A stretch of 64,000 bases of DNA from an uncultured Oscillospiraceae bacterium. GTDB taxonomy: Bacteria > Bacillota > Clostridia > Oscillospirales > Oscillospiraceae. Shown here piece by piece: positions 1 through 64,000 of this stretch; the first letter of the stretch is position 1; every line of letters begins with the position of its first letter. Made by a program: the position numbers and the translations under genes. The notes beneath the pieces were generated by a model. It saw nothing but the letters and a program-made list of their open reading frames with translations. It searched no databases and was not told the origin of the DNA. The stretch covers positions 1-64,000 of the forward strand of contig CANQCS010000008.1 of the NCBI GenBank assembly GCA_947589745.1, read 5' to 3'.

Positions 1-206
1 GGAGCCCTCATGGTGCTTTCTGATGCCGGAGGTCAAAGTCATAATTCTGATGGCAACGCAACTCCGGAGCAATGGCTACCCAATCAGGCAGCAGATATTG
101 ATTTTCCACCATAATGAAGTATCTCATACCATACTTCCATATTGTGTTGGAGGAAATATCGTTCAAAATTCTGGACTGATGAAATGACCTATGGCCTCAT
201 GGCCAT

Positions 207-396
207 GAATTAGGAGGAGTTTTTGGGAGGAATTAAGAGGAGATTTTGGAATTAGGAGGAGTTTTTGGGCGAATTAAGGGGAGATTTTGGGAATTAGGAG
301 GAGTTTTTGGGGGAATTAGGAGGAGATTTTGGAATTAGGAGGAGATTTTGGGGGGAATTAAGAGGAGATTTTGGGAATTAGGAGGAGTTTTTGGGG
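207..396. repeat. Short tandem repeat array, about nine units of GAATTAGGAGGAG(T/A)TTTTGGG (20-24 bp)
   Basis: Read directly: successive units gaattaggaggagtttttggg / gaattaagaggagattttgg / gaattaaggggagattttggg etc. with no unique spacers. Confidence 0.95.
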
Positions 397-519
397 TACC
401 AGCCGCCTACAGACCCCAAATTCTCGGAATAATTCTCCCAAAAACTCGAAATAAATGCCTTTTTTCGGAGATGCTATGTGCGCGTAGTTTTAAAAATCAC
501 ACATTTGTCGCTTCAAAAA

Positions 520-2040
520 TCACTCATTTTTCTCCCTCACGCGCATCCCATTCACGCAGACACCCTCGCCCAAATCCCCCTCACAAGGACTCTTTTCTCC
601 CTCACCAACCGTCTTTTCTTTCACGCAGACTATCTCGCCAGAAGCTCTCTCACAGTCACTCTCGTCCCTCTCCCACACACGCGCATCCCTTTCACGCAGG
701 CACCCCTCCAGAACGCTCTCAGGAGCCCCACACGCCTCCCTCATCCTTCCCCCTAGAGCCCTTCTCAGAGGCTTTCCAGAGCAGCTCTCAGAGGCTTCTC
801 AGAGTTCCCCCAGAATCTCTCTTATCCGTTGTGCTGCACCGGTTTCAGGGGGATGCCAGTGGCGAAAAAGGGCGGTTTTTGAGGTGCGGTTTCAGAGACG
901 CCGGACAGATTGCCAGGGGCGTGCCTGGCGTGCGAGAGGAAAATCGCCTGGTTCACGCAGGCACCCCTCCAGAACGCTCTCAGAGGCTCCTCAGACGCCT
1001 CTCATTCTACATCTCGCTACTCAGAGTGCCTCAGAGACCCTTCTCAGAGCCTTCTCAGAGGTCTTCCGGAGCGGCCCTCAGAGACTTCTCAGAGTCCCCT
1101 CCTATTCCCCTCATCCGTTGTGCCGCAACGGTTCCAGGGGGATACACACGGCGAAAAAGGTCGTTTTTTGTGCGGTTTCAGAGGCGCCGGACAGACTGCC
1201 AGGGGCGTGCCTGGCGTGTGAGAGGATGCCGGGGGCGTACCCATGTCCTCCCCAGATGATTCGCCGCCTTTTGCCAGAGGCTGGGCCAGAGCCCACTCAA
1301 GAGCGGCCCCAGAGCCAGAAGGCAGGGGCCAGAATACCTACTGCTGCAACGGTTCCACGCATCCGGCCAACCGAGGGGGCAGTGAATGGGTGGTTTCGGA
1401 AATGTAAGGCAAATTGCTTGTGGCGCGCCCAGGGGTGCGGGGTAAGATAGGGGAGGGTTCCAGGGGCTGCGCCCAGCGGTGGGAGGGAAGATGCGTGAGC
1501 TGCTTGTGGCCGTGCCAAGAGGTGGGAAAACCCGTCTGCGCCTACTGCCGCAATGATTTTGCGCATTCTGCAATGTCCATAGGGACAACTGCTTCAGTGG
1601 TTTTGGACACGCCAGACAAGACGCCAGTGGCCGTGCCCAGCGTGGGAGGGAAATGAGTGAGGTGCCGGGGGCTGCGCTAGAGGTAAAAAAACTTGTCTAA
1701 GCCTACTGCTGCAACGGTTCTGCGGTTCCGGAAATGCGAAAAAGCATGAACGCTTGCGGCGGTTTCGGAAATGCCAGTCAGGAATGCCAGGTGCGCGCCC
1801 AGGGGTGCGAGGGAAGATGGGGGAGACGCCAGGGCTGCGCCAGAGATAAGAAAGCCCGTCTAAGCCTACTGCTGCAACGGTTCTGGGGGTCCCACAATAC
1901 GAAAAAGAATGAACGCCTGCAACGGTTACGGGGATGCCGGACAGGAATGCCAGGTGCGTGCCCAAGCGTATTGGGGGAGTATGTGAGGGGGGGGCGCGGG
2001 CAGACGCATGAGGTAAGATGCCAGTGGCTGCGCCCAGGCG
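520..2040. repeat. Degenerate long-period repeat island, apparently noncoding
   Basis: tcacgcaggcacccctccagaacgctctcag occurs near 692 and 952, each followed by related ~265-285 bp blocks; (taagc)cctactgctgcaacggttc recurs near 1337, 1541 (degenerate), 1702 and 1864, the last three about 162 bp apart; ORFs here are short, overlapping and mutually inconsistent. Confidence 0.85.
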
Positions 2041-2049
2041 TACACAAAA

Positions 2050-2101
2050 AAGGGTATGAAAAAAGGGACAGAAGCGACCTTTTACAGTCGTTTCTGTCCC
2101 T
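2050..2101 (-). terminator. Rho-independent terminator of the rplJ-rplL operon
   Basis: 15-bp stem agggacagaagcgac / gtcgtttctgtccct; on the minus strand it is followed by a T-rich tract (ttttttcataccctttttt). Confidence 0.85.
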
Positions 2102-2193
2102 CTTACTTGGGATGTTTATTGGGGTGCGCTACGTTCAAAATTTGCCGACAAAGGTAGCGTTTTTAAAAAGACGCTTACAGGTCTTTTCCGATC

Positions 2194-2565
2194 TTACTTG
2201 AGCTCGACCTTGCCGCCGACATCCTCGATCTTCTTCTTCAGCTCCTCGGCCTCGTCCTTGCTGACGGCCTCCTTCAGGGTCTTGGGAGCGCCCTCGACGG
2301 TGGCCTTGGCCTCGGCCAGGCCCTGGCCGGTGATCTCGCGGACGACCTTGATGACCTTGATCTTGGTGGCGGCATCGAAGCCGGTCAGGACCACGTCAAA
2401 CTCGGTCTTCTCCTCGACCACGGGAGCGGCGACAGCGGGACCGGCAGCCATAGCGGCGGCGGACACACCGAAGACCTCCTCCAGCTCATGCACCAGCTCG
2501 CTGAGCTCCAGGACAGTCAGATTCTTGATTTCTTCGATCACAGCATTGATCTTCTCACTAGCCAT
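2194..2565 (-). CDS. rplL: 50S ribosomal protein L7/L12
   Basis: [38 protein letters not shown]...[72 protein letters not shown]. Confidence 0.98.
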
Positions 2566-2618
2566 TGTAGGTAACCTCCTAATGTTTTTTCAGTTAAGTG
2601 TGAGTAGCTGCCGCTCTC

Positions 2619-3143
2619 TTACTCGGCGGCGGGTTCTTCTGCCGGCGCGTTGGCACGCTCCACGACCTGGCTCAGGATGTATGCCAGAGCGGAGATGGGA
2701 GCCAGCATGGTGCCCAGGACCTGGGCGCGCAGGGTGGGCAGCGGGGGGATGGCGGCCAGAGCCATGACCTCATCCAGGGGGATGGCCTTGCCCTCCATGA
2801 AGCCGCCCTTGATCTCAAAGTGGCCGTCGATCTTCTTGGCAAAGTCGTTGACGATGCGGGCGGGGGCCACGGGATCTTCGTGGCAGATGGCCAGGGACGT
2901 GGAGCCGTTGAGCAGGTCGTCCAACTCGTTCATGCCGCAGTTGTTGACGGCGAAGCGGAGCAGGGTATTCTTCACGACGGCGTATTCCACGTTGTTCTTC
3001 CGCAGCTCGGCGCGCAGAGCGGTGTCCTCGGCCACGGTAATGCCCTTGTAATCCACCAGCACACCGGCAGCGGCGTTTTGGAGCTTGTGGGTCAGATCCG
3101 CCACGATCGCCTGCTTCTCGCTGAGAACTTTCGCGTTAGGCAT
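2619..3143 (-). CDS. rplJ: 50S ribosomal protein L10 (start at 3143 or 3161)
   Basis: MPNAKVLSEKQAIVADLTHKLQNAAAGVLVDYKGITVAEDTALRAELRKNNVEYAVVKNTLLRFAV; the ORF-track start at 3302 lies in the leader/repeat. Confidence 0.96.
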   Translation of the reverse strand: MPNAKVLSEKQAIVADLTHKLQNAAAGVLVDYKGITVAEDTALRAELRKNNVEYAVVKNTLLRFAVNNCGMNELDDLLNGSTSLAICHEDPVAPARIVNDFAKKIDGHFEIKGGFMEGKAIPLDEVMALAAIPPLPTLRAQVLGTMLAPISALAYILSQVVERANAPAEEPAAE

Positions 3144-3173
3144 TCTTGTGTTCACCTCCATGAGATTTCGCTC

Positions 3174-3265
3174 CTGCTTTTTCTTGAAAGAAAAAGCAGG
3201 GAAAAAGAACGTTTGCCTCGCTCTGGAGGCCGCCGCGTTTCCAAAATCTCCGCCCGGCAACGGAG
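3174..3265 (+). repeat. Dispersed MITE-like palindromic element, copy A (diverged)
   Basis: cctgctttttct-tgaa-agaaaaagcagg stem-loop followed by gaaaaagaacgtttgcctcgctctggaggc...ccaaaatctccgcccggcaacgg, parallel to the other copies. Confidence 0.8.
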
Positions 3266-3288
3266 GAGCCGCGCCGGAGGGGAGAAGA

Positions 3289-3323
3289 AAAACGGTCCCC
3301 ACGCAAAGACGCGAGGACCGTGC
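3289..3323 (-). terminator. Attenuator hairpin in the rplJ (L10) leader
   Basis: Minus strand: acggtcctcgcgtctttgcgtggggaccgtttttc, a stem followed by a T-run between promoter and rplJ start; position fits an L10 leader. Confidence 0.7.
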
Positions 3324-3395
3324 TGATCGTTAAAACCGGCAATCCTCGGCAGGACTTACGGGCCGGGGCCCACCTGCTGTCTTTGGAACGCAACA
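3324..3395 (-). promoter_or_regulatory. Probable ribosomal protein L10 leader region
   Basis: Structured 5' UTR between the promoter at 3401-3429 and rplJ, containing ggtgggccccggcccgtaagtcctgccgaggattgccgg; class assigned by position and partial resemblance. Confidence 0.5.
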
Positions 3396-3400
3396 AACAT

Positions 3401-3429
3401 ATTATATCCAAGGGCCGACAGCTTGTCAA
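3401..3429 (-). promoter_or_regulatory. SigA-type promoter for rplJ-rplL
   Basis: Minus strand TTGACA - 17 nt - TATAAT. Confidence 0.9.
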
Positions 3430-3469
3430 CCCTTAAATATCATTTTTTGCCCTTTTCAGGGAACTTTTC

Positions 3470-4162
3470 TTACACCAAGCGGCTGGTGGAGATCTTCACG
3501 CCGGGGCCCATGGTGGAGGCGGTGACGCAGCTCTTGATATACTGGCCCTTGGCGGCGGCGGGCTTAGCCTTCACGATGGCACCGATGAGGGCGGAGTAGT
3601 TCTCGTTCAGCTTCTCGGGGCCGAAAGAGACCTTGCCGATGGGGCAGTGGATGATGTTGGTCTTGTCCAGGCGGTACTCGACCTTACCGGCTTTCGCCTC
3701 CTGGACGGCCTTGGCCACGTCGGGGGTCACGGTGCCGGCCTTGGGGGAGGGCATCAGGCCCTTGGGGCCCAGCAGGCGGCCCAGACGGCCCACCATGCCC
3801 ATCATGTCGGGGCTGGCGATGACCACATCGAAGTCGAACCAGCCTTCCTTCTGGATCTTCTCCACCATGTCCATCTCGCCGACGTAGTCGGCGCCGGCGG
3901 CGCGGGCGGCCTCGGCCCGGTCACCCTTGGCGAACACCAGGATGCGGACGCTCTTGCCGGTGCCGTTGGGGAGGACGATGGCGCCGCGAACCTGCTGGTC
4001 AGCGTGGCGGGAGTCGACGCCCAGCTTCACGTGGAGCTCCACGGTCTCGTCGAACTTGGCGGAAGCGGTCTTGCAGACCAGCTGGAACGCGTCCATGGAC
4101 TCGTACTGGACGGTGCGGTCGATCTGCTTGGCGCTGTTCTGATATTTCTTACCTCTAAACAT
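3470..4162 (-). CDS. rplA: 50S ribosomal protein L1
   Basis: [81 protein letters not shown]. Confidence 0.97.
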
Positions 4163-4177
4163 CTCTCAAGCCCTCCT

Positions 4178-4603
4178 TTAGTCGCCCACGATGACGCCCA
4201 TGGAGCGGGCGGTACCGGCGATCATGCTCATAGCGGCCTCCAGGCTGCCCGCGTTCAGGTCGGGCATCTTGGTCTCGGCGATCTTCTGCACGTCGGCCTT
4301 GCTGATGGTGGCTACCTTAGTCTTGTTGGGCACGCCGGAGCCGGACTCGATGTTGCAGGCCTTCTTGATGAGGACGGCCGCGGGGGGAGTCTTGGTGATG
4401 AAGGTGAAAGAGCGGTCGGAGTAGACGGTGATGATGACGGGGATGATCATGCCCATCTCACCCTTGGTGCGCTCGTTGAACTCCTTGGTGAAGGCGGGGA
4501 TGTTGACGCCGTGCTGGCCAAGGGCGGGGCCGACGGGGGGAGCGGGAGTCGCCCGGCCGGCGGGGATCTGAAGTTTGACGTATCCTACGACTTTCTGTGC
4601 CAT
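4178..4603 (-). CDS. rplK: 50S ribosomal protein L11
   Basis: [46 protein letters not shown]...; start trimmed from the ORF track. Confidence 0.97.
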
Positions 4604-4712
4604 TTCTTGGCACCTCCTTGATAAAATGTGGTGGTGGCGGGGCGGTCCCATGACCGCTCCTCCCACGATGCCGCTCTGCGGCGGGACATGCGTTTGGGGT
4701 TGTGGGTGGTCC

Positions 4713-5240
4713 TCAGTCCGTGATTTCCACCTGGTCCAGCTCCAGCTCCACGGGGGTCTCCCGGCCGAACATGGACACCACCACGGTGACCTTGTTCTTC
4801 TCCGGGTCGATCTCCTCCACCGTTCCGGCGAAGGACTCCAGGGGGCCGTCGTTGATGCGGACCCGGTCGCCTACCTTGTAGCTGACCACGATCTCGCGCT
4901 TCTCCATGCCCCAGGCCAGGACCTCCTCCTCGGTGAGGGGGATGGGCTTATTGCTGGCCTCGCCCACGAAGCCGGTGACGCCGCGGACATTCCGGACCAG
5001 ATGCCAGGTGTCGTCGGTCATCACCATCTTGATGAGCACGTAGCCGGGGAAGATCTTCCGCTCCACCTCTTTGGCCACGCCGGCCTCGTTGATCTCCGTG
5101 ACGTTCTCCACGGGGATCTGCAGGTCCACGATCAGCTGCTCCAGGTGGCGGTTGGTGACGAACTTCTCAATGGTGGTCTTGACGGCGTTTTCATAGCCGG
5201 AGTAGGTATGGACCACATACCACTTTGCGTTATCGGCCAT
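4713..5240 (-). CDS. nusG: Transcription termination/antitermination protein NusG
   Basis: [31 protein letters not shown]...[35 protein letters not shown] domain at the C-terminus. Confidence 0.97.
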
Positions 5241-5252
5241 CTCTCTGTCCTC

Positions 5253-5465
5253 TTAGAACAGGTTCAGAAGAGTACGGATGAACAGAGCGGCCACACCGTC
5301 GAATACCCAGATGCAGGCGCCCACAATGGCGCTGTACAGGATGACGGTGCCGGTGTTGGCGGCCACCTTCTTGGGGGTGGGCCAGACCACCTTCTTCAGT
5401 TCGCTTCTCATTTCACGGAACCAGCGGCCCCGGTCTTTCTTGACGGTCTTCTTCTCTTCAGCCAT
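5253..5465 (-). CDS. secE: Preprotein translocase subunit SecE
   Basis: Small single-TM protein WFREMRSELKKVVWPTPKKVAANTGTVILYSAIVGACIWVFDGVAALF next to nusG. Confidence 0.95.
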   Translation of the reverse strand: MAEEKKTVKKDRGRWFREMRSELKKVVWPTPKKVAANTGTVILYSAIVGACIWVFDGVAALFIRTLLNLF

Positions 5466-5493
5466 GATAGATGATTCCTTTCCTTCCTTGTCC

Positions 5494-5643
5494 TTACTTG
5501 GTCTCGCTGTGGACCGTGTGCTTTCTGCAGAAGGGACAGTACTTCTTCATCTCCAGCCGGTCGGGGTCATTTTTCTTGTTCTTCATGGTGTTGTAGTTTC
5601 TCTGCTTGCACTCGTTGCATCTGAGAGTGATCTTGACGCGCAT
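5494..5643 (-). CDS. rpmG: 50S ribosomal protein L33
   Basis: [49 protein letters not shown], embedded in a longer track ORF. Confidence 0.96.
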
Positions 5644-5789
5644 GGCTAACGGCACCTCCTTCTTGATGTTGCAGGCTCTCCGGCCTGCTCCGATTGCCTC
5701 CCTGCACCGGAAGCGGCGGCCCTCTCTTCCCGCGCAGGAAGCGAAAAAGTGCGCACAAAAAGAAAGCCCCATTTCCACAGGTAAAAATT

Positions 5790-5818
5790 ATGATAGCACA
5801 TCCTGACGGTCCAGTCAA
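5790..5818 (-). promoter_or_regulatory. Promoter upstream of rpmG-secE-nusG-rplK-rplA
   Basis: Minus strand TTGACT - 17 nt - TATCAT. Confidence 0.75.
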
Positions 5819-5902
5819 CACAAATTTTTCTGTTTACCCACTTTTTTTTACTGGAAGAATCATGTATAATGGTATGAAACGCTGCGGACAAGGAGAATTT
5901 GT

Positions 5903-6328
5903 ATGCGGATCATGGCCATTGACTACGGGGACGCCCACACCGGCGTGGCGGTCTCCGACCTGACGGGCCTGCTGGCGGGACACACCGAGACGGTCCACAC
6001 CTGGCGGAAGGAGGAACTGCTCCGCCGCCTGGGGGAGATCATCGGGGAGTACGGCGTCACAGAGCTGGTGCTGGGCTATCCGCTGAACATGGACGGCACC
6101 GTCGGCCCCAGGGCGGAGAAGGCGGAGGCCTTCGCCAAGGATCTGGAGGCGGCCTTCTCCCTGCCGGTCCGTCTCTGGGACGAGCGGCGCACCACCGTGG
6201 ACGCCCACAACATCCTCCAGGCCGCGGGAAAGAACGCCAAGAAGCGGAAAAAGACCGTGGACGCCGTGGCCGCGGCGCTGATGCTGGAGGGCTATCTGGA
6301 CTTCCGGCGGAGCGGCGGACCATCCTGA
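5903..6328 (+). CDS. ruvX: Holliday junction resolvase-like protein, YqgF/RuvX family
   Basis: MRIMAIDYGDAHTGVAVSDLTGLLAGHTETVHTW...LVLGYPLNMDGTVGPRAEKAEAFAKDLE...VRLWDERRTTVDAHNIL. Confidence 0.92.
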   Translation: MRIMAIDYGDAHTGVAVSDLTGLLAGHTETVHTWRKEELLRRLGEIIGEYGVTELVLGYPLNMDGTVGPRAEKAEAFAKDLEAAFSLPVRLWDERRTTVDAHNILQAAGKNAKKRKKTVDAVAAALMLEGYLDFRRSGGPS

Positions 6329-6380
6329 CAAAAACGACAGTTTCGCGCCCCCGGGCGCATCAAGCAAGAAAGGAGCTTAT

Positions 6381-8564
6381 ATGAAGCAATACATCAAGAC
6401 AAACCGGATTCTGCTGGTGCTGCTGGCCCTGTGTGTGCTGGTCAGCGTGGCGGTGGTGGGCCAGCGCTGGCGGGCGGAAAACCGGAACCACACCTATGAC
6501 ATTGTCCTGGACTACACGGAGCTGCAGCGCATGGCGGAGCAGAGCGGCCACGACGAGGCGTGGTGGCTGGCCCAGTTCCGGGACATGGGCCTGACCCAGG
6601 TGGCCCTGACGGAGGAGAGTCTGGCCACGCTGATGGAGAGCAACTCCCTGCCGGTCACCGCCACGGCCATGGATATCGTCCTCAAGGACGCAGACTGGGC
6701 GGAGAACTACCCCGCCGGGTTCATCAGCGCCGTGGAGGACTACGGCTATGACCGCTTCGACGTACTGGTGCAGACGGTGGGCGAGGAGGCGTCCTCCTTT
6801 GTGGTGGATGCGGTCCGCCAGCGGTTCCACAGCGAGGACGTAGTGATTTATGAGGAGGGCGGCAACGCCTATATCCTCCTCAACGGCACCGTGGAGGACG
6901 CGCTGTACGGAGACAAGGCCACGCTGGTAAGCTCCGTGGGCAAGTCCTTCACCAGCCGCACGGATATCGCCGCCTCCAAGCTGATGTACGTCTCCCTGGG
7001 CCTCCTGGCTGAGAAGGTGGAGGCGATCCAGGCCCAGGGCATGGAGATCATCCCCCGGACCCTGTGCTACAACGGACACAACGACGACCAGTACGCCAAG
7101 GCGGTGATCGAGGGCTACGAGAGCTTCGGCATCGTCCCGGACTATATCATCGCCGGCGGCGAGGCCATCGTGGGCTACGACGACCCCACCGGCCCGGCCC
7201 TGGAGTATATTGAGGACAACGGCATCACCATCGGCCTCATCGAGACCAACGTCCAGCGGGAGAACATCATGCAGACCGGCATCGAGGAGGCCGTGAAGGC
7301 CACCGGCTACGACGCGGTCCGGGTCTTCTCCATGTGGGACTACGTCCAGAACCGCTACGCCTACTACGGCTACTCCGGCGCGGAGGAGATCGAGAACACC
7401 CTCTACCGGGCCGTGGTGGAGCGCAACATCCGGGTGCTCTACTTCAAGCCCCTCAAGGAGACGGACGACGACTTCATCTATCTCACCGACCCGGAGATCT
7501 ACCGGGATCTCTTCGACGGCCTGGACCAGCGGCTGGCGGAGCACGGCATCTCCCGGGGCCGGGCCTCGGTGCTGCCGGAGATCGAGGTGCCCTATCTGGC
7601 CCTGCTGGCCCTGGGGCTTGGCGCGGGCCTGGGCGGCGCACTGCTGCCGGCCACCTGCCTGCCTATGAAAAAGAAGTGGACCCTGCTGCTGGCGGGCGCG
7701 GCGGCGGTGTGCGTGACGGCGGCGTGGTGGATCATGCCCAACACCTACCGGCTGCTGGCCAGCTTCGCCAGCGCGGTGGTGTTCGCCTGCCTGGCCACGG
7801 CCTTCTTCCTGAAGACGGCCAAGGAGTACGGGGAGAGCCTTCCCGCCAACGCCTCCCTGGGGCGCATCCTCCCCAGGTCCGTGGGCGTCCTGGCCGCCGC
7901 GGTGCTCATCTCCCTGGCCGGGGCCATGATGACCGCCGCCCCCCTGTCCTCCACCCCGTTCATGCTGGAGCTGGGCATCTTCCGGGGCGTGAAGCTGGCC
8001 CAGCTGGCGCCGCTGGGGTTCTTCTGCGTGCTGTACCTCTCCTACTACGGGCTCTTCCAGAAGGAGCGGCGTACCAACACGCTGCAGCTCCGCGACATCG
8101 GTTCGGTTCTGCGCTGGACCATCCCGGTGTGGGCGCTGCTGCTGCTGGCGGTGGTGGGACTGGCCGGGTACTACTACCTGGCCCGGACCGGCCACGAGAC
8201 CGATGTGTCCATCTCCACCGCGGAGCTGATTTTCCGCAACGTCCTGGAGGACCACCTGCTGGCCCGGCCCAGGACCAAGGAGTTCCTGGTGGCCTTCCCC
8301 GCCGTCATGCTGACGGTGTACTGCGCGGTGCGCCGCCTGCCCTTCTGGACGGCCCTCTTTGGCCTGGCCGGTACCATCGGCATGACCAGCGTGTGCAACA
8401 CCTTCATGCACATCCGCACCCCCCTGTACCTGGGCGTCGTCCGTACCGCCTACTCCCTGCTGTTCGGCATTGTGCTGGGAGTGGTGTATATCGCCGGATT
8501 CGAGCTGCTCTACCGGCTCTACGGCATGGTCCGCAAAAAACTGACAGAGACGGAAGAGAAATAG
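6381..8564 (+). CDS. DUF5693-like membrane protein
   Basis: 727 aa: N-terminal TM, long extracytoplasmic domain, multiple C-terminal TM segments; directly upstream of csaB. Confidence 0.7.
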   Translation: MKQYIKTNRILLVLLALCVLVSVAVVGQRWRAENRNHTYDIVLDYTELQRMAEQSGHDEAWWLAQFRDMGLTQVALTEESLATLMESNSLPVTATAMDIVLKDADWAENYPAGFISAVEDYGYDRFDVLVQTVGEEASSFVVDAVRQRFHSEDVVIYEEGGNAYILLNGTVEDALYGDKATLVSSVGKSFTSRTDIAASKLMYVSLGLLAEKVEAIQAQGMEIIPRTLCYNGHNDDQYAKAVIEGYESFGIVPDYIIAGGEAIVGYDDPTGPALEYIEDNGITIGLIETNVQRENIMQTGIEEAVKATGYDAVRVFSMWDYVQNRYAYYGYSGAEEIENTLYRAVVERNIRVLYFKPLKETDDDFIYLTDPEIYRDLFDGLDQRLAEHGISRGRASVLPEIEVPYLALLALGLGAGLGGALLPATCLPMKKKWTLLLAGAAAVCVTAAWWIMPNTYRLLASFASAVVFACLATAFFLKTAKEYGESLPANASLGRILPRSVGVLAAAVLISLAGAMMTAAPLSSTPFMLELGIFRGVKLAQLAPLGFFCVLYLSYYGLFQKERRTNTLQLRDIGSVLRWTIPVWALLLLAVVGLAGYYYLARTGHETDVSISTAELIFRNVLEDHLLARPRTKEFLVAFPAVMLTVYCAVRRLPFWTALFGLAGTIGMTSVCNTFMHIRTPLYLGVVRTAYSLLFGIVLGVVYIAGFELLYRLYGMVRKKLTETEEK

Positions 8565-9671
8565 ATGTATCATATACTGATATCCGGCTATTACGGCTTC
8601 AACAACATCGGGGACGAGTCCATTCTCCGGACGGTCATCGACAACCTGCGGGAGAAGCTCCCGGACGTGGACATTACCGTTCTCTCCAACGACCCCGCCG
8701 GGACGGCGGAGAAATATGGCGTCCAGGCCGCCCCCAGAATGTCCATGGGGGCCATCCTGCGCAGCGTCTGGCGCTGCGACCTGCTGCTCTCCGGCGGCGG
8801 GAGCCTGCTCCAGGACGCCACCTCGGGGCGGAGCATCCTCTACTACCTGTTCATTCTTCGCCTGGCCCAGCTGCTGGGGAAGAAAACCTTCATCTACAGC
8901 CAGGGCATCGGCCCCATCAACGACCCCAAAAACCGCCGCTTCACCGCCCGGGTGCTGTGCCGGGCCGACGGCATCGTGGTCCGGGACGGGGCCAGCCGGG
9001 AGCTGCTGCTGGAGATCGGCGTGCCGGACCGCCTGATCCACGTCACCGCCGACCCGGTGATCCGCGTAAAGAAGGCGGACACCGCCCTGGGCCTGGAGAT
9101 CCTGCGGCAGGAGGGCTGTCCCCGCCAGCCGGGGCGGCTCACCGTGGGCTGGGCCATCCGGGCCAGGAAGCCCGACCACGCCTTTTTGGCGGAGGTGGAG
9201 CGGTGCGTCCGCTGGCTCTGGGAGGAGTACGGCGCGGAGTCCGTGCTGATCCCGTTCTTCTACGACGAGGACCTGTCCGCGTGCGAGGCGGTGTCGGAGC
9301 ACCTGGACGGCCGGGCCGGGTGCCTGCGGCAGAAGAAGTACCTCTCCAAGGAGATGCTGTCCATCATCGGCTGCATGGACGTGCTGGTGGGGGTCCGGCT
9401 CCACTCCCTGATCTACGCCGCCGTCATGGGCGTCCCCATGATCGGCGTGTCCTACGACCCCAAGGTGGATTCCTTCCTGGACTCCATCCACCGCCCCACC
9501 TCCTTTACGGTGTCCAGCTTTTCTCTGCGGGACTTCCAGGGCGTCTTCCGGGACACCCTGGCCCGCCGGGAGGAGATCCGCGGTGCCACGGCCAGGGCCC
9601 TGGAGGGCTTGATCGCCAAGCTGGACCAGAACGAGGAGCTGATCCGGGGCATCATGGAGAATGCCAAGTGA
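8565..9671 (+). CDS. csaB: Polysaccharide pyruvyl transferase CsaB
   Basis: MYHILISGYYGFNNIGDESILRTVIDNLREKLPDVDITVLSNDPAGTAEKYGV...LLSGGGSLLQDATSGRSILYYLF...GVRLHSLIYAAVMGVPMIGVSYDPKV. Confidence 0.93.
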   Translation: MYHILISGYYGFNNIGDESILRTVIDNLREKLPDVDITVLSNDPAGTAEKYGVQAAPRMSMGAILRSVWRCDLLLSGGGSLLQDATSGRSILYYLFILRLAQLLGKKTFIYSQGIGPINDPKNRRFTARVLCRADGIVVRDGASRELLLEIGVPDRLIHVTADPVIRVKKADTALGLEILRQEGCPRQPGRLTVGWAIRARKPDHAFLAEVERCVRWLWEEYGAESVLIPFFYDEDLSACEAVSEHLDGRAGCLRQKKYLSKEMLSIIGCMDVLVGVRLHSLIYAAVMGVPMIGVSYDPKVDSFLDSIHRPTSFTVSSFSLRDFQGVFRDTLARREEIRGATARALEGLIAKLDQNEELIRGIMENAK

Positions 9672-9688
9672 TATGCGCCTAGACGAGA

Positions 9689-9724
9689 ACGCTCCCGGCT
9701 GCCAAAGCAGCCGGGAGCGTTTTG
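9689..9724 (+). terminator. Rho-independent terminator after csaB
   Basis: acgctcccggctgccaaagcagccgggagcgtttt. Confidence 0.9.
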
Positions 9725-9742
9725 CGTGGGGCAGGGAAGAGG

Positions 9743-10510
9743 TCACTTCTTGTCGTTGTCCACGACCTTGATGATGCCCTTCTTGAACATGATCCAGGAG
9801 GACAGGATAGCGACGGGGAGCATCACCACGATGATGGGACCCACCAGACCCATGATGGCGGTGGAGGCCTCGGTGCCGCCCATGATGCGGGCACCCAGGG
9901 TGATGAGGCTCACGATGATGATGACAGGCACCACGCCCATGATACCGTTCTTGACCACCTTGCTGCCAGAGCTGGTGCTGGCGAACAGGCCCAGGGTCAT
10001 GGAGCCGAACAGGGCCGGGATCAGGTAGTCGGAGGCGGTACGGAAAGCGGGGATGTCATACAGGAAACTGAGCTGGGAGCTCAGAAGGGCGGTGATGGCC
10101 AGAATGATGATGGTGACGATGGAGCTCACCGCGATACCGATGGCGGCCACAGCGTCGCCGGCGGGAGTGCTGGGCTCCTGGTTGGCGGTCTTGATGGCGT
10201 TGATGGCCACAGGCACCTTCAGGTTCATGATGTTGCCGGTGATGAAGCCCAGGTAAGCGGAGGAGCCCATGATGGGGATGTAGCTGAGGGCTTCGGAGAT
10301 ACCCACGGCGATGTAGATAATCAGCAGACCAAAGGTGGTGATGTTGAACACCTCGCCGAAAGCGGGGATGCTGTTAAAGCTGCCCAGCACGATAAAGGGC
10401 AGGGCTACCATATAGATAAGGGCGATAACGGTCCCCACGCGGCCCCAGCGGTGGCACCACGCCTGGAAGGGGTCCAGAACCTTGGGAGCACTCTTTGTGT
10501 TCTTACTCAT
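9743..10510 (-). CDS. Multi-TM membrane protein, partner of the 10529-11251 protein (probable transporter component)
   Basis: 255 aa, strongly hydrophobic: GRVGTVIALIYMVALPFIVLGSFNSIPAFGEVFNITTFGLLIIYIAVGISEALSYIPIMGSSAYLGFITGNIMNLKVPVAINA. Confidence 0.7.
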   Translation of the reverse strand: MSKNTKSAPKVLDPFQAWCHRWGRVGTVIALIYMVALPFIVLGSFNSIPAFGEVFNITTFGLLIIYIAVGISEALSYIPIMGSSAYLGFITGNIMNLKVPVAINAIKTANQEPSTPAGDAVAAIGIAVSSIVTIIILAITALLSSQLSFLYDIPAFRTASDYLIPALFGSMTLGLFASTSSGSKVVKNGIMGVVPVIIIVSLITLGARIMGGTEASTAIMGLVGPIIVVMLPVAILSSWIMFKKGIIKVVDNDKK

Positions 10511-10528
10511 GGATGTGTCCTCCTTTCA

Positions 10529-11251
10529 TCAACCGAAGATGTTAGTCCAGAGCTGGGCGGAGGCCATACCGGCGATCATGGAGATAGCCATGATGAAGTC
10601 GTTGAGCCAGGCCAGCTTTGGCTTTTGCGCCAAGATACTCAGGATGAGGGCCACCACAAGGCCGGTCAGCATGACCGCAGCCTGGATGGTGTCGCCGAAG
10701 AGCAGGATAGGCACGTACACGGCCAGCAGGCACAGCATGAAGCAGCCGCTGAACACCATCTTCCAGGGGTTGCTGTCGGCCTGGGACTTGTCCACGCTGG
10801 TGGCATACTTCTTGCCAAAGGGAATCAGGATCAGGAAGCCGCTGAGCATACCAACAGACATAAGAATCATAATGATACCGAACTCCCGGCCACTGGCGGT
10901 GTCCATCATCTCGGCGGAGCTCATATAACCCAGGACCTTGGCAATGTTGCCGGAGAAAAGGGTCTCATAGGACAGGGAGCCGATGACGCTCAAACGCCAC
11001 CAGGACCAGATGGTGCCCAGGGAGCCGATGAGGGCGAAAAGGCCGATGGCGATAGAGATGGCGGGGACGATGGTGGACACGGCGCTGGTCTTAATGACTC
11101 GCATCAGGTCCTCTTTGGTGACGCCCAGCTCTAGAGCCCGCCGGTACGCTTTCATCAGGTAGACCACGGAGAACGCCACGATGTACGCAAGGCCGATGGC
11201 GACTAGCACCAGCAGAAGCGGACTGGTGGCAATGTCTTTCATAGTTGCCAT
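10529..11251 (-). CDS. DUF5058-like multi-TM membrane protein
   Basis: 240 aa: SPLLLVLVAIGLAYIVAFSVVYLMKAYRRALELGVTKEDLMRVIKTSAVSTIVPAISIAIGLFALIGSLGTIWSWWRLSVIGS; assigned by recall of family style. Confidence 0.65.
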   Translation of the reverse strand: MATMKDIATSPLLLVLVAIGLAYIVAFSVVYLMKAYRRALELGVTKEDLMRVIKTSAVSTIVPAISIAIGLFALIGSLGTIWSWWRLSVIGSLSYETLFSGNIAKVLGYMSSAEMMDTASGREFGIIMILMSVGMLSGFLILIPFGKKYATSVDKSQADSNPWKMVFSGCFMLCLLAVYVPILLFGDTIQAAVMLTGLVVALILSILAQKPKLAWLNDFIMAISMIAGMASAQLWTNIFG

Positions 11252-11300
11252 AAAATGTTTTCCTTCCTTTCACACAATCAAATACGGGTCTGGAGCGCAC

Positions 11301-12470
11301 TCACTTATGCTCCTGGAGCCAGCGGACGGCGCAGTGGGACAGACAGGCTGCACCGATGGGCAGCACATCCTCATTGAAGCGGACCTTGGGGTTGTGGGCG
11401 GGCCAATCTCCCCGCTCGTCCAGGAATCCGGCGGAGAGGTACATAAACGCCGAGGGCACCTTCTCCGCCACCAGGGCGAAGTCCTCGCTGGCGCTGGCCT
11501 GGACGCCGGGATAGGGCATGGCGTTGGGGATGGGCAACTCCTGCATATAGCTGACCATCTCATTGACCAGCTTGCCGTCGCAAATCAGAGGCGGCACACC
11601 CCTGGTCATCTCCACCGTCGCAGTGCCGCCGTAGACGGCGGCCACCGCCGGAGCAACCTCCTGGACCCGGCGGATCAGCTTCTTCCGGGCCTCATCCTTG
11701 TCAGTGCGGATGGTGCCCCGCAACACGGCGGTATCCGGGATGATGTTGGGTGCGGAACCGGCAATGAACTGGCCCACCGTCAGCACACAGGAGCAAGCCG
11801 GGTCGCTCTCCCGAGAGATCAGTTCCTGGAGGGCCAGGTGGATGTGGACGCCAATGTTGATGGGGTCCACGCTGGTGTGGGGATAGGCGCCATGGCCGCC
11901 TTTACCATGGACGGTGATTGCGAAGCCGTCGAAAGAGGACATCATGGTCCCGGTGGCGTTGTACATGTAGATACCCACGGGCATCTTCCCCGGCCCTACA
12001 TGGTAGGCCAGGACCGCGTCCACCCCGTCCAGGATGCCATGATCGATCATGTTCTGGCTGCCCTCGAAGGTCTCCTCCGCGGGCTGGAACATGAATTTGA
12101 CGGTACCCTCCAGGGTGTCCTCGTTCTCCTTCAGCAGCTTGGCCGCCGTCAGGAGCATGGCCGCGTGGTTGTCGTGGCCGCAGCAGTGGGCCGCCTCGCC
12201 GGTGGGGCAGGCGAAGGGCTCGCCGCTCTCCTCGGGCATAGGCAGGGCGTCCATGTCCGCCCGCAGCAGGATGGTCTTGCCGCCGTGTCCCAGCGTAGCG
12301 GTGACCCCCTCGCCGCACTCCTGGGGCTCCAGACCGTACTCGCGGAGCTTGTCCATGACGTAGGCCTTGGCCTTCGGCATGTGGAGCCCCACCTCTGCGT
12401 TGGTATGGAACCAGCGGCGGTTGGCCACCAGCTCCTCCCGCAGGGCGCAGGCTCTCTCATAGTAGTTCAT
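11301..12470 (-). CDS. M20-family amidohydrolase (hippurate hydrolase/N-acyl-amino-acid deacylase type)
   Basis: RRWFHTNAEVGLHMPKAKAYV...LLRADMDALPMPEESGEPFACPTGEAAHCCGHDNHAAMLL...FMFQPAEETFEGSQNMIDHG. Confidence 0.93.
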   Translation of the reverse strand: MNYYERACALREELVANRRWFHTNAEVGLHMPKAKAYVMDKLREYGLEPQECGEGVTATLGHGGKTILLRADMDALPMPEESGEPFACPTGEAAHCCGHDNHAAMLLTAAKLLKENEDTLEGTVKFMFQPAEETFEGSQNMIDHGILDGVDAVLAYHVGPGKMPVGIYMYNATGTMMSSFDGFAITVHGKGGHGAYPHTSVDPINIGVHIHLALQELISRESDPACSCVLTVGQFIAGSAPNIIPDTAVLRGTIRTDKDEARKKLIRRVQEVAPAVAAVYGGTATVEMTRGVPPLICDGKLVNEMVSYMQELPIPNAMPYPGVQASASEDFALVAEKVPSAFMYLSAGFLDERGDWPAHNPKVRFNEDVLPIGAACLSHCAVRWLQEHK

Positions 12471-12553
12471 AACTCCCTCTCTCCTTTCTGAGCGCCGTCC
12501 GTCCCTCCCAGGGAGGGGCGGCGAAATGTATGAACATATCGGGCATAATGGAA

Positions 12554-12582
12554 ATCATACATCAAATCTTGACTTTTGTCAA
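12554..12582 (-). promoter_or_regulatory. Promoter for the M20/membrane-protein operon
   Basis: Minus strand TTGACA - 17 nt - TATGAT. Confidence 0.8.
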
Positions 12583-12703
12583 TTAAAACCACAGAGCTGG
12601 AGAGGGGGCATGGATAAATTCACGCTTTTACACAAAAAATAGTAAAATTTTTGTGAATTTTTGCCAGGCCGAAAACAGTACAAAAGGGGGGAAAACCGGC
12701 CGC

Positions 12704-13195
12704 TCACTCCCGGTCCAGCACCACCTCCATGCCGGTTTTGAGCGGCTTCATCCCGCACCGCTCGTAGAAGGCCGTGGCGCCGGGGTTGCAGGCCCACACG
12801 TTCAGCGTCACGTTGTAGCAGCCCGTGCGCCGGGCCAGGTCCAGCACCGCCCGGTACAGCGCGCCGCCCACGCCCTGCCCGCGGCAGGACTGGTCCACGC
12901 ACAGGTCGTCCAGGTACAGGGTGGTCAGGTCCATCCGGGCGCCGTCGCCCCGGTACCGCTCGTAGACGCAGAAGGCGTATCCGGCCACCCAGCCCTTCTC
13001 GTCCTCCGCCACCAGGATGGGGCGGTCCGGGTCCCGCAGCAGGGCGCGGAGCTCGTCGTCGTCATATTTCCGTCCCCCCTCCCGGAACAGGTCCGGGCGG
13101 CCGTCGTGGTGGACCCGGCAGACCTGGAGAAGAAGGTCTCCCAGCCGGGGAATGTCCCGCTCCTGGGCGGGTCGAATGTGCAGCATATCGTTCAC
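12704..13195 (-). CDS. GNAT-family N-acetyltransferase
   Basis: MNDMLHIRPAQERDIPRLGDLLLQVCRVHHDGRPDLF...LDDLCVDQSCRGQGVGGALYRAVLDLARRTGCYNVTLNVWACNPGATAFYERCGMKP. Confidence 0.93.
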   Translation of the reverse strand: MNDMLHIRPAQERDIPRLGDLLLQVCRVHHDGRPDLFREGGRKYDDDELRALLRDPDRPILVAEDEKGWVAGYAFCVYERYRGDGARMDLTTLYLDDLCVDQSCRGQGVGGALYRAVLDLARRTGCYNVTLNVWACNPGATAFYERCGMKPLKTGMEVVLDRE

Positions 13196-13257
13196 TCCTT
13201 ACTATTATTCAGGGCCCCGGAACTGCGTTCCGGGGCCCTGTGTTGCGTTTTTACGGA

Positions 13258-14820
13258 TCAGATGAGGCTCATGGCGGACTCGTTGATCTCGGCGGTGACG
13301 CTCTCCACCATACCGTCATACCAGTCGTTGAAGGCGGTATTCTTCAGGGAGTTCTCGCAGGCGTAGTGCCAGTAGGTCTCGTCGCTGTAGCCCACGAAGT
13401 ACATGATGTGGTAGCCGTAGCTGGTCTGGACGATGCCGGTGTCGCCGGGCTTGCGGCCGTCCTCATAGCACCAATCCTGGAACTCGCTGACCATCTGGCC
13501 CCAGTACACGTCCTCGTAGATGCCGCCGTCCTCGGCGTTGCCGTCCTGGGAGTACTCCTTGGCCAGCTCCGCGAAGCCGTCCTCGGTGCCGTCCCAGCTG
13601 TCCAGGATCTCCTGGGCCTTGGCCTCGATCTGGGCATCGTCCACCTCGGGCTCCTCGGTCTCCTCGCCCTCGGTGCTTTCCGCTTCGGCGGCGGTGTCCT
13701 CGGGCGCCTCCACGTTGTCGGCGGTCACCAGGATGTGGCGGACGTCGTAGTTGGGATACTCGATGCGCTCGCGGCCGTTGAACACGACGGCGTAGACGTA
13801 GGTGCTGCCGTCGTTCTCAAGGGTGGCGGTGTCGCCGGCCTTGCGCTCGGCGTCAAAGAGCCACTCGTAGGTGACGCTGGAGGAGTAGCGCAGCTCCTCG
13901 CCGCCGGTGTAGGCGGCGTCGTGCTCCTCGGCCAGGTCCTCCAGGCTCTCGCCCTCGGCGTAGGCGTCCAGGATCTCCTGGGCGGTCTCCTTGGCGGCCT
14001 CCAGGGCGGCGGCGGTTTCCTCCTCGGTGGGGTCGACGGCGTTGCCGTCCGCGTCGGTCTTGGCCTCGGGGGTGGCGGAGATGGAGATGAACCCGCCGTC
14101 CACCACGTCATAGGTGTTCTGGTTCTCCTCGTAGTAGGCCTGGATCTCCTCCTCGGTGTACTCCAGGCTGTCCTGGTACTGGGTGGCGTACTTGCTGGCC
14201 AGGATCTGGTCCTTCATGCAGCTCTCATAGACGGCGGTGGTCACATTGGGACCGTACACGTTCTTCACGTAGTCGCTGTAGGAGACGCCGCTGGACTGCG
14301 CCTGGTTCTTCATGGCGTCCACGTTGGCGTTGAAGGTCTCCATCTCGGCGTCCTCCAGCGTCACGCCCTCATCGGCGGCGGCCTTGGCGGCGGCGTGGAT
14401 GAAGCACATGGACTGGACGCCCTGGTCCTTGAAGTAGTCGGCCCAGGTGATGGTGCTGTCGTAGGCACAGGTCTGGGCGCTCAGGGCGGTGCTGGTGTCG
14501 ATCATGCCGTACATGGCCATCATGTAGCCCTCGTCGCTGCTGAGGAAGCTCTGAAAGGCCTGTCCGTAGTAGTAGGACGTCTCCGCTACCGAATACTTCT
14601 CCCCGTCGATGGTGACAGCGGTCCGGCTGCGGGTCAGGAAGCTGGAGTTGTAGACCACCAGGAATACGGCCACCACCACGAAGATGATCCCCAGGGTGCC
14701 GTAGAGGATATTGGTCTTTCTTGCGGCGGCCTTTTCCTCGGCGGCCTTGGCGGCCTTGGGGTCCACGGTCCCGCTGGCGGTCAGTTCCTGACGCTTTTTC
14801 TTTTCTCTGGATGCGCTCAT
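13258..14820 (-). CDS. Parvulin-type peptidylprolyl isomerase, SurA/PrsA-like, N-terminal TM anchor
   Basis: YDVRHILVTADN...ILDSWDGTEDGFAELAKEYSQDGNAEDGGIYEDVYWGQMVSEFQDWCYEDGRKPGDTGIVQTSYGYHIMYF. Confidence 0.88.
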   Translation of the reverse strand: MSASREKKKRQELTASGTVDPKAAKAAEEKAAARKTNILYGTLGIIFVVVAVFLVVYNSSFLTRSRTAVTIDGEKYSVAETSYYYGQAFQSFLSSDEGYMMAMYGMIDTSTALSAQTCAYDSTITWADYFKDQGVQSMCFIHAAAKAAADEGVTLEDAEMETFNANVDAMKNQAQSSGVSYSDYVKNVYGPNVTTAVYESCMKDQILASKYATQYQDSLEYTEEEIQAYYEENQNTYDVVDGGFISISATPEAKTDADGNAVDPTEEETAAALEAAKETAQEILDAYAEGESLEDLAEEHDAAYTGGEELRYSSSVTYEWLFDAERKAGDTATLENDGSTYVYAVVFNGRERIEYPNYDVRHILVTADNVEAPEDTAAEAESTEGEETEEPEVDDAQIEAKAQEILDSWDGTEDGFAELAKEYSQDGNAEDGGIYEDVYWGQMVSEFQDWCYEDGRKPGDTGIVQTSYGYHIMYFVGYSDETYWHYACENSLKNTAFNDWYDGMVESVTAEINESAMSLI

Positions 14821-15002
14821 TGACTGTTCATTCCTTCCAAACCGCTCCGCCGCCCCTGCGGCGGGGAGCCTGTGTTGTATAATGTGCTGGGCGGCGAAAC
14901 CGCTCAACGGGCAATATTATACCCGATAACGTGCCGCTGTGCAAGTAAAACTTGTCCCTGCACTGAAAATAATTTGTGAACAGAGGGCAAACAACCGGCG
15001 GG

Positions 15003-16124
15003 TCAGCCCTCGTAGGTGCGCTTCACCCGGTCCAGCCACTCGGTGACGGGCAGATGCTGGGGGCACTTCTCCTCGCACTGGCGGCAGGTGACGCAGTCGG
15101 AGGCCTTGCCGCCCTGGGCGGCGATCTGGGCGTAGGCGTCCTTGTCCACGCTCTGGCCCTGGCGCAGCTTCATCTGGTCGGCGTTGTACTGGGCGAAGAA
15201 GTCCGGGATGTGGATGCTCTGGGGGCAGCCGTCCACGCAGTAGCGGCAGGCGGTGCAGGAGATGGCGGGCACGGCGCTGAGGATCTCCGCGCACCTCTCC
15301 AGCAGCTTCACCTCGTCCCCGGTCAGGGGCGCGAAGGTCTGCATGTACCCGCTGTTGTCCAGCATCTGGTCCATGTTGGACATGCCGCTGAGGACCATGA
15401 TGACGTGCTCCAGGCCCGCGGCGAAGCGGATGGCCCAGGAGGCGGGGGACCAGTCTGGGTGGACGGCCTTCAGCATGGCCTCCGCGTCCTCCGGCAGCTT
15501 GGCCAGGCGGCCGCCCTTTACCGGCTCCATGACCACCACGTCCTTGCCGTGCTTGACGCAGACCTCATAGCACTTCCGGGACTGGACCCGCTCGTCCTCC
15601 CAGTCCAGATAGTTGAGCTGGAGCTGGACGAACTCCACCTCAGGGTGCTCGGTGAGGATCATGTCCAGGATGTCGGCCTTGTCGTGGAAGGAGAAGCCCA
15701 GGCGGCGGATCCTGCCCGCCTCTTTCTGCTTCATCAGGTAGCCGAAGGTGTCCAGCCGCTTCACACCCTCGTAGTAGCGGCGGTTCAGGCAGTGGACCAG
15801 GTAGTAGTCGAAGTATTCCACGCCGCACTTCTTGAGCTGCTCCTGGAACGTGCGGTCCTGGTCCTCCGGCGTCTTGTCCTGGAGGATGGACACCGGCAGC
15901 TTGTCCGCCAGCAGGAAGCTGTCCCGGGGGTGGCGCTCCACCAGGGCCTGCCGCACCGCGTTCTCGCTCTGTCCCTCGTGGTAGAAGTAGGCGGTGTCGA
16001 AGTAGATGAACCCTCTCTCCAGGAAGGTGTCCACCATCCGGCACACCTGCTCCAGGTCGATGTTGGCCTGGACCTTGGGGTCGGGCATGGGAAGGCGCAT
16101 CATACCGAAGCCGAGTTTTTTCAT
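15003..16124 (-). CDS. Aldo/keto reductase with C-terminal 4Fe-4S domain
   Basis: KKLGFGMMRLPM...YFDTAYFYHEGQSENAVRQALVERHPRDSFLLADKLP...CTACRYCVDGCPQSIHIPDFF...CVTCRQCEEKCPQHLP. Confidence 0.93.
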   Translation of the reverse strand: MKKLGFGMMRLPMPDPKVQANIDLEQVCRMVDTFLERGFIYFDTAYFYHEGQSENAVRQALVERHPRDSFLLADKLPVSILQDKTPEDQDRTFQEQLKKCGVEYFDYYLVHCLNRRYYEGVKRLDTFGYLMKQKEAGRIRRLGFSFHDKADILDMILTEHPEVEFVQLQLNYLDWEDERVQSRKCYEVCVKHGKDVVVMEPVKGGRLAKLPEDAEAMLKAVHPDWSPASWAIRFAAGLEHVIMVLSGMSNMDQMLDNSGYMQTFAPLTGDEVKLLERCAEILSAVPAISCTACRYCVDGCPQSIHIPDFFAQYNADQMKLRQGQSVDKDAYAQIAAQGGKASDCVTCRQCEEKCPQHLPVTEWLDRVKRTYEG

Positions 16125-16223
16125 GTTGTGTTTCCTCCTCAATATGTATTTATTATTTTAATGATTTCTCTTTTTGTTCCGGCCCCGCCGGGCAGGGCCC
16201 GGAAAAGGGCCCCGGACACGGGA

Positions 16224-16259
16224 CTGCTTCGCGGCCCCAGGGACAGGGCCGCGAAGCAG
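16224..16259 (-). terminator. Hairpin downstream of the PBP1A gene, possible terminator
   Basis: ctgcttcgcggccccagggacagggccgcgaagcag, near-perfect inverted repeat just after the stop at 16268; no strong T-run. Confidence 0.55.
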
Positions 16260-16267
16260 AGGGGGGG

Positions 16268-19102
16268 TTATAGAGGCGGCTGGGTGCCGTCATCAACGGG
16301 TTCATCGGGGGCCGACGGTTCACCGCCGGTCTGGGGTTCATCGGGGGCCGTGCCTCCGGTGTCGTCGCCGGTCTGGGCGCCGCCAAATCCGGCCCCGCCG
16401 CTGTTGGGAGACGTCGTCTCGTCATCCGGGGGGATCTCGGGGATATCCGGTGTCTCCGGCCAAGTGGGCTCTTCGGTCTGGCCGGGCTCGTCGGGGGTAT
16501 CCGGGTCGTCGCCCCACAGCCAATCCGGCGGCACATAGTTGGGGTCGCCGGGGAGGACCTCGCCGCCCTCGGGGGCGTTGGGATCCTCGGGGACGAAGTT
16601 CTCGTCGTGGATGGTGCACTGGGTGGCGGCCATCTGCCAGTAGGCGTACTGGTCCTCCTGGTCGCTGACCTGGATCCAGCTGTCGCCCAGCATCAGGAAC
16701 TCACGGCTGTTGGACACGATCCTGGTGACGATGTGGTCCTCCGGACAGTAGGGACCGGCCAGGCTGTAGGTGTCGGTGGTCTCGTCGTGGCAGAGCCGCA
16801 GCTCCACGTGGCAGCTGCAGCGCCCGCTGGGCACGGCATCGTCCGGTACCTCACCGGAGACGGTCCCGCCGCACTGGGAGCACAGGTCGCTGGCCAGCAG
16901 GCCGCACTCCTTGCAGAGGGTGACGGAGGAGATGCCCTCCGGCTTGTCGAAGAAGGGCTTGTCCTCCAGGCCCTCGTGGATCTGCTGCATGACCTTCCGC
17001 CAGATCTTTGCCGCCGGGTTGCCGCTGGCGTTGACGGTCTCGTCCTTGTCCTTGTAGCCCACCCACACGGCGGCGGCGTAGTAGGGGGTGTAGCCGCTGA
17101 AGTACCGGGTGCGCTTCTTGTCGGTGGTGCCGGTCTTGCCGGCGATGGTCATGCCGTCGAAGAGGGCGTCGCCGCCGGTGCCGCTGTTGGCCGCCCGCTT
17201 CAGAAGGGTGTTCATGAAGTAGGCGGTGGACTTCTTCATGGCCACCCAGGTCCGGGGGACATCCGGGTTCTCGTTGTCCACCACCACCTCGGTGTGGTCG
17301 TTGGACTCGATGCGCAGGATGGTCCGGGGCTTGTTGTAGATGCCCTCGTTGACGAAGGCGGAGAAGGCCGCGGCCATCTGCTCGGTGGTGAGGCCGTCGT
17401 GGAGGCCGCCCATGGCCAGGGGGGAGATGTCCAGGTCCGAGGTGGACAGGTCGAAGCCCAGGTTGTTCTCCATGAACTCGAAGGACCGGGCCACGCCCAG
17501 CTTCTGCAGGACCCGCACGGCCACGCAGTTCAGGGAGGACTGGACGCCCTGGGTCACGGTGACGTAGCCCCGGTAGTAGCCGCTGTCGTCCTTGGGGTAG
17601 CCGCCGGTGCCGGACTCATTGATGCGGATGGGGTAGTCGTCGATGATGCTGGCGGGGCCGATGACCCCGGCGTCGATGGCGGGGGCGTAGACGGACACGG
17701 GCTTGATGGAGGAGCCCACCTGCCGGGGGGTCCGGGCCAGGTTCTGGGCCCGGCTCACGGTCTTTACGCCCACGCCGCCGGCCATGGCCAGCACGTCGCC
17801 GGTGTAGGGGTCCACCACGGAGATGGCGGAGGCCAGGGGCTGGCCGCTCTCAGAGGGACAGTCGAAGTTGGAGGGGTCCTCGTAGACGCTGTCCACGATC
17901 TCCTGGATGCGGAGATCCAGGGTGGTGTAGATGTGGTAGCCGCCGCCGTAGAGCTTGTCGATGGCGGTGGAGCGGGTGACGCCCTGCTGCTCCATGATGA
18001 GCTCGATGGCGTCGTCGATGACCGCGTCCTCGAACCAGGTATAGGTGCCCTTGTGGAGGGCCACCACGCCGGACTCGGTGCTCTGGGGCGTCTCGTCCAC
18101 GGTCTCGCCCTCCTCGCCCTCCACTTCCTCCGGCTCTCCGGCGTGGAGAGCGGCATACTCCGGGGTGTCGGTGAACATCAGGAACTCGTTCAGGGCGGCG
18201 TTGTAGGTGGCTTCGTCGATGATGCCCTGCTCCTTCATGGTCCAGAGGATGTCGGTCTGCCGCTTCTTGTTGAAGTCCCTGGGCGTCTTGATGGAGCCGT
18301 CAGACTGCTCGTATTCGATATCAAAGAAGGGGTCGTAGAGGGAGGGGTTGTTGGTGATGGCAATGATGGCGGCGCTCTCCGCCAGGTCCAGCTCGGATAC
18401 GCTCTTGCCGAAGTAGACCTTGGCCGCCATGCCGATGCCCTCCGCGTGACCGAAGTTGACCTTGTTGAGGTAGAGGGTCAGGATCTCCTCCTTGGCGTGG
18501 GTCTTCTCGAACTCCAGGGCCCGGATGATCTCCCGGAACTTCCGGAGCACCGTGACCTCCTTGTCCTCCGGCCGGTTGGACAGGTTCCGCAGCATCTGCT
18601 GGGTGATGGTGGAGCCGCCGCGGGTGCCGCTGCCCAGGAGGGTGTCCCGGATGGAACCGGCGGTGCTGAGCCAGTCCACGCCGTTGTGCTCCCAGAAGCG
18701 CTTGTCCTCGATGGCCACCACCGCCTTGATGAGGTGGTCGGGCAGGTCCTCGTACTCCACCAGCTCCCGGTTGCCGCCGGTCTCGTAGATGACCCGCAGG
18801 GGGACCCACTCGCCGCTCTCATCCTTGCAGTAAATGGTGGAGGCCAGGGACATGGTCATGTCCTCCACTTCCAGCTCCGACACCGAGGGGGCCAGGGTGG
18901 TCTCCACATAGGAAAGGAAATACCTGGCGAAGATGGCCACGGTCAGCACGGCGATGAGGCAGAGAGTGAACACCGCCAGGATCAGCTTGCCGATGAGGGA
19001 GAGGATGATCAGAAATATGTTTCTCTTTTTCTTCTTTTTCTTTTTGCGGGGCGCGGCCTCGCCGGGGGCCTGTCCGCTGGGATCTGCGCGTTCCGGACTC
19101 AT
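16268..19102 (-). CDS. Class A penicillin-binding protein (transglycosylase/transpeptidase, PBP1A family)
   Basis: AVVAIEDKRFWEHNGVDWLSTAGSIRDTLLGSGTRGGSTITQQMLRNL...GSSIKPVSVYAPAIDAG...IAGKTGTTDKKRTRYFSGYTPYYAAAVWVGY; P/D/E/T-rich tail. Confidence 0.95.
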   Translation of the reverse strand: MSPERADPSGQAPGEAAPRKKKKKKKRNIFLIILSLIGKLILAVFTLCLIAVLTVAIFARYFLSYVETTLAPSVSELEVEDMTMSLASTIYCKDESGEWVPLRVIYETGGNRELVEYEDLPDHLIKAVVAIEDKRFWEHNGVDWLSTAGSIRDTLLGSGTRGGSTITQQMLRNLSNRPEDKEVTVLRKFREIIRALEFEKTHAKEEILTLYLNKVNFGHAEGIGMAAKVYFGKSVSELDLAESAAIIAITNNPSLYDPFFDIEYEQSDGSIKTPRDFNKKRQTDILWTMKEQGIIDEATYNAALNEFLMFTDTPEYAALHAGEPEEVEGEEGETVDETPQSTESGVVALHKGTYTWFEDAVIDDAIELIMEQQGVTRSTAIDKLYGGGYHIYTTLDLRIQEIVDSVYEDPSNFDCPSESGQPLASAISVVDPYTGDVLAMAGGVGVKTVSRAQNLARTPRQVGSSIKPVSVYAPAIDAGVIGPASIIDDYPIRINESGTGGYPKDDSGYYRGYVTVTQGVQSSLNCVAVRVLQKLGVARSFEFMENNLGFDLSTSDLDISPLAMGGLHDGLTTEQMAAAFSAFVNEGIYNKPRTILRIESNDHTEVVVDNENPDVPRTWVAMKKSTAYFMNTLLKRAANSGTGGDALFDGMTIAGKTGTTDKKRTRYFSGYTPYYAAAVWVGYKDKDETVNASGNPAAKIWRKVMQQIHEGLEDKPFFDKPEGISSVTLCKECGLLASDLCSQCGGTVSGEVPDDAVPSGRCSCHVELRLCHDETTDTYSLAGPYCPEDHIVTRIVSNSREFLMLGDSWIQVSDQEDQYAYWQMAATQCTIHDENFVPEDPNAPEGGEVLPGDPNYVPPDWLWGDDPDTPDEPGQTEEPTWPETPDIPEIPPDDETTSPNSGGAGFGGAQTGDDTGGTAPDEPQTGGEPSAPDEPVDDGTQPPL

Positions 19103-19328
19103 GCGCGATGTACCTCCTTATATATAAGATGAACAGCCCGTCCCGGGTGGGGAGGGCGGGAGAGGGCATATCAGAGTATGCTTACTCTACAGTATAACAC
19201 GGCTTGTCAACCATGAAAAGGGAGAAAATAGAGAAAAAACCGTTCCAGAAGAAAGAGAACTCGAAAAATTCTTCATAAAATACAAAAAAGAGGTACAGAA
19301 ATCGTCGAAATGTCACATGGAATAGGGG

Positions 19329-19357
19329 TTGCAATTTTGGAGAAAACGGGGTACACT
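19329..19357 (+). promoter_or_regulatory. Promoter for the DUF1292 gene
   Basis: TTGCAA - 17 nt - TACACT. Confidence 0.7.
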
Positions 19358-19413
19358 ATAGGTGCGGACGGAAAAGGCCGTCCGGCCACCTCACGGGACA
19401 AGGAGGCGCGGAT

Positions 19414-19719
19414 ATGAGCGAAGAGTACGGCCCGGATTTCATCACCATAACGGACGAGGACGGCAACGATATCGAGCTGGAATTCCTGGACGCGCTGGAG
19501 CACAAGGGCCAGACCTACATGGCGTTCTATCCCGCCGTGGAGGAGGGGGCCGACGAGGACAGCGAGGACTACGGCCTGGTCATCCTGAAGTCCATCGTGG
19601 AAAACGGGGAGGAGCTGCTCTCCACCCTGGACACCGACGAGGAGCTGAACGAGGTGTACGACCTCTTCATGGAGCGCCTCTTCTCCGAGGAAGAGGACGA
19701 GGAGGGCGGCGAGGACTGA
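19414..19719 (+). CDS. DUF1292 family protein
   Basis: MSEEYGPDFITITDEDGNDIELEFLDALEHKGQTYMAFYPAVEE...YGLVILKSIVENGEELLSTLDTDEELNEVYDLFMERLF. Confidence 0.85.
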   Translation: MSEEYGPDFITITDEDGNDIELEFLDALEHKGQTYMAFYPAVEEGADEDSEDYGLVILKSIVENGEELLSTLDTDEELNEVYDLFMERLFSEEEDEEGGED

Positions 19720-19790
19720 GCCGCTGTTCTTTCAGACGGAAGGACAGGGAAAAAAGTTCCCGCTCCGGTGAACGAAGCATAGAATAAAAA

Positions 19791-19990
19791 TGTGCCCTGC
19801 GGGGTGCGTGATGGGCCTTCTTTTAACCCACATTCTGTTATACGGGATGCTGGTTCATCGTCTGGTTTGCAGGCCTCCCGGCTGCCACCTGCGGTTGGAA
19901 GTTGGAAGCAGTAAAGGACGGTGCAGGCGACCCACCTGCCAAGCGTGTGCAGGTTATAACAGGGTCCACACGGCCATCGCGGGGCACTAT
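19791..19990 (+). ncRNA. ssrS: 6S RNA (clostridial type)
   Basis: Closing stem gtgccctgcgg...(c)gcggggcac; internal aacccacattctgttatacgggatgc, gcaggttataacagggtccacacggccatcgcggggcac; ~197 nt followed by an AT-rich stretch. Confidence 0.82.
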
Positions 19991-20021
19991 TTTGCGCAAA
20001 AACAGGGATGGTATGATTTAT

Positions 20022-20062
20022 TTTGCGGCCTGTCTGGAACGAATCCAGACGGGCCGCTTTTC
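20022..20062 (+). terminator. Hairpin downstream of the 6S RNA, likely terminator
   Basis: gcggcctgtctgga-acgaa-tccagacgggccgctttt. Confidence 0.65.
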
Positions 20063-20182
20063 GACAGGCAAAACAAGACATCACCGTGAATACCCCGCGC
20101 ATCGGGTTTACATTTTCCCTGCTCACGGCAAGAAAAATGCTCCCAGCAGACGGTCCGCTGGAAGCACTCGGGATCATTTTCG

Positions 20183-20776
20183 TTAACGTATCTTTCGGAA
20201 CAGAAAAATACGCTGCATCTCAACTTCTGACAAATAGGGCGTGGCAAGCTCCTCCGGCAGCGGCACCCTGACCGGACGCCGGATCCCGGGCCTCAGCGCT
20301 ACTCCGTCATCCTCCAGGTCCATCGTGCCCAGCAATTCGTAGTCCTCGTCCAGATGGGCAAGGAACCAATCCTCCGGCCCCTCGGCCACCAGAAGCAAGC
20401 CGCCCTCCTTCAGATAGGGCTTCATCGCCTGCCCCACATCTCCGGCGTAGAAGGAAAGGAGCAGATCAAACTGCGGCAGCTCCGGCGGCCGGTTGTAATC
20501 GCATCCGTAAAAGACAGCCTGCACATCTTCCGGAAACACCTTGTAGTCGCTGACCAGCTCGCCAATGTCTGTATGGTCTTGGAACCACTCCTGCACCCAC
20601 AGCGCCTTGTCCAGATAGCAGACATGGGGGATGAACAGAGATGGGGCAATGTCGTTGGCTGAACCCGGATACAGCGCGGTCTCGATTTGGAATTGTTCCG
20701 CGACGGTCTGGTAACACCAGATGCGGTAATCGCCCACTTCGCTCAGGTAAGCAGGAAGACAAGCCGTGTTGTACAT
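20183..20776 (-). CDS. Hypothetical protein, possible Rossmann/methyltransferase-like fold
   Basis: 197 aa with a central AVFYGCDYNRPPELPQFDLLLSFYAGDVGQAMKPYLKEGGLLLVAEGPEDWFLA; no family recognised with certainty. Confidence 0.6.
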   Translation of the reverse strand: MYNTACLPAYLSEVGDYRIWCYQTVAEQFQIETALYPGSANDIAPSLFIPHVCYLDKALWVQEWFQDHTDIGELVSDYKVFPEDVQAVFYGCDYNRPPELPQFDLLLSFYAGDVGQAMKPYLKEGGLLLVAEGPEDWFLAHLDEDYELLGTMDLEDDGVALRPGIRRPVRVPLPEELATPYLSEVEMQRIFLFRKIR

Positions 20777-20984
20777 GATGACCTCTCCCCTCCCACTCTC
20801 AGGAAACTACGAGCACTTTAGCAGATGAATCCCGGAATGTCAATGCAACTATTATTCAGTTCATTTTTGGTGATTTTTGGCAGCGAAATGGTTTGTTTCG
20901 ATAGAATTAAGTTCAAAAATAAAGAGCTTCCCTTTTGAGGAAACTCTTTGAGCAATCGTTCCTTTCTTCCGTTAAAGCCATGCA

Positions 20985-21078
20985 TCGCTGACGGGTAAGA
21001 AATGCCGGAACCGCAGCGCTTTGGCAGTGATATTAAAGGTTTTTTTGATGCTTTTTCTTTCAGGAAAAAAGTATCAGG
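20985..21078 (-). repeat. Dispersed MITE-like element, copy B (inverted, diverged)
   Basis: gctgacgggtaagaaatgccggaaccgcagcgctttggcagtgatattaaaggtttttttgatgctttttctttcaggaaaaaagtatcagg. Confidence 0.75.
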
Positions 21079-21152
21079 AGGCCGCCTCTTTATCGTTTTT
21101 GAGGGAAGGGCTGAACTGTAAACTCCGCATCTCACACGGGGACAAAAAATCG

Positions 21153-21205
21153 AACCCCCTGACCGGCAGCTTACGTTACCGGTCAGAGGGTTCTTCTTTT
21201 ATGGT
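21153..21205. terminator. Bidirectional-looking hairpin terminator downstream of the PNP operon
   Basis: ccccctgaccgg...ccggtcagaggg with ttcttctttt on + and tcgattttttg on the minus side. Confidence 0.65.
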
Positions 21206-21335
21206 TACTTTACGCAAATGTCAGCCCACTGCGTACTGCACAAATAGCGCTCATTTCCTCATGAAGTCTCTATGGCCCGACCGGCCTCCCGGGGCGCGGT
21301 ACAGCGGGCCAGGGGCCGGTGCGATGCACCGCATA

Positions 21336-22154
21336 TTACGCAATGTCGATCATCAGCCGGAGAAGCCGGGTAAACTCCGCCTTGACCCGGTTCGCGGTCT
21401 CCACCACCTCGCTGTGGTCCAGCGGGGTTGCCTGCATACCAGCTGCAAGATTGGTGATACAGCTGACACCCATGACCTGCAGGCCGCAGTGCCTGGCTGC
21501 GATGGCCTCCGGCACGGTGGACATCCCCACGGCGTCCCCGCCCATGATCCGGGCAAAACGGACCTCCGCCGGGGTCTCATAGCTGGGGCCGCTGAACATG
21601 ACATAGACGCCCTCATCCAGGCGGATGCCCTCCGCCGCGGCAAGAGGCTTCAGCTTCTCCCGGAGTTCCCTGGAGTATACGTCGCTCATGTCCGGGAACC
21701 GGGGACCGAAATCCTCCAGATTGGGCCCGATCAGGGGATTCATGCCGGAATAGTTGATATGGTCCTTCATCAGCATCAGCGTCCCCGCGGGCCAGCCGGG
21801 GTTGACACCACCGGCGGCATTGGTGAGGATCAGCGTCTTTACCCCCAACTTGGCCATGACACGCACCGGCATGACGATCTGCCGCGGCGTATAGCCCTCG
21901 TAATAGTGGATGCGGCCCCGCAGCGCGACGACATACTTTCCCTGGGTGCGGCCAAACACAAAGGCTCCCGTGTGGCCCTCCACCGTGGAGACCGGAAAAC
22001 CGGGAATATCGGAAAACGGGATCACGACGGGGTCCTCCAGCGTATCGCAGAAGTCCCCCAGGCCGCTCCCCAGGATCAGGCCCACGCTGGGGACCGTGTG
22101 GACCAGCGAACGGATGCGGTAAAACGCGCTGCTGATCCCCATTCTCTCTTTCAT
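21336..22154 (-). CDS. Purine-nucleoside phosphorylase
   Basis: VGLILGSGLGDFCDTLEDPVVIPFSDIPGFPVSTVEGHTGAFVFGRTQGKYVVALRGRIHYYEGYTPRQIVMPVRVMAKLGVKTLILTNAAGGVNP...GDAVGMSTVPEAIAARHCGLQVMGVSCITNLAAGM. Confidence 0.97.
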   Translation of the reverse strand: MKERMGISSAFYRIRSLVHTVPSVGLILGSGLGDFCDTLEDPVVIPFSDIPGFPVSTVEGHTGAFVFGRTQGKYVVALRGRIHYYEGYTPRQIVMPVRVMAKLGVKTLILTNAAGGVNPGWPAGTLMLMKDHINYSGMNPLIGPNLEDFGPRFPDMSDVYSRELREKLKPLAAAEGIRLDEGVYVMFSGPSYETPAEVRFARIMGGDAVGMSTVPEAIAARHCGLQVMGVSCITNLAAGMQATPLDHSEVVETANRVKAEFTRLLRLMIDIA

Positions 22155-22159
22155 GCTCT

Positions 22160-23908
22160 TTACGCCTCCTTGTACGTTACCAGCGTCTGTGTCAATGCGT
22201 CCACCATTCCCCGCGTCGTGATGCGGAGTTCCGGGATCACGGGCAGAGCCATAAAGCTCAGCGTCATAAAGGGGTCAATGCCGGTGCCGACCCCGCGCTC
22301 GTGGGCCATCCGCTTGGCCTCCTCCAGCGCGGAGTTGACCTGCTCCAGGGAGTCCTCACTCATAATGCCCGCGATGGATAGCACGACTTCGCTGACAATG
22401 GCCCCCCGGTCCGCCAGCACGATCCCGCCCTGGTTGGAGAGGATGCGGTTCACGGCGGCGGCCATGTCATCGTCGTTGGTCCCCACGACGATGATGTTGT
22501 GGGAGTCGTGGGAGATGCTGGCGGCGACCGCGCCGGAGGACAGCCCGTATCCCTTGATGTAGCCGATCCCGATATGGCCTGTATTTCTGTGCCGCTCCAC
22601 CACTGCGATCTTCAGAATATCCCCGGCAATGTCGATCCCGTTCGCGAAGCCCAGATTCCGGGACACGATCTCGCCGGGCACCAAGCCGAGCATCGCCTTG
22701 GGGGCGTCGGCGCGAAAATCCGACGGAGTGAGCGGAGACGCGTGGAATGTGCTGTGGGCCTTCTCCGCCAGTTCCGGCGCGATCCTCGGAATCTCAAAGG
22801 GCTTTGCGCAGCCGTCCTCCGCCACGAGCCGCCCGTCCTTGAAGACGCTGCGGACGCGCAGCGTCTCCAAATCGTCGACTACCACCATATCCGCCCGGTA
22901 TCCGGGCGCGATGGCACCGGTGCGCTCCATGTGGAAATAGTTGGCCGCGTTCCAGCTGGCCGCCTTGACGGCCAAAATGGGATCGACCCCCGCCGCAATG
23001 GCCCGGCGGATGTGGTGGTCAATGTGTCCCGCCTCCAGCAGGTCGCCTGGGTGCTTGTCGTCGCAGCAGAACATACAGCGGCTGGCGTAGGGATATTTCA
23101 GAAGCGGCAGGAGAGCGTCCAGATTTTTGGCGGCCGTGCCCTCCCGGATCATGATATACTGGCCCAGCTCGATTTTTGCCATCGCGTCCGCCAGATCGCT
23201 GCACTCGTGGTCGGATTGGACGCCCGCGGTGATGTAGGCGTTCAGACCCTTCCCGGAGAGGCCGGGGGCGTGGCCGTCAATGACTTTTCCGCGGACCTGG
23301 GCGGCGGCGATCTTGTCCACCACCCGGGGCGCCGCCTCCACGGTCCCGATATAGTCCATGACCTCCGCGAGTCCCAACACCCTGGGGTGGCGGTAGAACC
23401 CATCCAGGCAGTGGTAGTCCAGCTCGGCGCCGCTTTCGTCCATGGGCGTGGCGGGGACGCAGGAGGGCAGCATGAACTTCACATCCACCGGCAGGCCGCG
23501 GGTGGCCTGGAGCATGTACTCGATCCCGTCCGTGCCCATCACGTTGGCGATCTCATGGGGGTCCGTGACCACGGTGGTCGTGCCGTGGGGCAGCACCGCC
23601 CGCACAAATTCCGCCGGTGACACCAGGGAGCTCTCCAGGTGGATATGGGCGTCGATGAACCCTGGCAGGACGATTTTCCCGGAGAGGTCTATCTCCTCTT
23701 TCCCCTCATAGCTCCCGATGCCCGCGATCTGTCCACCCGCGACAGCGATGTCGCCCCGGCAGATCCGGTCCGTGAATACGTTTACATAGGAGGCGTTCTT
23801 CAGCACCAGGCCGGCGGCCCGGCAGCCCGCGGCGACGCGGATCGCCTCCCGCTTCTCCCCCACCTGCTGAAGCATCCGCTCCGTGTCATTTGTCTGAAAG
23901 ACCGTCAT
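22160..23908 (-). CDS. ade: Adenine deaminase
   Basis: KIVLPGFIDAHIHLESSLVSPAEFVRAVLPHGTTTVVTDPHEIANVMGTDGIEYML...CCDDKHPGDLLEAGHIDHHIRRAIAAGVDP...VVGTNDDDMAAAVNRI. Confidence 0.96.
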   Translation of the reverse strand: MTVFQTNDTERMLQQVGEKREAIRVAAGCRAAGLVLKNASYVNVFTDRICRGDIAVAGGQIAGIGSYEGKEEIDLSGKIVLPGFIDAHIHLESSLVSPAEFVRAVLPHGTTTVVTDPHEIANVMGTDGIEYMLQATRGLPVDVKFMLPSCVPATPMDESGAELDYHCLDGFYRHPRVLGLAEVMDYIGTVEAAPRVVDKIAAAQVRGKVIDGHAPGLSGKGLNAYITAGVQSDHECSDLADAMAKIELGQYIMIREGTAAKNLDALLPLLKYPYASRCMFCCDDKHPGDLLEAGHIDHHIRRAIAAGVDPILAVKAASWNAANYFHMERTGAIAPGYRADMVVVDDLETLRVRSVFKDGRLVAEDGCAKPFEIPRIAPELAEKAHSTFHASPLTPSDFRADAPKAMLGLVPGEIVSRNLGFANGIDIAGDILKIAVVERHRNTGHIGIGYIKGYGLSSGAVAASISHDSHNIIVVGTNDDDMAAAVNRILSNQGGIVLADRGAIVSEVVLSIAGIMSEDSLEQVNSALEEAKRMAHERGVGTGIDPFMTLSFMALPVIPELRITTRGMVDALTQTLVTYKEA

Positions 23909-24999
23909 TTCGTTCCCTCCAGGTCCAGGGCCGCCCGCCGCAGCGCGTCCTCAAAACCGCCCTGCACAATGGTCATGGAGCAGGCGAACATGATGTTGAG
24001 GGGGTAGTCGAAGTTCTCCGCATTGCAGCCGCAGGCGTCCCGGTACTCCCGCGCCGCGCCCAGGTTGGGGACGCGCTCGATCATCCGCCGGGTGTCCGCC
24101 ATGTATCCGTACAGCTTTTTCCCCAGCTGGAAGCCCATGCCGCACTCGAAGGCCGTGTCGCTGTCCGGCTCCCAGCCGTGGAAGTCGTTCAGGTCCGCGA
24201 TCACAATGTCGCAGTTGCGGACATGCTGCTGCTGGCGGTCAAAGATGTGATACGCCTGGGTGTACGGATCATCGGAGGACACCGGCGGTACGCCGGGCGC
24301 CTCGTCCGCCGGTGTAATAGCGTAGAAGCCCAGTTCCCCACAGAGGGCCTTCATCCCCGCGTAGCGCCGGACGGCGTCGGGCGCGTACCGCTCGTGACCG
24401 GCCAGGTACACCACCGGCTTTCCCACATCCCCCAGCGTCCGGCCGGGGACCGGCGCGGCGGGGGGAACGCGTCCGCCCCTCCGTTTCCGCTCCTCCTCGC
24501 GGTCCAGGGCGAAGACCTGGAGGCAGTCGTCGAAGTCGCCCTCCACGATCTTCATGGAGCCCACCACGTTGGGGGAAAAGGGGAGATGGCTGTAAGGCAG
24601 CGGACGCCCCTTTTGGTCATAGAGGACGCCGTCCCGGAGCACCCCGTTCTGGTACTTCCACGCCATGGGCCGCTTGTCCCGGGTGTATCCGTAGCAGTGG
24701 GCTCCCCTGGCATAGGCCATGCCCACCTCGTAGATGCTCCCGCCGTCCACGTCCGCGCCGCGATAGAATTCCAGGTTGCAGAGGATCGCCGTGGAGGCGT
24801 CCATGCACCGGACGCAGTTGTCAAAGATGGCGTCTCCGTTCTTCCGGAGGTCTCGGGGGTCCATCTCGAGCTGCGTGTCGCTGGGCATGGTCACATCGAA
24901 TCCTTTGACCCTGGCCCTGTCCCGCATGACATACCAGCGGGGATATCCGTCCTCGTAGAAGCACATGGGACCCGCAATATAGATGCTTTCCTTCTTCAT
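23905..24999 (-). CDS. Double-domain nucleoside 2-deoxyribosyltransferase-like protein
   Basis: N-half IYIAGPMCFYEDGYPRW...FDNCVRCMDASTAILCNLEF...GGSIYEVGMAYARGAHCYGYTRDKRPM; C-half VVYLAGHERYAPD...HVRNCDIVIADLNDFHGWEPDSDTAFECGMGFQLGKKLYGYMADTRRM. Confidence 0.82.
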   Translation of the reverse strand: MKKESIYIAGPMCFYEDGYPRWYVMRDRARVKGFDVTMPSDTQLEMDPRDLRKNGDAIFDNCVRCMDASTAILCNLEFYRGADVDGGSIYEVGMAYARGAHCYGYTRDKRPMAWKYQNGVLRDGVLYDQKGRPLPYSHLPFSPNVVGSMKIVEGDFDDCLQVFALDREEERKRRGGRVPPAAPVPGRTLGDVGKPVVYLAGHERYAPDAVRRYAGMKALCGELGFYAITPADEAPGVPPVSSDDPYTQAYHIFDRQQQHVRNCDIVIADLNDFHGWEPDSDTAFECGMGFQLGKKLYGYMADTRRMIERVPNLGAAREYRDACGCNAENFDYPLNIMFACSMTIVQGGFEDALRRAALDLEGTK

Positions 25000-25010
25000 T
25001 TGGCCCTCCT

Positions 25011-25958
25011 TTACCGCAGTATCAGCTCGCTCAACAGCGCCAGGAACCGGCTGTAGTCCGCCTTCGCCCCGATGGTGATTCGCGGCAGATGGGTCCAGGC
25101 GTGGTGGTGGCGGCGGTCCAGCACGGTCATGCCCAGCGTAAGACGGCTCTCCGTCTCCACGCCCACATGGCCCTGGATGGTCTCCACCAGGGTCGGGTCG
25201 ATGGCATAGCCCACCGCCATGCAGTCAATGATGGTGGTGTACGCCTCGAACCCGATGCCGTCCGCGTAGCGGATCGCCTGCCGCAGAAAGCGCGCCTCCG
25301 GGCGGGGGCTGTCCGCAAACGACCGGATCTGCTGTTCCGAGAAATTCACATCAAAGTGGGTGGCCACATCCAGCCCCAATGCCACCAGCGGAAGCCCGGA
25401 CTCATAGACGATCTTCGCCGCCTCCGGGTCCACGTAGACGTTCCACTCGCTCTGCGGCGTGTCCCCTGTGGCGTTGGTGAAGGCGTACCGGTTGAGGCCG
25501 AAGGCCCCCGAGATGGCGATGACGCCGGCGAGCTGCTCCGTCAGCTCCGGGGCCTTGGTGATGGCCATGGCCAGATTGCTCATGGGGCCCGTGCAGAGGA
25601 CCGTGACCTCCCCCGGGTTCTCCCGCGCCAGGCGGATGATGATGTCAACAGCGTGCTCGGCGGCGGGGGGCGTGACCGGGTCCGGCAGGAAATTCTCCCC
25701 CTGGCCGTCCCGGCCGTGAGAGAAGGGGTCCGGCGGCGCGGGCCGCACCATGGGATGGGCCATTCCGCCGGCCACGGGGATATCCGTCCGTCCCAGCATC
25801 TCCAGCACCTTCCTGGCGTTGGCGCAGGTCACTGACACCGGGTAATTGCCGCTGACGGCGGTGACCGCCAGCAGCTCCAGGTCCGGGGACTTTGCCGCCA
25901 TGATGATGGCGACGGAGTCGTCCATGCCGGGATCACAATCCAAAATCACTTTTTTCAT
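25011..25958 (-). CDS. Nucleoside hydrolase (IUNH family)
   Basis: MKKVILDCDPGMDDSVAIIMAAKSPDLELLAVTAVSGNYPVSVTCANARKVLEMLGRTDIPVAGG...VTVLCTGPMSNLAMAITKAPEL. Confidence 0.95.
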   Translation of the reverse strand: MKKVILDCDPGMDDSVAIIMAAKSPDLELLAVTAVSGNYPVSVTCANARKVLEMLGRTDIPVAGGMAHPMVRPAPPDPFSHGRDGQGENFLPDPVTPPAAEHAVDIIIRLARENPGEVTVLCTGPMSNLAMAITKAPELTEQLAGVIAISGAFGLNRYAFTNATGDTPQSEWNVYVDPEAAKIVYESGLPLVALGLDVATHFDVNFSEQQIRSFADSPRPEARFLRQAIRYADGIGFEAYTTIIDCMAVGYAIDPTLVETIQGHVGVETESRLTLGMTVLDRRHHHAWTHLPRITIGAKADYSRFLALLSELILR

Positions 25959-25988
25959 ACGGCACCTCTCCCTATCCCCGCGGCCCGC

Positions 25989-26393
25989 TCAGTCCGCGTG
26001 GAGCTTGACAAAGTATTCCCGGTTCCGGGGACCGTCAAATTCCAGAAAATAGATTCCCTGGGAGTGGCCCAGCAGCAGCTTCCCCTCGTGGATAGGCAGC
26101 GTCATGTTGACGCCGATGAGGGAGGACTTCACATGGCCCGCCGCGTCTTGGGGCGTGTCGTGTTGGTGCTTGAAGTCAATGCGGGTGGGGATCAGGCGGC
26201 AGATCTCGTCCTGAAGGTCGAGAAATCCGTTGGGGTCCCAGAAGGAGGTAATGGTGAGCCCCGCGGTGGTGTGGGGCGTGCAGACGATGCAGACCCCCTC
26301 CTGTATCCCGCTCTCGGCGACGAGGGACTTGATGTTGTCTGTGAGAGGGACCACGTCCCTCTCCTGGGTCTTGATCTTAAAGTTTTTCAGCAT
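25989..26393 (-). CDS. YjbQ family protein (UPF0047)
   Basis: FKIKTQERDVVPLTDNIKSLVAESGIQEGVCIVCTPHTTAGLTIT...HVKSSLIGVNMTLPIHEGKLLLGHSQGIYFLEFDGPRNREYFVKLHAD. Confidence 0.92.
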   Translation of the reverse strand: MLKNFKIKTQERDVVPLTDNIKSLVAESGIQEGVCIVCTPHTTAGLTITSFWDPNGFLDLQDEICRLIPTRIDFKHQHDTPQDAAGHVKSSLIGVNMTLPIHEGKLLLGHSQGIYFLEFDGPRNREYFVKLHAD

Positions 26394-26425
26394 TTTTCTA
26401 CCTCATACTCTTTCCAGAAAACGTA

Positions 26426-27565
26426 TCACATGACGATCATTTCGCTCTGGGTGATGCCTCTGCCGCCCTGGGCGAAGCTCCAGGGCCCCTTGCAGCCTCT
26501 CCCGTTCTCTTCTCCCAGGAACTCGCCCAGATATCCGGCCAGCAGGCACAGGGGAGAAAACTGGGTCAGCAGCCCGCTCTGAACGTGATCCGTAGCGGGT
26601 GTCACCACGGTGGGCAGGGCCAGGTCGGAAAAGGACGCCTTGCCGGAGGTCACCAGCAGGAACGGGCGGCCCATGTCGCGGGCGGCGTGGACCGCCAGCT
26701 CTCGGGCCCGGCTGAGGGCGGGACTGTCCCCTTGGCACACCAGGACGGTACCGATCCTGTCCACACGGCGCAGGAAGAAATTCAGGTGGAGCCACTCCTC
26801 CGTGTTGACCGACATGGCGTACTTCCCGCAGGCCTCGTAAATTTTCGCCTGGCCGAACCACGCGGAGGCGTAGTCGGGGCCGGCGCCGATAAAGTCAAAG
26901 GCCTCCAGGTCCTTCCAGGAATCCGCCAGCGCTTTCATCTGACCATCCATAGCGGGCAGGCACTCCTCCAGGGCGTCCGCCTGCCGGAGCAGGTCGTACC
27001 GGTAGTCCATCGCCTGGTCCATGGTGTAGCGTCCCCGCACCTCGCCGATGCGGATGGCCAGCAGCAGCAGCGCCAGCAGGGCCACCAGATAGGACCGGGT
27101 GCCGGGGGCGCTCTCAAAAGGCGGCACCGCGAGGGGCAGGATGCGGGTGACGCTCCGGCCCAGCAGCGACTCCGGCTTCCCCGTCACCCCTAGGGCAAAG
27201 GCCCCGTGCTTCACCGCCCGCTGGATCGCCTCCGCCACCCGGACCACGCCGCCGGAGTTGCTGACGGCGATCACCAGCGGGTTCTGAGGGGCAAAGCCCA
27301 GCTGCTTCTCGCTGTAATAGCGGCTGAGCTCGATGGCCGGGACTACCTCGGTGGGGATGCCGGTCAGGGACTCGAAGCAGTACCGGACGGCCATGGAGGC
27401 CGCGTGGGAGTCCCCGCACCCCGTCAGCACGATCCGCTGTACGGAGAATATCTCCGGCGTGGTCAGGACCTTCCGGCACTTGGGCTCCAGATCGGCGTAC
27501 TGGTCCCGAAGCAGCTGGGGAAGGCTCCACACCTGCCGGCACATCGCGTTGCTTACTTCTTTCAT
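26426..27565 (-). CDS. SIS-domain sugar-phosphate isomerase/deglycase-like protein
   Basis: VQRIVLTGCGDSHAASMAVRYCFESLTGIPTEVVPAIELSRYYSE...NPLVIAVSNSGGVVRVAEAIQRAVKHGAFALGVTG; start trimmed to MKEVSNAMCRQVWSLPQ. Confidence 0.88.
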   Translation of the reverse strand: MKEVSNAMCRQVWSLPQLLRDQYADLEPKCRKVLTTPEIFSVQRIVLTGCGDSHAASMAVRYCFESLTGIPTEVVPAIELSRYYSEKQLGFAPQNPLVIAVSNSGGVVRVAEAIQRAVKHGAFALGVTGKPESLLGRSVTRILPLAVPPFESAPGTRSYLVALLALLLLAIRIGEVRGRYTMDQAMDYRYDLLRQADALEECLPAMDGQMKALADSWKDLEAFDFIGAGPDYASAWFGQAKIYEACGKYAMSVNTEEWLHLNFFLRRVDRIGTVLVCQGDSPALSRARELAVHAARDMGRPFLLVTSGKASFSDLALPTVVTPATDHVQSGLLTQFSPLCLLAGYLGEFLGEENGRGCKGPWSFAQGGRGITQSEMIVM

Positions 27566-27632
27566 GGAATCACTCCTTTTCTTTGATGGCAGGCCGCTGC
27601 GCGGCTTTTGAAAGAAATTGTTCACTGCCTGA

Positions 27633-27661
27633 TTGACAGATAACAGGCAAACTGGTATGAT
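27633..27661 (+). promoter_or_regulatory. Promoter of the GntR/UTRA gene
   Basis: TTGACA - 17 nt - TATGAT. Confidence 0.8.
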
Positions 27662-27678
27662 ATGACTAGATGTAATAT

Positions 27679-27690
27679 TGTATAGACAAT
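27679..27690. promoter_or_regulatory. Putative GntR operator (TTGTATAGACAA)
   Basis: Short inverted repeat TTGT-N4-ACAA just downstream of the GntR promoter; a related motif occurs at the ABC operon promoter. Confidence 0.5.
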
Positions 27691-27701
27691 AAGCGAGGTG
27701 A

Positions 27702-28469
27702 TTGTCCATGACGTCTTTTACCTATCGGGAGGCAATCGATCGGACCTCACCCATCCCCGTTTACCTGCAGATCGCCAACGACATGACCCGGCGGATCGCG
27801 GATGAGGAGTGGCGGATCGGCGACCAGATCATGCCTGAGATCACACTGTCAGAGCTGTATGACTCCAGCCGCGTGACGATGCGGCAGGCCCTCGCCCGCC
27901 TGGAGGAGGACGGCCTCATCAGCCGGAAGCGGGGCGGACGGGCCGTGGTGACTGCGAGGCCCCGGTACATGGTCCAGGAGCTGCAATTCCCGGGGCCGGA
28001 AAACAAGCTGCCGCTGGTGAATCCCACCCAGCAGGTCGTCTCTACCCACATTCAGATCATGGAGCTGGACGCCCCTGCACGAAAGGCGGCCAAAATGCTG
28101 GACCTGCAGGAGGATGCCCCCCTCATCTATCTGGAGCGCTATTTTGAAAACGACGAGCAGGTCGTGGGCATCAACCGGGCCTGGTTCCCCAAGAAGCTGT
28201 TCCCGGACCTGGCGGAGCTGGGTCTGGAAAACCGAAGCATTTCTACCACGCTGCGCAGCCGGTACGGCTGCGGCTCCGCCACGGTGGAGAACTACATCGC
28301 CGCCATCACGCTGGACGCCCACTATGCCCGGATCCTGGGGGTGCCATACGGCTCCCCCGCCCTCCGGATCGACTCCGTCCACTCCAGCGAGAAGGGGCAG
28401 CCCATCGAGTTTGCCAGTACCATCTGGAACGGGCAGAACGCCCAGTTCCATCTGGTGGTGTCCAAGTAG
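27702..28469 (+). CDS. GntR-family transcriptional regulator with UTRA domain (start TTG 27702 or ATG 27708)
   Basis: TSPIPVYLQIANDMTRRIADEEWRIGDQIMPEITLSELYDSSRVTMRQALARLEEDGLISRKRGGRAVV..., UTRA-like C-terminus. Confidence 0.93.
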   Translation: MSMTSFTYREAIDRTSPIPVYLQIANDMTRRIADEEWRIGDQIMPEITLSELYDSSRVTMRQALARLEEDGLISRKRGGRAVVTARPRYMVQELQFPGPENKLPLVNPTQQVVSTHIQIMELDAPARKAAKMLDLQEDAPLIYLERYFENDEQVVGINRAWFPKKLFPDLAELGLENRSISTTLRSRYGCGSATVENYIAAITLDAHYARILGVPYGSPALRIDSVHSSEKGQPIEFASTIWNGQNAQFHLVVSK

Positions 28470-28474
28470 CTCCG

Positions 28475-29173
28475 CTACCTGTCCTCCAGGAAAAACATGA
28501 CACAGCCGTCCTCTCTCAGTTTCATCAGGGCCTGCTGCAGCTCCGGGCCCTCCTCATAGGCACAGGAGACGCACAGTCCCACATGGCCCGCCAGGCCCGT
28601 CCTGGCGGGTTTTACTTCGATTTCCTCCACGTTCCGCGCCGAGAGATCGTCCAGGACCTGGGTGAACCGCTGCTCGTCGGGGCTCTCCAGGTACAGCCGC
28701 TGCTTGGGGCCGCTCCGGTCCTTGGTTTTGACGATGCGGTTGATCCACGTCATGGTCAGAATGACCATCCCGCCTCCCAGGACCGCGCCAAGATAGAAGC
28801 CGATGCCGATGGCCAGGCCGACGGAGGCCGTGGCCCACAGCCCCGCCGCCGTGGTCAGGCCGGTAATGCGGTGCTCGCTCCTGGTGAGGATGGTCCCCAC
28901 CCCCAGAAAGCCGATCCCGGAGACCACCTGTGCGCCGATGCGGGTGGGGTCCCCGGAGAGGCCCAGGATCTCCACGCTGTAGATGCCCACCATGATGGCT
29001 AGGGCGGAGCCGAGACAGACCAGCGCGTGGGTCCGCAGTCCCGCCGCCCTGCCCTGGCGTCCCCGGTTCAGGCCGATCAGGCCGCCCAGGAACACAGCCA
29101 GCAGAATGCGCACCACGGCGGAGACCGGGGTCAGATCCCGGAGTATCTGCACAAGCTGTTCCACTGCCCCCAC
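28475..29173 (-). CDS. MgtC/SapB family membrane protein (start uncertain)
   Basis: VVRILLAVFLGGLIGLNRGRQGRAAGLRTHALVCLGSALAIMVGIYSVEILGLSGDPTRIGAQVVSGIGFLGVGTILTRSEHRITGLTTAAGLWATASVGLAIGIGFY; ORF-track start lies inside repeat copy C. Confidence 0.88.
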   Translation of the reverse strand: MGAVEQLVQILRDLTPVSAVVRILLAVFLGGLIGLNRGRQGRAAGLRTHALVCLGSALAIMVGIYSVEILGLSGDPTRIGAQVVSGIGFLGVGTILTRSEHRITGLTTAAGLWATASVGLAIGIGFYLGAVLGGGMVILTMTWINRIVKTKDRSGPKQRLYLESPDEQRFTQVLDDLSARNVEEIEVKPARTGLAGHVGLCVSCAYEEGPELQQALMKLREDGCVMFFLEDR

Positions 29174-29186
29174 TCCCCCTCTCTCA

Positions 29187-29303
29187 TACTTTTTCTTGAA
29201 AGAAAAAGTATCAAAAAGAACTTTAACCTCGCTTCCAAAACACTGCAATTCCTATCTTTCCTGCACGGTGACGATATACTGTTCTGATTGAAAAATCGTA
29301 TAA
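29187..29303 (+). repeat. Dispersed MITE-like element, copy C (~117 bp)
   Basis: catactttttcttgaaagaaaaagtatcaaaaagaactttaacctcgcttccaaaacactgcaattcctatctttcctgcacggtgacgatatactgttctgattgaaaaatcgtataag. Confidence 0.92.
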
Positions 29304-29310
29304 GCCGCTC

Positions 29311-30177
29311 TCAGAGTGAGAGCAGATACTGCCCGACGGATACGCTGTAGGCTAGGGCCTCTTGCACCAGCTCGTCCGGCAGCCGCGCCGTGTAGCGGTG
29401 GATCTCGTAGGTGAAATCCCCGCGGTACCCGATGTCCCGCAGGGCCGCCATGATGGGAGGCCAGTCGCTCCTGCCGGAGAACGGGAGCAGATGGTCGCTC
29501 TGGGCGTCAATGACATCGGAGATGTGGGTGGCCTTCAGTCGGTCCCCGAACAGCCGGAGCACGGCCGCCGGGTCCTGCCCCATGATCTCCGCGTGTTCCA
29601 CGTCGCAGCAGACGCCTGCCCAGGGGCTGTCCAGCCGCTCCACCAGCTCCAGGACCTCCTCGGGCTGGGCCGTGTAGCGCCGGAGCGGCGCGATGTTCAG
29701 GTCCCACAGATTTTCAATGGCGATCCCCACTCCACGGCGGGCCGCGAACTCCACCAGGGGCCGGAAATAGGCCAGGTTCCGGGCCAGGGACACCTTCCGC
29801 CAGTCCGCCGCGTCAAAGGCGGTGCCCGCGTGGATGACCAGCCACGGGATCCGCAGCTCCGCGGCGCACTCCACGGCGCGGTAGATCAGCCGGTCCATCT
29901 CCTCCCGGTCCTGGTAGGCGGTATCACAGAAATTGTAGAACGGGGCGTGGGCCTGGCTGAACACGATCCCCTGTTCTCCGGCGCACAGGGCGATCTCGTC
30001 CAGCCACCGCCGGTACTCATCGCCCACGAACGGCTTGCGGAACGTGACGCAGTCATGGAAGTTCATATCCATGACCCGGTAGCCCGCCGCCGCGCACCGC
30101 CGGACGGAATCCACAATGGCGGCCTTGCTCCCGTCCGGTCGGTTGAAATAGATATTCGTGGATGTGGATAGCCGCAT
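29311..30177 (-). CDS. Sugar phosphate isomerase/epimerase (xylose-isomerase-like TIM barrel)
   Basis: YRVMDMNFHDCVTFRKPFVGDEYRRWLDEIALCAGEQGIVFSQAHAPFYNF...IPWLVIHAGTAFDAADW...RRGVGIAIENLWDLN...WAGVCCDVEHAEIMGQD. Confidence 0.9.
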   Translation of the reverse strand: MRLSTSTNIYFNRPDGSKAAIVDSVRRCAAAGYRVMDMNFHDCVTFRKPFVGDEYRRWLDEIALCAGEQGIVFSQAHAPFYNFCDTAYQDREEMDRLIYRAVECAAELRIPWLVIHAGTAFDAADWRKVSLARNLAYFRPLVEFAARRGVGIAIENLWDLNIAPLRRYTAQPEEVLELVERLDSPWAGVCCDVEHAEIMGQDPAAVLRLFGDRLKATHISDVIDAQSDHLLPFSGRSDWPPIMAALRDIGYRGDFTYEIHRYTARLPDELVQEALAYSVSVGQYLLSL

Positions 30178-30179
30178 GG

Positions 30180-30974
30180 TCAGCCTCCGCAGAAATAGGC
30201 CGCCGCCTCTTTCACGCCCTCAAATTCTCTCCCCTGGCAGACATACTCCGCAAAGGGTCTGGCGTTGTCGGAGACGTTGCCCACCGCGGCGGAGTGTCCC
30301 GCCGCCTGGAACATCTGGATGTCGTTGTCGTCGTCCCCAATGACCAGGACCTCCTCCATGGGGACGTCCAGAATATTGGCCAGCTCCCGCAGCGCCTCGG
30401 CCTTGTTGGCGGTGCGCTCGTTCATCTCCAGGGCCTTCAGGCGGTAGCGGACATAGAGGAACTCCCCGGGGATCGCCTGCAGCTTCTTCTCCATCTCCAG
30501 GATCTTGCCCTCGCGGACCGGGTCCATGATGAGGATTTTATCGGCGCGGAGCGTCTCCCACTCCTCCTGGCTCAGGGGTTCCGCCAGGTAGGTGTGGTTT
30601 CGCTTCTCCCCCTCGCGGATGATCCAGGGCGTGATGTTCTCGGTGCGTTCCTCCCCCTGGAAGGTAAAGAGGACGGACATCCCCTCCCGGTAGCACTCGT
30701 TCACCAGCTCCTGCAGGGGCCGGATGGGGAACTGCTTGCGGAGCACAGCGCGGTCGCCGTCCATGATGGTGGCCCCGTTCGTGGCGATGAACGGATGGCG
30801 GAGGCCCATCTGCGCCACCTTGGAGCGCATATAGCCCTCGGCCCGGCCTGTGGCCACCGTGAACTTGATCCCCCTGTTCTCCAAATCGTCGATCCAGGCA
30901 GCGGCGCCGGCGGGGATCTGTTCGTCGTGGCCGATCATCGTCCCGTCCATGTCGCATACGATCAAAGAAACCAT
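30180..30974 (-). CDS. Cof-type HAD hydrolase
   Basis: MVSLIVCDMDGTMIGHDEQIPAGAAAWIDDLENRGIKFTVATGRAEGYMRSKVAQMGLRHPFIATNGATIMDGD...EEVLVIGDDDNDIQMFQAAGHSAAVGNV. Confidence 0.94.
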   Translation of the reverse strand: MVSLIVCDMDGTMIGHDEQIPAGAAAWIDDLENRGIKFTVATGRAEGYMRSKVAQMGLRHPFIATNGATIMDGDRAVLRKQFPIRPLQELVNECYREGMSVLFTFQGEERTENITPWIIREGEKRNHTYLAEPLSQEEWETLRADKILIMDPVREGKILEMEKKLQAIPGEFLYVRYRLKALEMNERTANKAEALRELANILDVPMEEVLVIGDDDNDIQMFQAAGHSAAVGNVSDNARPFAEYVCQGREFEGVKEAAAYFCGG

Positions 30975-30992
30975 TTTTCCTCTCCTTTTTTA

Positions 30993-31035
30993 TGGGGCCG
31001 CAAGGCAGAGCGTTTCTCTGCCTTGCGGCCTCAGA
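30993..31035 (-). other. Intercistronic hairpin downstream of the substrate-binding-protein gene
   Basis: ggggccgcaaggcagagcgtttctctgccttgcggcctc, long stem without a T-run. Confidence 0.7.
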
Positions 31036-31040
31036 TCCTA

Positions 31041-32441
31041 TTACCCGTTGGCGCGAATGTACTCGGTCAGCTTGGCGTTAAAGCCGTCCACGATATTGTC
31101 GTGGCACTCCTGCTTCGTGATCTCGCCGTTGGTCCAGGCGATGAAGCTGTCCTTGCTCAGGGTGTTCAGCTCCCAGTTGATGAGGTCCATGGGCTCCTGC
31201 ATACCGGGGTCGGAGTTGTTGAGCTGCTCCACGGCCACGGCGGCTTCCGGGGTGCTCTCCACGAAGGCCTTGTAGGCGTCGGTCTCGTAGGCGGACTTGC
31301 AGACGGGCAGATAGCCGTTGTGCTCAAAGAGGTACACCTGGCTGTCGGCAGAGGCCATGAACTGCATGAACTCCCACGCGGCCTGGCGGCGGGCGGCGTC
31401 GCCCATGTCGAACATGGCCAAGGAACCGCCGCCCACAGCGGCGCCGGCGCCGTACTTGTCGGAGCAGGCGGGCAGAGGCGCCACGCCCAGCTCAAATTTG
31501 CCCTCGGCGTTGCTCATCATGGAGGCCAGCTGGGCGGAGGACTGGAAGTTGATGGCGGAGAGGCCGTTGGCGAACTCGCCGCGCTCGTCGTCGTTGACGG
31601 CCTTGTAGCCGCCGGTGGCGATGACCTTCTCCCACTCGTCCAGGAAGGCCATGAGGGAGCCGTCCTCGCCAATGGTCAGCTTGGTCATCATGGCGTCCCG
31701 GCCGCCGCCGTTGTCGCCGATGTAGTTGCAGCCGGTGTCGCTGACTCCCGCCAGGAAGTTCACCAGCTCATAGCGGTCCATCTGGATGTTGAGGCCGTAG
31801 CGGGTAACGGTGCTGCCGTCCCGCACCGTCAGGGCGTCGGTCCACTCCGCCAGCTCGGCAATGGTCTTGGGAGGCGCGTCCGGATCCAGCCCGGCCTCCT
31901 TGGCGGCGTCCTTGTTGTAGTACATCAGCATAGTGGAGGCGTTCAGGGGCAGAGAAACGGTCTGGCCCTCATAGGTGTAGGAGCGCAGGAAGTTCTCGAT
32001 GATCTCCTCTTTGGGCAGGGTGATCTCGTACTCACCGGACTCATAGATGGTATCCAGGGGCACCAGGTTCTTCATCTGGAGCACGGTGGACAGGCCCGCG
32101 GCGTAGATCTGGCCCACATCGGGGAAGTTGGAGTAGTCGTTGGCCTGGACCAGGGTCTTCAGCTTTTCCACCACATCGCCGCCCTGGAAGACGGAGTTGA
32201 CGTGGATGCCCTTGTCCTTGCCCACGGTGTCGTTGAACAGGCCCACCAGGTACTCGGTGGAGGTGGCCATGGCGCCCTCGGCGGAGTTCCAGAACTCGAT
32301 GGTGACAACGCCGCCCTCGTCACCGGAAGAGCCGCCGTTGGAGCCGCTGCTGCCAGAGCCGCTGTTGCTGTTCCCGCCGCAGCCCACCAGCAGGGTGAGC
32401 ATCATCAGAGCGGCCAGCACGAGACTTACGATCTTTTTCAT
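31041..32441 (-). CDS. Extracellular solute-binding protein, family 1 (carbohydrate ABC transporter)
   Basis: Lipoprotein signal LALMMLTLLVGCGGNSNSGS; VTIEFWNSAEGAMATSTEYLVGLFNDTVGKDKGIHVNSVFQGGDVVEKLKTLVQANDYSNFPDVGQIYAAG. Confidence 0.95.
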   Translation of the reverse strand: MKKIVSLVLAALMMLTLLVGCGGNSNSGSGSSGSNGGSSGDEGGVVTIEFWNSAEGAMATSTEYLVGLFNDTVGKDKGIHVNSVFQGGDVVEKLKTLVQANDYSNFPDVGQIYAAGLSTVLQMKNLVPLDTIYESGEYEITLPKEEIIENFLRSYTYEGQTVSLPLNASTMLMYYNKDAAKEAGLDPDAPPKTIAELAEWTDALTVRDGSTVTRYGLNIQMDRYELVNFLAGVSDTGCNYIGDNGGGRDAMMTKLTIGEDGSLMAFLDEWEKVIATGGYKAVNDDERGEFANGLSAINFQSSAQLASMMSNAEGKFELGVAPLPACSDKYGAGAAVGGGSLAMFDMGDAARRQAAWEFMQFMASADSQVYLFEHNGYLPVCKSAYETDAYKAFVESTPEAAVAVEQLNNSDPGMQEPMDLINWELNTLSKDSFIAWTNGEITKQECHDNIVDGFNAKLTEYIRANG

Positions 32442-32489
32442 GTTTTTCCTCCTAAAATTTTTTTGATTTATTGTAAGCGTACACCGGCA

Positions 32490-33335
32490 TCACTCCTTCA
32501 GAGCGCCGCCCATGATACCGCTGACAATCTTCTTGCGGAAGATCAGGAAAATCGCGACTGTGGGGATGAGGACCAGCATGGAGGCCGCCATGATGGGTCC
32601 ATGGACGTTGCCGTCCTCGTTGTTGAGCATGGTGACGCCCACCTGGACGGTCCGCATCAGGGGCTGGTTGGTGACCAGCATGGGCCAGAGGTAGGTGTTC
32701 CAGGTGCTGATGAAGGAGGAGATGAACACCGTGGTCAGCACCGGGGTGGAGGTGGGGATGAGGATCTTGAAGAAGAACCGGATGTTGCTGCACCCGTCCA
32801 CATAGGCGGCCTCCTGGAGCGTCCGGGAGAAGGACAGGAAGTTCTGACGCATCATGAAGATGTTCATGGCGTTGACGCAGAAGACGCTCATCATGCCCAG
32901 GTAGGTGTTGACCAGGTGCAGGCCGGAGATGGTCTGGTAGTTGGTGACCAGCACCACGTCCGAGGGGATCATGATGGTGCCCAGGCAGATCATGAACAGG
33001 AGGTTCCGGCCCTTGAACTCATAGAAGGAGAAGGCGAAGGCCGCGAAGGAGGCGGTCACCAGCCGGATCACGCTGCTGACGCCGGCCAGGATCAGGGAGT
33101 TGATCATAAAGCGGCCGATGGGCGTGGTCTCCATGACGTTGAAGTAGTTCTCCAGGGTCCACTCCTTGGGGATGATGGTGGGCGGAATGGACTGGATCTG
33201 GTTGGGCTTCATAAAGGATACGAAACAGCAGTAGATGATGGGGAACAGGACCAGAAGGCCCACCAGGATGGCGAACGCCTGGAAAAGCACCTTGCCGATA
33301 TCCTTCCGGCGCTTCAGACTTACGGAGTTATCCAT
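32490..33335 (-). CDS. Carbohydrate ABC transporter permease (MalG type)
   Basis: LVLFPIIYCCFVSFMKPNQIQSIPPTIIPKEWTLENYFNVMETTPIGRFMINSLILAGVSSVIRLVTASFAAFAFSFYEFKGRNLLFMICLGTIMIPSDVVLVTNYQTISGLHLVNTYLGM...LQEAAYVDGCSNIRFFFKILIP. Confidence 0.95.
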   Translation of the reverse strand: MDNSVSLKRRKDIGKVLFQAFAILVGLLVLFPIIYCCFVSFMKPNQIQSIPPTIIPKEWTLENYFNVMETTPIGRFMINSLILAGVSSVIRLVTASFAAFAFSFYEFKGRNLLFMICLGTIMIPSDVVLVTNYQTISGLHLVNTYLGMMSVFCVNAMNIFMMRQNFLSFSRTLQEAAYVDGCSNIRFFFKILIPTSTPVLTTVFISSFISTWNTYLWPMLVTNQPLMRTVQVGVTMLNNEDGNVHGPIMAASMLVLIPTVAIFLIFRKKIVSGIMGGALKE

Positions 33336-33347
33336 GTCATACCCTCC

Positions 33348-34214
33348 TTAATTATAGTGGACGTACTTCTTCTCGAACCCGAAGCTGAACAGCATCAGGA
33401 CGAAGGTGATGATAAAGGCGATGATGGCGGAGGCATACCCGTTGTTATAGTTCTGCGCATTCACCGACTGGGAGTACATGTAGGAGATCATGGTGGATGC
33501 GCTGCCGTTCCGGCCTCCGTCGGTGAGGATGATGACCAGGCCGGACATCATCATGCTCTTGGCCAGGGAATTGATGATGAGGAAGAACACCGTGGGAGAG
33601 ATGATCGGCAGGATGATTTTGGTCGTAAGGCGGACCGTGCCCGCGCCCTCCATGTCGGCCGCCTCGATGAGGTCGGCGGGCACATTCCGCACGGCGGCCA
33701 GGAGGAACAGGAAGTTGTAGCCGATATTCATCCACACGGAGATGAAGCTGATGGCGTAGATGGTGAAGCGGTTGTCTGTCAGCCAGCTGACGTTGGTGCC
33801 CAGCAGTTCGTTGATGATGCCCAGCGAGGGGTTGTACATCAGCTCAAAGATCATGGCGCACACAGAGGTGGACATGGCCATGGGCAGGGCGTACATGGTC
33901 TCATACACCGGGGAACTCAGCGTCTTCTTGTTGGCGATGATGGCCAGGATCAGGGCAATAAAAACAGAGACAGGGACGGAGACAATGACGTAAATAAAGG
34001 TGTTTTTTACCGAGGCCAGGAAGGCCGGGTCCTGCAGGATGCGGATGTAGTTCTCCAGCCCCACGAACTCCTTTCGCACCCCCATAAAGTTTGTGAGGAA
34101 AAAGCTGTTGAACACGGTCTTGAAGAAGGGGTAGTAGGTGAACACGATAAAGAAGAAAAAGGCTGGGAGCAGGTACAGCAGCGGTTCAAATTGACGGATC
34201 CCTTTTGGTTTCAT
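33348..34214 (-). CDS. Carbohydrate ABC transporter permease (MalF type)
   Basis: LLYLLPAFFFFIVFTYYPFFKTVFNSFF...NIGYNFLFLLAAVRNVPADLIEAADMEGAGTVRLTTKIILPIISPTVFFL; ORF-track start at 34262 overlaps the promoter. Confidence 0.95.
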   Translation of the reverse strand: MKPKGIRQFEPLLYLLPAFFFFIVFTYYPFFKTVFNSFFLTNFMGVRKEFVGLENYIRILQDPAFLASVKNTFIYVIVSVPVSVFIALILAIIANKKTLSSPVYETMYALPMAMSTSVCAMIFELMYNPSLGIINELLGTNVSWLTDNRFTIYAISFISVWMNIGYNFLFLLAAVRNVPADLIEAADMEGAGTVRLTTKIILPIISPTVFFLIINSLAKSMMMSGLVIILTDGGRNGSASTMISYMYSQSVNAQNYNNGYASAIIAFIITFVLMLFSFGFEKKYVHYN

Positions 34215-34250
34215 GTTTCGTGGAGCCTCCTTTTTTGTCTGGTTGTCTAT

Positions 34251-34279
34251 AATATAATACAATAAGACAATAATGTCAA
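34251..34279 (-). promoter_or_regulatory. Promoter of the ABC importer operon with embedded TTGTCTAT/AGACAA half-sites
   Basis: Minus strand TTGACA - 17 nt - TATATT; + strand 34243-34270 reads ttgtctataatataatacaataagacaa. Confidence 0.75.
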
Positions 34280-34660
34280 GGAGAATTTACAAAAATTTTT
34301 CAATTGTTTTTGGGGCAGTGACAAGATTGTCTATTCCTCCGACAGCGGCCACCGGAATGCCGAGATTCAAATGTGTATGAATTTTCATGTGATTACGCTG
34401 TATTCCATTCGGTTTTTGCCCCGTATTGCCTCAAACGTTTTATGAATCCCCCGCACATTCTTTTCTCTGTCCTGACATGGAAATACTTGTCATTTCTCAA
34501 GTTGTGGCCTTTTATAGGAGAACAACACTCTTGTGAGCCGTCTTGGCGGGAGGAAATAACTGATGGCCAAAGTGAAGCAATAGGAAGGCCCGCCAGAAAC
34601 GTAGTCCTGGCGGGCTCAGACTGTCGAAATACCTTTTTTTCAATAGTAATAAGTAATAGT

Positions 34661-34693
34661 ATAACAGCCCCCGCGGCAGTTTGCTGCGGGGGC
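34661..34693. terminator. Hairpin terminator downstream of the 34705-36105 gene
   Basis: acagcccccgcggcagtttgctgcgggggctgtctgttct. Confidence 0.6.
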
Positions 34694-34704
34694 TGTCTGT
34701 TCTG

Positions 34705-36105
34705 TCATCGGTCCAAAATTTCTCCCATCACGTCCATGGCGAACGCCACGTCCACCGGCTCACCGTAGCCGTGGAAGGATATCAGGATATCATCCACCTG
34801 GACGCTGAAGGCCAGCACCCGGCCGCCCGCGCCCGTGCGCCGCAGGGCGTCCAGCGCCTCCGTGCTCAGCTCCTCCGGGGCGAGGACGGGCTCACCCTCC
34901 TCCTCTTCGCCGGGGCGGAGGTAGGTCAGATACCAGCTGGCGCCGTTGCCGCCGTTGGTGTAGCCCAGTTCTACCTTCCGGGTGTCCAGCACGGCCCCCG
35001 TCTCCGGGTCCAGGACGTAGTAGAGAGTGGCGTACTGGTCCGGCGCCGTCGCGGGCATATAGGGACCGAACACCGGGTCCAGCTGACACTGTTCAAAATC
35101 CGACAGCTCCGTTTCCTCTGCCGGGACCCCGGCGGTGTTCAGCAGGGACACGAAGGCGTCGTAGGCCGCCGCATCCACTTGGACGCACACGCTGTAGAGT
35201 CCGGTGAAGATCACATACCCGCCGTCCAGCAGGCGGATATGGACCGGCACCCCGGAGGGGGTCTGGAAGTAGACGTGGTACGTCTCCAGAACGTCGTAGA
35301 AGCTCTGCCCCTCCGTCTCCGGGATGGCCTCCCGTGGCAGGAAGGGAGCGGCGTCCAGGGCGGCGATGAAGTTCCGCACCGCCGGGTCGTGGTCCGGGGA
35401 GAGGGCTTGCAGCTCCTCCGGGCCCTCGTTCCAGGAGTCATGGGTCTCATAGGTGAGGCCGGTGTAGTTCTCCGACAGGTGGAGCCGGTCCTCGTAGAGG
35501 TCCGCGCCGGTGTAGAGGGTCATGCCGTTGTCGTTGACGTACAGCGCCACATCCCCGGTGGCCCACCGCATACAGAGCATGAAACCGGGGTCAAAGCCCC
35601 GGATGGCGTAGAAGTCCCCCTCCACGCTGCCCGCCAGCTCCACGTAGCCGTCCCTGGGCGTCCACTCGTTAATGAGGCCCGTGGCATAGCCTAGGTGTTC
35701 GCCGATGACCGTGTCCGCGTATTGCCCGTCGATGTTCTCGTAGTGGACGTAGGACCGGCCGCCGTAGATGAAGAATGCGATCATGTCCACCGCCGCGCCA
35801 TCGTCCAGCCCTAGGGTGAATTCGGTCCGGGGGATGGTGACGCCGCCGGCCTGCTGGGCCTCGCCACCCACCTGCTGCTCCCCCGACGCCGCGCCGCTGA
35901 TGCCGGGAGCGTCCGCACTGTCCAGCCTGCTGCCAGTGAAGTACCGCGCCGCAAAAATGCCCACGACCACCACCGCCAGACAGGCGGCCAGGGCGGTCCA
36001 CCGCGTCCAATGGGACCGCCGGGCCGGAGCGGCGGGGAGAGCGGCGTCCTCAATGAGTTCATCAGGGATATCCCCGATGGCCAGCAAAATCGTTTCCTTC
36101 GTCAT
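34705..36105 (-). CDS. Membrane-anchored protein, probable anti-sigma factor
   Basis: MTKETILLAIGDIPDELIEDAALPAAPARRSHWTRWTALAACLAVVVVGIFAARYF...; single TM, large extracytoplasmic domain, overlaps the upstream sigma factor stop. Confidence 0.7.
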   Translation of the reverse strand: MTKETILLAIGDIPDELIEDAALPAAPARRSHWTRWTALAACLAVVVVGIFAARYFTGSRLDSADAPGISGAASGEQQVGGEAQQAGGVTIPRTEFTLGLDDGAAVDMIAFFIYGGRSYVHYENIDGQYADTVIGEHLGYATGLINEWTPRDGYVELAGSVEGDFYAIRGFDPGFMLCMRWATGDVALYVNDNGMTLYTGADLYEDRLHLSENYTGLTYETHDSWNEGPEELQALSPDHDPAVRNFIAALDAAPFLPREAIPETEGQSFYDVLETYHVYFQTPSGVPVHIRLLDGGYVIFTGLYSVCVQVDAAAYDAFVSLLNTAGVPAEETELSDFEQCQLDPVFGPYMPATAPDQYATLYYVLDPETGAVLDTRKVELGYTNGGNGASWYLTYLRPGEEEEGEPVLAPEELSTEALDALRRTGAGGRVLAFSVQVDDILISFHGYGEPVDVAFAMDVMGEILDR

Positions 36106-36656
36106 ACCGAAAAGCCCTCCTTTTCCAGGTGTGCCCGGAGCGCCTGGCGCAGGCGGGCCAGCTGGGACTTGACCCGGCTCTCGCCCACGCCCATGGCCCG
36201 GGCGATATCCTTGACAGAGTAGAGATACCAGTAGCGCCGGAGGAAGAGCCGCCGCTTCTCCGGCGGCAGGGAGCGGAGGAACTGCTCGATGGCCCCCGCC
36301 AGGGCCAGCCGGTCCGCGGCATCGCCGTCGCTCCGGGCCGCGCAGTCCCCCAACTCCTCCAGAGCCAGGGGCGTCTCGCCGCCGCCCCGCCGCTGGGCGC
36401 CCGCCGCCTTCAGGCGGTTGAGGGCCAGGTTGCGGGTGATGCGGCCCAGGTACGCGCCCAGGTGCCGGGGCGACTGGGGCGGGATGGCGTTCCACGCCGC
36501 CAGCAGGGCGTCGCTGACGCACTCCTCGGCGTCGGCGTCGTCGGCCAGGATGTTGCGGGCGATGGCGCGGCAGCGCCCGCCGTACTTGTCCGACGCCGCG
36601 GCGATAGCGTCCTCGGACCGGGCATGGAACAGAGAGACGATAGCCTGGTCGTCCAC
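36102..36656 (-). CDS. RNA polymerase sigma-70 family factor (ECF type)
   Basis: AIARNILADDADAEECVSDALLAAWNAIPPQSPRHLGAYLGRITRNLALNRLKA...FLRSLPPEKRRLFLRRYWYLYSVKDIARAMGVGESRVKSQLARLRQALRAHLEKEG. Confidence 0.93.
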   Translation of the reverse strand: MDDQAIVSLFHARSEDAIAAASDKYGGRCRAIARNILADDADAEECVSDALLAAWNAIPPQSPRHLGAYLGRITRNLALNRLKAAGAQRRGGGETPLALEELGDCAARSDGDAADRLALAGAIEQFLRSLPPEKRRLFLRRYWYLYSVKDIARAMGVGESRVKSQLARLRQALRAHLEKEGFSV

Positions 36657-36762
36657 GGTACCCCTCCTTTCGCTTGATGAAGGCCTTCACTGATATAGAC
36701 AACAAAAACGGACGGTTGGTTCCGGAAAAAATCAACTTTAAAGATAGGAAAAATATAAGACG

Positions 36763-36792
36763 GAGGGGCGCCGTCACTGGACAGCACCCCTC
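36763..36792 (-). terminator. Terminator downstream of the serine hydrolase gene
   Basis: Minus strand gaggggtgctgtc-cagt-gacggcgcccctc followed by cgtcttatattttt. Confidence 0.65.
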
Positions 36793-36822
36793 TGATTTGA
36801 ACTGATCCCCCTGATGGAGGTA

Positions 36823-38265
36823 TCACTGCTTTTTGAATTCCACAGGAGCCACGCCGGGGGTGGGCTCCACCGTGACCTGGAGGCCGGAGATATGGCCGGT
36901 GGCGTCCGAGAGGAACATCGTCGGCAGCGTCGCCCCCATGAGCGGGAGAATCATGTCGTAGCAGTCGTAGTGGTAGTGAGTGAACACGGCGTCAAAGCCG
37001 TTCCATTTCCCCGCCAGCCCGTTATCCGTCTGGTCGATGATGAGGCTGCCGAAGCCGGGGTGGGAGAAGGTGCCGCAGTACTCCTCCGCCGGGTGGCTGG
37101 GGGAGGTGCCGGGGATCTGGGCCTTGGCGTGCTGCTCCATGCCGGCCATGGCCCCCTGCATCATCCCGGCGAAGACCTGCTGGAACCGGGCGTTCCAGTC
37201 GGGCACCTCCGCCACGCCCAGGGTCATATCGGCCAGAGTGTTGGACAGGGCGTCCACGGAGAGGGAGGAGTTGGCGTTGCTCAGGGCCACCATGCCGAAG
37301 CCGGATCCGGGCAGCAGCGTCAGCTGGGAGGAGAAGCCGTTGGTGTTGCCGCCGTGGCTTACCATCTTGTGGCCGCGGTAGATGTCCGTGAACCAGCAGA
37401 GGCCGTAGTCCGCCTGCTGGATCTCCTCGAAGGACCAGAAGTAGGGGCTGCCGATCATCTGGTGGGTGTGCATCATGTCCAGGGTGGCCTTGGAGATGAG
37501 CCGCTCCCCCTTCCAGGTGCCGTCGCCCAGCTGGAAGAGGGCGTACTTGGCCATGTCGGCGGCACTGGAGACAATGGCCCCGGCGGGGGACAGGGCCTTC
37601 AGGCGCATATACCCCATCTCCATCCAGCCCGTGCCGGTGTAGACATAGCCTTTGGAGGTGTTCTCGAACCTAGACAGGGAGTCCACCTCAAAGTCCGTGT
37701 GGTCCATGCCCAGCTTGTCCAGGATGCGCTCCTTCACGAAGCTCTCCCAGCTCTGGCCGGACAGCACCTCCAGCAGGTGGCCGGCCACGGTCACCATCTG
37801 GTTGGAGTATTGCAGCACGGTGCGGAAATCCGCGCTGGGCTGGAGGTACTGGAACGCCTCCACCTGGGCCCGGCGGTCGTCCATGGCGCAGAAGGCCGCC
37901 TGAATGTCGTAGCGGGGCACCCCGGTGCGATGGCACAGCAGGTCCCGGGTGGTGACCCGCTCCGTGGTGACCGGGTCGTATAGCTTCAGCCAGGGGAGAT
38001 AGCTGCGGACCGGCTTATCCCAGTCCAGCTTTCCCTCGTCCGCCAGCATCCCCAGGGCCAGGGCGGTGAAGGTCTTGGTCACCGAGCCGATGGGCATTAC
38101 CGTCTCGCCGGTCATGGGCAGATCCTTTTCCACGTCCCGTTTCCCGTAGCCCTTGGCGCACAGTACCTCTCCGTCCTTCACCAGGGCCACCGACATGCCG
38201 GCCACGTTCCACTTCGCCAGCAGCTCCTCCATGATGCCGTCCAATTTGCGCATGATTGAATCCAT
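36823..38265 (-). CDS. Serine hydrolase, class C beta-lactamase/DD-peptidase-like family
   Basis: MPIGSVTKTFTALALGMLADEGKLDWDKPVRSYLPWLKLYDPVTTERVTTRDLLCHRTGVPRYD (SVTK motif)...MVSHGGNTNGFSSQLTLLPGSGFGMVALSN. Confidence 0.93.
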   Translation of the reverse strand: MDSIMRKLDGIMEELLAKWNVAGMSVALVKDGEVLCAKGYGKRDVEKDLPMTGETVMPIGSVTKTFTALALGMLADEGKLDWDKPVRSYLPWLKLYDPVTTERVTTRDLLCHRTGVPRYDIQAAFCAMDDRRAQVEAFQYLQPSADFRTVLQYSNQMVTVAGHLLEVLSGQSWESFVKERILDKLGMDHTDFEVDSLSRFENTSKGYVYTGTGWMEMGYMRLKALSPAGAIVSSAADMAKYALFQLGDGTWKGERLISKATLDMMHTHQMIGSPYFWSFEEIQQADYGLCWFTDIYRGHKMVSHGGNTNGFSSQLTLLPGSGFGMVALSNANSSLSVDALSNTLADMTLGVAEVPDWNARFQQVFAGMMQGAMAGMEQHAKAQIPGTSPSHPAEEYCGTFSHPGFGSLIIDQTDNGLAGKWNGFDAVFTHYHYDCYDMILPLMGATLPTMFLSDATGHISGLQVTVEPTPGVAPVEFKKQ

Positions 38266-38384
38266 GTTGCGTCTCCTTTCAAGATCGTTCTGATATGCGG
38301 TCGGGACCGCCGCGGTCCCGTTGACAACGGGTGCCGGGTCTTGTACAATGGTTTTGTGACCAGAGGAACCCCGGAGGTTTGTGT

Positions 38385-38945
38385 ATGATAGGAGATGTGA
38401 TCCGGCGCTTTCGCCTGGAGCAGGGCCTCACTCTGCGCCAGCTGGCAGTCCAGATCGGTGTGACCGACAGCTATCTCTCCCTGCTGGAGAACAACGGGGA
38501 GGAGCCGTCCCTGTCCGCGCTGCGGAAGCTGTCCCAGGCCCTGTGCCGCCCGATATCCGATTTCTTTGAGGAGGAGACCCCGGTCCCCTCCATTGCCCGC
38601 GCGCTGGACCGCCAGGTCCGTCAGTGCGGCGGACTCTGCACCTGGGAGGTGCTGACGCCTGCCTCGCCCTGTGGCGGGGACCAGCTCACCATGGTCCGTG
38701 TCTCTCTGACTGCGGGAGCAACGATCCACTGTGAGGGTGTCCCGGAGCAGGCGTGCATCTATTTGTGCACCGGCGCTGTTCATATCCAACTATCCGGCGC
38801 GGACTACGCCATGGAGACGGGCGACAGCCTGACCCTTCGGACGGGGATCCCCTTCGCCGCTTTCTGCCAGGAGGAGAGCACCGCCGTGGTCACCCTGTCC
38901 GGCGGCGGCCTTCCGGGGATCTCCGTGGAAAGGAGCGGCCTATGA
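38385..38945 (+). CDS. XRE-family HTH + cupin transcriptional regulator (first of a pair)
   Basis: MIGDVIRRFRLEQGLTLRQLAVQIGVTDSYLSLLENNGEEPSLSALRKLSQALCRPISDFF...cupin-like C-terminus. Confidence 0.92.
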   Translation: MIGDVIRRFRLEQGLTLRQLAVQIGVTDSYLSLLENNGEEPSLSALRKLSQALCRPISDFFEEETPVPSIARALDRQVRQCGGLCTWEVLTPASPCGGDQLTMVRVSLTAGATIHCEGVPEQACIYLCTGAVHIQLSGADYAMETGDSLTLRTGIPFAAFCQEESTAVVTLSGGGLPGISVERSGL

Positions 38946-39511
38946 TGGGACCGAAGATCCGCCAGTTCCGGCTGAAGAAGGGGCTCACCCTCCAGGAGCT
39001 GGCCCAGAAGACCATGACCACCGCGGGCTACCTGTCCCAGCTGGAGCGGGACCTGACGGAGCCCTCCCTGGCCACGCTGCGGAGGATCGCGGCGGCGCTG
39101 GATACGCCGATCTTTACCCTCCTGAACGAGGAGGACCCCAACGCCTCCTTTGTGCCGGCGTACCACCGGCACCAGCTCTCTTTCTCCGACGCCGGGGTCA
39201 GCTATGAGGTCCTGACGCCGCCAACGGAATCCGCCGTCAACGGGCCCAACTTTCTGATGATGCTGTTCTCCCTGTCCCCCCAGCGGTTCGGCAGTGAGGA
39301 GCGGGTGTCCCACGACGCGGAGGAGTGCCTGTACCTCATGTCCGGCACTCTGGAGGTGCTGGTGGGAGAGACGACCTACAAACTGGAGGAGGGCGACAGT
39401 ATCCGCATCCCCGGCGGCGCGCCCCACAACCTGTACAATCCCGGCCAGACAGCCGCCAGGGGCGTCACCTGCCTGAAGCCGGGAATGTTCATCAGCACGG
39501 TCCGGCCTTAG
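38942..39511 (+). CDS. XRE-family HTH + cupin transcriptional regulator (second of a pair)
   Basis: MGPKIRQFRLKKGLTLQELAQKTMTTAGYLSQLERDLTEPSLATLRRIAAALDTPIFTLL...HDAEECLYLMSGTLEVLVGETTYKLEEGDSIRIPGGAPHNLYNPG. Confidence 0.95.
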   Translation: MMGPKIRQFRLKKGLTLQELAQKTMTTAGYLSQLERDLTEPSLATLRRIAAALDTPIFTLLNEEDPNASFVPAYHRHQLSFSDAGVSYEVLTPPTESAVNGPNFLMMLFSLSPQRFGSEERVSHDAEECLYLMSGTLEVLVGETTYKLEEGDSIRIPGGAPHNLYNPGQTAARGVTCLKPGMFISTVRP

Positions 39512-40572
39512 AAGTCCACTTCAACGCCGATGCCCGGCACGTCCCCCAGCGTGGCGCGGCCGCCCACATGGTCGAAGCCGCCCCGGACGGGGCCGCCGGA
39601 CAGGATATACACCGCGTCCAGGTCCACCTCCCGGATGTTGTCCAGCGCCGCCGCGACGTGCATCCCGGCCACGTTGGCCAGGGCGCTCTCGCCCATGCAG
39701 CCGATCATGCAGCCGATGCCGGACGCCTCCGCGATGGCGTTGATCTGGATGGCCCGGTAGATCCCGCCGCACTTCATCAGCTTGATGTTGATGACGTCCA
39801 CCGCCCGCATGGCGGCCAGCCTGGCGGCGTCCGTGGGCGTGTGGCAGCTCTCGTCCGCCGCGATGGGCACCCGGATGGTACGTTTGATCTCCCGAAGCCC
39901 CTCCCAGTCCCAGGCGGCGATGGGCTGCTCAATGAGCCCCACCGACAGTTTTTCTAATCCCGGAGCGATGCGGATGGTGTCCTTGACGCTCCAGCCCTGG
40001 TTGGCATCCACCCGCAGGGCGATGGAGGGGCCTGCCGCCTCGCGGACCGCCTGCATCCGGCGGAGGTCTGTACCGATATCCTCGCCCAGTTTCACTTTCA
40101 GAATGGTGAAGCCCTTGGACACCCACTCCGCGGCCTTCTCCGCCATGGCCTCCGGCTCGTCGATGCCGATGGTCACGTCGGAGTGGACCGTGCGGACGTC
40201 CCCGCCCAGGTATCGGTACAGGGGCATCCCCGCCGCCTTGGCGGCAATGTCATAGCAGGCCATGTCAAAGGCGCACTTGATGGGACCGTTCCCGGCGTAG
40301 AGCGCGTCCATCCGGCGGTGGATACCGCCCAGGGCCACGGGGTCCTGCCCCAGCAGGGCCAGGCGGAGCGCCTTTCCCACCGCGTAGGCGGCGTCCAGGT
40401 CATCCCCGGTGACGAAGGGGAGGGGCGCAGCCTCGCCATAGCCGGAGATCCCCTCGTCCGTGTCCATCCGCACCAGCAGCGTCTCCATGTCCTTGATCTC
40501 AGCAAACGCCACCTTCATGGGCTTTTCAAATCCGAAGGCCGCTCGTTCAAACCGTATGTCTGTGATCCGCAT
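39508..40572 (-). CDS. Enolase-superfamily (mandelate racemase/muconate lactonizing) dipeptide epimerase-like
   Basis: MRITDIRFERAAFGFEKPMKVAFAEIKDMETLLVRMDTDEGISGYGEAAPLPFVTGDD...FTILKVKLGEDIGTDLRRMQAVREAAGPSIALRVDANQGWS. Confidence 0.9.
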   Translation of the reverse strand: MRITDIRFERAAFGFEKPMKVAFAEIKDMETLLVRMDTDEGISGYGEAAPLPFVTGDDLDAAYAVGKALRLALLGQDPVALGGIHRRMDALYAGNGPIKCAFDMACYDIAAKAAGMPLYRYLGGDVRTVHSDVTIGIDEPEAMAEKAAEWVSKGFTILKVKLGEDIGTDLRRMQAVREAAGPSIALRVDANQGWSVKDTIRIAPGLEKLSVGLIEQPIAAWDWEGLREIKRTIRVPIAADESCHTPTDAARLAAMRAVDVINIKLMKCGGIYRAIQINAIAEASGIGCMIGCMGESALANVAGMHVAAALDNIREVDLDAVYILSGGPVRGGFDHVGGRATLGDVPGIGVEVDF

Positions 40573-40690
40573 TGTCCTCACTCCTCTTGGCTTGATTATA
40601 GGACCGAATATTTCTGATGTCAATAAATATTAAAAATTTTTTACTTAGTCCTGATAACTATGCGGGAGATGAGCGAAAGGAAGGTTCATC

Positions 40691-42025
40691 GTGAATGTAC
40701 TGATCGATATAGAATGGGTCCAGAGCGGTGAGGATTTTGAAATCACACAGATCGCGGCTGTCCGTGTCTCAGAAACATGGGAAACCGTTGATACCTTTGG
40801 TGCCCTGGTCTGCCCCGCATCCTGCTGGAATGTGAATTGGGACCACATGGCGTATAACGGGTATTCCCCTGACGAGTTCCGGGCAGGTTCGGATGAAGCA
40901 TCCTGTCTGTTACGGCTTCTGCGCTTTTTGAAGGCCGATGACACGCTGATCTGCTGGCATAAGGATACGGAGCACGTGCTGAAGAGGAAGTGGGAAACGA
41001 CGGTGGGTGAGGAACTCCCGTTCAAATGCAGGCACGTAAACCAGAAAGTATACGGCCTGGCCAGCGCCAGGGGGATCGATCAACACGGCTTATACGAAAC
41101 GGCAGCGGCATTTGGTATTGAATTACCAGCGCCAAAGCATCAGGCCACCAACGATGTTCAGGTGATGCAGCGGCTGCTTTCAAAACTGAACATTCGGTTT
41201 TCTGCCAATTCCGGCGCTATCCAGGATGCCCCCAGGAAGAAAACCAGACGTGAGAAAAACCTGGAGACCCTTTCCCACAGTCAGTATAACTACATATTTA
41301 CACCGGACTCTAACGTGTTCCACCGGGTGACCTGCCATCTTATGCTGAATGCAAAGACGATCCATGGGACCGTGCGCTACGAAAAGGCCAGCCAGGGGCG
41401 CGTTCCGTGTAAGGTTTGTCATCCGCAGCCAGGTGAACCTCGGGAATCTCCTCCGGCTCAACAGAAGAAATATCCCGAGCCCTTAAAAAAGGAACTGATC
41501 AAGACACGGCTTCTCGGAGATCATGTCGTTAAGGTCGCAAGCACAAAGATCGTCGGGCATTGCTATAACATGACGCACCCAGGTGATCTGACGCTCAAGA
41601 TCATGGAGGAGCATGACTGCCTCAAAAAGAACTGCCCGTTCTTTAAAAAGTATGAGGACCGCCCCTATTGGATCGAGCGGAATGTGAAGGAGAAGCGAAA
41701 GGCCGAGCGAAAAGAGGCCAAGCAGGCGGAGCGGTTTGAAGCCCGGAAGCAGGCAGAAAAACTTGCCGCATTGAAAGAATCTCTCCAATCGTATGCGGAT
41801 GAAGCCGGACCACCGCTGTATATTGTCAGGCTGGAAACGGAGACGCCCCACAGGTACAAGGTTTTCTATGTTTCGGAAAATTCATTTAAGGACGGTGACC
41901 GTTTCAAAGAATTCCTTGGCATCGTCAAGAGAAACCACCCAGACATCTCACTCCATCTGCAGCACATACGGCATGTGGATGGGCACTTTGTCACCATCGC
42001 CGAATTCTTTGCCAGAAAACGATAG
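40691..42025 (+). CDS. Predicted DEDD-type exonuclease domain fused to a zinc-ribbon-like and a coiled-coil region (444 aa)
   Basis: N-terminus MNVLIDIEWVQSGEDFEITQIAAV (DxE)...KHQATNDVQVMQRLL; middle FTPDSNVFHRVTCHLMLNAKTIHGTVRYEKASQGRVPCKVCHP; C-terminal KEKRKAERKEAKQAERFEARKQAEK. Confidence 0.65.
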   Translation: MNVLIDIEWVQSGEDFEITQIAAVRVSETWETVDTFGALVCPASCWNVNWDHMAYNGYSPDEFRAGSDEASCLLRLLRFLKADDTLICWHKDTEHVLKRKWETTVGEELPFKCRHVNQKVYGLASARGIDQHGLYETAAAFGIELPAPKHQATNDVQVMQRLLSKLNIRFSANSGAIQDAPRKKTRREKNLETLSHSQYNYIFTPDSNVFHRVTCHLMLNAKTIHGTVRYEKASQGRVPCKVCHPQPGEPRESPPAQQKKYPEPLKKELIKTRLLGDHVVKVASTKIVGHCYNMTHPGDLTLKIMEEHDCLKKNCPFFKKYEDRPYWIERNVKEKRKAERKEAKQAERFEARKQAEKLAALKESLQSYADEAGPPLYIVRLETETPHRYKVFYVSENSFKDGDRFKEFLGIVKRNHPDISLHLQHIRHVDGHFVTIAEFFARKR

Positions 42026-42159
42026 CCGCTCTTTGCTCCGGCCATTAACGGCCCCAATGCGCATCGCCCATGCCGTCCACCTTGGCCAAACCGATTCGAG
42101 CGGGTATCCCTGCATTTTCCACGGGGCAGTCAACCGCCGGGGACACATCCAAGATGCTG

Positions 42160-42176
42160 TGATACTTTTTCTTGAA
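42160..42176 (+). repeat. Fragment of the dispersed MITE-like element (copy D, half palindrome only)
   Basis: tgatactttttcttgaa then the sequence diverges. Confidence 0.45.
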
Positions 42177-42316
42177 CGTTGACAGCTCACGCGGCAAACC
42201 GCCGCGGGGGCTGTCTTTTTTTCTCCGCACCATTGATTTTCTGCACGGGACCGTGTTATAATGGGTACGTAATTATGTCCTGCTCCATCGGGAGGGCGGG
42301 CAAGGAGGGAGCGCCT

Positions 42317-43162
42317 ATGCCGGGACCGGATCGTCCCACGATCGCCAACGAGCCCCGGCTGACGGAGCGGGTCCGTGAGACCGCCCGCCGTGGGGCGCTG
42401 AGCCACGCGATCATCCTCAGCGGCCAAGGGGACCTGTCCGCTGCGGCCCGGTTCGTGGCGGCCGCGCTGGAGTGCGAGGGGGACGGCCCGCCCTGCGGCC
42501 AGTGCGGTCCCTGCCGCAAGGTGTTGCGGGACATCCACCCGGACGTGGCGACGGTGGCGGACCCGGAGCACAAGAACATCTCGGTGGACGTCCTCCGCCG
42601 GACGGTGGCGGACGCCTATATCCTGCCCAACGAGGGCAGGCGGAAGGTCTACATCTTCCCGGACTGCGACCTGCTGGACCCCAAGGCCCAGAACGTGCTG
42701 CTGAAGGTGGTGGAGGAGGGCCCGCCCCACGCGGCGTTCCTGTTCTGCGCCAGGAACAGCGCGGTGCTGCTGCCCACCATCCGCTCCCGGGCGGTGGAGT
42801 GGAAGCTGTCCGCCGAGGAGGAGACGGCGGAGACAGACGACCGGGCGAAGCAACTCTGTGAGCTGCTGTGCGGCGGCAAGGCCGCCGACATCGTCTCCTT
42901 CTGCACGGAGCTGGAGAACAGCAAACTGGACAGGGATGCCCTCCAGGGCATCCTCTCCGACGCCAGGGATCTGGCCGTGGCCGGCCTGGCGGCCACCTAC
43001 GGCGCGGCGGGCGACGGGTTTTCCCGCCGTCTGGCGGAAAAGGCCGGCCGCCGGCGGCTGGCGGCCAGCGTGGAGATCCTGGAGCGGTTCACCCGTGAAT
43101 GTCAATACAATATTAACGTGGGGCAGCTGACAGGGGCACTGGCGGTGGCGCTCACTGGCTGA
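42317..43162 (+). CDS. holB: DNA polymerase III subunit delta'
   Basis: LSHAIILSGQGDLSAAARFVAAALECEGDGPPCGQCGPCRKVLRDIHPDVATV...ISVDVLRRTVADAYILPNEGRRKVYIFPDCDLLDPKAQNVLLKVVEEGPPHAAFLF. Confidence 0.92.
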   Translation: MPGPDRPTIANEPRLTERVRETARRGALSHAIILSGQGDLSAAARFVAAALECEGDGPPCGQCGPCRKVLRDIHPDVATVADPEHKNISVDVLRRTVADAYILPNEGRRKVYIFPDCDLLDPKAQNVLLKVVEEGPPHAAFLFCARNSAVLLPTIRSRAVEWKLSAEEETAETDDRAKQLCELLCGGKAADIVSFCTELENSKLDRDALQGILSDARDLAVAGLAATYGAAGDGFSRRLAEKAGRRRLAASVEILERFTRECQYNINVGQLTGALAVALTG

Positions 43163-43820
43163 TGCGGGGGCTCCGCCCCCGCCAGGGCTGATAGGCACCC
43201 TGGGGGTGCCTGCCGTCCCCTGGTTCCTTTTCCCCCGTGGGAAAAGGAACCAAAAGCACGTTTAAGAAAACCAAGGTTTTCTTAAAAATCTTTCCTCATT
43301 TTTTGTTTATGTTTGCGCTCCCCCTGCGGTTGGTTTTGTCTAAACCGGGCCGGGTCCCGTGTATGGGGGCGAAGCGGCTACCTTAGTATGTCCCCAAGAA
43401 CAGTGAAGCGCTGGTGCGGGGACTCATTGGGTGCGCTGGTCGTTTTGTGCTTGTCCGACTGCGTTCTGCTCCGTTCCACTACGCACAGGACAGATTCCCG
43501 TTGACGGCCCGATACGAAACATCCATCAATTGCGTAGTGGAACGGAGCAACCGGCAGTTGGACTACGGCAAAACCAACCCCGCAGTCCCGATGAATGCTT
43601 TCTCTGGGTACGTCCCAGAATAGACTGCTCTTAACGCCCTTCCCACACGGAGGGGATTCTTAAGGGGGCCAGAGCCCCCTTAAGCAATTTTTTGGTTACT
43701 TTTTGTTTGCACAAAAAGTAACCCGGGGTGCGCAGCGAAGCTGCGGCAAAATAAAGAGGTGGTAGGGGCCGGAGGCCCCTACTGGACAGCATTAGGGGGC
43801 TGCGCCCCCACACCCCCCAC
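43163..43820. repeat. Intergenic hairpin island with nested inverted repeats between holB and ricT
   Basis: Stems at ~43165-43183, 43222-43251, 43261-43287, 43694-43723; perfect 18-nt inverted repeat gctccgttccactacgca (43468-43485)/tgcgtagtggaacggagc (43531-43548); outer near-repeat ctgcggttggttttgtc (43324-43340)/ggcaaaaccaaccccgcag (43567-43585). Confidence 0.85.
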
Positions 43821-43840
43821 GATAGAAGGAGGAAATCCCT

Positions 43841-45199
43841 TTGGCACAAGTCGTCAGCGTCCGCTTTCGGGGCGGACAAAAAAACTATTATTTTGATCCC
43901 AGGGGTATCCAGGCCCAGCCTGGCGACTACCTGGTCGTCGAGACCGCCCAAGGTCTCGAATACGCCTGCTGCGCGGAGGCCAACCACGAGGTGCCCGACG
44001 AGGCCGTGGTGCAGCCTCTGCGCCCGGTGGTTCGCGTGGCCACCGACAACGACCACAAGGCCGCCGCCTACAACCGCAGGCGGGAAAAGGAGGCCTTCGG
44101 CATCTGTGAGCAGAAGATCGCCGCCCACGGGCTGGAGATGAAGCTGGTCAGCGTGGAGTGCTCCTTCGAGGGCAACAAGATCATCTTCTTCTTTACCGCC
44201 GAGGGGCGGGTGGACTTCCGGGAGCTGGTCAAGGACCTGGCCGGCGTGTTCCGCGCCCGCATCGAGCTGCGGCAGATCGGCGTCCGGGACGAGGCCAAGA
44301 TGCTGGGCGGCATCGGCATCTGCGGCCGGGCCCTGTGCTGCGGCGAGTTTCTCAACGAGTTCATCCCCGTCTCCATCAAGATGGCCAAGACCCAGAACCT
44401 CAGCCTGAACCCCACCAAGATCTCCGGTGCCTGCGGCCGGCTCATGTGCTGTCTCAAGTACGAGCAGGCCGCCTACGAGGACGCCGCCAAGCGGATGCCC
44501 AAGAACGAGAGCTTCGTGGACACCCCCGACGGCCTGGGCAACATCTGCTCCCTGGACCTGCTCCGGGAACAGGTCCAGGTCCGGCTGGACAGTGCCCCCG
44601 AATCCCCCAAGCGCTATAAGCTCAGCGAGATCAACGTCCTCCGCAACGGCAAGGGCTCCCGGGACGGCATTGAGATTCCCAAGGAGCATCCCGTCCGCGC
44701 GGCCTCCGGCGAGAGCGGTACCACCACTGCGGTGTTCCGTCCCCGCCAGCGCAGCGACGCCGCCCGGGAACCGCTGCCGGTGCTGTCCGCTGTCCCGGAC
44801 GTCAACGAGCCCTTGGACGAGGAGGAGGAGTCCCGGGGCCGCCGCCGCAGCCGTAACCGCGGGAAAGGCGGCAAGAGCAAGCTGTCCTCCACGGAGAAGA
44901 TGGCCAAGCAGGAGCGGGCCATCCGGGAGGGCACGGTGGAGAAGATCCCCGTCCGTTCCACCGGCGACACCTCCGCCGAGAAGAAGGCCGCCGCCGACCG
45001 GGCCGCGGAGCAGGCCGCCCGCGCGGAGCGCGCCGGCAGCAGCAAGGACGCCGCCCAGAGTGGCCGTTCCGATGGCAAAGGTGCCGCCCAGGAGCAGCGC
45101 CCCGCCGGGTCCAAGGACGGCTCCCAGGGGGAGCGCTCCGGCGGCAAGGGCGGCAATTCCCGCCGCCGCTTCCGGCGCAGGCCGCCCCAGAAGGGATAA
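43841..45199 (+). CDS. ricT: PSP1-domain protein RicT (YaaT) with a long low-complexity C-terminal extension
   Basis: AQVVSVRFRGGQKNYYFDPRGIQAQPGDYLVVETAQGLEYA...LRQIGVRDEAKMLGGIGICGRALCCGEFLNEFIPVSIKMAKTQNLSLNPTKISGACGRLMCCLKYE; TTG start at 43841. Confidence 0.94.
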   Translation: MAQVVSVRFRGGQKNYYFDPRGIQAQPGDYLVVETAQGLEYACCAEANHEVPDEAVVQPLRPVVRVATDNDHKAAAYNRRREKEAFGICEQKIAAHGLEMKLVSVECSFEGNKIIFFFTAEGRVDFRELVKDLAGVFRARIELRQIGVRDEAKMLGGIGICGRALCCGEFLNEFIPVSIKMAKTQNLSLNPTKISGACGRLMCCLKYEQAAYEDAAKRMPKNESFVDTPDGLGNICSLDLLREQVQVRLDSAPESPKRYKLSEINVLRNGKGSRDGIEIPKEHPVRAASGESGTTTAVFRPRQRSDAAREPLPVLSAVPDVNEPLDEEEESRGRRRSRNRGKGGKSKLSSTEKMAKQERAIREGTVEKIPVRSTGDTSAEKKAAADRAAEQAARAERAGSSKDAAQSGRSDGKGAAQEQRPAGSKDGSQGERSGGKGGNSRRRFRRRPPQKG

Positions 45200-45300
45200 C
45201 TATGTACTCACCATCGCCGGCAGGGCCTCTCCTGCCGGCGATTCGCATATTTCGTCCCGCCGGGGCATATGCTGTACCAAAATCTTTGGAGGTGCGGCGT

Positions 45301-45447
45301 ATGCGAAAAAAGGGGAAGGTCAAGGTTTTGCTGTTGCCGCGGCGCTGGCTGGCGGCGGCGCTGGGGCTGCTGCTGGCGATAGTGATGCTGGCGGCGGCCT
45401 GCCTGCCGGAGCTGCTGTTGACCGCCGGGGCGTGCCTGCTGGCATAA
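45301..45447 (+). CDS. Small single-TM hypothetical protein
   Basis: MRKKGKVKVLLLPRRWLAAALGLLLAIVMLAAACLPELLLTAGACLLA, preceded by ggaggtgcggcgt. Confidence 0.5.
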   Translation: MRKKGKVKVLLLPRRWLAAALGLLLAIVMLAAACLPELLLTAGACLLA

Positions 45448-45465
45448 CCGTCCGAAACAGGAGAT

Positions 45466-45583
45466 GATACTATTCTTCTATTAGAAGTATATTTCGTTAC
45501 CGTGCGGAAAATGTAGGAATCGCAATGCTTTGAGAGCGAGGATAAAGTTCTTTTTGATACTTTTTCTTTCAAGAAAAAGTATC
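45466..45583 (-). repeat. Dispersed MITE-like element, copy E (inverted, ~118 bp)
   Basis: gatactattcttctattagaagtatatttcgttaccgtgcggaaaatgtaggaatcgcaatgctttgagagcgaggataaagttctttttgatactttttctttcaagaaaaagtatc. Confidence 0.92.
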
Positions 45584-45584
45584 A

Positions 45585-45627
45585 GCGCGGGGACGGCTGC
45601 CGGGCAGCCGTCCCCGCGCTTGCTTTT
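45585..45627 (+). terminator. Hairpin adjacent to copy E, upstream of dsdA
   Basis: gcgcggggacggctgccgggcagccgtccccgcgcttgctttt. Confidence 0.7.
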
Positions 45628-45721
45628 CAGGGGCGGATATTGTATAATCATGTCATACATATGTGCGCCGGGGAGCGGCAGGCCGCCCTCCCCCGCTATC
45701 TTGAGCAAGGAGGGCCCCCCT

Positions 45722-47011
45722 ATGGAGATCGACACCGCCCTGTGGAGAGAGACCAGCCCCACCGTCCGGGACCTGTGCGAGCTGCGGGAGACCGTCTGGC
45801 TGAACTCCGGCCTGCGGCCCGCCGCAGAAGGCCTGGCCACCGCGCCCCTCACCGCCGCCGACGTGGCGGACGCTGCCGCCCGGCTGGAGCGCTTCGCGCC
45901 CTATCTGGCCGCCGTGTTCCCCGACACCGCCCCCGCCGGGGGCATCATCGAGTCCCACCTGGTGGAGGTGCCCCGCTACCAGGAGCTGCTGGGCTACGGC
46001 CCCGGCAGGCTGCTGATGAAGCTGGACAGCCACCTCCCTATCTCCGGCTCCATCAAGGCCAGGGGCGGCATCTACGAGGTGCTGTACCTGGCGGAGTCCC
46101 TGGCCATGAAAGCCGGGCTCCTGCGCTATGGGGACGACTACGCCGTGCTGGCCCAGCCCCGGTTCCGGGAGTTCTTCCGGCAGTACGCCGTGGCGGTGGG
46201 CTCCACCGGCAACCTGGGTCTGTCCATCGGCATCATGAGCGCCCAGCTGGGCTTTCGGGTGACGGTCCATATGTCCGCCGACGCCCGGCAGTGGAAGAAG
46301 GACATGCTCCGCAGCAAGGGCGTCCAGGTGGTGGAGTACGCCGCCGACTACAGCAAGGCGGTGGCGGAGGGCCGCCGTCTGGCCCGGCAGGACCCCATGT
46401 GCCACTTCGTGGACGACGAGAACTCCCAGACGCTGTTCCTGGGCTACGCCGTGGCGGCAGAGCGATTGGCAAAGCAGCTGGCGGAGCGGCACATCCCCGT
46501 GGACGGGGACCACCCGCTCTTTGTGTACCTGCCCTGCGGGGTGGGCGGCGGCCCCGGCGGCGTGGCCTTCGGGCTGAAGCTGCTCTACGGCGACCACGTC
46601 CACTGCTTCTTCGCCGAGCCCACCCATGCCCCCTGCATGACCCTGGGCCTGGCCACCGGCCTCCACGACCGGGTCTGCGTCCAGGACTTCGGCATCGACA
46701 GCCTCACCGCCGCCGACGGCCTGGCGGTGGGCCGCCCCTCCCGATTCGTGGGGAAGGTCATGGCCCCCCTGCTCAGCGGGTGCTACACCGTCACGGACGA
46801 GCGGCTCTACCGCCTGCTCCGCCAGCTGGCGGACAGCGAGGGCATCCACCTGGAGCCCAGTGCGCTGGCTGGCGTGCCGGGCATGGGGCTGGTGGCGGAC
46901 TACGCCACCGGGCGGGGCATCGACCTGGCCCATGCCACCCACATCGCCTGGGCCACCGGCGGCAGTATGGTCCCGCCGGACATCTGGCAGGAATACTACG
47001 CCCACGGCTGA
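45722..47011 (+). CDS. dsdA: D-serine ammonia-lyase
   Basis: [49 protein letters not shown]...[56 protein letters not shown]...[19 protein letters not shown]. Confidence 0.95.
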
Positions 47012-47012
47012 C

Positions 47013-47100
47013 ATTCTTTTTCTTGAAAGAAAAAGAACAAAAAGAACTTTACATTCGCTTCCGAGGCGCTGCGACACCTGCATTTCCGCCCGGTAACGAA
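47013..47100 (+). repeat. Dispersed MITE-like element, copy F
   Basis: attctttttcttgaaagaaaaagaacaaaaagaactttacattcgcttccgaggcgctgcgacacctgcatttccgcccggtaacga. Confidence 0.88.
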
Positions 47101-47104
47101 AGAG

Positions 47105-47150
47105 GCGCGGGGACGGCCGCCACAGGCCGTTCCCGCGCTCTTTGTTGTTT
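47105..47150 (+). terminator. Hairpin terminator downstream of dsdA
   Basis: gcgcggggacggccgccacaggccgttcccgcgctctttgttgttt. Confidence 0.75.
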
Positions 47151-47154
47151 CTGT

Positions 47155-48516
47155 TTACCAGCTGCTCTCCAGGAACAGGTCGCCGCTGCTGGTCTCCGCG
47201 TCGATGCGGATGCTTCCGTCGCCGCACTCATAGCGGCCGTTGGACCGCTGGTCCATGGCAAAAGGACCGATGGACAGATCGCCGTTGCCGGTCCTCCACT
47301 TCAGCTGGAACCCCGCGTCCTCCGGCAGGACCAGGGTGATATCTCCGCTGCCCGTCTCCACATCCAGGGCATTGGCATAGCTGTCCATGAGCGTCAGGAG
47401 CACGTGCCCGCTGCCGGCCTCCACGGCCAGATTCATGCCGTTGTTCACCTGCAGCTCCACATCCCCGGAACCGGTGGTGACATCGGCGTTCCACAGGTAT
47501 TCGGCGATGCCGCTGACGCTGCCGCTGCCGGTGGCGATCTCCAGGTCCTCACTGACCACCAGCCCCTCCAGCGTCACATTCCCGCTGCCGGTCTCCACCG
47601 ACACGTTCCCGTAGGTGTCCCCGCGCAGGTCCACACTGGCGCTGTCCGTCTCGATCTCCAGATATGGACTCAGCCAGTTGGGGACCCACACCTCCAGCTC
47701 CTCCGCCCCGGCGTTCGGGGAGATCGTCAACTCCCCGCCGCGGATGGACCAGACCGCCTCGCCCCCGCGGGTCCGGAACCAGGGAAAGCCGCTGTCATCC
47801 GATGCGACACTGACACAGCCGGTGGGCCAGTCGATGCGGATAGTGTTCAGCATCTCCCCGGCCACGCTCTCCATCCGCCACTCGGTGGACATCCCGTCGC
47901 TCCAATGGGCGAAGCAGTATTCGCTGTCGGTAACGGGGTCGGTGACGAGCTGGACCTCCGTCCCGCCGGTGTCGGTCACTTCCGTGGCGGTGTCGCCCTC
48001 ATACCGGGAGTACCCCTCCCCTGGGTAGATCGAAGGGGCCCCGGCCGGCAGGTCCGGCATGGTGCTTTCCTCTGTGTAGTACGTAACTGAGTCTATAGCC
48101 GTCTGCCGGTAGCCAAAGGCCCACACGAGCCACCGCACCCCGGTGACCACCACCGCCACAGCCGCCACCACCCAGAGCACACGGATGATCGTCCGGTTCC
48201 GGTCCCGGGGCGGCCGGTAGGCCCGCTTTCCGCCGCCGCCCCCGGCGGGCGGGTCCGGGTACACCGGCGGCATCACCGGCGCGTCCGGGTCGGTCATGGC
48301 CTCCGGGGGCAGGCCCGCCTCCTGGAGGATGCGCCGGGCGATGGTGTCCAGGTCCTCCATGGACCCCACGGCCTCCTCCTCGGTCATGCCCTCCTCCATG
48401 CGGTCGGCTAGCATCTCGGCGTAGTACACCAGCCACTCCTCGGCCTGGGCCTTCTCCAGCGCGCCCAGGCGGCGATATAGGTCATTGAGAAACTGTACTC
48501 GCGTCATCTTCCGCAC
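47155..48516 (-). CDS. DUF1700-like N-terminus plus DUF4097-type beta-repeat protein
   Basis: MTRVQFLNDLYRRLGALEKAQAEEWLVYYAEMLADRMEEGMTEEEAVGSMEDLDTIARRIL; C-terminal TGSGNVTLEGL...TGSGSVSGI...TTGSGDVELQVN...TGSGDITLVLP repeats. Confidence 0.9.
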   Translation of the reverse strand: MRKMTRVQFLNDLYRRLGALEKAQAEEWLVYYAEMLADRMEEGMTEEEAVGSMEDLDTIARRILQEAGLPPEAMTDPDAPVMPPVYPDPPAGGGGGKRAYRPPRDRNRTIIRVLWVVAAVAVVVTGVRWLVWAFGYRQTAIDSVTYYTEESTMPDLPAGAPSIYPGEGYSRYEGDTATEVTDTGGTEVQLVTDPVTDSEYCFAHWSDGMSTEWRMESVAGEMLNTIRIDWPTGCVSVASDDSGFPWFRTRGGEAVWSIRGGELTISPNAGAEELEVWVPNWLSPYLEIETDSASVDLRGDTYGNVSVETGSGNVTLEGLVVSEDLEIATGSGSVSGIAEYLWNADVTTGSGDVELQVNNGMNLAVEAGSGHVLLTLMDSYANALDVETGSGDITLVLPEDAGFQLKWRTGNGDLSIGPFAMDQRSNGRYECGDGSIRIDAETSSGDLFLESSW

Positions 48517-48826
48517 ACTCCTTTATCAGCGCAAATACCCTCTCCAGCTCCGGTATGCTCTCCAGGAACTGGTCGATCTGTCTCTGTCCCGCCGGGGTGA
48601 GGCGGTAGAACTTCCGCAGCCGCCCGCTGTGGGCCACGGAGTAGACGGAGAGGCACCCGGTGCTCTCCAGCCGCCGCAGGATGGGGTACAGGGTGGACTC
48701 GGACACCTGGATGCTGCCGGACAGGTCCTTGATGATCTGGTAGCCGTAGGAGTCCCGCCGCCGCAGCACGGACAGCACACAGATGTCCAGCAGCCCCCGC
48801 TTCAACTGTGGGTCCAACACAGGCAT
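48482..48826 (-). CDS. PadR-family transcriptional regulator
   Basis: MPVLDPQLKRGLLDICVLSVLRRRDSYGYQIIKDLSGSIQVSESTLYPILRRLESTGCLSVYSVAHSGRLRKFYRLTPAGQRQIDQFL. Confidence 0.96.
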   Translation of the reverse strand: MPVLDPQLKRGLLDICVLSVLRRRDSYGYQIIKDLSGSIQVSESTLYPILRRLESTGCLSVYSVAHSGRLRKFYRLTPAGQRQIDQFLESIPELERVFALIKECAEDDASTVSQ

Positions 48827-48839
48827 ATCCCCCCTTTCA

Positions 48840-48874
48840 CATAATACTATATCATACATAGTATTATGTGTCAA
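48840..48874 (-). promoter_or_regulatory. PadR promoter with an operator palindrome filling the spacer
   Basis: CATAATACTAT-N7-ATAGTATTATG (48840-48868) overlapping minus-strand TTGACA - 17 nt - TATAGT. Confidence 0.85.
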
Positions 48875-49030
48875 GTGGTATTGAGATTTTTCTGATTGGG
48901 GATTGGGGCTGGAGATTGCGGATGACGCCGGGGGTGAGGGAGCAGCTCAGGAAGCGGCCTGATAGATGCGCACCCATCAGGCGCGGCCACGAGAAACGCG
49001 AACAGCCGGGGCATTCATTGATAACATGAT

Positions 49031-49187
49031 AATACTTTTTCTTGAAAGAAAAAGTATCAAAAAGAACTTTCATATCGCTACCAAAACGTTGCTATTCCTG
49101 CATTTTCCACACGGTAACATTATATTGTTTTAATTGAAGAATTCCAATATTTCCCGCACGGTAACGATATATGGTTTTCATTGAAGA
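49031..49187 (+). repeat. Dispersed MITE-like element, copy G (~157 bp, duplicated tail)
   Basis: atactttttcttgaaagaaaaagtatcaaaaagaactttcatatcgctaccaaaacgttgctattcctgcattttccacacggtaac..., then a second cccgcacggtaacgatatatggttttcattgaagaatcgtat. Confidence 0.92.
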
Positions 49188-49421
49188 ATCGTATGAGACG
49201 CTTTTCTCCCACCTTGCGCCCACGTTTCTTGGGCTCAATCGCATCTATGCCGCCCGCATCATAAGCTTTGAAGATCATCCGCACAGTTTTATCGGAGAAA
49301 CCTGTTGCCTCGCATATTTCTTTTACTTCCTTTCCTTCCGCCTGAGGCTGAGTGCGACCTTCTTGATCTCGTACACCGTTTCCGGGCTGGCTTTGCGATA
49401 GTCTGTCCCTGTCTTTTTCAT
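49180..49421 (-). pseudogene. IS630-like transposase N-terminal HTH remnant (frameshifted, truncated)
   Basis: Minus strand MKKTGTDYRKASPETVYEIKKVALSL, frameshift, QAEGKEVKEICEATGFSDKTVRMIFKAYDAGGIDAIEPKKRGRKVGEKRLIR, then runs into repeat copy G. Confidence 0.75.
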
Positions 49422-49492
49422 GGCTGTATTATACTTCTCTCACACCCCTTCAGGTAGTTCTTTTGCGATTATTTTATTGCCGGAGTAATATT

Positions 49493-49822
49493 TCAAAAGA
49501 ATTTGTACCACACAAAGCCCGCCAGGGCCAGCTGGGCGACAAGGATCAGGGGCATCCCCCACACGAAATACCAGTGCTTGGTCTTATGGTGGAACACCCG
49601 CATCCCCAGGATGGCCCCTACGCTGCCGCCCAGGAGGGCGGAGAGGAACAGCGTCTTCTCCGGGATGCGCCACTTGTCCCGCTTGGCCCGGCGCTTGTCG
49701 GACCACATGAGGCAGAAGGCGGCCAGATTCACGAGCGCCAGCCACCCGAGCAGGAGCGCCCACGGGGACCCCAGCAGGACAGAGAACGTGTCGCCGGAGG
49801 CGCTAGGAAAGAATGCGTTCAT
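49493..49822 (-). CDS. DUF1294 family membrane protein
   Basis: NLAAFCLMWSDKRRAKRDKWRIPEKTLFLSALLGGSVGAILGMRVFHHKTKHWYFVWGMPLILVAQL. Confidence 0.92.
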   Translation of the reverse strand: MNAFFPSASGDTFSVLLGSPWALLLGWLALVNLAAFCLMWSDKRRAKRDKWRIPEKTLFLSALLGGSVGAILGMRVFHHKTKHWYFVWGMPLILVAQLALAGFVWYKFF

Positions 49823-49830
49823 TGGGCCCC

Positions 49831-50982
49831 TCACTTCCGCGGCTCTGCCGGTCCCAGGCTCCCCAGCACCAGGTCGAAGGCCAGCCTCAGCCCCGGCAGC
49901 AGGGAGTCAATTTCCACATACTCCTCCCGGGTGTGGGCCCCGCCGCCCTCATAGCAGCCGATGCACACCGCCGGGATGCCCAGGGAGAGGGGCACGTTGC
50001 AGTCGGTGGAGCCGGGGGAGAAGGTGATCTCCGCGCCGAAGTGCTCCCGCACCGCCGCCGCGGCCCGGTCCATCAGGGCCTGCTCCGCCGCCGGGTCCAC
50101 GTCGCCGGAGCAGGGGCGGTCGCCAATCAGCTCCGCAGTGACGCCCACGCCCTTGGCCCGGTAGAAGTCCAGGGCGGCGTGCAGATGGCGCTCCATAATG
50201 GCCAGGGAGTCCCGGTCGTCGGAGCGGAACTCGTAGAGCATCTCCGCCTGCTGGGCGATGGTATTGACGGAGGTGCCGCCGGAGATGGTGCCCACGTTGT
50301 AGGTGGTCCTGCCGCCCTCCGGCACCTTCATGGTGTAGAGGGTGTCGATGAGGGAGGCCAGGTAGGCGATGGCGTTGCGGTTGCCGAACTTCGCATAGGA
50401 GTGGCCGCCCTCGGTGGTGATCTCCACCCGGTAGCGCCTGGATCCCACCGCCGCGTTCACCCCGCCGGAGCAGGTGCCGTCAAAGGAGAAGAAAGCACGG
50501 ACCCGGTCCCCGAAGGTGTCCATGATTCGGCGGGAGCCCCGCAGGTTGCCCAACCCCTCCTCGCCGGAGTTGATGACCAGGAGCAGGCCGCCCTCCTGGG
50601 GACAGAGGCGGTGCTCCGCGATATACTTGGCGGCCATCAGCAGAGCCACCACATTGGCGGTGTCGTCGCCTACGCCGGGGCACTGGATCCTGCCGCCCTC
50701 TACCACCAGCGGCAGCGCCTCGGTATCGGGGAACACCACGTCGCTGTGGGCCATAAAGACGGTGAGGGGGCCGTCCGTGCCGCCCACGGGATAGATCACG
50801 TTCAGCGCCTCGTCGATGTAAACGCCTTGGGCGCCCTGCTTCTCCAGCCACAGCTTGCAGAAGGCGGCCCGCCGCTCCTCGTGGTTGGAGGGGGCGGGAA
50901 TTCGCGCCAGATTCAGGAGAAGGTCCAAGGCCTCCTGCCGGTGTTGCTCGATGTACTCCAGGATGGATGGGGACAGCGACAT
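49831..50982 (-). CDS. M20-family metallopeptidase (carboxypeptidase G2/T-like)
   Basis: LTVFMAHSDVVFPDTEALPLVVEGGRIQCPGVGDDTANVVALLMAAKYIAEHRLCPQEGGLLLVINSGEEGLGNLRGSRRIMDTFG; start trimmed to MSLSPSILEYIEQHRQEAL. Confidence 0.93.
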   Translation of the reverse strand: MSLSPSILEYIEQHRQEALDLLLNLARIPAPSNHEERRAAFCKLWLEKQGAQGVYIDEALNVIYPVGGTDGPLTVFMAHSDVVFPDTEALPLVVEGGRIQCPGVGDDTANVVALLMAAKYIAEHRLCPQEGGLLLVINSGEEGLGNLRGSRRIMDTFGDRVRAFFSFDGTCSGGVNAAVGSRRYRVEITTEGGHSYAKFGNRNAIAYLASLIDTLYTMKVPEGGRTTYNVGTISGGTSVNTIAQQAEMLYEFRSDDRDSLAIMERHLHAALDFYRAKGVGVTAELIGDRPCSGDVDPAAEQALMDRAAAAVREHFGAEITFSPGSTDCNVPLSLGIPAVCIGCYEGGGAHTREEYVEIDSLLPGLRLAFDLVLGSLGPAEPRK

Positions 50983-51203
50983 GGAAAACACCTCTTTCTC
51001 TTTGCCTCGCCCGGCCGCAGGCGGCCCGGCATTCATCGGTATTATGCAGCATTTTCCGGCGGGAATCAAGGGGGACGGCGTAAAACCGGAAATTTTGTCG
51101 AACCCGCAATGCAACAAGACAAATGGCCGATCCGGCCCATAAGGCAGACCAGACAAATGCGGCAGACAGCCCGTTTTGTGGGCCGTCTGCCGCATGGTTT
51201 TGG

Positions 51204-51896
51204 TCAACTGGTTCTGTTTCGCCGCCAGTGCCGGTACAGGAGCAGGGACAGCACCATCAGTCCCACCTCGACCCCCGCCGCGATGAGGAACGCCGGGGAG
51301 GTCACGTCGTAGATGTTTTTCCCCATCACGGCAAAGGACAGGACGGCGGACAGCAGGCCCAGCAGCGACCCGGCCAGATACTTGCCGTAGGGCAGGCCGC
51401 AGGCTCCCAGGTACATGCTCACCAGGTCGCCGGGGAGACAGCCCACGATCCGCACAAAGAAGGAGAAGAACAGGGCGTTCTGGCGGGGCGCGTCCCGCAG
51501 CAGGGCCAGCTTGGGGTGCTCCTCCGCCATCCGGGAGACGGCCCCGGCCCCCAGCCGCCGCCCCATGAGGAAGGGCAGGGAGACCATGACGGCGCTGCCG
51601 GCCAGGTTCACCGCGATGGCCACCGGCAGGGGAAACAGCAGCCCGCTGGCCATGTAGAGCAGCCCCACGTAGATGACCACCGTCACGCTCTTCAGCGCGA
51701 AGAGCCCCAGCAGGAGGACCGCCGCCGCCAGCCGGTTCCCGGAGGCGAGAGCCGCGATGCGCTCCGCCGTGATCTCGTCCCGGTGGAGAAAACACCACAG
51801 GATGACGGCCCCCCAGAGCAGGACGGGGAGCAGCTTTCGCACCGCAGAGAGGATATTCGGAGACGTGTCCCTCCGGGCCGGTCCCGGGGCCGTCAT
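51204..51896 (-). CDS. TVP38/TMEM64 family membrane protein
   Basis: YMASGLLFPLPVAIAVNLAGSAVMVSLPFLMGRRLGAGAVSRM...FFSFFVRIVGCLPGDLVSMYLGACGLPYGKYLAGSLLGLLSAVL. Confidence 0.92.
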   Translation of the reverse strand: MTAPGPARRDTSPNILSAVRKLLPVLLWGAVILWCFLHRDEITAERIAALASGNRLAAAVLLLGLFALKSVTVVIYVGLLYMASGLLFPLPVAIAVNLAGSAVMVSLPFLMGRRLGAGAVSRMAEEHPKLALLRDAPRQNALFFSFFVRIVGCLPGDLVSMYLGACGLPYGKYLAGSLLGLLSAVLSFAVMGKNIYDVTSPAFLIAAGVEVGLMVLSLLLYRHWRRNRTS

Positions 51897-52708
51897 AGCG
51901 CCTCACCGTCCCACCGCGCCCGGGCCTCGCGGTAGAACACGTCCAGCACCCCCAGATAGGGCTCCTTCCAGGGCTTGTTGCGGCCGAAGTAGTGGATGAC
52001 CACGGTGTTCTCCCGCACCCAGTCCAGGTCCCGCTTGGGGTTCCGCAGGTCCGCGTTGTGCTGGGCCAGGGTCCGGTCGCTGAGGTTGTAGATCATGGTG
52101 TCCAGCAGCTTCACCCGGTCCCCGTACAGGGCGGTGAGGATATCCTGGTCCGGCAGGATCAGCACCTGCTCATAGGTCAGGGCGTAGGCCTGGATGGCCC
52201 CGATATCCAGCTCCTTCCGCAGCAGGCGCAGATTCATCATCATCACGCCGGTGTTGATATAGGGCACATCCTTCTCGATCCCCAGCCGCACCCGGTTGGC
52301 CTTGGACAGCAGCTCCTGGGTGTGGGTGCAGGCCATGAACAGATTGCCCTCGAAATCACTCTCGTACAGCGGCACCAGGGAGTTGATGACCACGGTGTCC
52401 ACATCCAGATACAGCACCCGGTCCAGCTCCTCCGGCAGCAGCAGCGGCGCGGCCAGACGGTAGTAGATCTGGAGGGGATACCGCTTGCTGGTAGGAAATC
52501 CGTTGAACAGGTCCGCCGGCACGGGCACAAAACAGCAGGCGACAGAGTGGGGCGCGTAGGCCGCGATGTGCTCCATGTCCGCCTCGGTCAGATTGGAGTG
52601 GAGAATATAGGCGTCATACCGCTCCGCCCCGCCCCGGTCCGCGATGGAGTGCAGGCAGTCCAGCAGCAGGGATACGCACTTTTCATCAATGGAAAACAAG
52701 AGATTCAT
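51893..52708 (-). CDS. Glycosyltransferase family 8 protein
   Basis: MNLLFSIDEKCVSLLLDCLHSI...TSKRYPLQIYYRLAAPLLLPEELDRVLYLDVDTVVINSLVPLYESDFEGNLFMACTH...INTGVMMMNLRLLRKELDIGA...ILPDQDILTALYGDRVKLLD. Confidence 0.94.
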   Translation of the reverse strand: MNLLFSIDEKCVSLLLDCLHSIADRGGAERYDAYILHSNLTEADMEHIAAYAPHSVACCFVPVPADLFNGFPTSKRYPLQIYYRLAAPLLLPEELDRVLYLDVDTVVINSLVPLYESDFEGNLFMACTHTQELLSKANRVRLGIEKDVPYINTGVMMMNLRLLRKELDIGAIQAYALTYEQVLILPDQDILTALYGDRVKLLDTMIYNLSDRTLAQHNADLRNPKRDLDWVRENTVVIHYFGRNKPWKEPYLGVLDVFYREARARWDGEAL

Positions 52709-52727
52709 CCGTCTGTGTGCCTCCGTA

Positions 52728-53333
52728 TTACCCGTTCATGGCGGCCAGCAGGATGCGGGCACAGGTGTCGGTCCCCAGGCTGCCGCTGTCCAGGATCAGG
52801 TCGTAGTTGGACCAGTCCCGCCAGTCCTTGCCGGTGTTGGCGCCGTAGTACCGGCTCCGCTTCCGGTCGAACCGCTGTAAGGTGCTCTCCGCGTCCTCCA
52901 GCGGGATACCGTAGCCGGTGATGGTCCGCTCCAGGCGCAGGACCTTGTCGGCGTGGATAAAGACCCGCAGCACGTCCTTCCGGTCCGCCAGGGCGTTGAC
53001 AGCGCACCGGCCCACGAAGATGGCGGGACCGTGGGCGGCGCAGTCCTTGATGATCTTCTGTTCCTCCAGGTAGACCACGCCCTCGTTGGAGAGCCGCTCC
53101 GCCTTGGCTCCGCCGTTCACCTGGCCCAGCAGGTAGAGGGAGTAAAGCAGGCTGTTGGTGGCCTTTTCCTCGTACCGCTCGATCTGGTCCACAGCGAGCC
53201 CCAGTACCTGGGATACCCGCTCCAGAATGTCGCTGCCGTGGCAGGGCAGGCCGCTGAGCTCGGACAGCCGCTGCCCGATGCCGGTGCCGCCGCTGCCGTA
53301 TTCCCGCTCGATGGCAACATAGTGGTATTTCAC
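52728..53333 (-). CDS. Cytidylate kinase-like family protein
   Basis: MKYHYVAIEREYGSGGTGIGQRLSELSGLPCHGSDILERVSQVLGLAVDQIERYEEKATNSLLY...IFVGRCAVNALADRKDVLRVFIHADKVLRLERTI. Confidence 0.92.
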   Translation of the reverse strand: MKYHYVAIEREYGSGGTGIGQRLSELSGLPCHGSDILERVSQVLGLAVDQIERYEEKATNSLLYSLYLLGQVNGGAKAERLSNEGVVYLEEQKIIKDCAAHGPAIFVGRCAVNALADRKDVLRVFIHADKVLRLERTITGYGIPLEDAESTLQRFDRKRSRYYGANTGKDWRDWSNYDLILDSGSLGTDTCARILLAAMNG

Positions 53334-53350
53334 TGCCGGTCACTCCTTCC

Positions 53351-53842
53351 TTATGTGAATCCGATCCTTCCGTTGGGGACGGGCTCCTGGTCCGCCGGCA
53401 TTTCGATGCCGGTCCTCTGGATCTGCCTGGCGTTTCGGTCCAGGAGGGAGAGACAGCGGGAGAAGGCGCTGAATTCCTCCTCCGACATTCCCTCCCGGAG
53501 GGCGGCGGAGAAGGCGTCCCGGAGCTTCCGCCCCCGCCGGATGACGGGGCGGGCCTTCTCCGTGCAGACCAGCTTCACCTTCCGCCGGTCCCCGTCTATC
53601 CCCCGGCGCTCCAGATACCCCTTCATCACCAGTTTGTTGATGTTCACCGACAGGATGGTCTCCTTGAAGCCAGTGTGGCGGCTGATCTCCTTGGCGGTGC
53701 AGTGCTCCGGGCTGTCCGACAGAAACATCAGGATGTCAAAGGCCATCCGGGGCATCCCCAGCTCCCGGCAGATGGGCTTGCAGCAGGCCCCGTAGGCCTC
53801 GATGCAGTTCTGCATGATGGTCACGCTGCGCTCGGGTGTCAT
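53351..53842 (-). CDS. MarR-family transcriptional regulator
   Basis: LGMPRMAFDILMFLSDSPEHCTAKEISRHTGFKETILSVNINKLVMKGYLERRGIDGDRRKVKLVCTEKARPVIRRGRKLRDAF. Confidence 0.92.
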   Translation of the reverse strand: MTPERSVTIMQNCIEAYGACCKPICRELGMPRMAFDILMFLSDSPEHCTAKEISRHTGFKETILSVNINKLVMKGYLERRGIDGDRRKVKLVCTEKARPVIRRGRKLRDAFSAALREGMSEEEFSAFSRCLSLLDRNARQIQRTGIEMPADQEPVPNGRIGFT

Positions 53843-54078
53843 ACTCCGCCCCTCCCCAGGTCCAGAAGAAAAACTCCATTTTTGGATTTTCTAAAAATTA
53901 ACACAGGGGAGCGGTAAAGTCAATGCCCGGCCTGTAAACGTTTTGTGAACAGTCGGGGGCGCATGGGGGCAGGGACGAGGCGGCCCGCGGACCAAACCGC
54001 AGCGCGGATTTCCCGCTGTGCCCCTGCCGCCGGGAGCGGCGCGGGCGGAGAAAGCGGCAAGGGATTTTCGGTGGGTAG

Positions 54079-54107
54079 TTGACAGATCCATGGATTGCCT
54101 GTAAAAT
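54079..54107 (+). promoter_or_regulatory. Promoter of cobalamin operon 1
   Basis: TTGACA - 17 nt - TAAAAT. Confidence 0.8.
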
Positions 54108-54121
54108 AGGATCACAAAAAT

Positions 54122-54322
54122 GTGTAAGTGCTCCCACGGGCGTCCGGCCCGCGGGGGAGAATAGGAAACCGGGTGGGAATCCCGGACGGTACCGCCGCTG
54201 TATGCGTCCAGGCCGCTGTCCACAGATGAAAATCGGTCACTGGGAAACCGGGAAGGCCGGACAGCCGCCGCGAGAGGGTCGTCCTCTCTGAAAACGCGAG
54301 TCAGAAGACCTGCTTACAGATG
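54122..54322 (+). promoter_or_regulatory. Cobalamin riboswitch 1
   Basis: gtaagtgctcccacgg...gggagaataggaaaccgggtgggaatcccggacggtaccgccgctgta...cggtcactgggaaaccgggaaggc...gcgagtcagaagacctgc. Confidence 0.96.
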
Positions 54323-54373
54323 GATGCTTCTCCCGCGATGTACGGGCCAGAGGCTTTTCTTGTTGCGGAAAAA

Positions 54374-54410
54374 CGGCCGCGGCAGCTTGTGCTGCCGCGG
54401 TTTTTTGTTT
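54374..54410 (+). terminator. Riboswitch-1 expression-platform terminator
   Basis: gccgcggcagcttgtgctgccgcggttttttg. Confidence 0.85.
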
Positions 54411-54439
54411 TCCTATTTATTCAGTGTGGGAGGCCGCCT

Positions 54440-55804
54440 ATGGAGAAAAAGAGTATCCCGCGCCTGGTGCTGGCCGGGACGGGCAGCGGGTGCGGCAAGA
54501 CCACCGTCACCTGCGCCATCCTCCAGGCCCTGGTGGACCGGGGGCTGCGGGTGGGGGCGTTCAAGTGCGGGCCGGACTATATCGACCCCATGTTCCACAG
54601 CCGGGTCATCGGGGCGAAGAGCTCCAATCTGGACGCCTTTTTCTTTGACGAGAACATCCTTCGATACCTGCTGGCGAAGAACGGCGCGGACCGGGATGTG
54701 TCCGTCATCGAGGGGGTCATGGGCTTCTACGACGGCATGGGGCTCACCGACACCCGGGCCAGCACCTGGGAGACCGCGAAAATCGCCGGGAGCCCCGTGG
54801 TGCTGGTGGTGCCGGCCAAGGGCGCGTCCCTGTCGGTGCTGGCGGAGATCGAGGGGTTCCTGGACTTCCGGCCGGACAGCGGCATCCGGGGCGTCATTTT
54901 GGACCGGTGCGGCGGGATGCTGTACGAGGCCCTGGCCGGGGCCATCCGGGAGCGGTTCGGCGGACGGGTACGGCCCCTGGGGTATCTGCCGGACCTCCCG
55001 GCGGCGGGACTGGAGAGCCGCCACCTGGGGCTGGTCACGGCGGCGGAGGTGGCGGACCTGAAGGACAAGCTCCGCCTGCTGGCGCAGGCCGCGGAGAAGA
55101 CCATCGACCTGGACGGCCTGCTGGCCCTGGCCCGGGAGGCCCCGCCGGTGGCGTATGAGCCGGTGGAGCTGCCCCGCTTTGACCAGCCGGTGCGCATCGC
55201 CGTGGCCCGGGACAGGGCGTTCTGCTTCTACTACGAGGACAGTTTGGAGGCGCTGACCGAGATGGGCGCGGAGCTGGTGCCGTTCAGCCCCCTGGAGGAT
55301 GAGGCGCTGCCGGAGGAGATCCACGGCCTGTACCTGGGCGGCGGGTACCCGGAGTTGTACGGGGAACAGCTCTCCCGGAACGCCGGGATGTTGGCCTCGG
55401 TGAAAAGCGCACTGGCGGCGGAACTGCCCTGCATCGCCGAGTGCGGCGGCTTCATGTACCTGACAGAGGCCATCGGGGACTGGCCCATGGTGGGCTTTCT
55501 GCCCGTAACGTGCTTTGACACCGGGCATCTGACCCGGTTCGGATACGTCACCCTGACGGCCAAGAGGGACAATCTGCTCTGCCGGGCCGGGGAGAGCATC
55601 CGGGGCCACGAGTTTCACCACTGGGATGCCGGGGACCCCGGCGGGGATTTTACGGCGGAGAAGTCCGCCGGGCGGCGCTGGGACTGCGTCCACGCCACGG
55701 ATACGCTCTACGCCGGGTTCCCCCACTTCCACTTTTACGCCCGGCCGCAGTTTGCGGAGAATTTTTATCGAGCCTGTATGAAGGAGAAGAAACGCCATGT
55801 TTGA
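54440..55804 (+). CDS. cbiA: Cobyrinate a,c-diamide synthase
   Basis: IPRLVLAGTGSGCGKTTVTCAILQALVDRGLRVGAFKCGPDYIDPMFHSRVIGAKSSNLDAFF...LYLGGGYPELYGEQLSRNAGMLASVKSALAAELPCIAECGGFMYL. Confidence 0.96.
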   Translation: MEKKSIPRLVLAGTGSGCGKTTVTCAILQALVDRGLRVGAFKCGPDYIDPMFHSRVIGAKSSNLDAFFFDENILRYLLAKNGADRDVSVIEGVMGFYDGMGLTDTRASTWETAKIAGSPVVLVVPAKGASLSVLAEIEGFLDFRPDSGIRGVILDRCGGMLYEALAGAIRERFGGRVRPLGYLPDLPAAGLESRHLGLVTAAEVADLKDKLRLLAQAAEKTIDLDGLLALAREAPPVAYEPVELPRFDQPVRIAVARDRAFCFYYEDSLEALTEMGAELVPFSPLEDEALPEEIHGLYLGGGYPELYGEQLSRNAGMLASVKSALAAELPCIAECGGFMYLTEAIGDWPMVGFLPVTCFDTGHLTRFGYVTLTAKRDNLLCRAGESIRGHEFHHWDAGDPGGDFTAEKSAGRRWDCVHATDTLYAGFPHFHFYARPQFAENFYRACMKEKKRHV

Positions 55805-56420
55805 AACCATCAAGCCCATGGATATTGAGAAGCGCAGCTTTCAGATCATCACGGAGACCCTGGGGGACCGGGTGCTGGACCCGGAGAACGAGCTGGTCAT
55901 CAAGCGGGTCATCCACACCACCGCCGACTTCGACTACGCGGAGAGTCTCTGCTTTTCTGAACATGCGGTAACGAGAGGCATCGAGGCCCTGCGGAGCGGG
56001 TGCGACATCGTGACCGACACCCAGATGGGGAAGGCCGGGATCAACAAGACGGTGCTGGGCCGCCTGGGCGGCCAGGTCCACTGCTTCATGTCCGACCCGG
56101 ACGTGGCGGAGGAGGCCAAAGCCCGGGGCGTCACCCGGGCCATGGTTTCCATGGAGCGGTCGGCGGCGCTGGAGAAGCCCTGCATCTTCGCCGTCGGCAA
56201 CGCGCCCACGGCGCTGGTGTCCCTCTATGACCTCATCACGGCGGGGAAGCTGGCCCCGGCGCTGGTGATCGGCGTGCCGGTGGGATTCGTGAACGTGGTG
56301 GAGAGCAAGGAGCGGATCATGACCGCCGGGGTGCCCTACATCGTGGCCCGGGGCCGGAAGGGCGGCAGCAACGTGGCCGCCGCCATCTGCAACGCCATGC
56401 TCTACCAGATTTCCCGGTAG
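55797..56420 (+). CDS. cbiC: Precorrin-8X/cobalt-precorrin-8 methylmutase
   Basis: IEKRSFQIITETLGD...VIKRVIHTTADFDYAESLCFSEHAVTRGIEALRSGCDIVTDTQMGKAGINK...PCIFAVGNAPTALVSLYDLITAGKLAPALVIGVPVGFVNVVESKE. Confidence 0.96.
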   Translation: MFETIKPMDIEKRSFQIITETLGDRVLDPENELVIKRVIHTTADFDYAESLCFSEHAVTRGIEALRSGCDIVTDTQMGKAGINKTVLGRLGGQVHCFMSDPDVAEEAKARGVTRAMVSMERSAALEKPCIFAVGNAPTALVSLYDLITAGKLAPALVIGVPVGFVNVVESKERIMTAGVPYIVARGRKGGSNVAAAICNAMLYQISR

Positions 56421-56421
56421 G

Positions 56422-57552
56422 ATGGACGCCTACATCGAGAAGGGCGGCAAAAGGCTGCGGCTGGGGTACACCACCGGCTCCTGCGCCGCGGCGGCGGCCA
56501 AGGCGGCGGCCCTGGCCCTGCTGACCGGACATTTCCCGGAAACCGTATCCCTGATGACGCCCAAGGGCCTCCGGCTGGAGCTGGCGGTCCGGGAGCCCAG
56601 GCTGACGGGGGATAGCGCATCCTGCGCCACCGAGAAGGACAGCGGCGACGACCCGGACGTGACCAAGGGGGCTCTAATCTTTGCTACAGTCGCCCGGACG
56701 GACGCCCCCGGCGTCACCATCGACGGCGGGGAGGGCGTGGGCCGGGTGACCAGGCCCGGCCTGGACCAGCCGGTGGGGGCGGCGGCCATCAACTCCGTGC
56801 CCCGGCGGATGATCCGGGAGGCGGTGGAGGATGTGATACGCCTCGCGGACTACGCGGGCGGGCTCCGGGTGACCGTCTCCGTGCCCGAGGGGGAGACTCT
56901 GGCGAAGCGGACCTTCAACCCCCGGCTGGGCATCGTGGGGGGCATCTCCATTTTGGGCACCACCGGCATCGTGGAGCCCATGAGTGAGCAGGCCCTGGTG
57001 GACACCATCCGGGTGGAGCTGCGGCAGCGGCGGGCGGGCGGCGCAGACCATGTGCTGCTGACCCCCGGCAACTACGGATCGGACTTCATCCGGGACGGCC
57101 TGGGGCTGGACCCGGCGCTGGCGGTGCAGACCTCCAACTACATCGGCGACACCCTGGATATCTGCCGGGAGCTGGGCTTTCGGGGGGCGCTGCTGGTGGG
57201 GCACATCGGCAAGCTGGTGAAGGTGGCCGGCGGGATGCTGAACACCCACTCCCGGTACGGCGACTGCCGCATGGAGATCCTGGCCGCCCACGGCGCGGCG
57301 GCGGGCCTACCGCCGGAGAAGGCGGCGGAGGTGCTGGAGTGCGTGGCCTGCGACGACGCCATCCGCGTCCTGCGGGAGGCCGGGGTGTGTGAAGAAACTC
57401 TGGCGCGGGTGACGGAGCGGGCGGCGTTCCACCTGGCCGCCAGGGCCGGGGAGGGGCTGGAGACCGGCGCGGTGCTGTTCTCCAAGGTGTATGGACTGCT
57501 GGGCCGGACGGAGAACGCCCCGGGCCTTATCAGGAAGATAACGGAGGGATAG
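56422..57552 (+). CDS. cbiD: Cobalt-precorrin-5B (C1)-methyltransferase
   Basis: KRLRLGYTTGSCAAAAAKAAALALLTG...DDPDVTKGALIFATVARTDAPGVTIDGGEGVGRVTRPGLDQPVGAAAINSVPRRMI...ISILGTTGIVEPMSEQALVDTI. Confidence 0.96.
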   Translation: MDAYIEKGGKRLRLGYTTGSCAAAAAKAAALALLTGHFPETVSLMTPKGLRLELAVREPRLTGDSASCATEKDSGDDPDVTKGALIFATVARTDAPGVTIDGGEGVGRVTRPGLDQPVGAAAINSVPRRMIREAVEDVIRLADYAGGLRVTVSVPEGETLAKRTFNPRLGIVGGISILGTTGIVEPMSEQALVDTIRVELRQRRAGGADHVLLTPGNYGSDFIRDGLGLDPALAVQTSNYIGDTLDICRELGFRGALLVGHIGKLVKVAGGMLNTHSRYGDCRMEILAAHGAAAGLPPEKAAEVLECVACDDAIRVLREAGVCEETLARVTERAAFHLAARAGEGLETGAVLFSKVYGLLGRTENAPGLIRKITEG

Positions 57553-57556
57553 GAAT

Positions 57557-58312
57557 ATGGTACATTTCGTAGGCGCGGGCAGCGGCGCGGCGGACCTGAT
57601 CACGGTCCGGGGCGCGAGACTGCTGGGCGAGGCGGACGTGGTGATCTACGCCGGGAGCTTGGTGAATCCGGCGTTGCTGGACTACACGAAGCCGGGATGT
57701 GAGATCTACAACAGCGCAAGGATGACTCTGGAGGAGGTGCTGGAGGTGGTGAAGGCCGCCGAGGCGGCGGGCAAGACCACCGTCCGTCTCCACACCGGGG
57801 ACTCCAGCATCTACGGCGCGGTGCGGGAGCAGTTCGACGAGCTGGACAGGCTGGGCATCGGCTACGACGTGTGCCCCGGCGTCAGCGCTTTCTGCGGCGC
57901 GGCGGCGTCGCTGCGGGCGGAGTACACCCTGCCGGACGTGTCCCAGACGGTCATCATCACCCGGACCGCCGGGCGGACGGCGGTGCCGGAGCGGGAGTCC
58001 ATCCCGTCCCTGGCCGCCCACGGGTCCACCATGGTGCTGTTCCTCAGCACCGCCCTGGCGGACAAGCTGCAAGGGGAGATGCTGGAGGGGGGCTACGCCC
58101 CCGATACCCCGGCGGCGGTGGTGTACAAGGCCACCTGGCCGGACGAGAAGATTTTCCGCTGCACGGTGGGGACCCTGGGCCAGACCGTGCGGGACAACGG
58201 CCTCACCAAGACCTCGCTCATCATCGTGGGGGACTGCATGGGAGAGAGGTATCTCCGCTCCAGGCTCTACGACCCGAAGTTCTCCACCGCGTACCGGCAG
58301 GCGTCGGAGTGA
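57557..58312 (+). CDS. cbiF: Precorrin-4/cobalt-precorrin-4 methyltransferase
   Basis: MVHFVGAGSGAADLITVRGARLLGEADVVIYAGSLVNPALLDYTKPGCEIYNSARMTLEEVLEVVK...TVRLHTGDSSIYGAVREQFDELDRLGIGYDVCPGVSAF. Confidence 0.96.
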   Translation: MVHFVGAGSGAADLITVRGARLLGEADVVIYAGSLVNPALLDYTKPGCEIYNSARMTLEEVLEVVKAAEAAGKTTVRLHTGDSSIYGAVREQFDELDRLGIGYDVCPGVSAFCGAAASLRAEYTLPDVSQTVIITRTAGRTAVPERESIPSLAAHGSTMVLFLSTALADKLQGEMLEGGYAPDTPAAVVYKATWPDEKIFRCTVGTLGQTVRDNGLTKTSLIIVGDCMGERYLRSRLYDPKFSTAYRQASE

Positions 58313-58322
58313 GGGCGCGGAC

Positions 58323-59354
58323 ATGAAGATCGCCATTTTTGCCTACAGCCGCCGGGGCTGTGATACGGCGGAGCGGGTCCGGGCCGCCCTGGCGGGCCCG
58401 GGGGACGAGTGCCGGTGCTATACCACGGAGAAATACTGCCGGGAAGGCTTCGCCGCCATGACGCCGCCCTGCTCCAAGTTTACCGGGCCGGTGTTCGCCT
58501 GGGCGGAGGCCCTGGTGTTCGTGGGGGCCTGCGGCATCGCGGTGCGGTCCATCGCGCCCTGGGTCCGGGACAAGAGGACGGACCCGGCGGTGCTGGTGGC
58601 GGACGAGCGGGGAAAGTTCGTCATCTCCCTGCTCTCCGGCCACATCGGCGGGGCCAACGCGCTGGCGGAGCGCCTGGCGGCAGCGCTGGGGGCTGTGCCG
58701 GTGGTGACCACGGCCACGGACGTAAACGGGAGATTCTCCGTGGACGCCTGGGCGGCGGAACACGGTTTATACATCGACGGCATGGCCGCGGCCAAGGCGG
58801 TGTCCGCCGCCATTCTGGAGGAGCCGGTGCCGCTGTGCGGCGACTTTCCCATCCGGGGGGAGCTGCCCGGCGGCGTGACCGCGGGGGACAGCGGCCCGGT
58901 GGGGATCTGCGTGTCCTGGAAAAAGCGGAGGCCCTTTGAAAAGACCGTCCTGCTGGTGCCGCCCGTCGTGCATGTCGGCATCGGCTGCAAAAAGGGCACC
59001 GGTCCGGAGAAGATCGCCGCCCTGGTGGACCGGGTGCTGGAGGAGAACGGCGTCCACCCCAGGGCCGTGAAGCTGGCGGCCTCCATCGACCTGAAGCGGG
59101 ATGAACCGGGACTGCTGGACTTCTGCAGGGCGAGAGACTGGCCCTTGGCATTTTATCCGGCGGAGGAGCTGCGGGCCGTGGAGGGGGACTTCACCCCGTC
59201 GGACTTCGTCCGGAGCGTTACCGGCGTGGACAACGTCTGCGAGCGGGCGGCGATGATCGGCGCGGAAACGCTGCTGGCACGAAAGACCGCACTGGACGGC
59301 GTGACCGTGGCCCTGGCGGCGGAGCATTGGGAGGTGCGTTTTGATGAGCGGTAA
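58323..59354 (+). CDS. cbiG: Cobalt-precorrin 5A hydrolase
   Basis: EALVFVGACGIAVRSIAPWVRDKRTDPAVLVADERGKFVISLLSGHIGGANALAERLAAALGAVPVVTTATDVNGRFSVDAWA...VHVGIGCKKGTGPEKIAALV. Confidence 0.95.
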   Translation: MKIAIFAYSRRGCDTAERVRAALAGPGDECRCYTTEKYCREGFAAMTPPCSKFTGPVFAWAEALVFVGACGIAVRSIAPWVRDKRTDPAVLVADERGKFVISLLSGHIGGANALAERLAAALGAVPVVTTATDVNGRFSVDAWAAEHGLYIDGMAAAKAVSAAILEEPVPLCGDFPIRGELPGGVTAGDSGPVGICVSWKKRRPFEKTVLLVPPVVHVGIGCKKGTGPEKIAALVDRVLEENGVHPRAVKLAASIDLKRDEPGLLDFCRARDWPLAFYPAEELRAVEGDFTPSDFVRSVTGVDNVCERAAMIGAETLLARKTALDGVTVALAAEHWEVRFDER

Positions 59355-61371
59355 ATCTGCGGGGAGTGATAGATTGTGCGTCTTTGCCGGTACCACCGAG
59401 GGCAGGGAGCTGGTGGCGCTGCTGGCCGGACAGCCGGTGGCGGTGACCGCCTGCGTGGCCACGGAGTACGGGGAGACCCTGCTCCCCCTGCAGGAGAACC
59501 TAACCGTCTCCGCCGGACGGCTGACGGAGGCGGAGATGGAGGACCTGTTCCGCCGGGAGCGGTTCGACTGCGTGGTGGACGCCACCCACCCCTACGCGGC
59601 AGCGGTGACGGACAACATCGCGGCGTCCTGCGGGGCGGCGGGGGTGGAGTATATTCGCCTGCTCCGGGGCGGGGAGGCCGCGCCGGGGGACGCCTTCTTC
59701 GCGGAGGACACCGCCGCCGCGGTGGAGTTTCTGGCAGACACCGAGGGCACCGTCCTCCTGACTACCGGCAGCAAGGAGCTGGGCCGGTACGCGGCGCTGC
59801 CCGGATTCGCGGAGCGGGTCTACGCGAGAGTGCTGCCCATGCCCGCGTCCCTGGCGTCCTGCGAGGCGGCGGGACTGCCGCCGGCCAGGATTCTGGCCAT
59901 GCAGGGGCCGTTCTCCAAGGAGATGAACGTCGCCATGCTGCGGATGACCGGGGCCAGGTGGCTGGTGACCAAGGACACCGGCGGCACCGGGGGCTTTCAG
60001 GAGAAGGCGGAGGCGGCAAAAGAGGCCGGGGCGTCCCTCCTGGTGGTGGGCCGTCCGCCCCAGAGACAGGGCCTGGATTTTTCCGGCACCGTTGCCCTGC
60101 TGTGCCGGAAGTTCGGTCTGACGCTGCGGCCCAGGGTCACGCTGGCGGGCATCGGTCCGGGGAGCGGGCCTGGCATGACGGGCGAGGTCCGGCGAGCCAT
60201 CCGAGAGGCGGACTGCCTCATCGGGGCCAGGCGGATGCTGGAGGCGGCGGAGGCCGCGCCCCACCAGAAGACCGTGGCTGCCATTGCGCCGGAGGCCATC
60301 GCCGCTGCCATCCGGGAGCGGCGGGAGTGCCGCCGCTTCACGGTGCTGCTCTCCGGGGACGCCGGGTTCTACAGCGGGGCAAAAAAGCTGTTGCCGCTGC
60401 TGGACGGCTGTGAGGTGGAGGTCCTGCCGGGGCTCAGCTCCCTTTCTGTGCTCTGCGCCCGGCTGGGGACCAGCTACGAGGATGTGTACTGTGTGAGCTG
60501 CCACGGAAGGGACGTGGACCCCGTGGTGGACGTGGCTTCCCACCGCCGGATGTTCATCCTGGTGGGCGGTGAGGGCGGCATGGCCGGGCTGTGCCGGACG
60601 CTCACCGAAGCCGGGCTGGGCCATGTCCGGGTCAGCGTGGGGGAGCGGCTGGGCTACCCGGAGGAGCGCATCACCACCGGCACGGCGGCGGAGCTGGTGG
60701 AGAGGACCTTCGACAGCCTCAGCGCCGCCCTCATCGAGAACGACTGGGCGGCGCCCTTCACCCCTGGACTGCCGGACGAGCTGTTCCAGCGGGGCAGGGG
60801 CGCGGACGGCGCGGTGGTGCCCATGACCAAGCGGGAGGTCCGGGCGATGGCCCTGTCCTGCCTGGGCCTCACCGAGGACGCGGTGTGCTGGGACATCGGG
60901 GCCGGGACCGGGTCCGTGTCCATTGAAATGGCCCTCCAGGCCCGCCGGGGCAGGGTGTACGCCATCGAGAAGAAGGCGGCGGCGCTGGACCTGCTCCGGG
61001 AGAACACCGGCCGCTTCCACACGCGGAACGTGGAGATCGTCGCCGGAAGCGCCCCGGAGGCCTGCCGGGATCTGCCCGCCCCCACCCACGCCTTTATCGG
61101 CGGCAGCTCCGGCAACCTGCGGGAGCTGATCGCGCTGCTGCTGGAGAAGAACCCGGCGGTGCGCATCGTGGCGGCGGCCGTCTCCCTGGAGACGGCGGCG
61201 GAGCTGACAGCGGCCATGGAGGAATTCGACTTTGCCGTCAAGGAGGCCGTGGCCCTGTCCGCGGCCCGGAGCCGGACGGCGGGGAGCTATCACCTGATGA
61301 TTGCCCAGAATCCGGTGTATCTCTTTACATTGCAGCGGGAGGGGACAAAATTTTACGGGCAGGCTTTGTGA
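59344..61371 (+). CDS. Trifunctional CbiJ-CbiE-CbiT fusion (precorrin-6A reductase + precorrin-6Y/7 C5,15-methyltransferase/decarboxylase)
   Basis: CbiJ: LCVFAGTTEGRELVALLAGQPVAVTACVATEYGETLL...VDATHPYAAAVTDNI; CbiE: VTLAGIGPGSGPGMTGEVRRAIREADCLIGARRML; CbiT: MTKREVRAMALSCLGLTEDAVCWDIGAGTGSVSIEMALQA. Confidence 0.93.
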   Translation: MSGKSAGSDRLCVFAGTTEGRELVALLAGQPVAVTACVATEYGETLLPLQENLTVSAGRLTEAEMEDLFRRERFDCVVDATHPYAAAVTDNIAASCGAAGVEYIRLLRGGEAAPGDAFFAEDTAAAVEFLADTEGTVLLTTGSKELGRYAALPGFAERVYARVLPMPASLASCEAAGLPPARILAMQGPFSKEMNVAMLRMTGARWLVTKDTGGTGGFQEKAEAAKEAGASLLVVGRPPQRQGLDFSGTVALLCRKFGLTLRPRVTLAGIGPGSGPGMTGEVRRAIREADCLIGARRMLEAAEAAPHQKTVAAIAPEAIAAAIRERRECRRFTVLLSGDAGFYSGAKKLLPLLDGCEVEVLPGLSSLSVLCARLGTSYEDVYCVSCHGRDVDPVVDVASHRRMFILVGGEGGMAGLCRTLTEAGLGHVRVSVGERLGYPEERITTGTAAELVERTFDSLSAALIENDWAAPFTPGLPDELFQRGRGADGAVVPMTKREVRAMALSCLGLTEDAVCWDIGAGTGSVSIEMALQARRGRVYAIEKKAAALDLLRENTGRFHTRNVEIVAGSAPEACRDLPAPTHAFIGGSSGNLRELIALLLEKNPAVRIVAAAVSLETAAELTAAMEEFDFAVKEAVALSAARSRTAGSYHLMIAQNPVYLFTLQREGTKFYGQAL

Positions 61372-61376
61372 AAGGC

Positions 61377-61405
61377 TTGACAAGCTGTGCCGCCGATACT
61401 ATAAT
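61377..61405 (+). promoter_or_regulatory. Promoter upstream of cobalamin riboswitch 2
   Basis: TTGACA - 17 nt - TATAAT. Confidence 0.88.
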
Positions 61406-61427
61406 CATCCGTGGAAAATTCCATACG

Positions 61428-61622
61428 CTTCAAGTGCCCCTTCCGGCGTCCGGCCGGTGGGGGAGGATAGAGAACCGGGTGAGAATCCCGGACGGTACCG
61501 CCGCTGTATGCGCCGGGGCCCGTACTCGTCGGCGAAAGCCGGTCACTGGGAAACTGGGAAGGCAGAGTAGGGGCCAGGGAGGGACCTCCCGACGGCGCGA
61601 GTCAGAAGAACTGCTTGAGGAG
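61428..61622 (+). promoter_or_regulatory. Cobalamin riboswitch 2
   Basis: caagtgccccttccgg...gggaggatagagaaccgggtgagaatcccggacggtaccgccgctgta...gccggtcactgggaaactgggaaggc...gcgcgagtcagaagaactgc. Confidence 0.96.
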
Positions 61623-61672
61623 GACCCCTGCCTGCGAGTGACGGGCGGAGGGGGTCATTTGTTGCGGAAAAA

Positions 61673-61712
61673 CGGCCGTGGCAGCGTTTGCTGCCACGGC
61701 TTTCTTTTTTCG
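61673..61712 (+). terminator. Riboswitch-2 expression-platform terminator
   Basis: cggccgtggcagcgtttgctgccacggctttctttttt. Confidence 0.85.
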
Positions 61713-61766
61713 GACAGCCTCAAGGGCGCCTGGGTTTCCGAAAATTTTTACAGGAGGGATCCGAAC

Positions 61767-63056
61767 ATGAGAACCAACGCAAAGAAATGGCTGGCCCTGC
61801 TGCTGGCCGCCGCCATGGCCCTGAGCCTGCTGACCGCCTGCGGCGGTGCCGGGAACGACAGCGGCGCCGATGACCAGCAGAGCAGCGGCCAGCAGACCGA
61901 AGACCAGCAGCCGTCCGACGCCGCCCCGGCGGATGGCGGGCAGACCGGCGATCAGGACCAGGGCCAGCAGGCGGAAGACCGGCAGCCCGCCGAACCGGAC
62001 AAGAACGACCTAACCGTGGTCAACTCCATGGAGCTTCAGTACGCCAACAACTTCTCCGTGGACTACTGCGCCAACGGCTGCAAGATCATCACCAATGGCG
62101 CGGAGCAGAAATTCCTGTGGGTGCCGGAGGGGGCCGAGGTACCCGATGACACCGGCGATATGACCGTGCTGCAGGCCCCGCTGACCAAGATCGGCTGCTT
62201 CTCCACCACCCACGCCACGTTGTTCCACGCTATCGGGGCCATAGACAGGATCAACCTGGTCACCACGGCCCAGGACAAGTGGTACATCGAGCAGGTGGCC
62301 CAGCAGATCGCCGACGGCACCACCGCCTATGTGGGCAAGAACAGCGAGCCCGACTTTGAGCTCATCAGCGCCGCCGCGCCCCAGATCATCATCATCTCCG
62401 CCAACACCATCCACGGCAGCGAGGAGGTGCTGGAGAAGCTGACGGAGCTGAACATCCCCTACATCGCCGACAGCCAGCACCTGGAGAACCACCCCCTGGG
62501 CCGCGTGGAGTGGGTCAAGCTGGTGGGCGCGCTGCTGGATATGGAGGACGAGGCCGACACCTACTTTGACGACGCTGTGGCCCGGGTGGAGGCCGTCACG
62601 GCGGCCGCCGCTCAGGAGGAGGGCAGCCCCACTGTCATCCAGACCTATGTCTATAACGGCATGGTGTACGTCCGCAACGGCGGCGACTACGTGAACAAAA
62701 TGCTGGAGCTGGCCGGAGGCACCTACCCCTTCGCGGACCTGGAGCCGGAGATCGGCGGCAACACCAAGATGACCATCGAGGAGTTCTACGCCCAAAGCGT
62801 GGACACGGACGTGCTGATCTACGACAACACCAGCGACACCAGCGTGGCCTCTGTGGCGGATATTCTGGCCCACGGCGATTTCCTGGGCGACATGAAGGCC
62901 ATTCAGGAGGGCAACGTATGGGGCGTCAACAAGAACTACTGGCAGTCCGCAGATGACGTGGCCACCATGATCGAGGACATCGCCACCATCCTCTATCACC
63001 CGGAGAACGTGGACAGCCTGCATTACTTCTACCGAATGCCCGCAGAGGCGCAATAA
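61767..63056 (+). CDS. ABC transporter substrate-binding lipoprotein (iron-complex/cobalamin type), paralog 1
   Basis: Lipobox LALSLLTACGGAGND; FSVDYCANGCKIITNGAEQKFLWVPEGAEVP...KIGCFSTTHATLFHAIGAIDRINLVT...PLGRVEWVKLVGALLDMEDEADTYF. Confidence 0.9.
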   Translation: MRTNAKKWLALLLAAAMALSLLTACGGAGNDSGADDQQSSGQQTEDQQPSDAAPADGGQTGDQDQGQQAEDRQPAEPDKNDLTVVNSMELQYANNFSVDYCANGCKIITNGAEQKFLWVPEGAEVPDDTGDMTVLQAPLTKIGCFSTTHATLFHAIGAIDRINLVTTAQDKWYIEQVAQQIADGTTAYVGKNSEPDFELISAAAPQIIIISANTIHGSEEVLEKLTELNIPYIADSQHLENHPLGRVEWVKLVGALLDMEDEADTYFDDAVARVEAVTAAAAQEEGSPTVIQTYVYNGMVYVRNGGDYVNKMLELAGGTYPFADLEPEIGGNTKMTIEEFYAQSVDTDVLIYDNTSDTSVASVADILAHGDFLGDMKAIQEGNVWGVNKNYWQSADDVATMIEDIATILYHPENVDSLHYFYRMPAEAQ

Positions 63057-63078
63057 ACATCACGGGAGAAACAAAAAT

Positions 63079-64000
63079 ATGAAAAAAACATTCCAAAACT
63101 GGCTGGCCCTGGCGCTGGCCCTGACAATGCTGCTGAGCCTGCTGGCCGCCTGCGGCGGCAACAGCCAGAACGGCGGCGCCGACGATCAGCAGACCAACGG
63201 CCAGCAGACCGAGGAACAGCAGGCCGGAGACAATGACAGCCAGACCGCGGACCAGACCGACGATACCCAGCAGCCTCCCGAGAACGAGACGCCCCAGCCC
63301 GCGCTGGTGTCCCAAGGCTTCATGCCCCTGGACTACGCCGAGAACTTCTCCATCGAGCTCTATGAAAACGGCTGCCGCATGATCCGGGGCGGCGCCAACG
63401 ACGTGCAGCTGCTGGTGGTGCCCGAGGGCGTGGAGGTCCCGGAGGAGGAGATCGGGGATGACGTGTCCGTCCTCCAGCAGCCCATCGACCGGGTGTACAT
63501 GGCCAGCACCGGCATGGTGTCCGTCGTCGACGCCATCGGCGGCCTGGACCACGTGAAGCTGGTGGCCACCGATGTGGACGGCTGGTACGTGGACGGCGTG
63601 GTGGAGAAGATGAACGCCGGGGAGATCGCCTTCTCCGGCAACTACAAGGAGCCGGACTATGAGCAGATGACCGCCAATGATATCCAGCTCCACGTGGACA
63701 CCACCATGCTGGACGGCTATCCCGAGGTGGTGGAGAAGTTTGAGGAGCTGGGCATCCCCACCTTTATCGAGGACTCCTCTCAGGAGAGCCACCCCCTGGC
63801 CCGGGTGGAGTGGGTCAAGGTATTCGGCGTGCTCTTCGGCCTGGAGGACGAGGCCCAGAAGTATTTTGACGGGCAGAAGGCCCTGCTGGAGAACGCCGGT
63901 GGCACCGACACCGGCAAGACCGTGGCCATGGGCTATATCGCCTCCAGCGGCTCCTGCTACGCCCGCAACGGCGGCGACTACATGGCCCAGATGATCGGCA
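63079..64000 (+). CDS. ABC transporter substrate-binding lipoprotein, paralog 2 (partial, runs off window)
   Basis: atgaaaaaaacattccaaaactggctggccctggcg...ctggccgcctgcggcggcaac; parallels paralog 1 (HPLARVEWVKVFGVLFGLEDEAQKYF); open to the window end. Confidence 0.88.
   Translation, partial: MKKTFQNWLALALALTMLLSLLAACGGNSQNGGADDQQTNGQQTEEQQAGDNDSQTADQTDDTQQPPENETPQPALVSQGFMPLDYAENFSIELYENGCRMIRGGANDVQLLVVPEGVEVPEEEIGDDVSVLQQPIDRVYMASTGMVSVVDAIGGLDHVKLVATDVDGWYVDGVVEKMNAGEIAFSGNYKEPDYEQMTANDIQLHVDTTMLDGYPEVVEKFEELGIPTFIEDSSQESHPLARVEWVKVFGVLFGLEDEAQKYFDGQKALLENAGGTDTGKTVAMGYIASSGSCYARNGGDYMAQMIG

Follow-up and report, generated by a model that had tools for sequence, protein, structure and literature searches.

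Among described bacterial repeats, the one closest to the family considered here is perhaps RUP of the pneumococcus, which has been proposed to be mobilised by IS630-Spn1 (PMC2229807) and whose insertions into other IS genes have been reported (PMC2229807, PMC3049150). By description, RUP shares with our repeat a length of about 110 bp, AT-richness, the apparent lack of an ORF, a copy number above 100 and ends that resemble those of a co-resident IS630 element. Unlike RUP, which is found at TA targets, our repeat duplicates TNA, carries an asymmetric, palindromic left end and concentrates on stop codons. Correia/NEMIS and other bacterial MITEs are likewise short and AT-rich, with terminal repeats, a target duplication and a structured transcript (PMC2229807), and they differ from our repeat in their TA termini and in their other sequences. 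The whole IS630-Tc1-mariner group is said to duplicate a 2-bp TA (PMC8533490), and Fot elements make a 3-bp duplication, TAA (PMC7386202). The pogo/Fot elements thus share both the supergroup and the 3-bp duplication with the system described below, but they are eukaryotic and duplicate TAA only, as opposed to TNA. We know of no link between pogo/Fot elements and stop codons.

The repeat studied here is a MITE, 114 bases long, that lives as a mobile DNA parasite in gut bacteria, and the element that we call copy G is one rearranged member of the family. Copy G lies in the window, by which we mean the whole 64,000-nucleotide stretch of contig CANQCS010000008.1 (uncultured Oscillospiraceae bacterium) that was analysed. 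Our reading as a whole, which we regard as quite probable, is that this MITE is driven by an IS630 element of a type A, inserts at TNA, has been fused from two copies in copy G and lies preferentially on stop codons. The family consensus, TACTTTTTCTTGAAAGAAAAAGTATCAAAAAGAACTTT...GGAGAATAGTA, was derived from 83 copies of exactly 114 bp with a mean pairwise identity of 84%; the ends read TACT...AGTA, and the left end is a 24-nt palindrome. Like other bacterial MITEs the element is short (114 bp, against a usual <200 bp), high in copy number and AT-rich, with a GC content of 35% vs 60% in its flanks. BLAST found 59 matches in the window's own genome and a pattern search found 233 (118 + 115 half-sites), compared with 0 for a reversed-pattern control; the own-genome copies were read from individual genome stretches. 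The MITE occurred in 24 of 60 related genomes, all of one Oscillospiraceae genus, and in 0/35 of other genera. Genomes with the exact core were, among the matches listed, Oscillibacter and other Oscillospiraceae MAGs; none of the viral contigs scanned contained the repeat. Besides copy G, the window holds full 114-nt copies at 29187–29300 (plus strand) and 45468–45581 (minus strand), a degenerate copy at 20964–21069 (minus strand) and two decayed variants on the plus strand. One variant (47012–47105) has a different outer stem and directly follows the TGA stop (47009–47011) of the ORF at 45530–47011; the other (3173–3277, 3' boundary approximate) has the outer stem CCTGC/GCAGG. Rfam matched no family at copy G. 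Elsewhere in the window it matched two cobalamin riboswitches (54112–54331 and 61415–61632), a 6S RNA (19791–19989) and an L10 leader (3278–3404).

As in other bacterial MITEs, the copies are flanked by a target site duplication, here the 3-bp TNA. Over all species, 36 of the 56 copies with intact ends had identical flanking 3-mers, and there were no matches at lengths of 1, 2, 4 or more. TNA stood on both sides of 69/75 copies in the window's own genome, and the variable base N was equal on the two sides in 53 of these 69, compared with a mean of 20.3 and a maximum of 35 equal pairs in 20,000 shuffles; other duplication lengths were not enriched. A 2-bp TA duplication, the RUP-like target, showed no enrichment (0/75), and a search for an extended motif beyond TNA gave weak preferences at most, with TTA rare. 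This duplication is unexpected, since TA is canonical for IS630/Tc1.

The most obvious candidate for the parent of the family is the transposase fragment beside copy G, and it is on this point that our account departs from the initial annotation. That annotation rightly recognised copy G (49033–49193) and the frameshifted, minus-strand HTH fragment of IS630 style that it abuts (49197–49421); the end that it gave for copy G, 49187, is near the true one, which lies a few bases further, at 49193 (...GAATCGTA). The fragment is probably the N-terminal remnant of an IS630 transposase gene, of what we call type C, with the C-terminal part missing. Its minus-strand peptide is GKEVKEICEATGFSDKTVRMIFKAYDAGGIDAIEPKKRGRKVGEKR, with the ORF start (MKKTGTDYRK...) in another frame, and the composite peptide of both frames matches the winged/HTH models HTH_28 and HTH_29 above the Pfam cut-offs. 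The best NCBIfam match is the IS630 transposase model NF033545 (E 1.7e-5, 24.4 bits), below the whole-protein cut-off, as is to be expected of a 76-aa piece; NF033545 is also the best match of a type C relative on contig C39, again below the cut-off (65.6 bits). A search of 60 related genomes with the HTH peptide returned the window itself and a weak 33% match only. The DDE part of type C found a 60% identical relative in another genus, and from this relative the terminus was obtained. The corresponding terminal inverted repeat in the window, TTACTCCGGCAATAAAATAATCG, lies at 49466–49488 on the minus strand with TA just outside it (49489–49490); it is the sole match in the window, where 0 are expected by chance, and the same terminus is found at the C-terminal end of the type C relatives L006/L035 (contig C39) and L161.

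The initial annotation proposed that this junction marks the parental transposon of the repeat family, in which case copy G would be an internally deleted derivative of type C or a marker of its terminus. The physical adjacency of copy G to the remnant suggests as much, and in contig C39 another MITE copy is separated by 38 bp from a type C terminus. However, the type C terminus, TTACTCCGGCAAT, agrees with the MITE right end at 7/20 positions (p 0.44), which is the chance level, and its agreement with the left end is at chance too. The flanks differ as well, being TA in 3/3 type C elements and TNA in the MITE. Moreover, the type C terminus is found 270 bp away, beyond the gene, so that copy G abuts the gene interior rather than an element end. 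The initial annotation had itself named unrelated termini of intact IS630 copies as speaking against its proposal, and the type C termini come close to that case. We therefore consider type C a very improbable parent. Adjacency to a transposase remnant is thus shown to be poor evidence of parentage, and a tempting but wrong assignment can here be replaced by a tested one.

What stands of the earlier proposal is mobilisation by an IS630 element, with a different, co-resident element, type A, in the place of the neighbouring type C. The MITE right end matches the left end of type A at 17/20 positions and its right end at 18/20 (p < 0.0002 by shuffling), and the ends of a type B element at 14–15/20; the MITE left end matches the type A ends more weakly, at 11–12/20. 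Inverted repeats common to the MITE and a co-resident transposon, a hallmark of bacterial MITEs, are thus found at the right end and in weaker form at the left. ORF-B of type A is an IS630 transposase by NF033545, scoring 141 bits against the equivalog cut-off of 100, and matches DDE_3 with E 1.9e-23. ORF-A and ORF-B overlap at an A7 slippery site, which is conserved in types A, B and G006, and the split genes of types A and B (A AAA AAA T; L031, L033, L032, L040, L132, L119) suggest programmed -1 frameshifting; split ORFs are also annotated in relatives from Caballeronia and Acidithiobacillus. The type A gene on contig C165 (L031:1-60) is preceded by a sequence that, by eye, looks like the 3'-terminal part of a group II intron.

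From these end sequences, type A is the likely driver of the MITE, and we infer that its transposase would bind the MITE ends and move the MITE in trans. One genome, the window's own, has the highest number of MITE copies (233) and by far the highest number of type A matches (14), and it is the only one in which type A is abundant. In several to many genomes of the same genus MITEs are present but no close type A gene was detected, and the driver there may therefore have been lost, be unassembled or be a different one. No single contig of the assembly spans type A from end to end. Because repeats break the assembly, the left ends (L046, L047, L049) come from other contigs than the right ends (L031-L033, L038, L039), the ORF being common to both. 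For a type B element that has inserted into type A, a search for the right junction gave none. Within 3 kb, contig C39 (L006, L035, L131) contains a nest of insertions with a type A fragment, type B and a type C end, together with an IS66-like fragment (by eye) and two MITE copies.

The duplicated triplet itself invites consideration of another mover. TNA is the target of the IS1031 group of IS5, and a transposase of such another family (IS5/IS1031-like) might have moved the MITE, the likeness to type A then being due to convergence or to shared ancestry of the ends. The TA rule for IS630/Tc1 (PMC8533490), from which type A departs both in its TNA flanks and in the 3-bp duplication of the MITE, would fit this idea too, but an end identity of 17–18/20 argues against it. 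So does the context of the type A and B elements themselves, all 19 ends of which lie in TNA instead of the 2-bp TA of IS630, although these are single ends and not a duplication at one intact copy. Further afield, two relatives of type A from Burkholderia, identical to each other, and one from Caballeronia are flanked TTA/TTA, which is weaker evidence in that the same triplet is shared. A search of the genome for an IS4/IS5-type DDE_Tnp_1_2 (PF13586) gene, with this single model, gave none. On balance we hold a mover from another family to be quite unlikely. There is good support for a MITE that is driven by an IS630 element and has TNA as its unusual target, which documents a bacterial IS630/MITE pair with TNA rather than TA as its target.

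If copy G is not the stump of a parental element, its structure asks for another explanation. The second tail remarked on in the initial annotation is indeed present: a 110-nt body from one MITE copy (49033–49142, plus strand), which lacks the terminal AGTA, is followed by an extra 54-nt tail (49140–49193, plus strand), which corresponds to the final 54 nt of what looks like a different MITE copy. The body is 94% identical to family members such as L002, L004 and L005, and the tail is closest to L181/L018, of another subfamily; the two meet in a 3-nt microhomology (AAT) common to both parents. To the left stands TAA (49030–49032), judged from its sequence and the family-wide duplication to be one half of the left partner's TNA target duplication, and to the right TGA (49194–49196). 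As these flanking triplets differ, copy G is not one simple insertion. The unequal flanks, the tails of different subfamilies and the microhomology make copy G look like two MITE copies fused together. If a single MITE had simply duplicated its tail in tandem, internally, this would explain why the two tails cover a common stretch of the consensus, but neither the different subfamilies of body and tail nor the unequal TAA/TGA flanks agree with it, and we find it unlikely. The simplest history of the fusion would start with a MITE that entered the type C gene at a TGA and was later joined, by a deletion through microhomology, to another MITE lying to its left. Such a deletion would have taken away what remained of the type C element and left a two-tailed copy with unequal flanks. 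Neither an intermediate nor an empty site was found for this deletion.

The left end of the MITE deserves separate attention. Its 24 nt form a palindrome, in copy G TACTTTTTCTTGAAAGAAAAAGTA (49033–49056, plus strand), which in a fold of the family consensus forms an RNA hairpin. In diverged copies the outer stem has changed on both sides: at one pair, 37 distinct sequences have A-T 19, C-G 4, G-C 4 and T-A 2 times, with 8 non-pairing or wobble cases. Such compensatory changes fit selection for the hairpin; template-switch correction of palindromes can also yield them. Some variant hairpins keep the same core within different, still complementary outer stems (window 3173-3205 and 47012-47045; L062, L075, L087, L116, L218). 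The palindrome is itself bounded by TACT...AGTA followed by TCA (e.g. 49033-49059) and so resembles a minimal element of the same kind. The MITE copies at L002, L015, L016 and L111 adjoin strong inverted repeats which, with the T runs that follow them, look like intrinsic terminators.

The concentration on stop codons, finally, was likewise unexpected, and is a solid pattern. Copies with a clean duplication are placed at gene 3' ends, and when a gene ended no more than 60 nt before the left end, the distance was 0 in 35 of 44 own copies, that is, the TNA was the stop codon. When all TNA sites in 3' gaps were counted, 34/55 copies lay on the stop codon as against 17.5 (sd 2.6) expected. Stricter gene criteria gave 27/29 left-side cases vs 11.5 expected, and the other species 10/15 vs 4.2. 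Set crudely against every TNA site outside ORFs, the excess was weaker (56% vs 36%, p 0.0009), because spurious ORFs inflate the background. Of the 10 upstream proteins checked, 9 have Pfam domains, and an FtsY-like one ends where its family profile ends. The hairpin end faces the gene in 30 copies and the other end in 6, a bias that arises in part because TTA targets are rare. Where a TAA or TGA stop codon is duplicated, the protein stays unchanged. Our literature search found no description of such exact stop-codon placement for bacterial MITEs.

This placement may reflect target choice, retention by selection or both. If the positions came purely from selection against gene disruption, every insertion outside genes would survive and stop codons would be no more than the closest TNA at which insertion does no harm. 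In favour of this, TNA sites in the background outside long ORFs are often stop codons themselves (36% in the crude count), and the few type A and B ends lie away from gene stops, one coincidental case excepted, although the left ends (0/5 on stops, p 0.15) are too few to be telling. Yet the 35 of 44 copies at distance 0, the excess in other species and the 21/36 copies on a natural TAA or TGA stop in 3' gaps with at least 4 TNA sites, where 6.0 are expected, all argue against selection as the sole cause, and we consider it doubtful. Offered tentatively, and less probable than not, is the possibility that an IS630 subgroup cuts and duplicates TNA and that its MITE prefers stop codons in one orientation, which would put the structurally conserved hairpin at the mRNA 3' end; insertion would then be harmless in compact genomes, the duplication restoring the stop, and the MITE would perhaps become part of the 3' UTR. 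Should target choice prove to lie behind the concentration, we would have a clear example of a transposon that avoids gene disruption by aiming at stops; should selection do so, the hairpin would seem to have a function at the 3' ends of mRNAs.

No base-exact empty site turned up within the species, and two same-site pairs bear on individual insertions. In L005/L093 the divergence is too great to place the insertion base. In the other, L199 (own genome, C11:29230-30660) against L058 of another Oscillibacter MAG, at about 84% identity, the insertion lies directly after the stop codon. The L199 copy, whose right end is altered, sits in the gap between two genes named by eye as spoIIIAC and spoIIIAD, where the other MAG has only 2 nt between stop and start.
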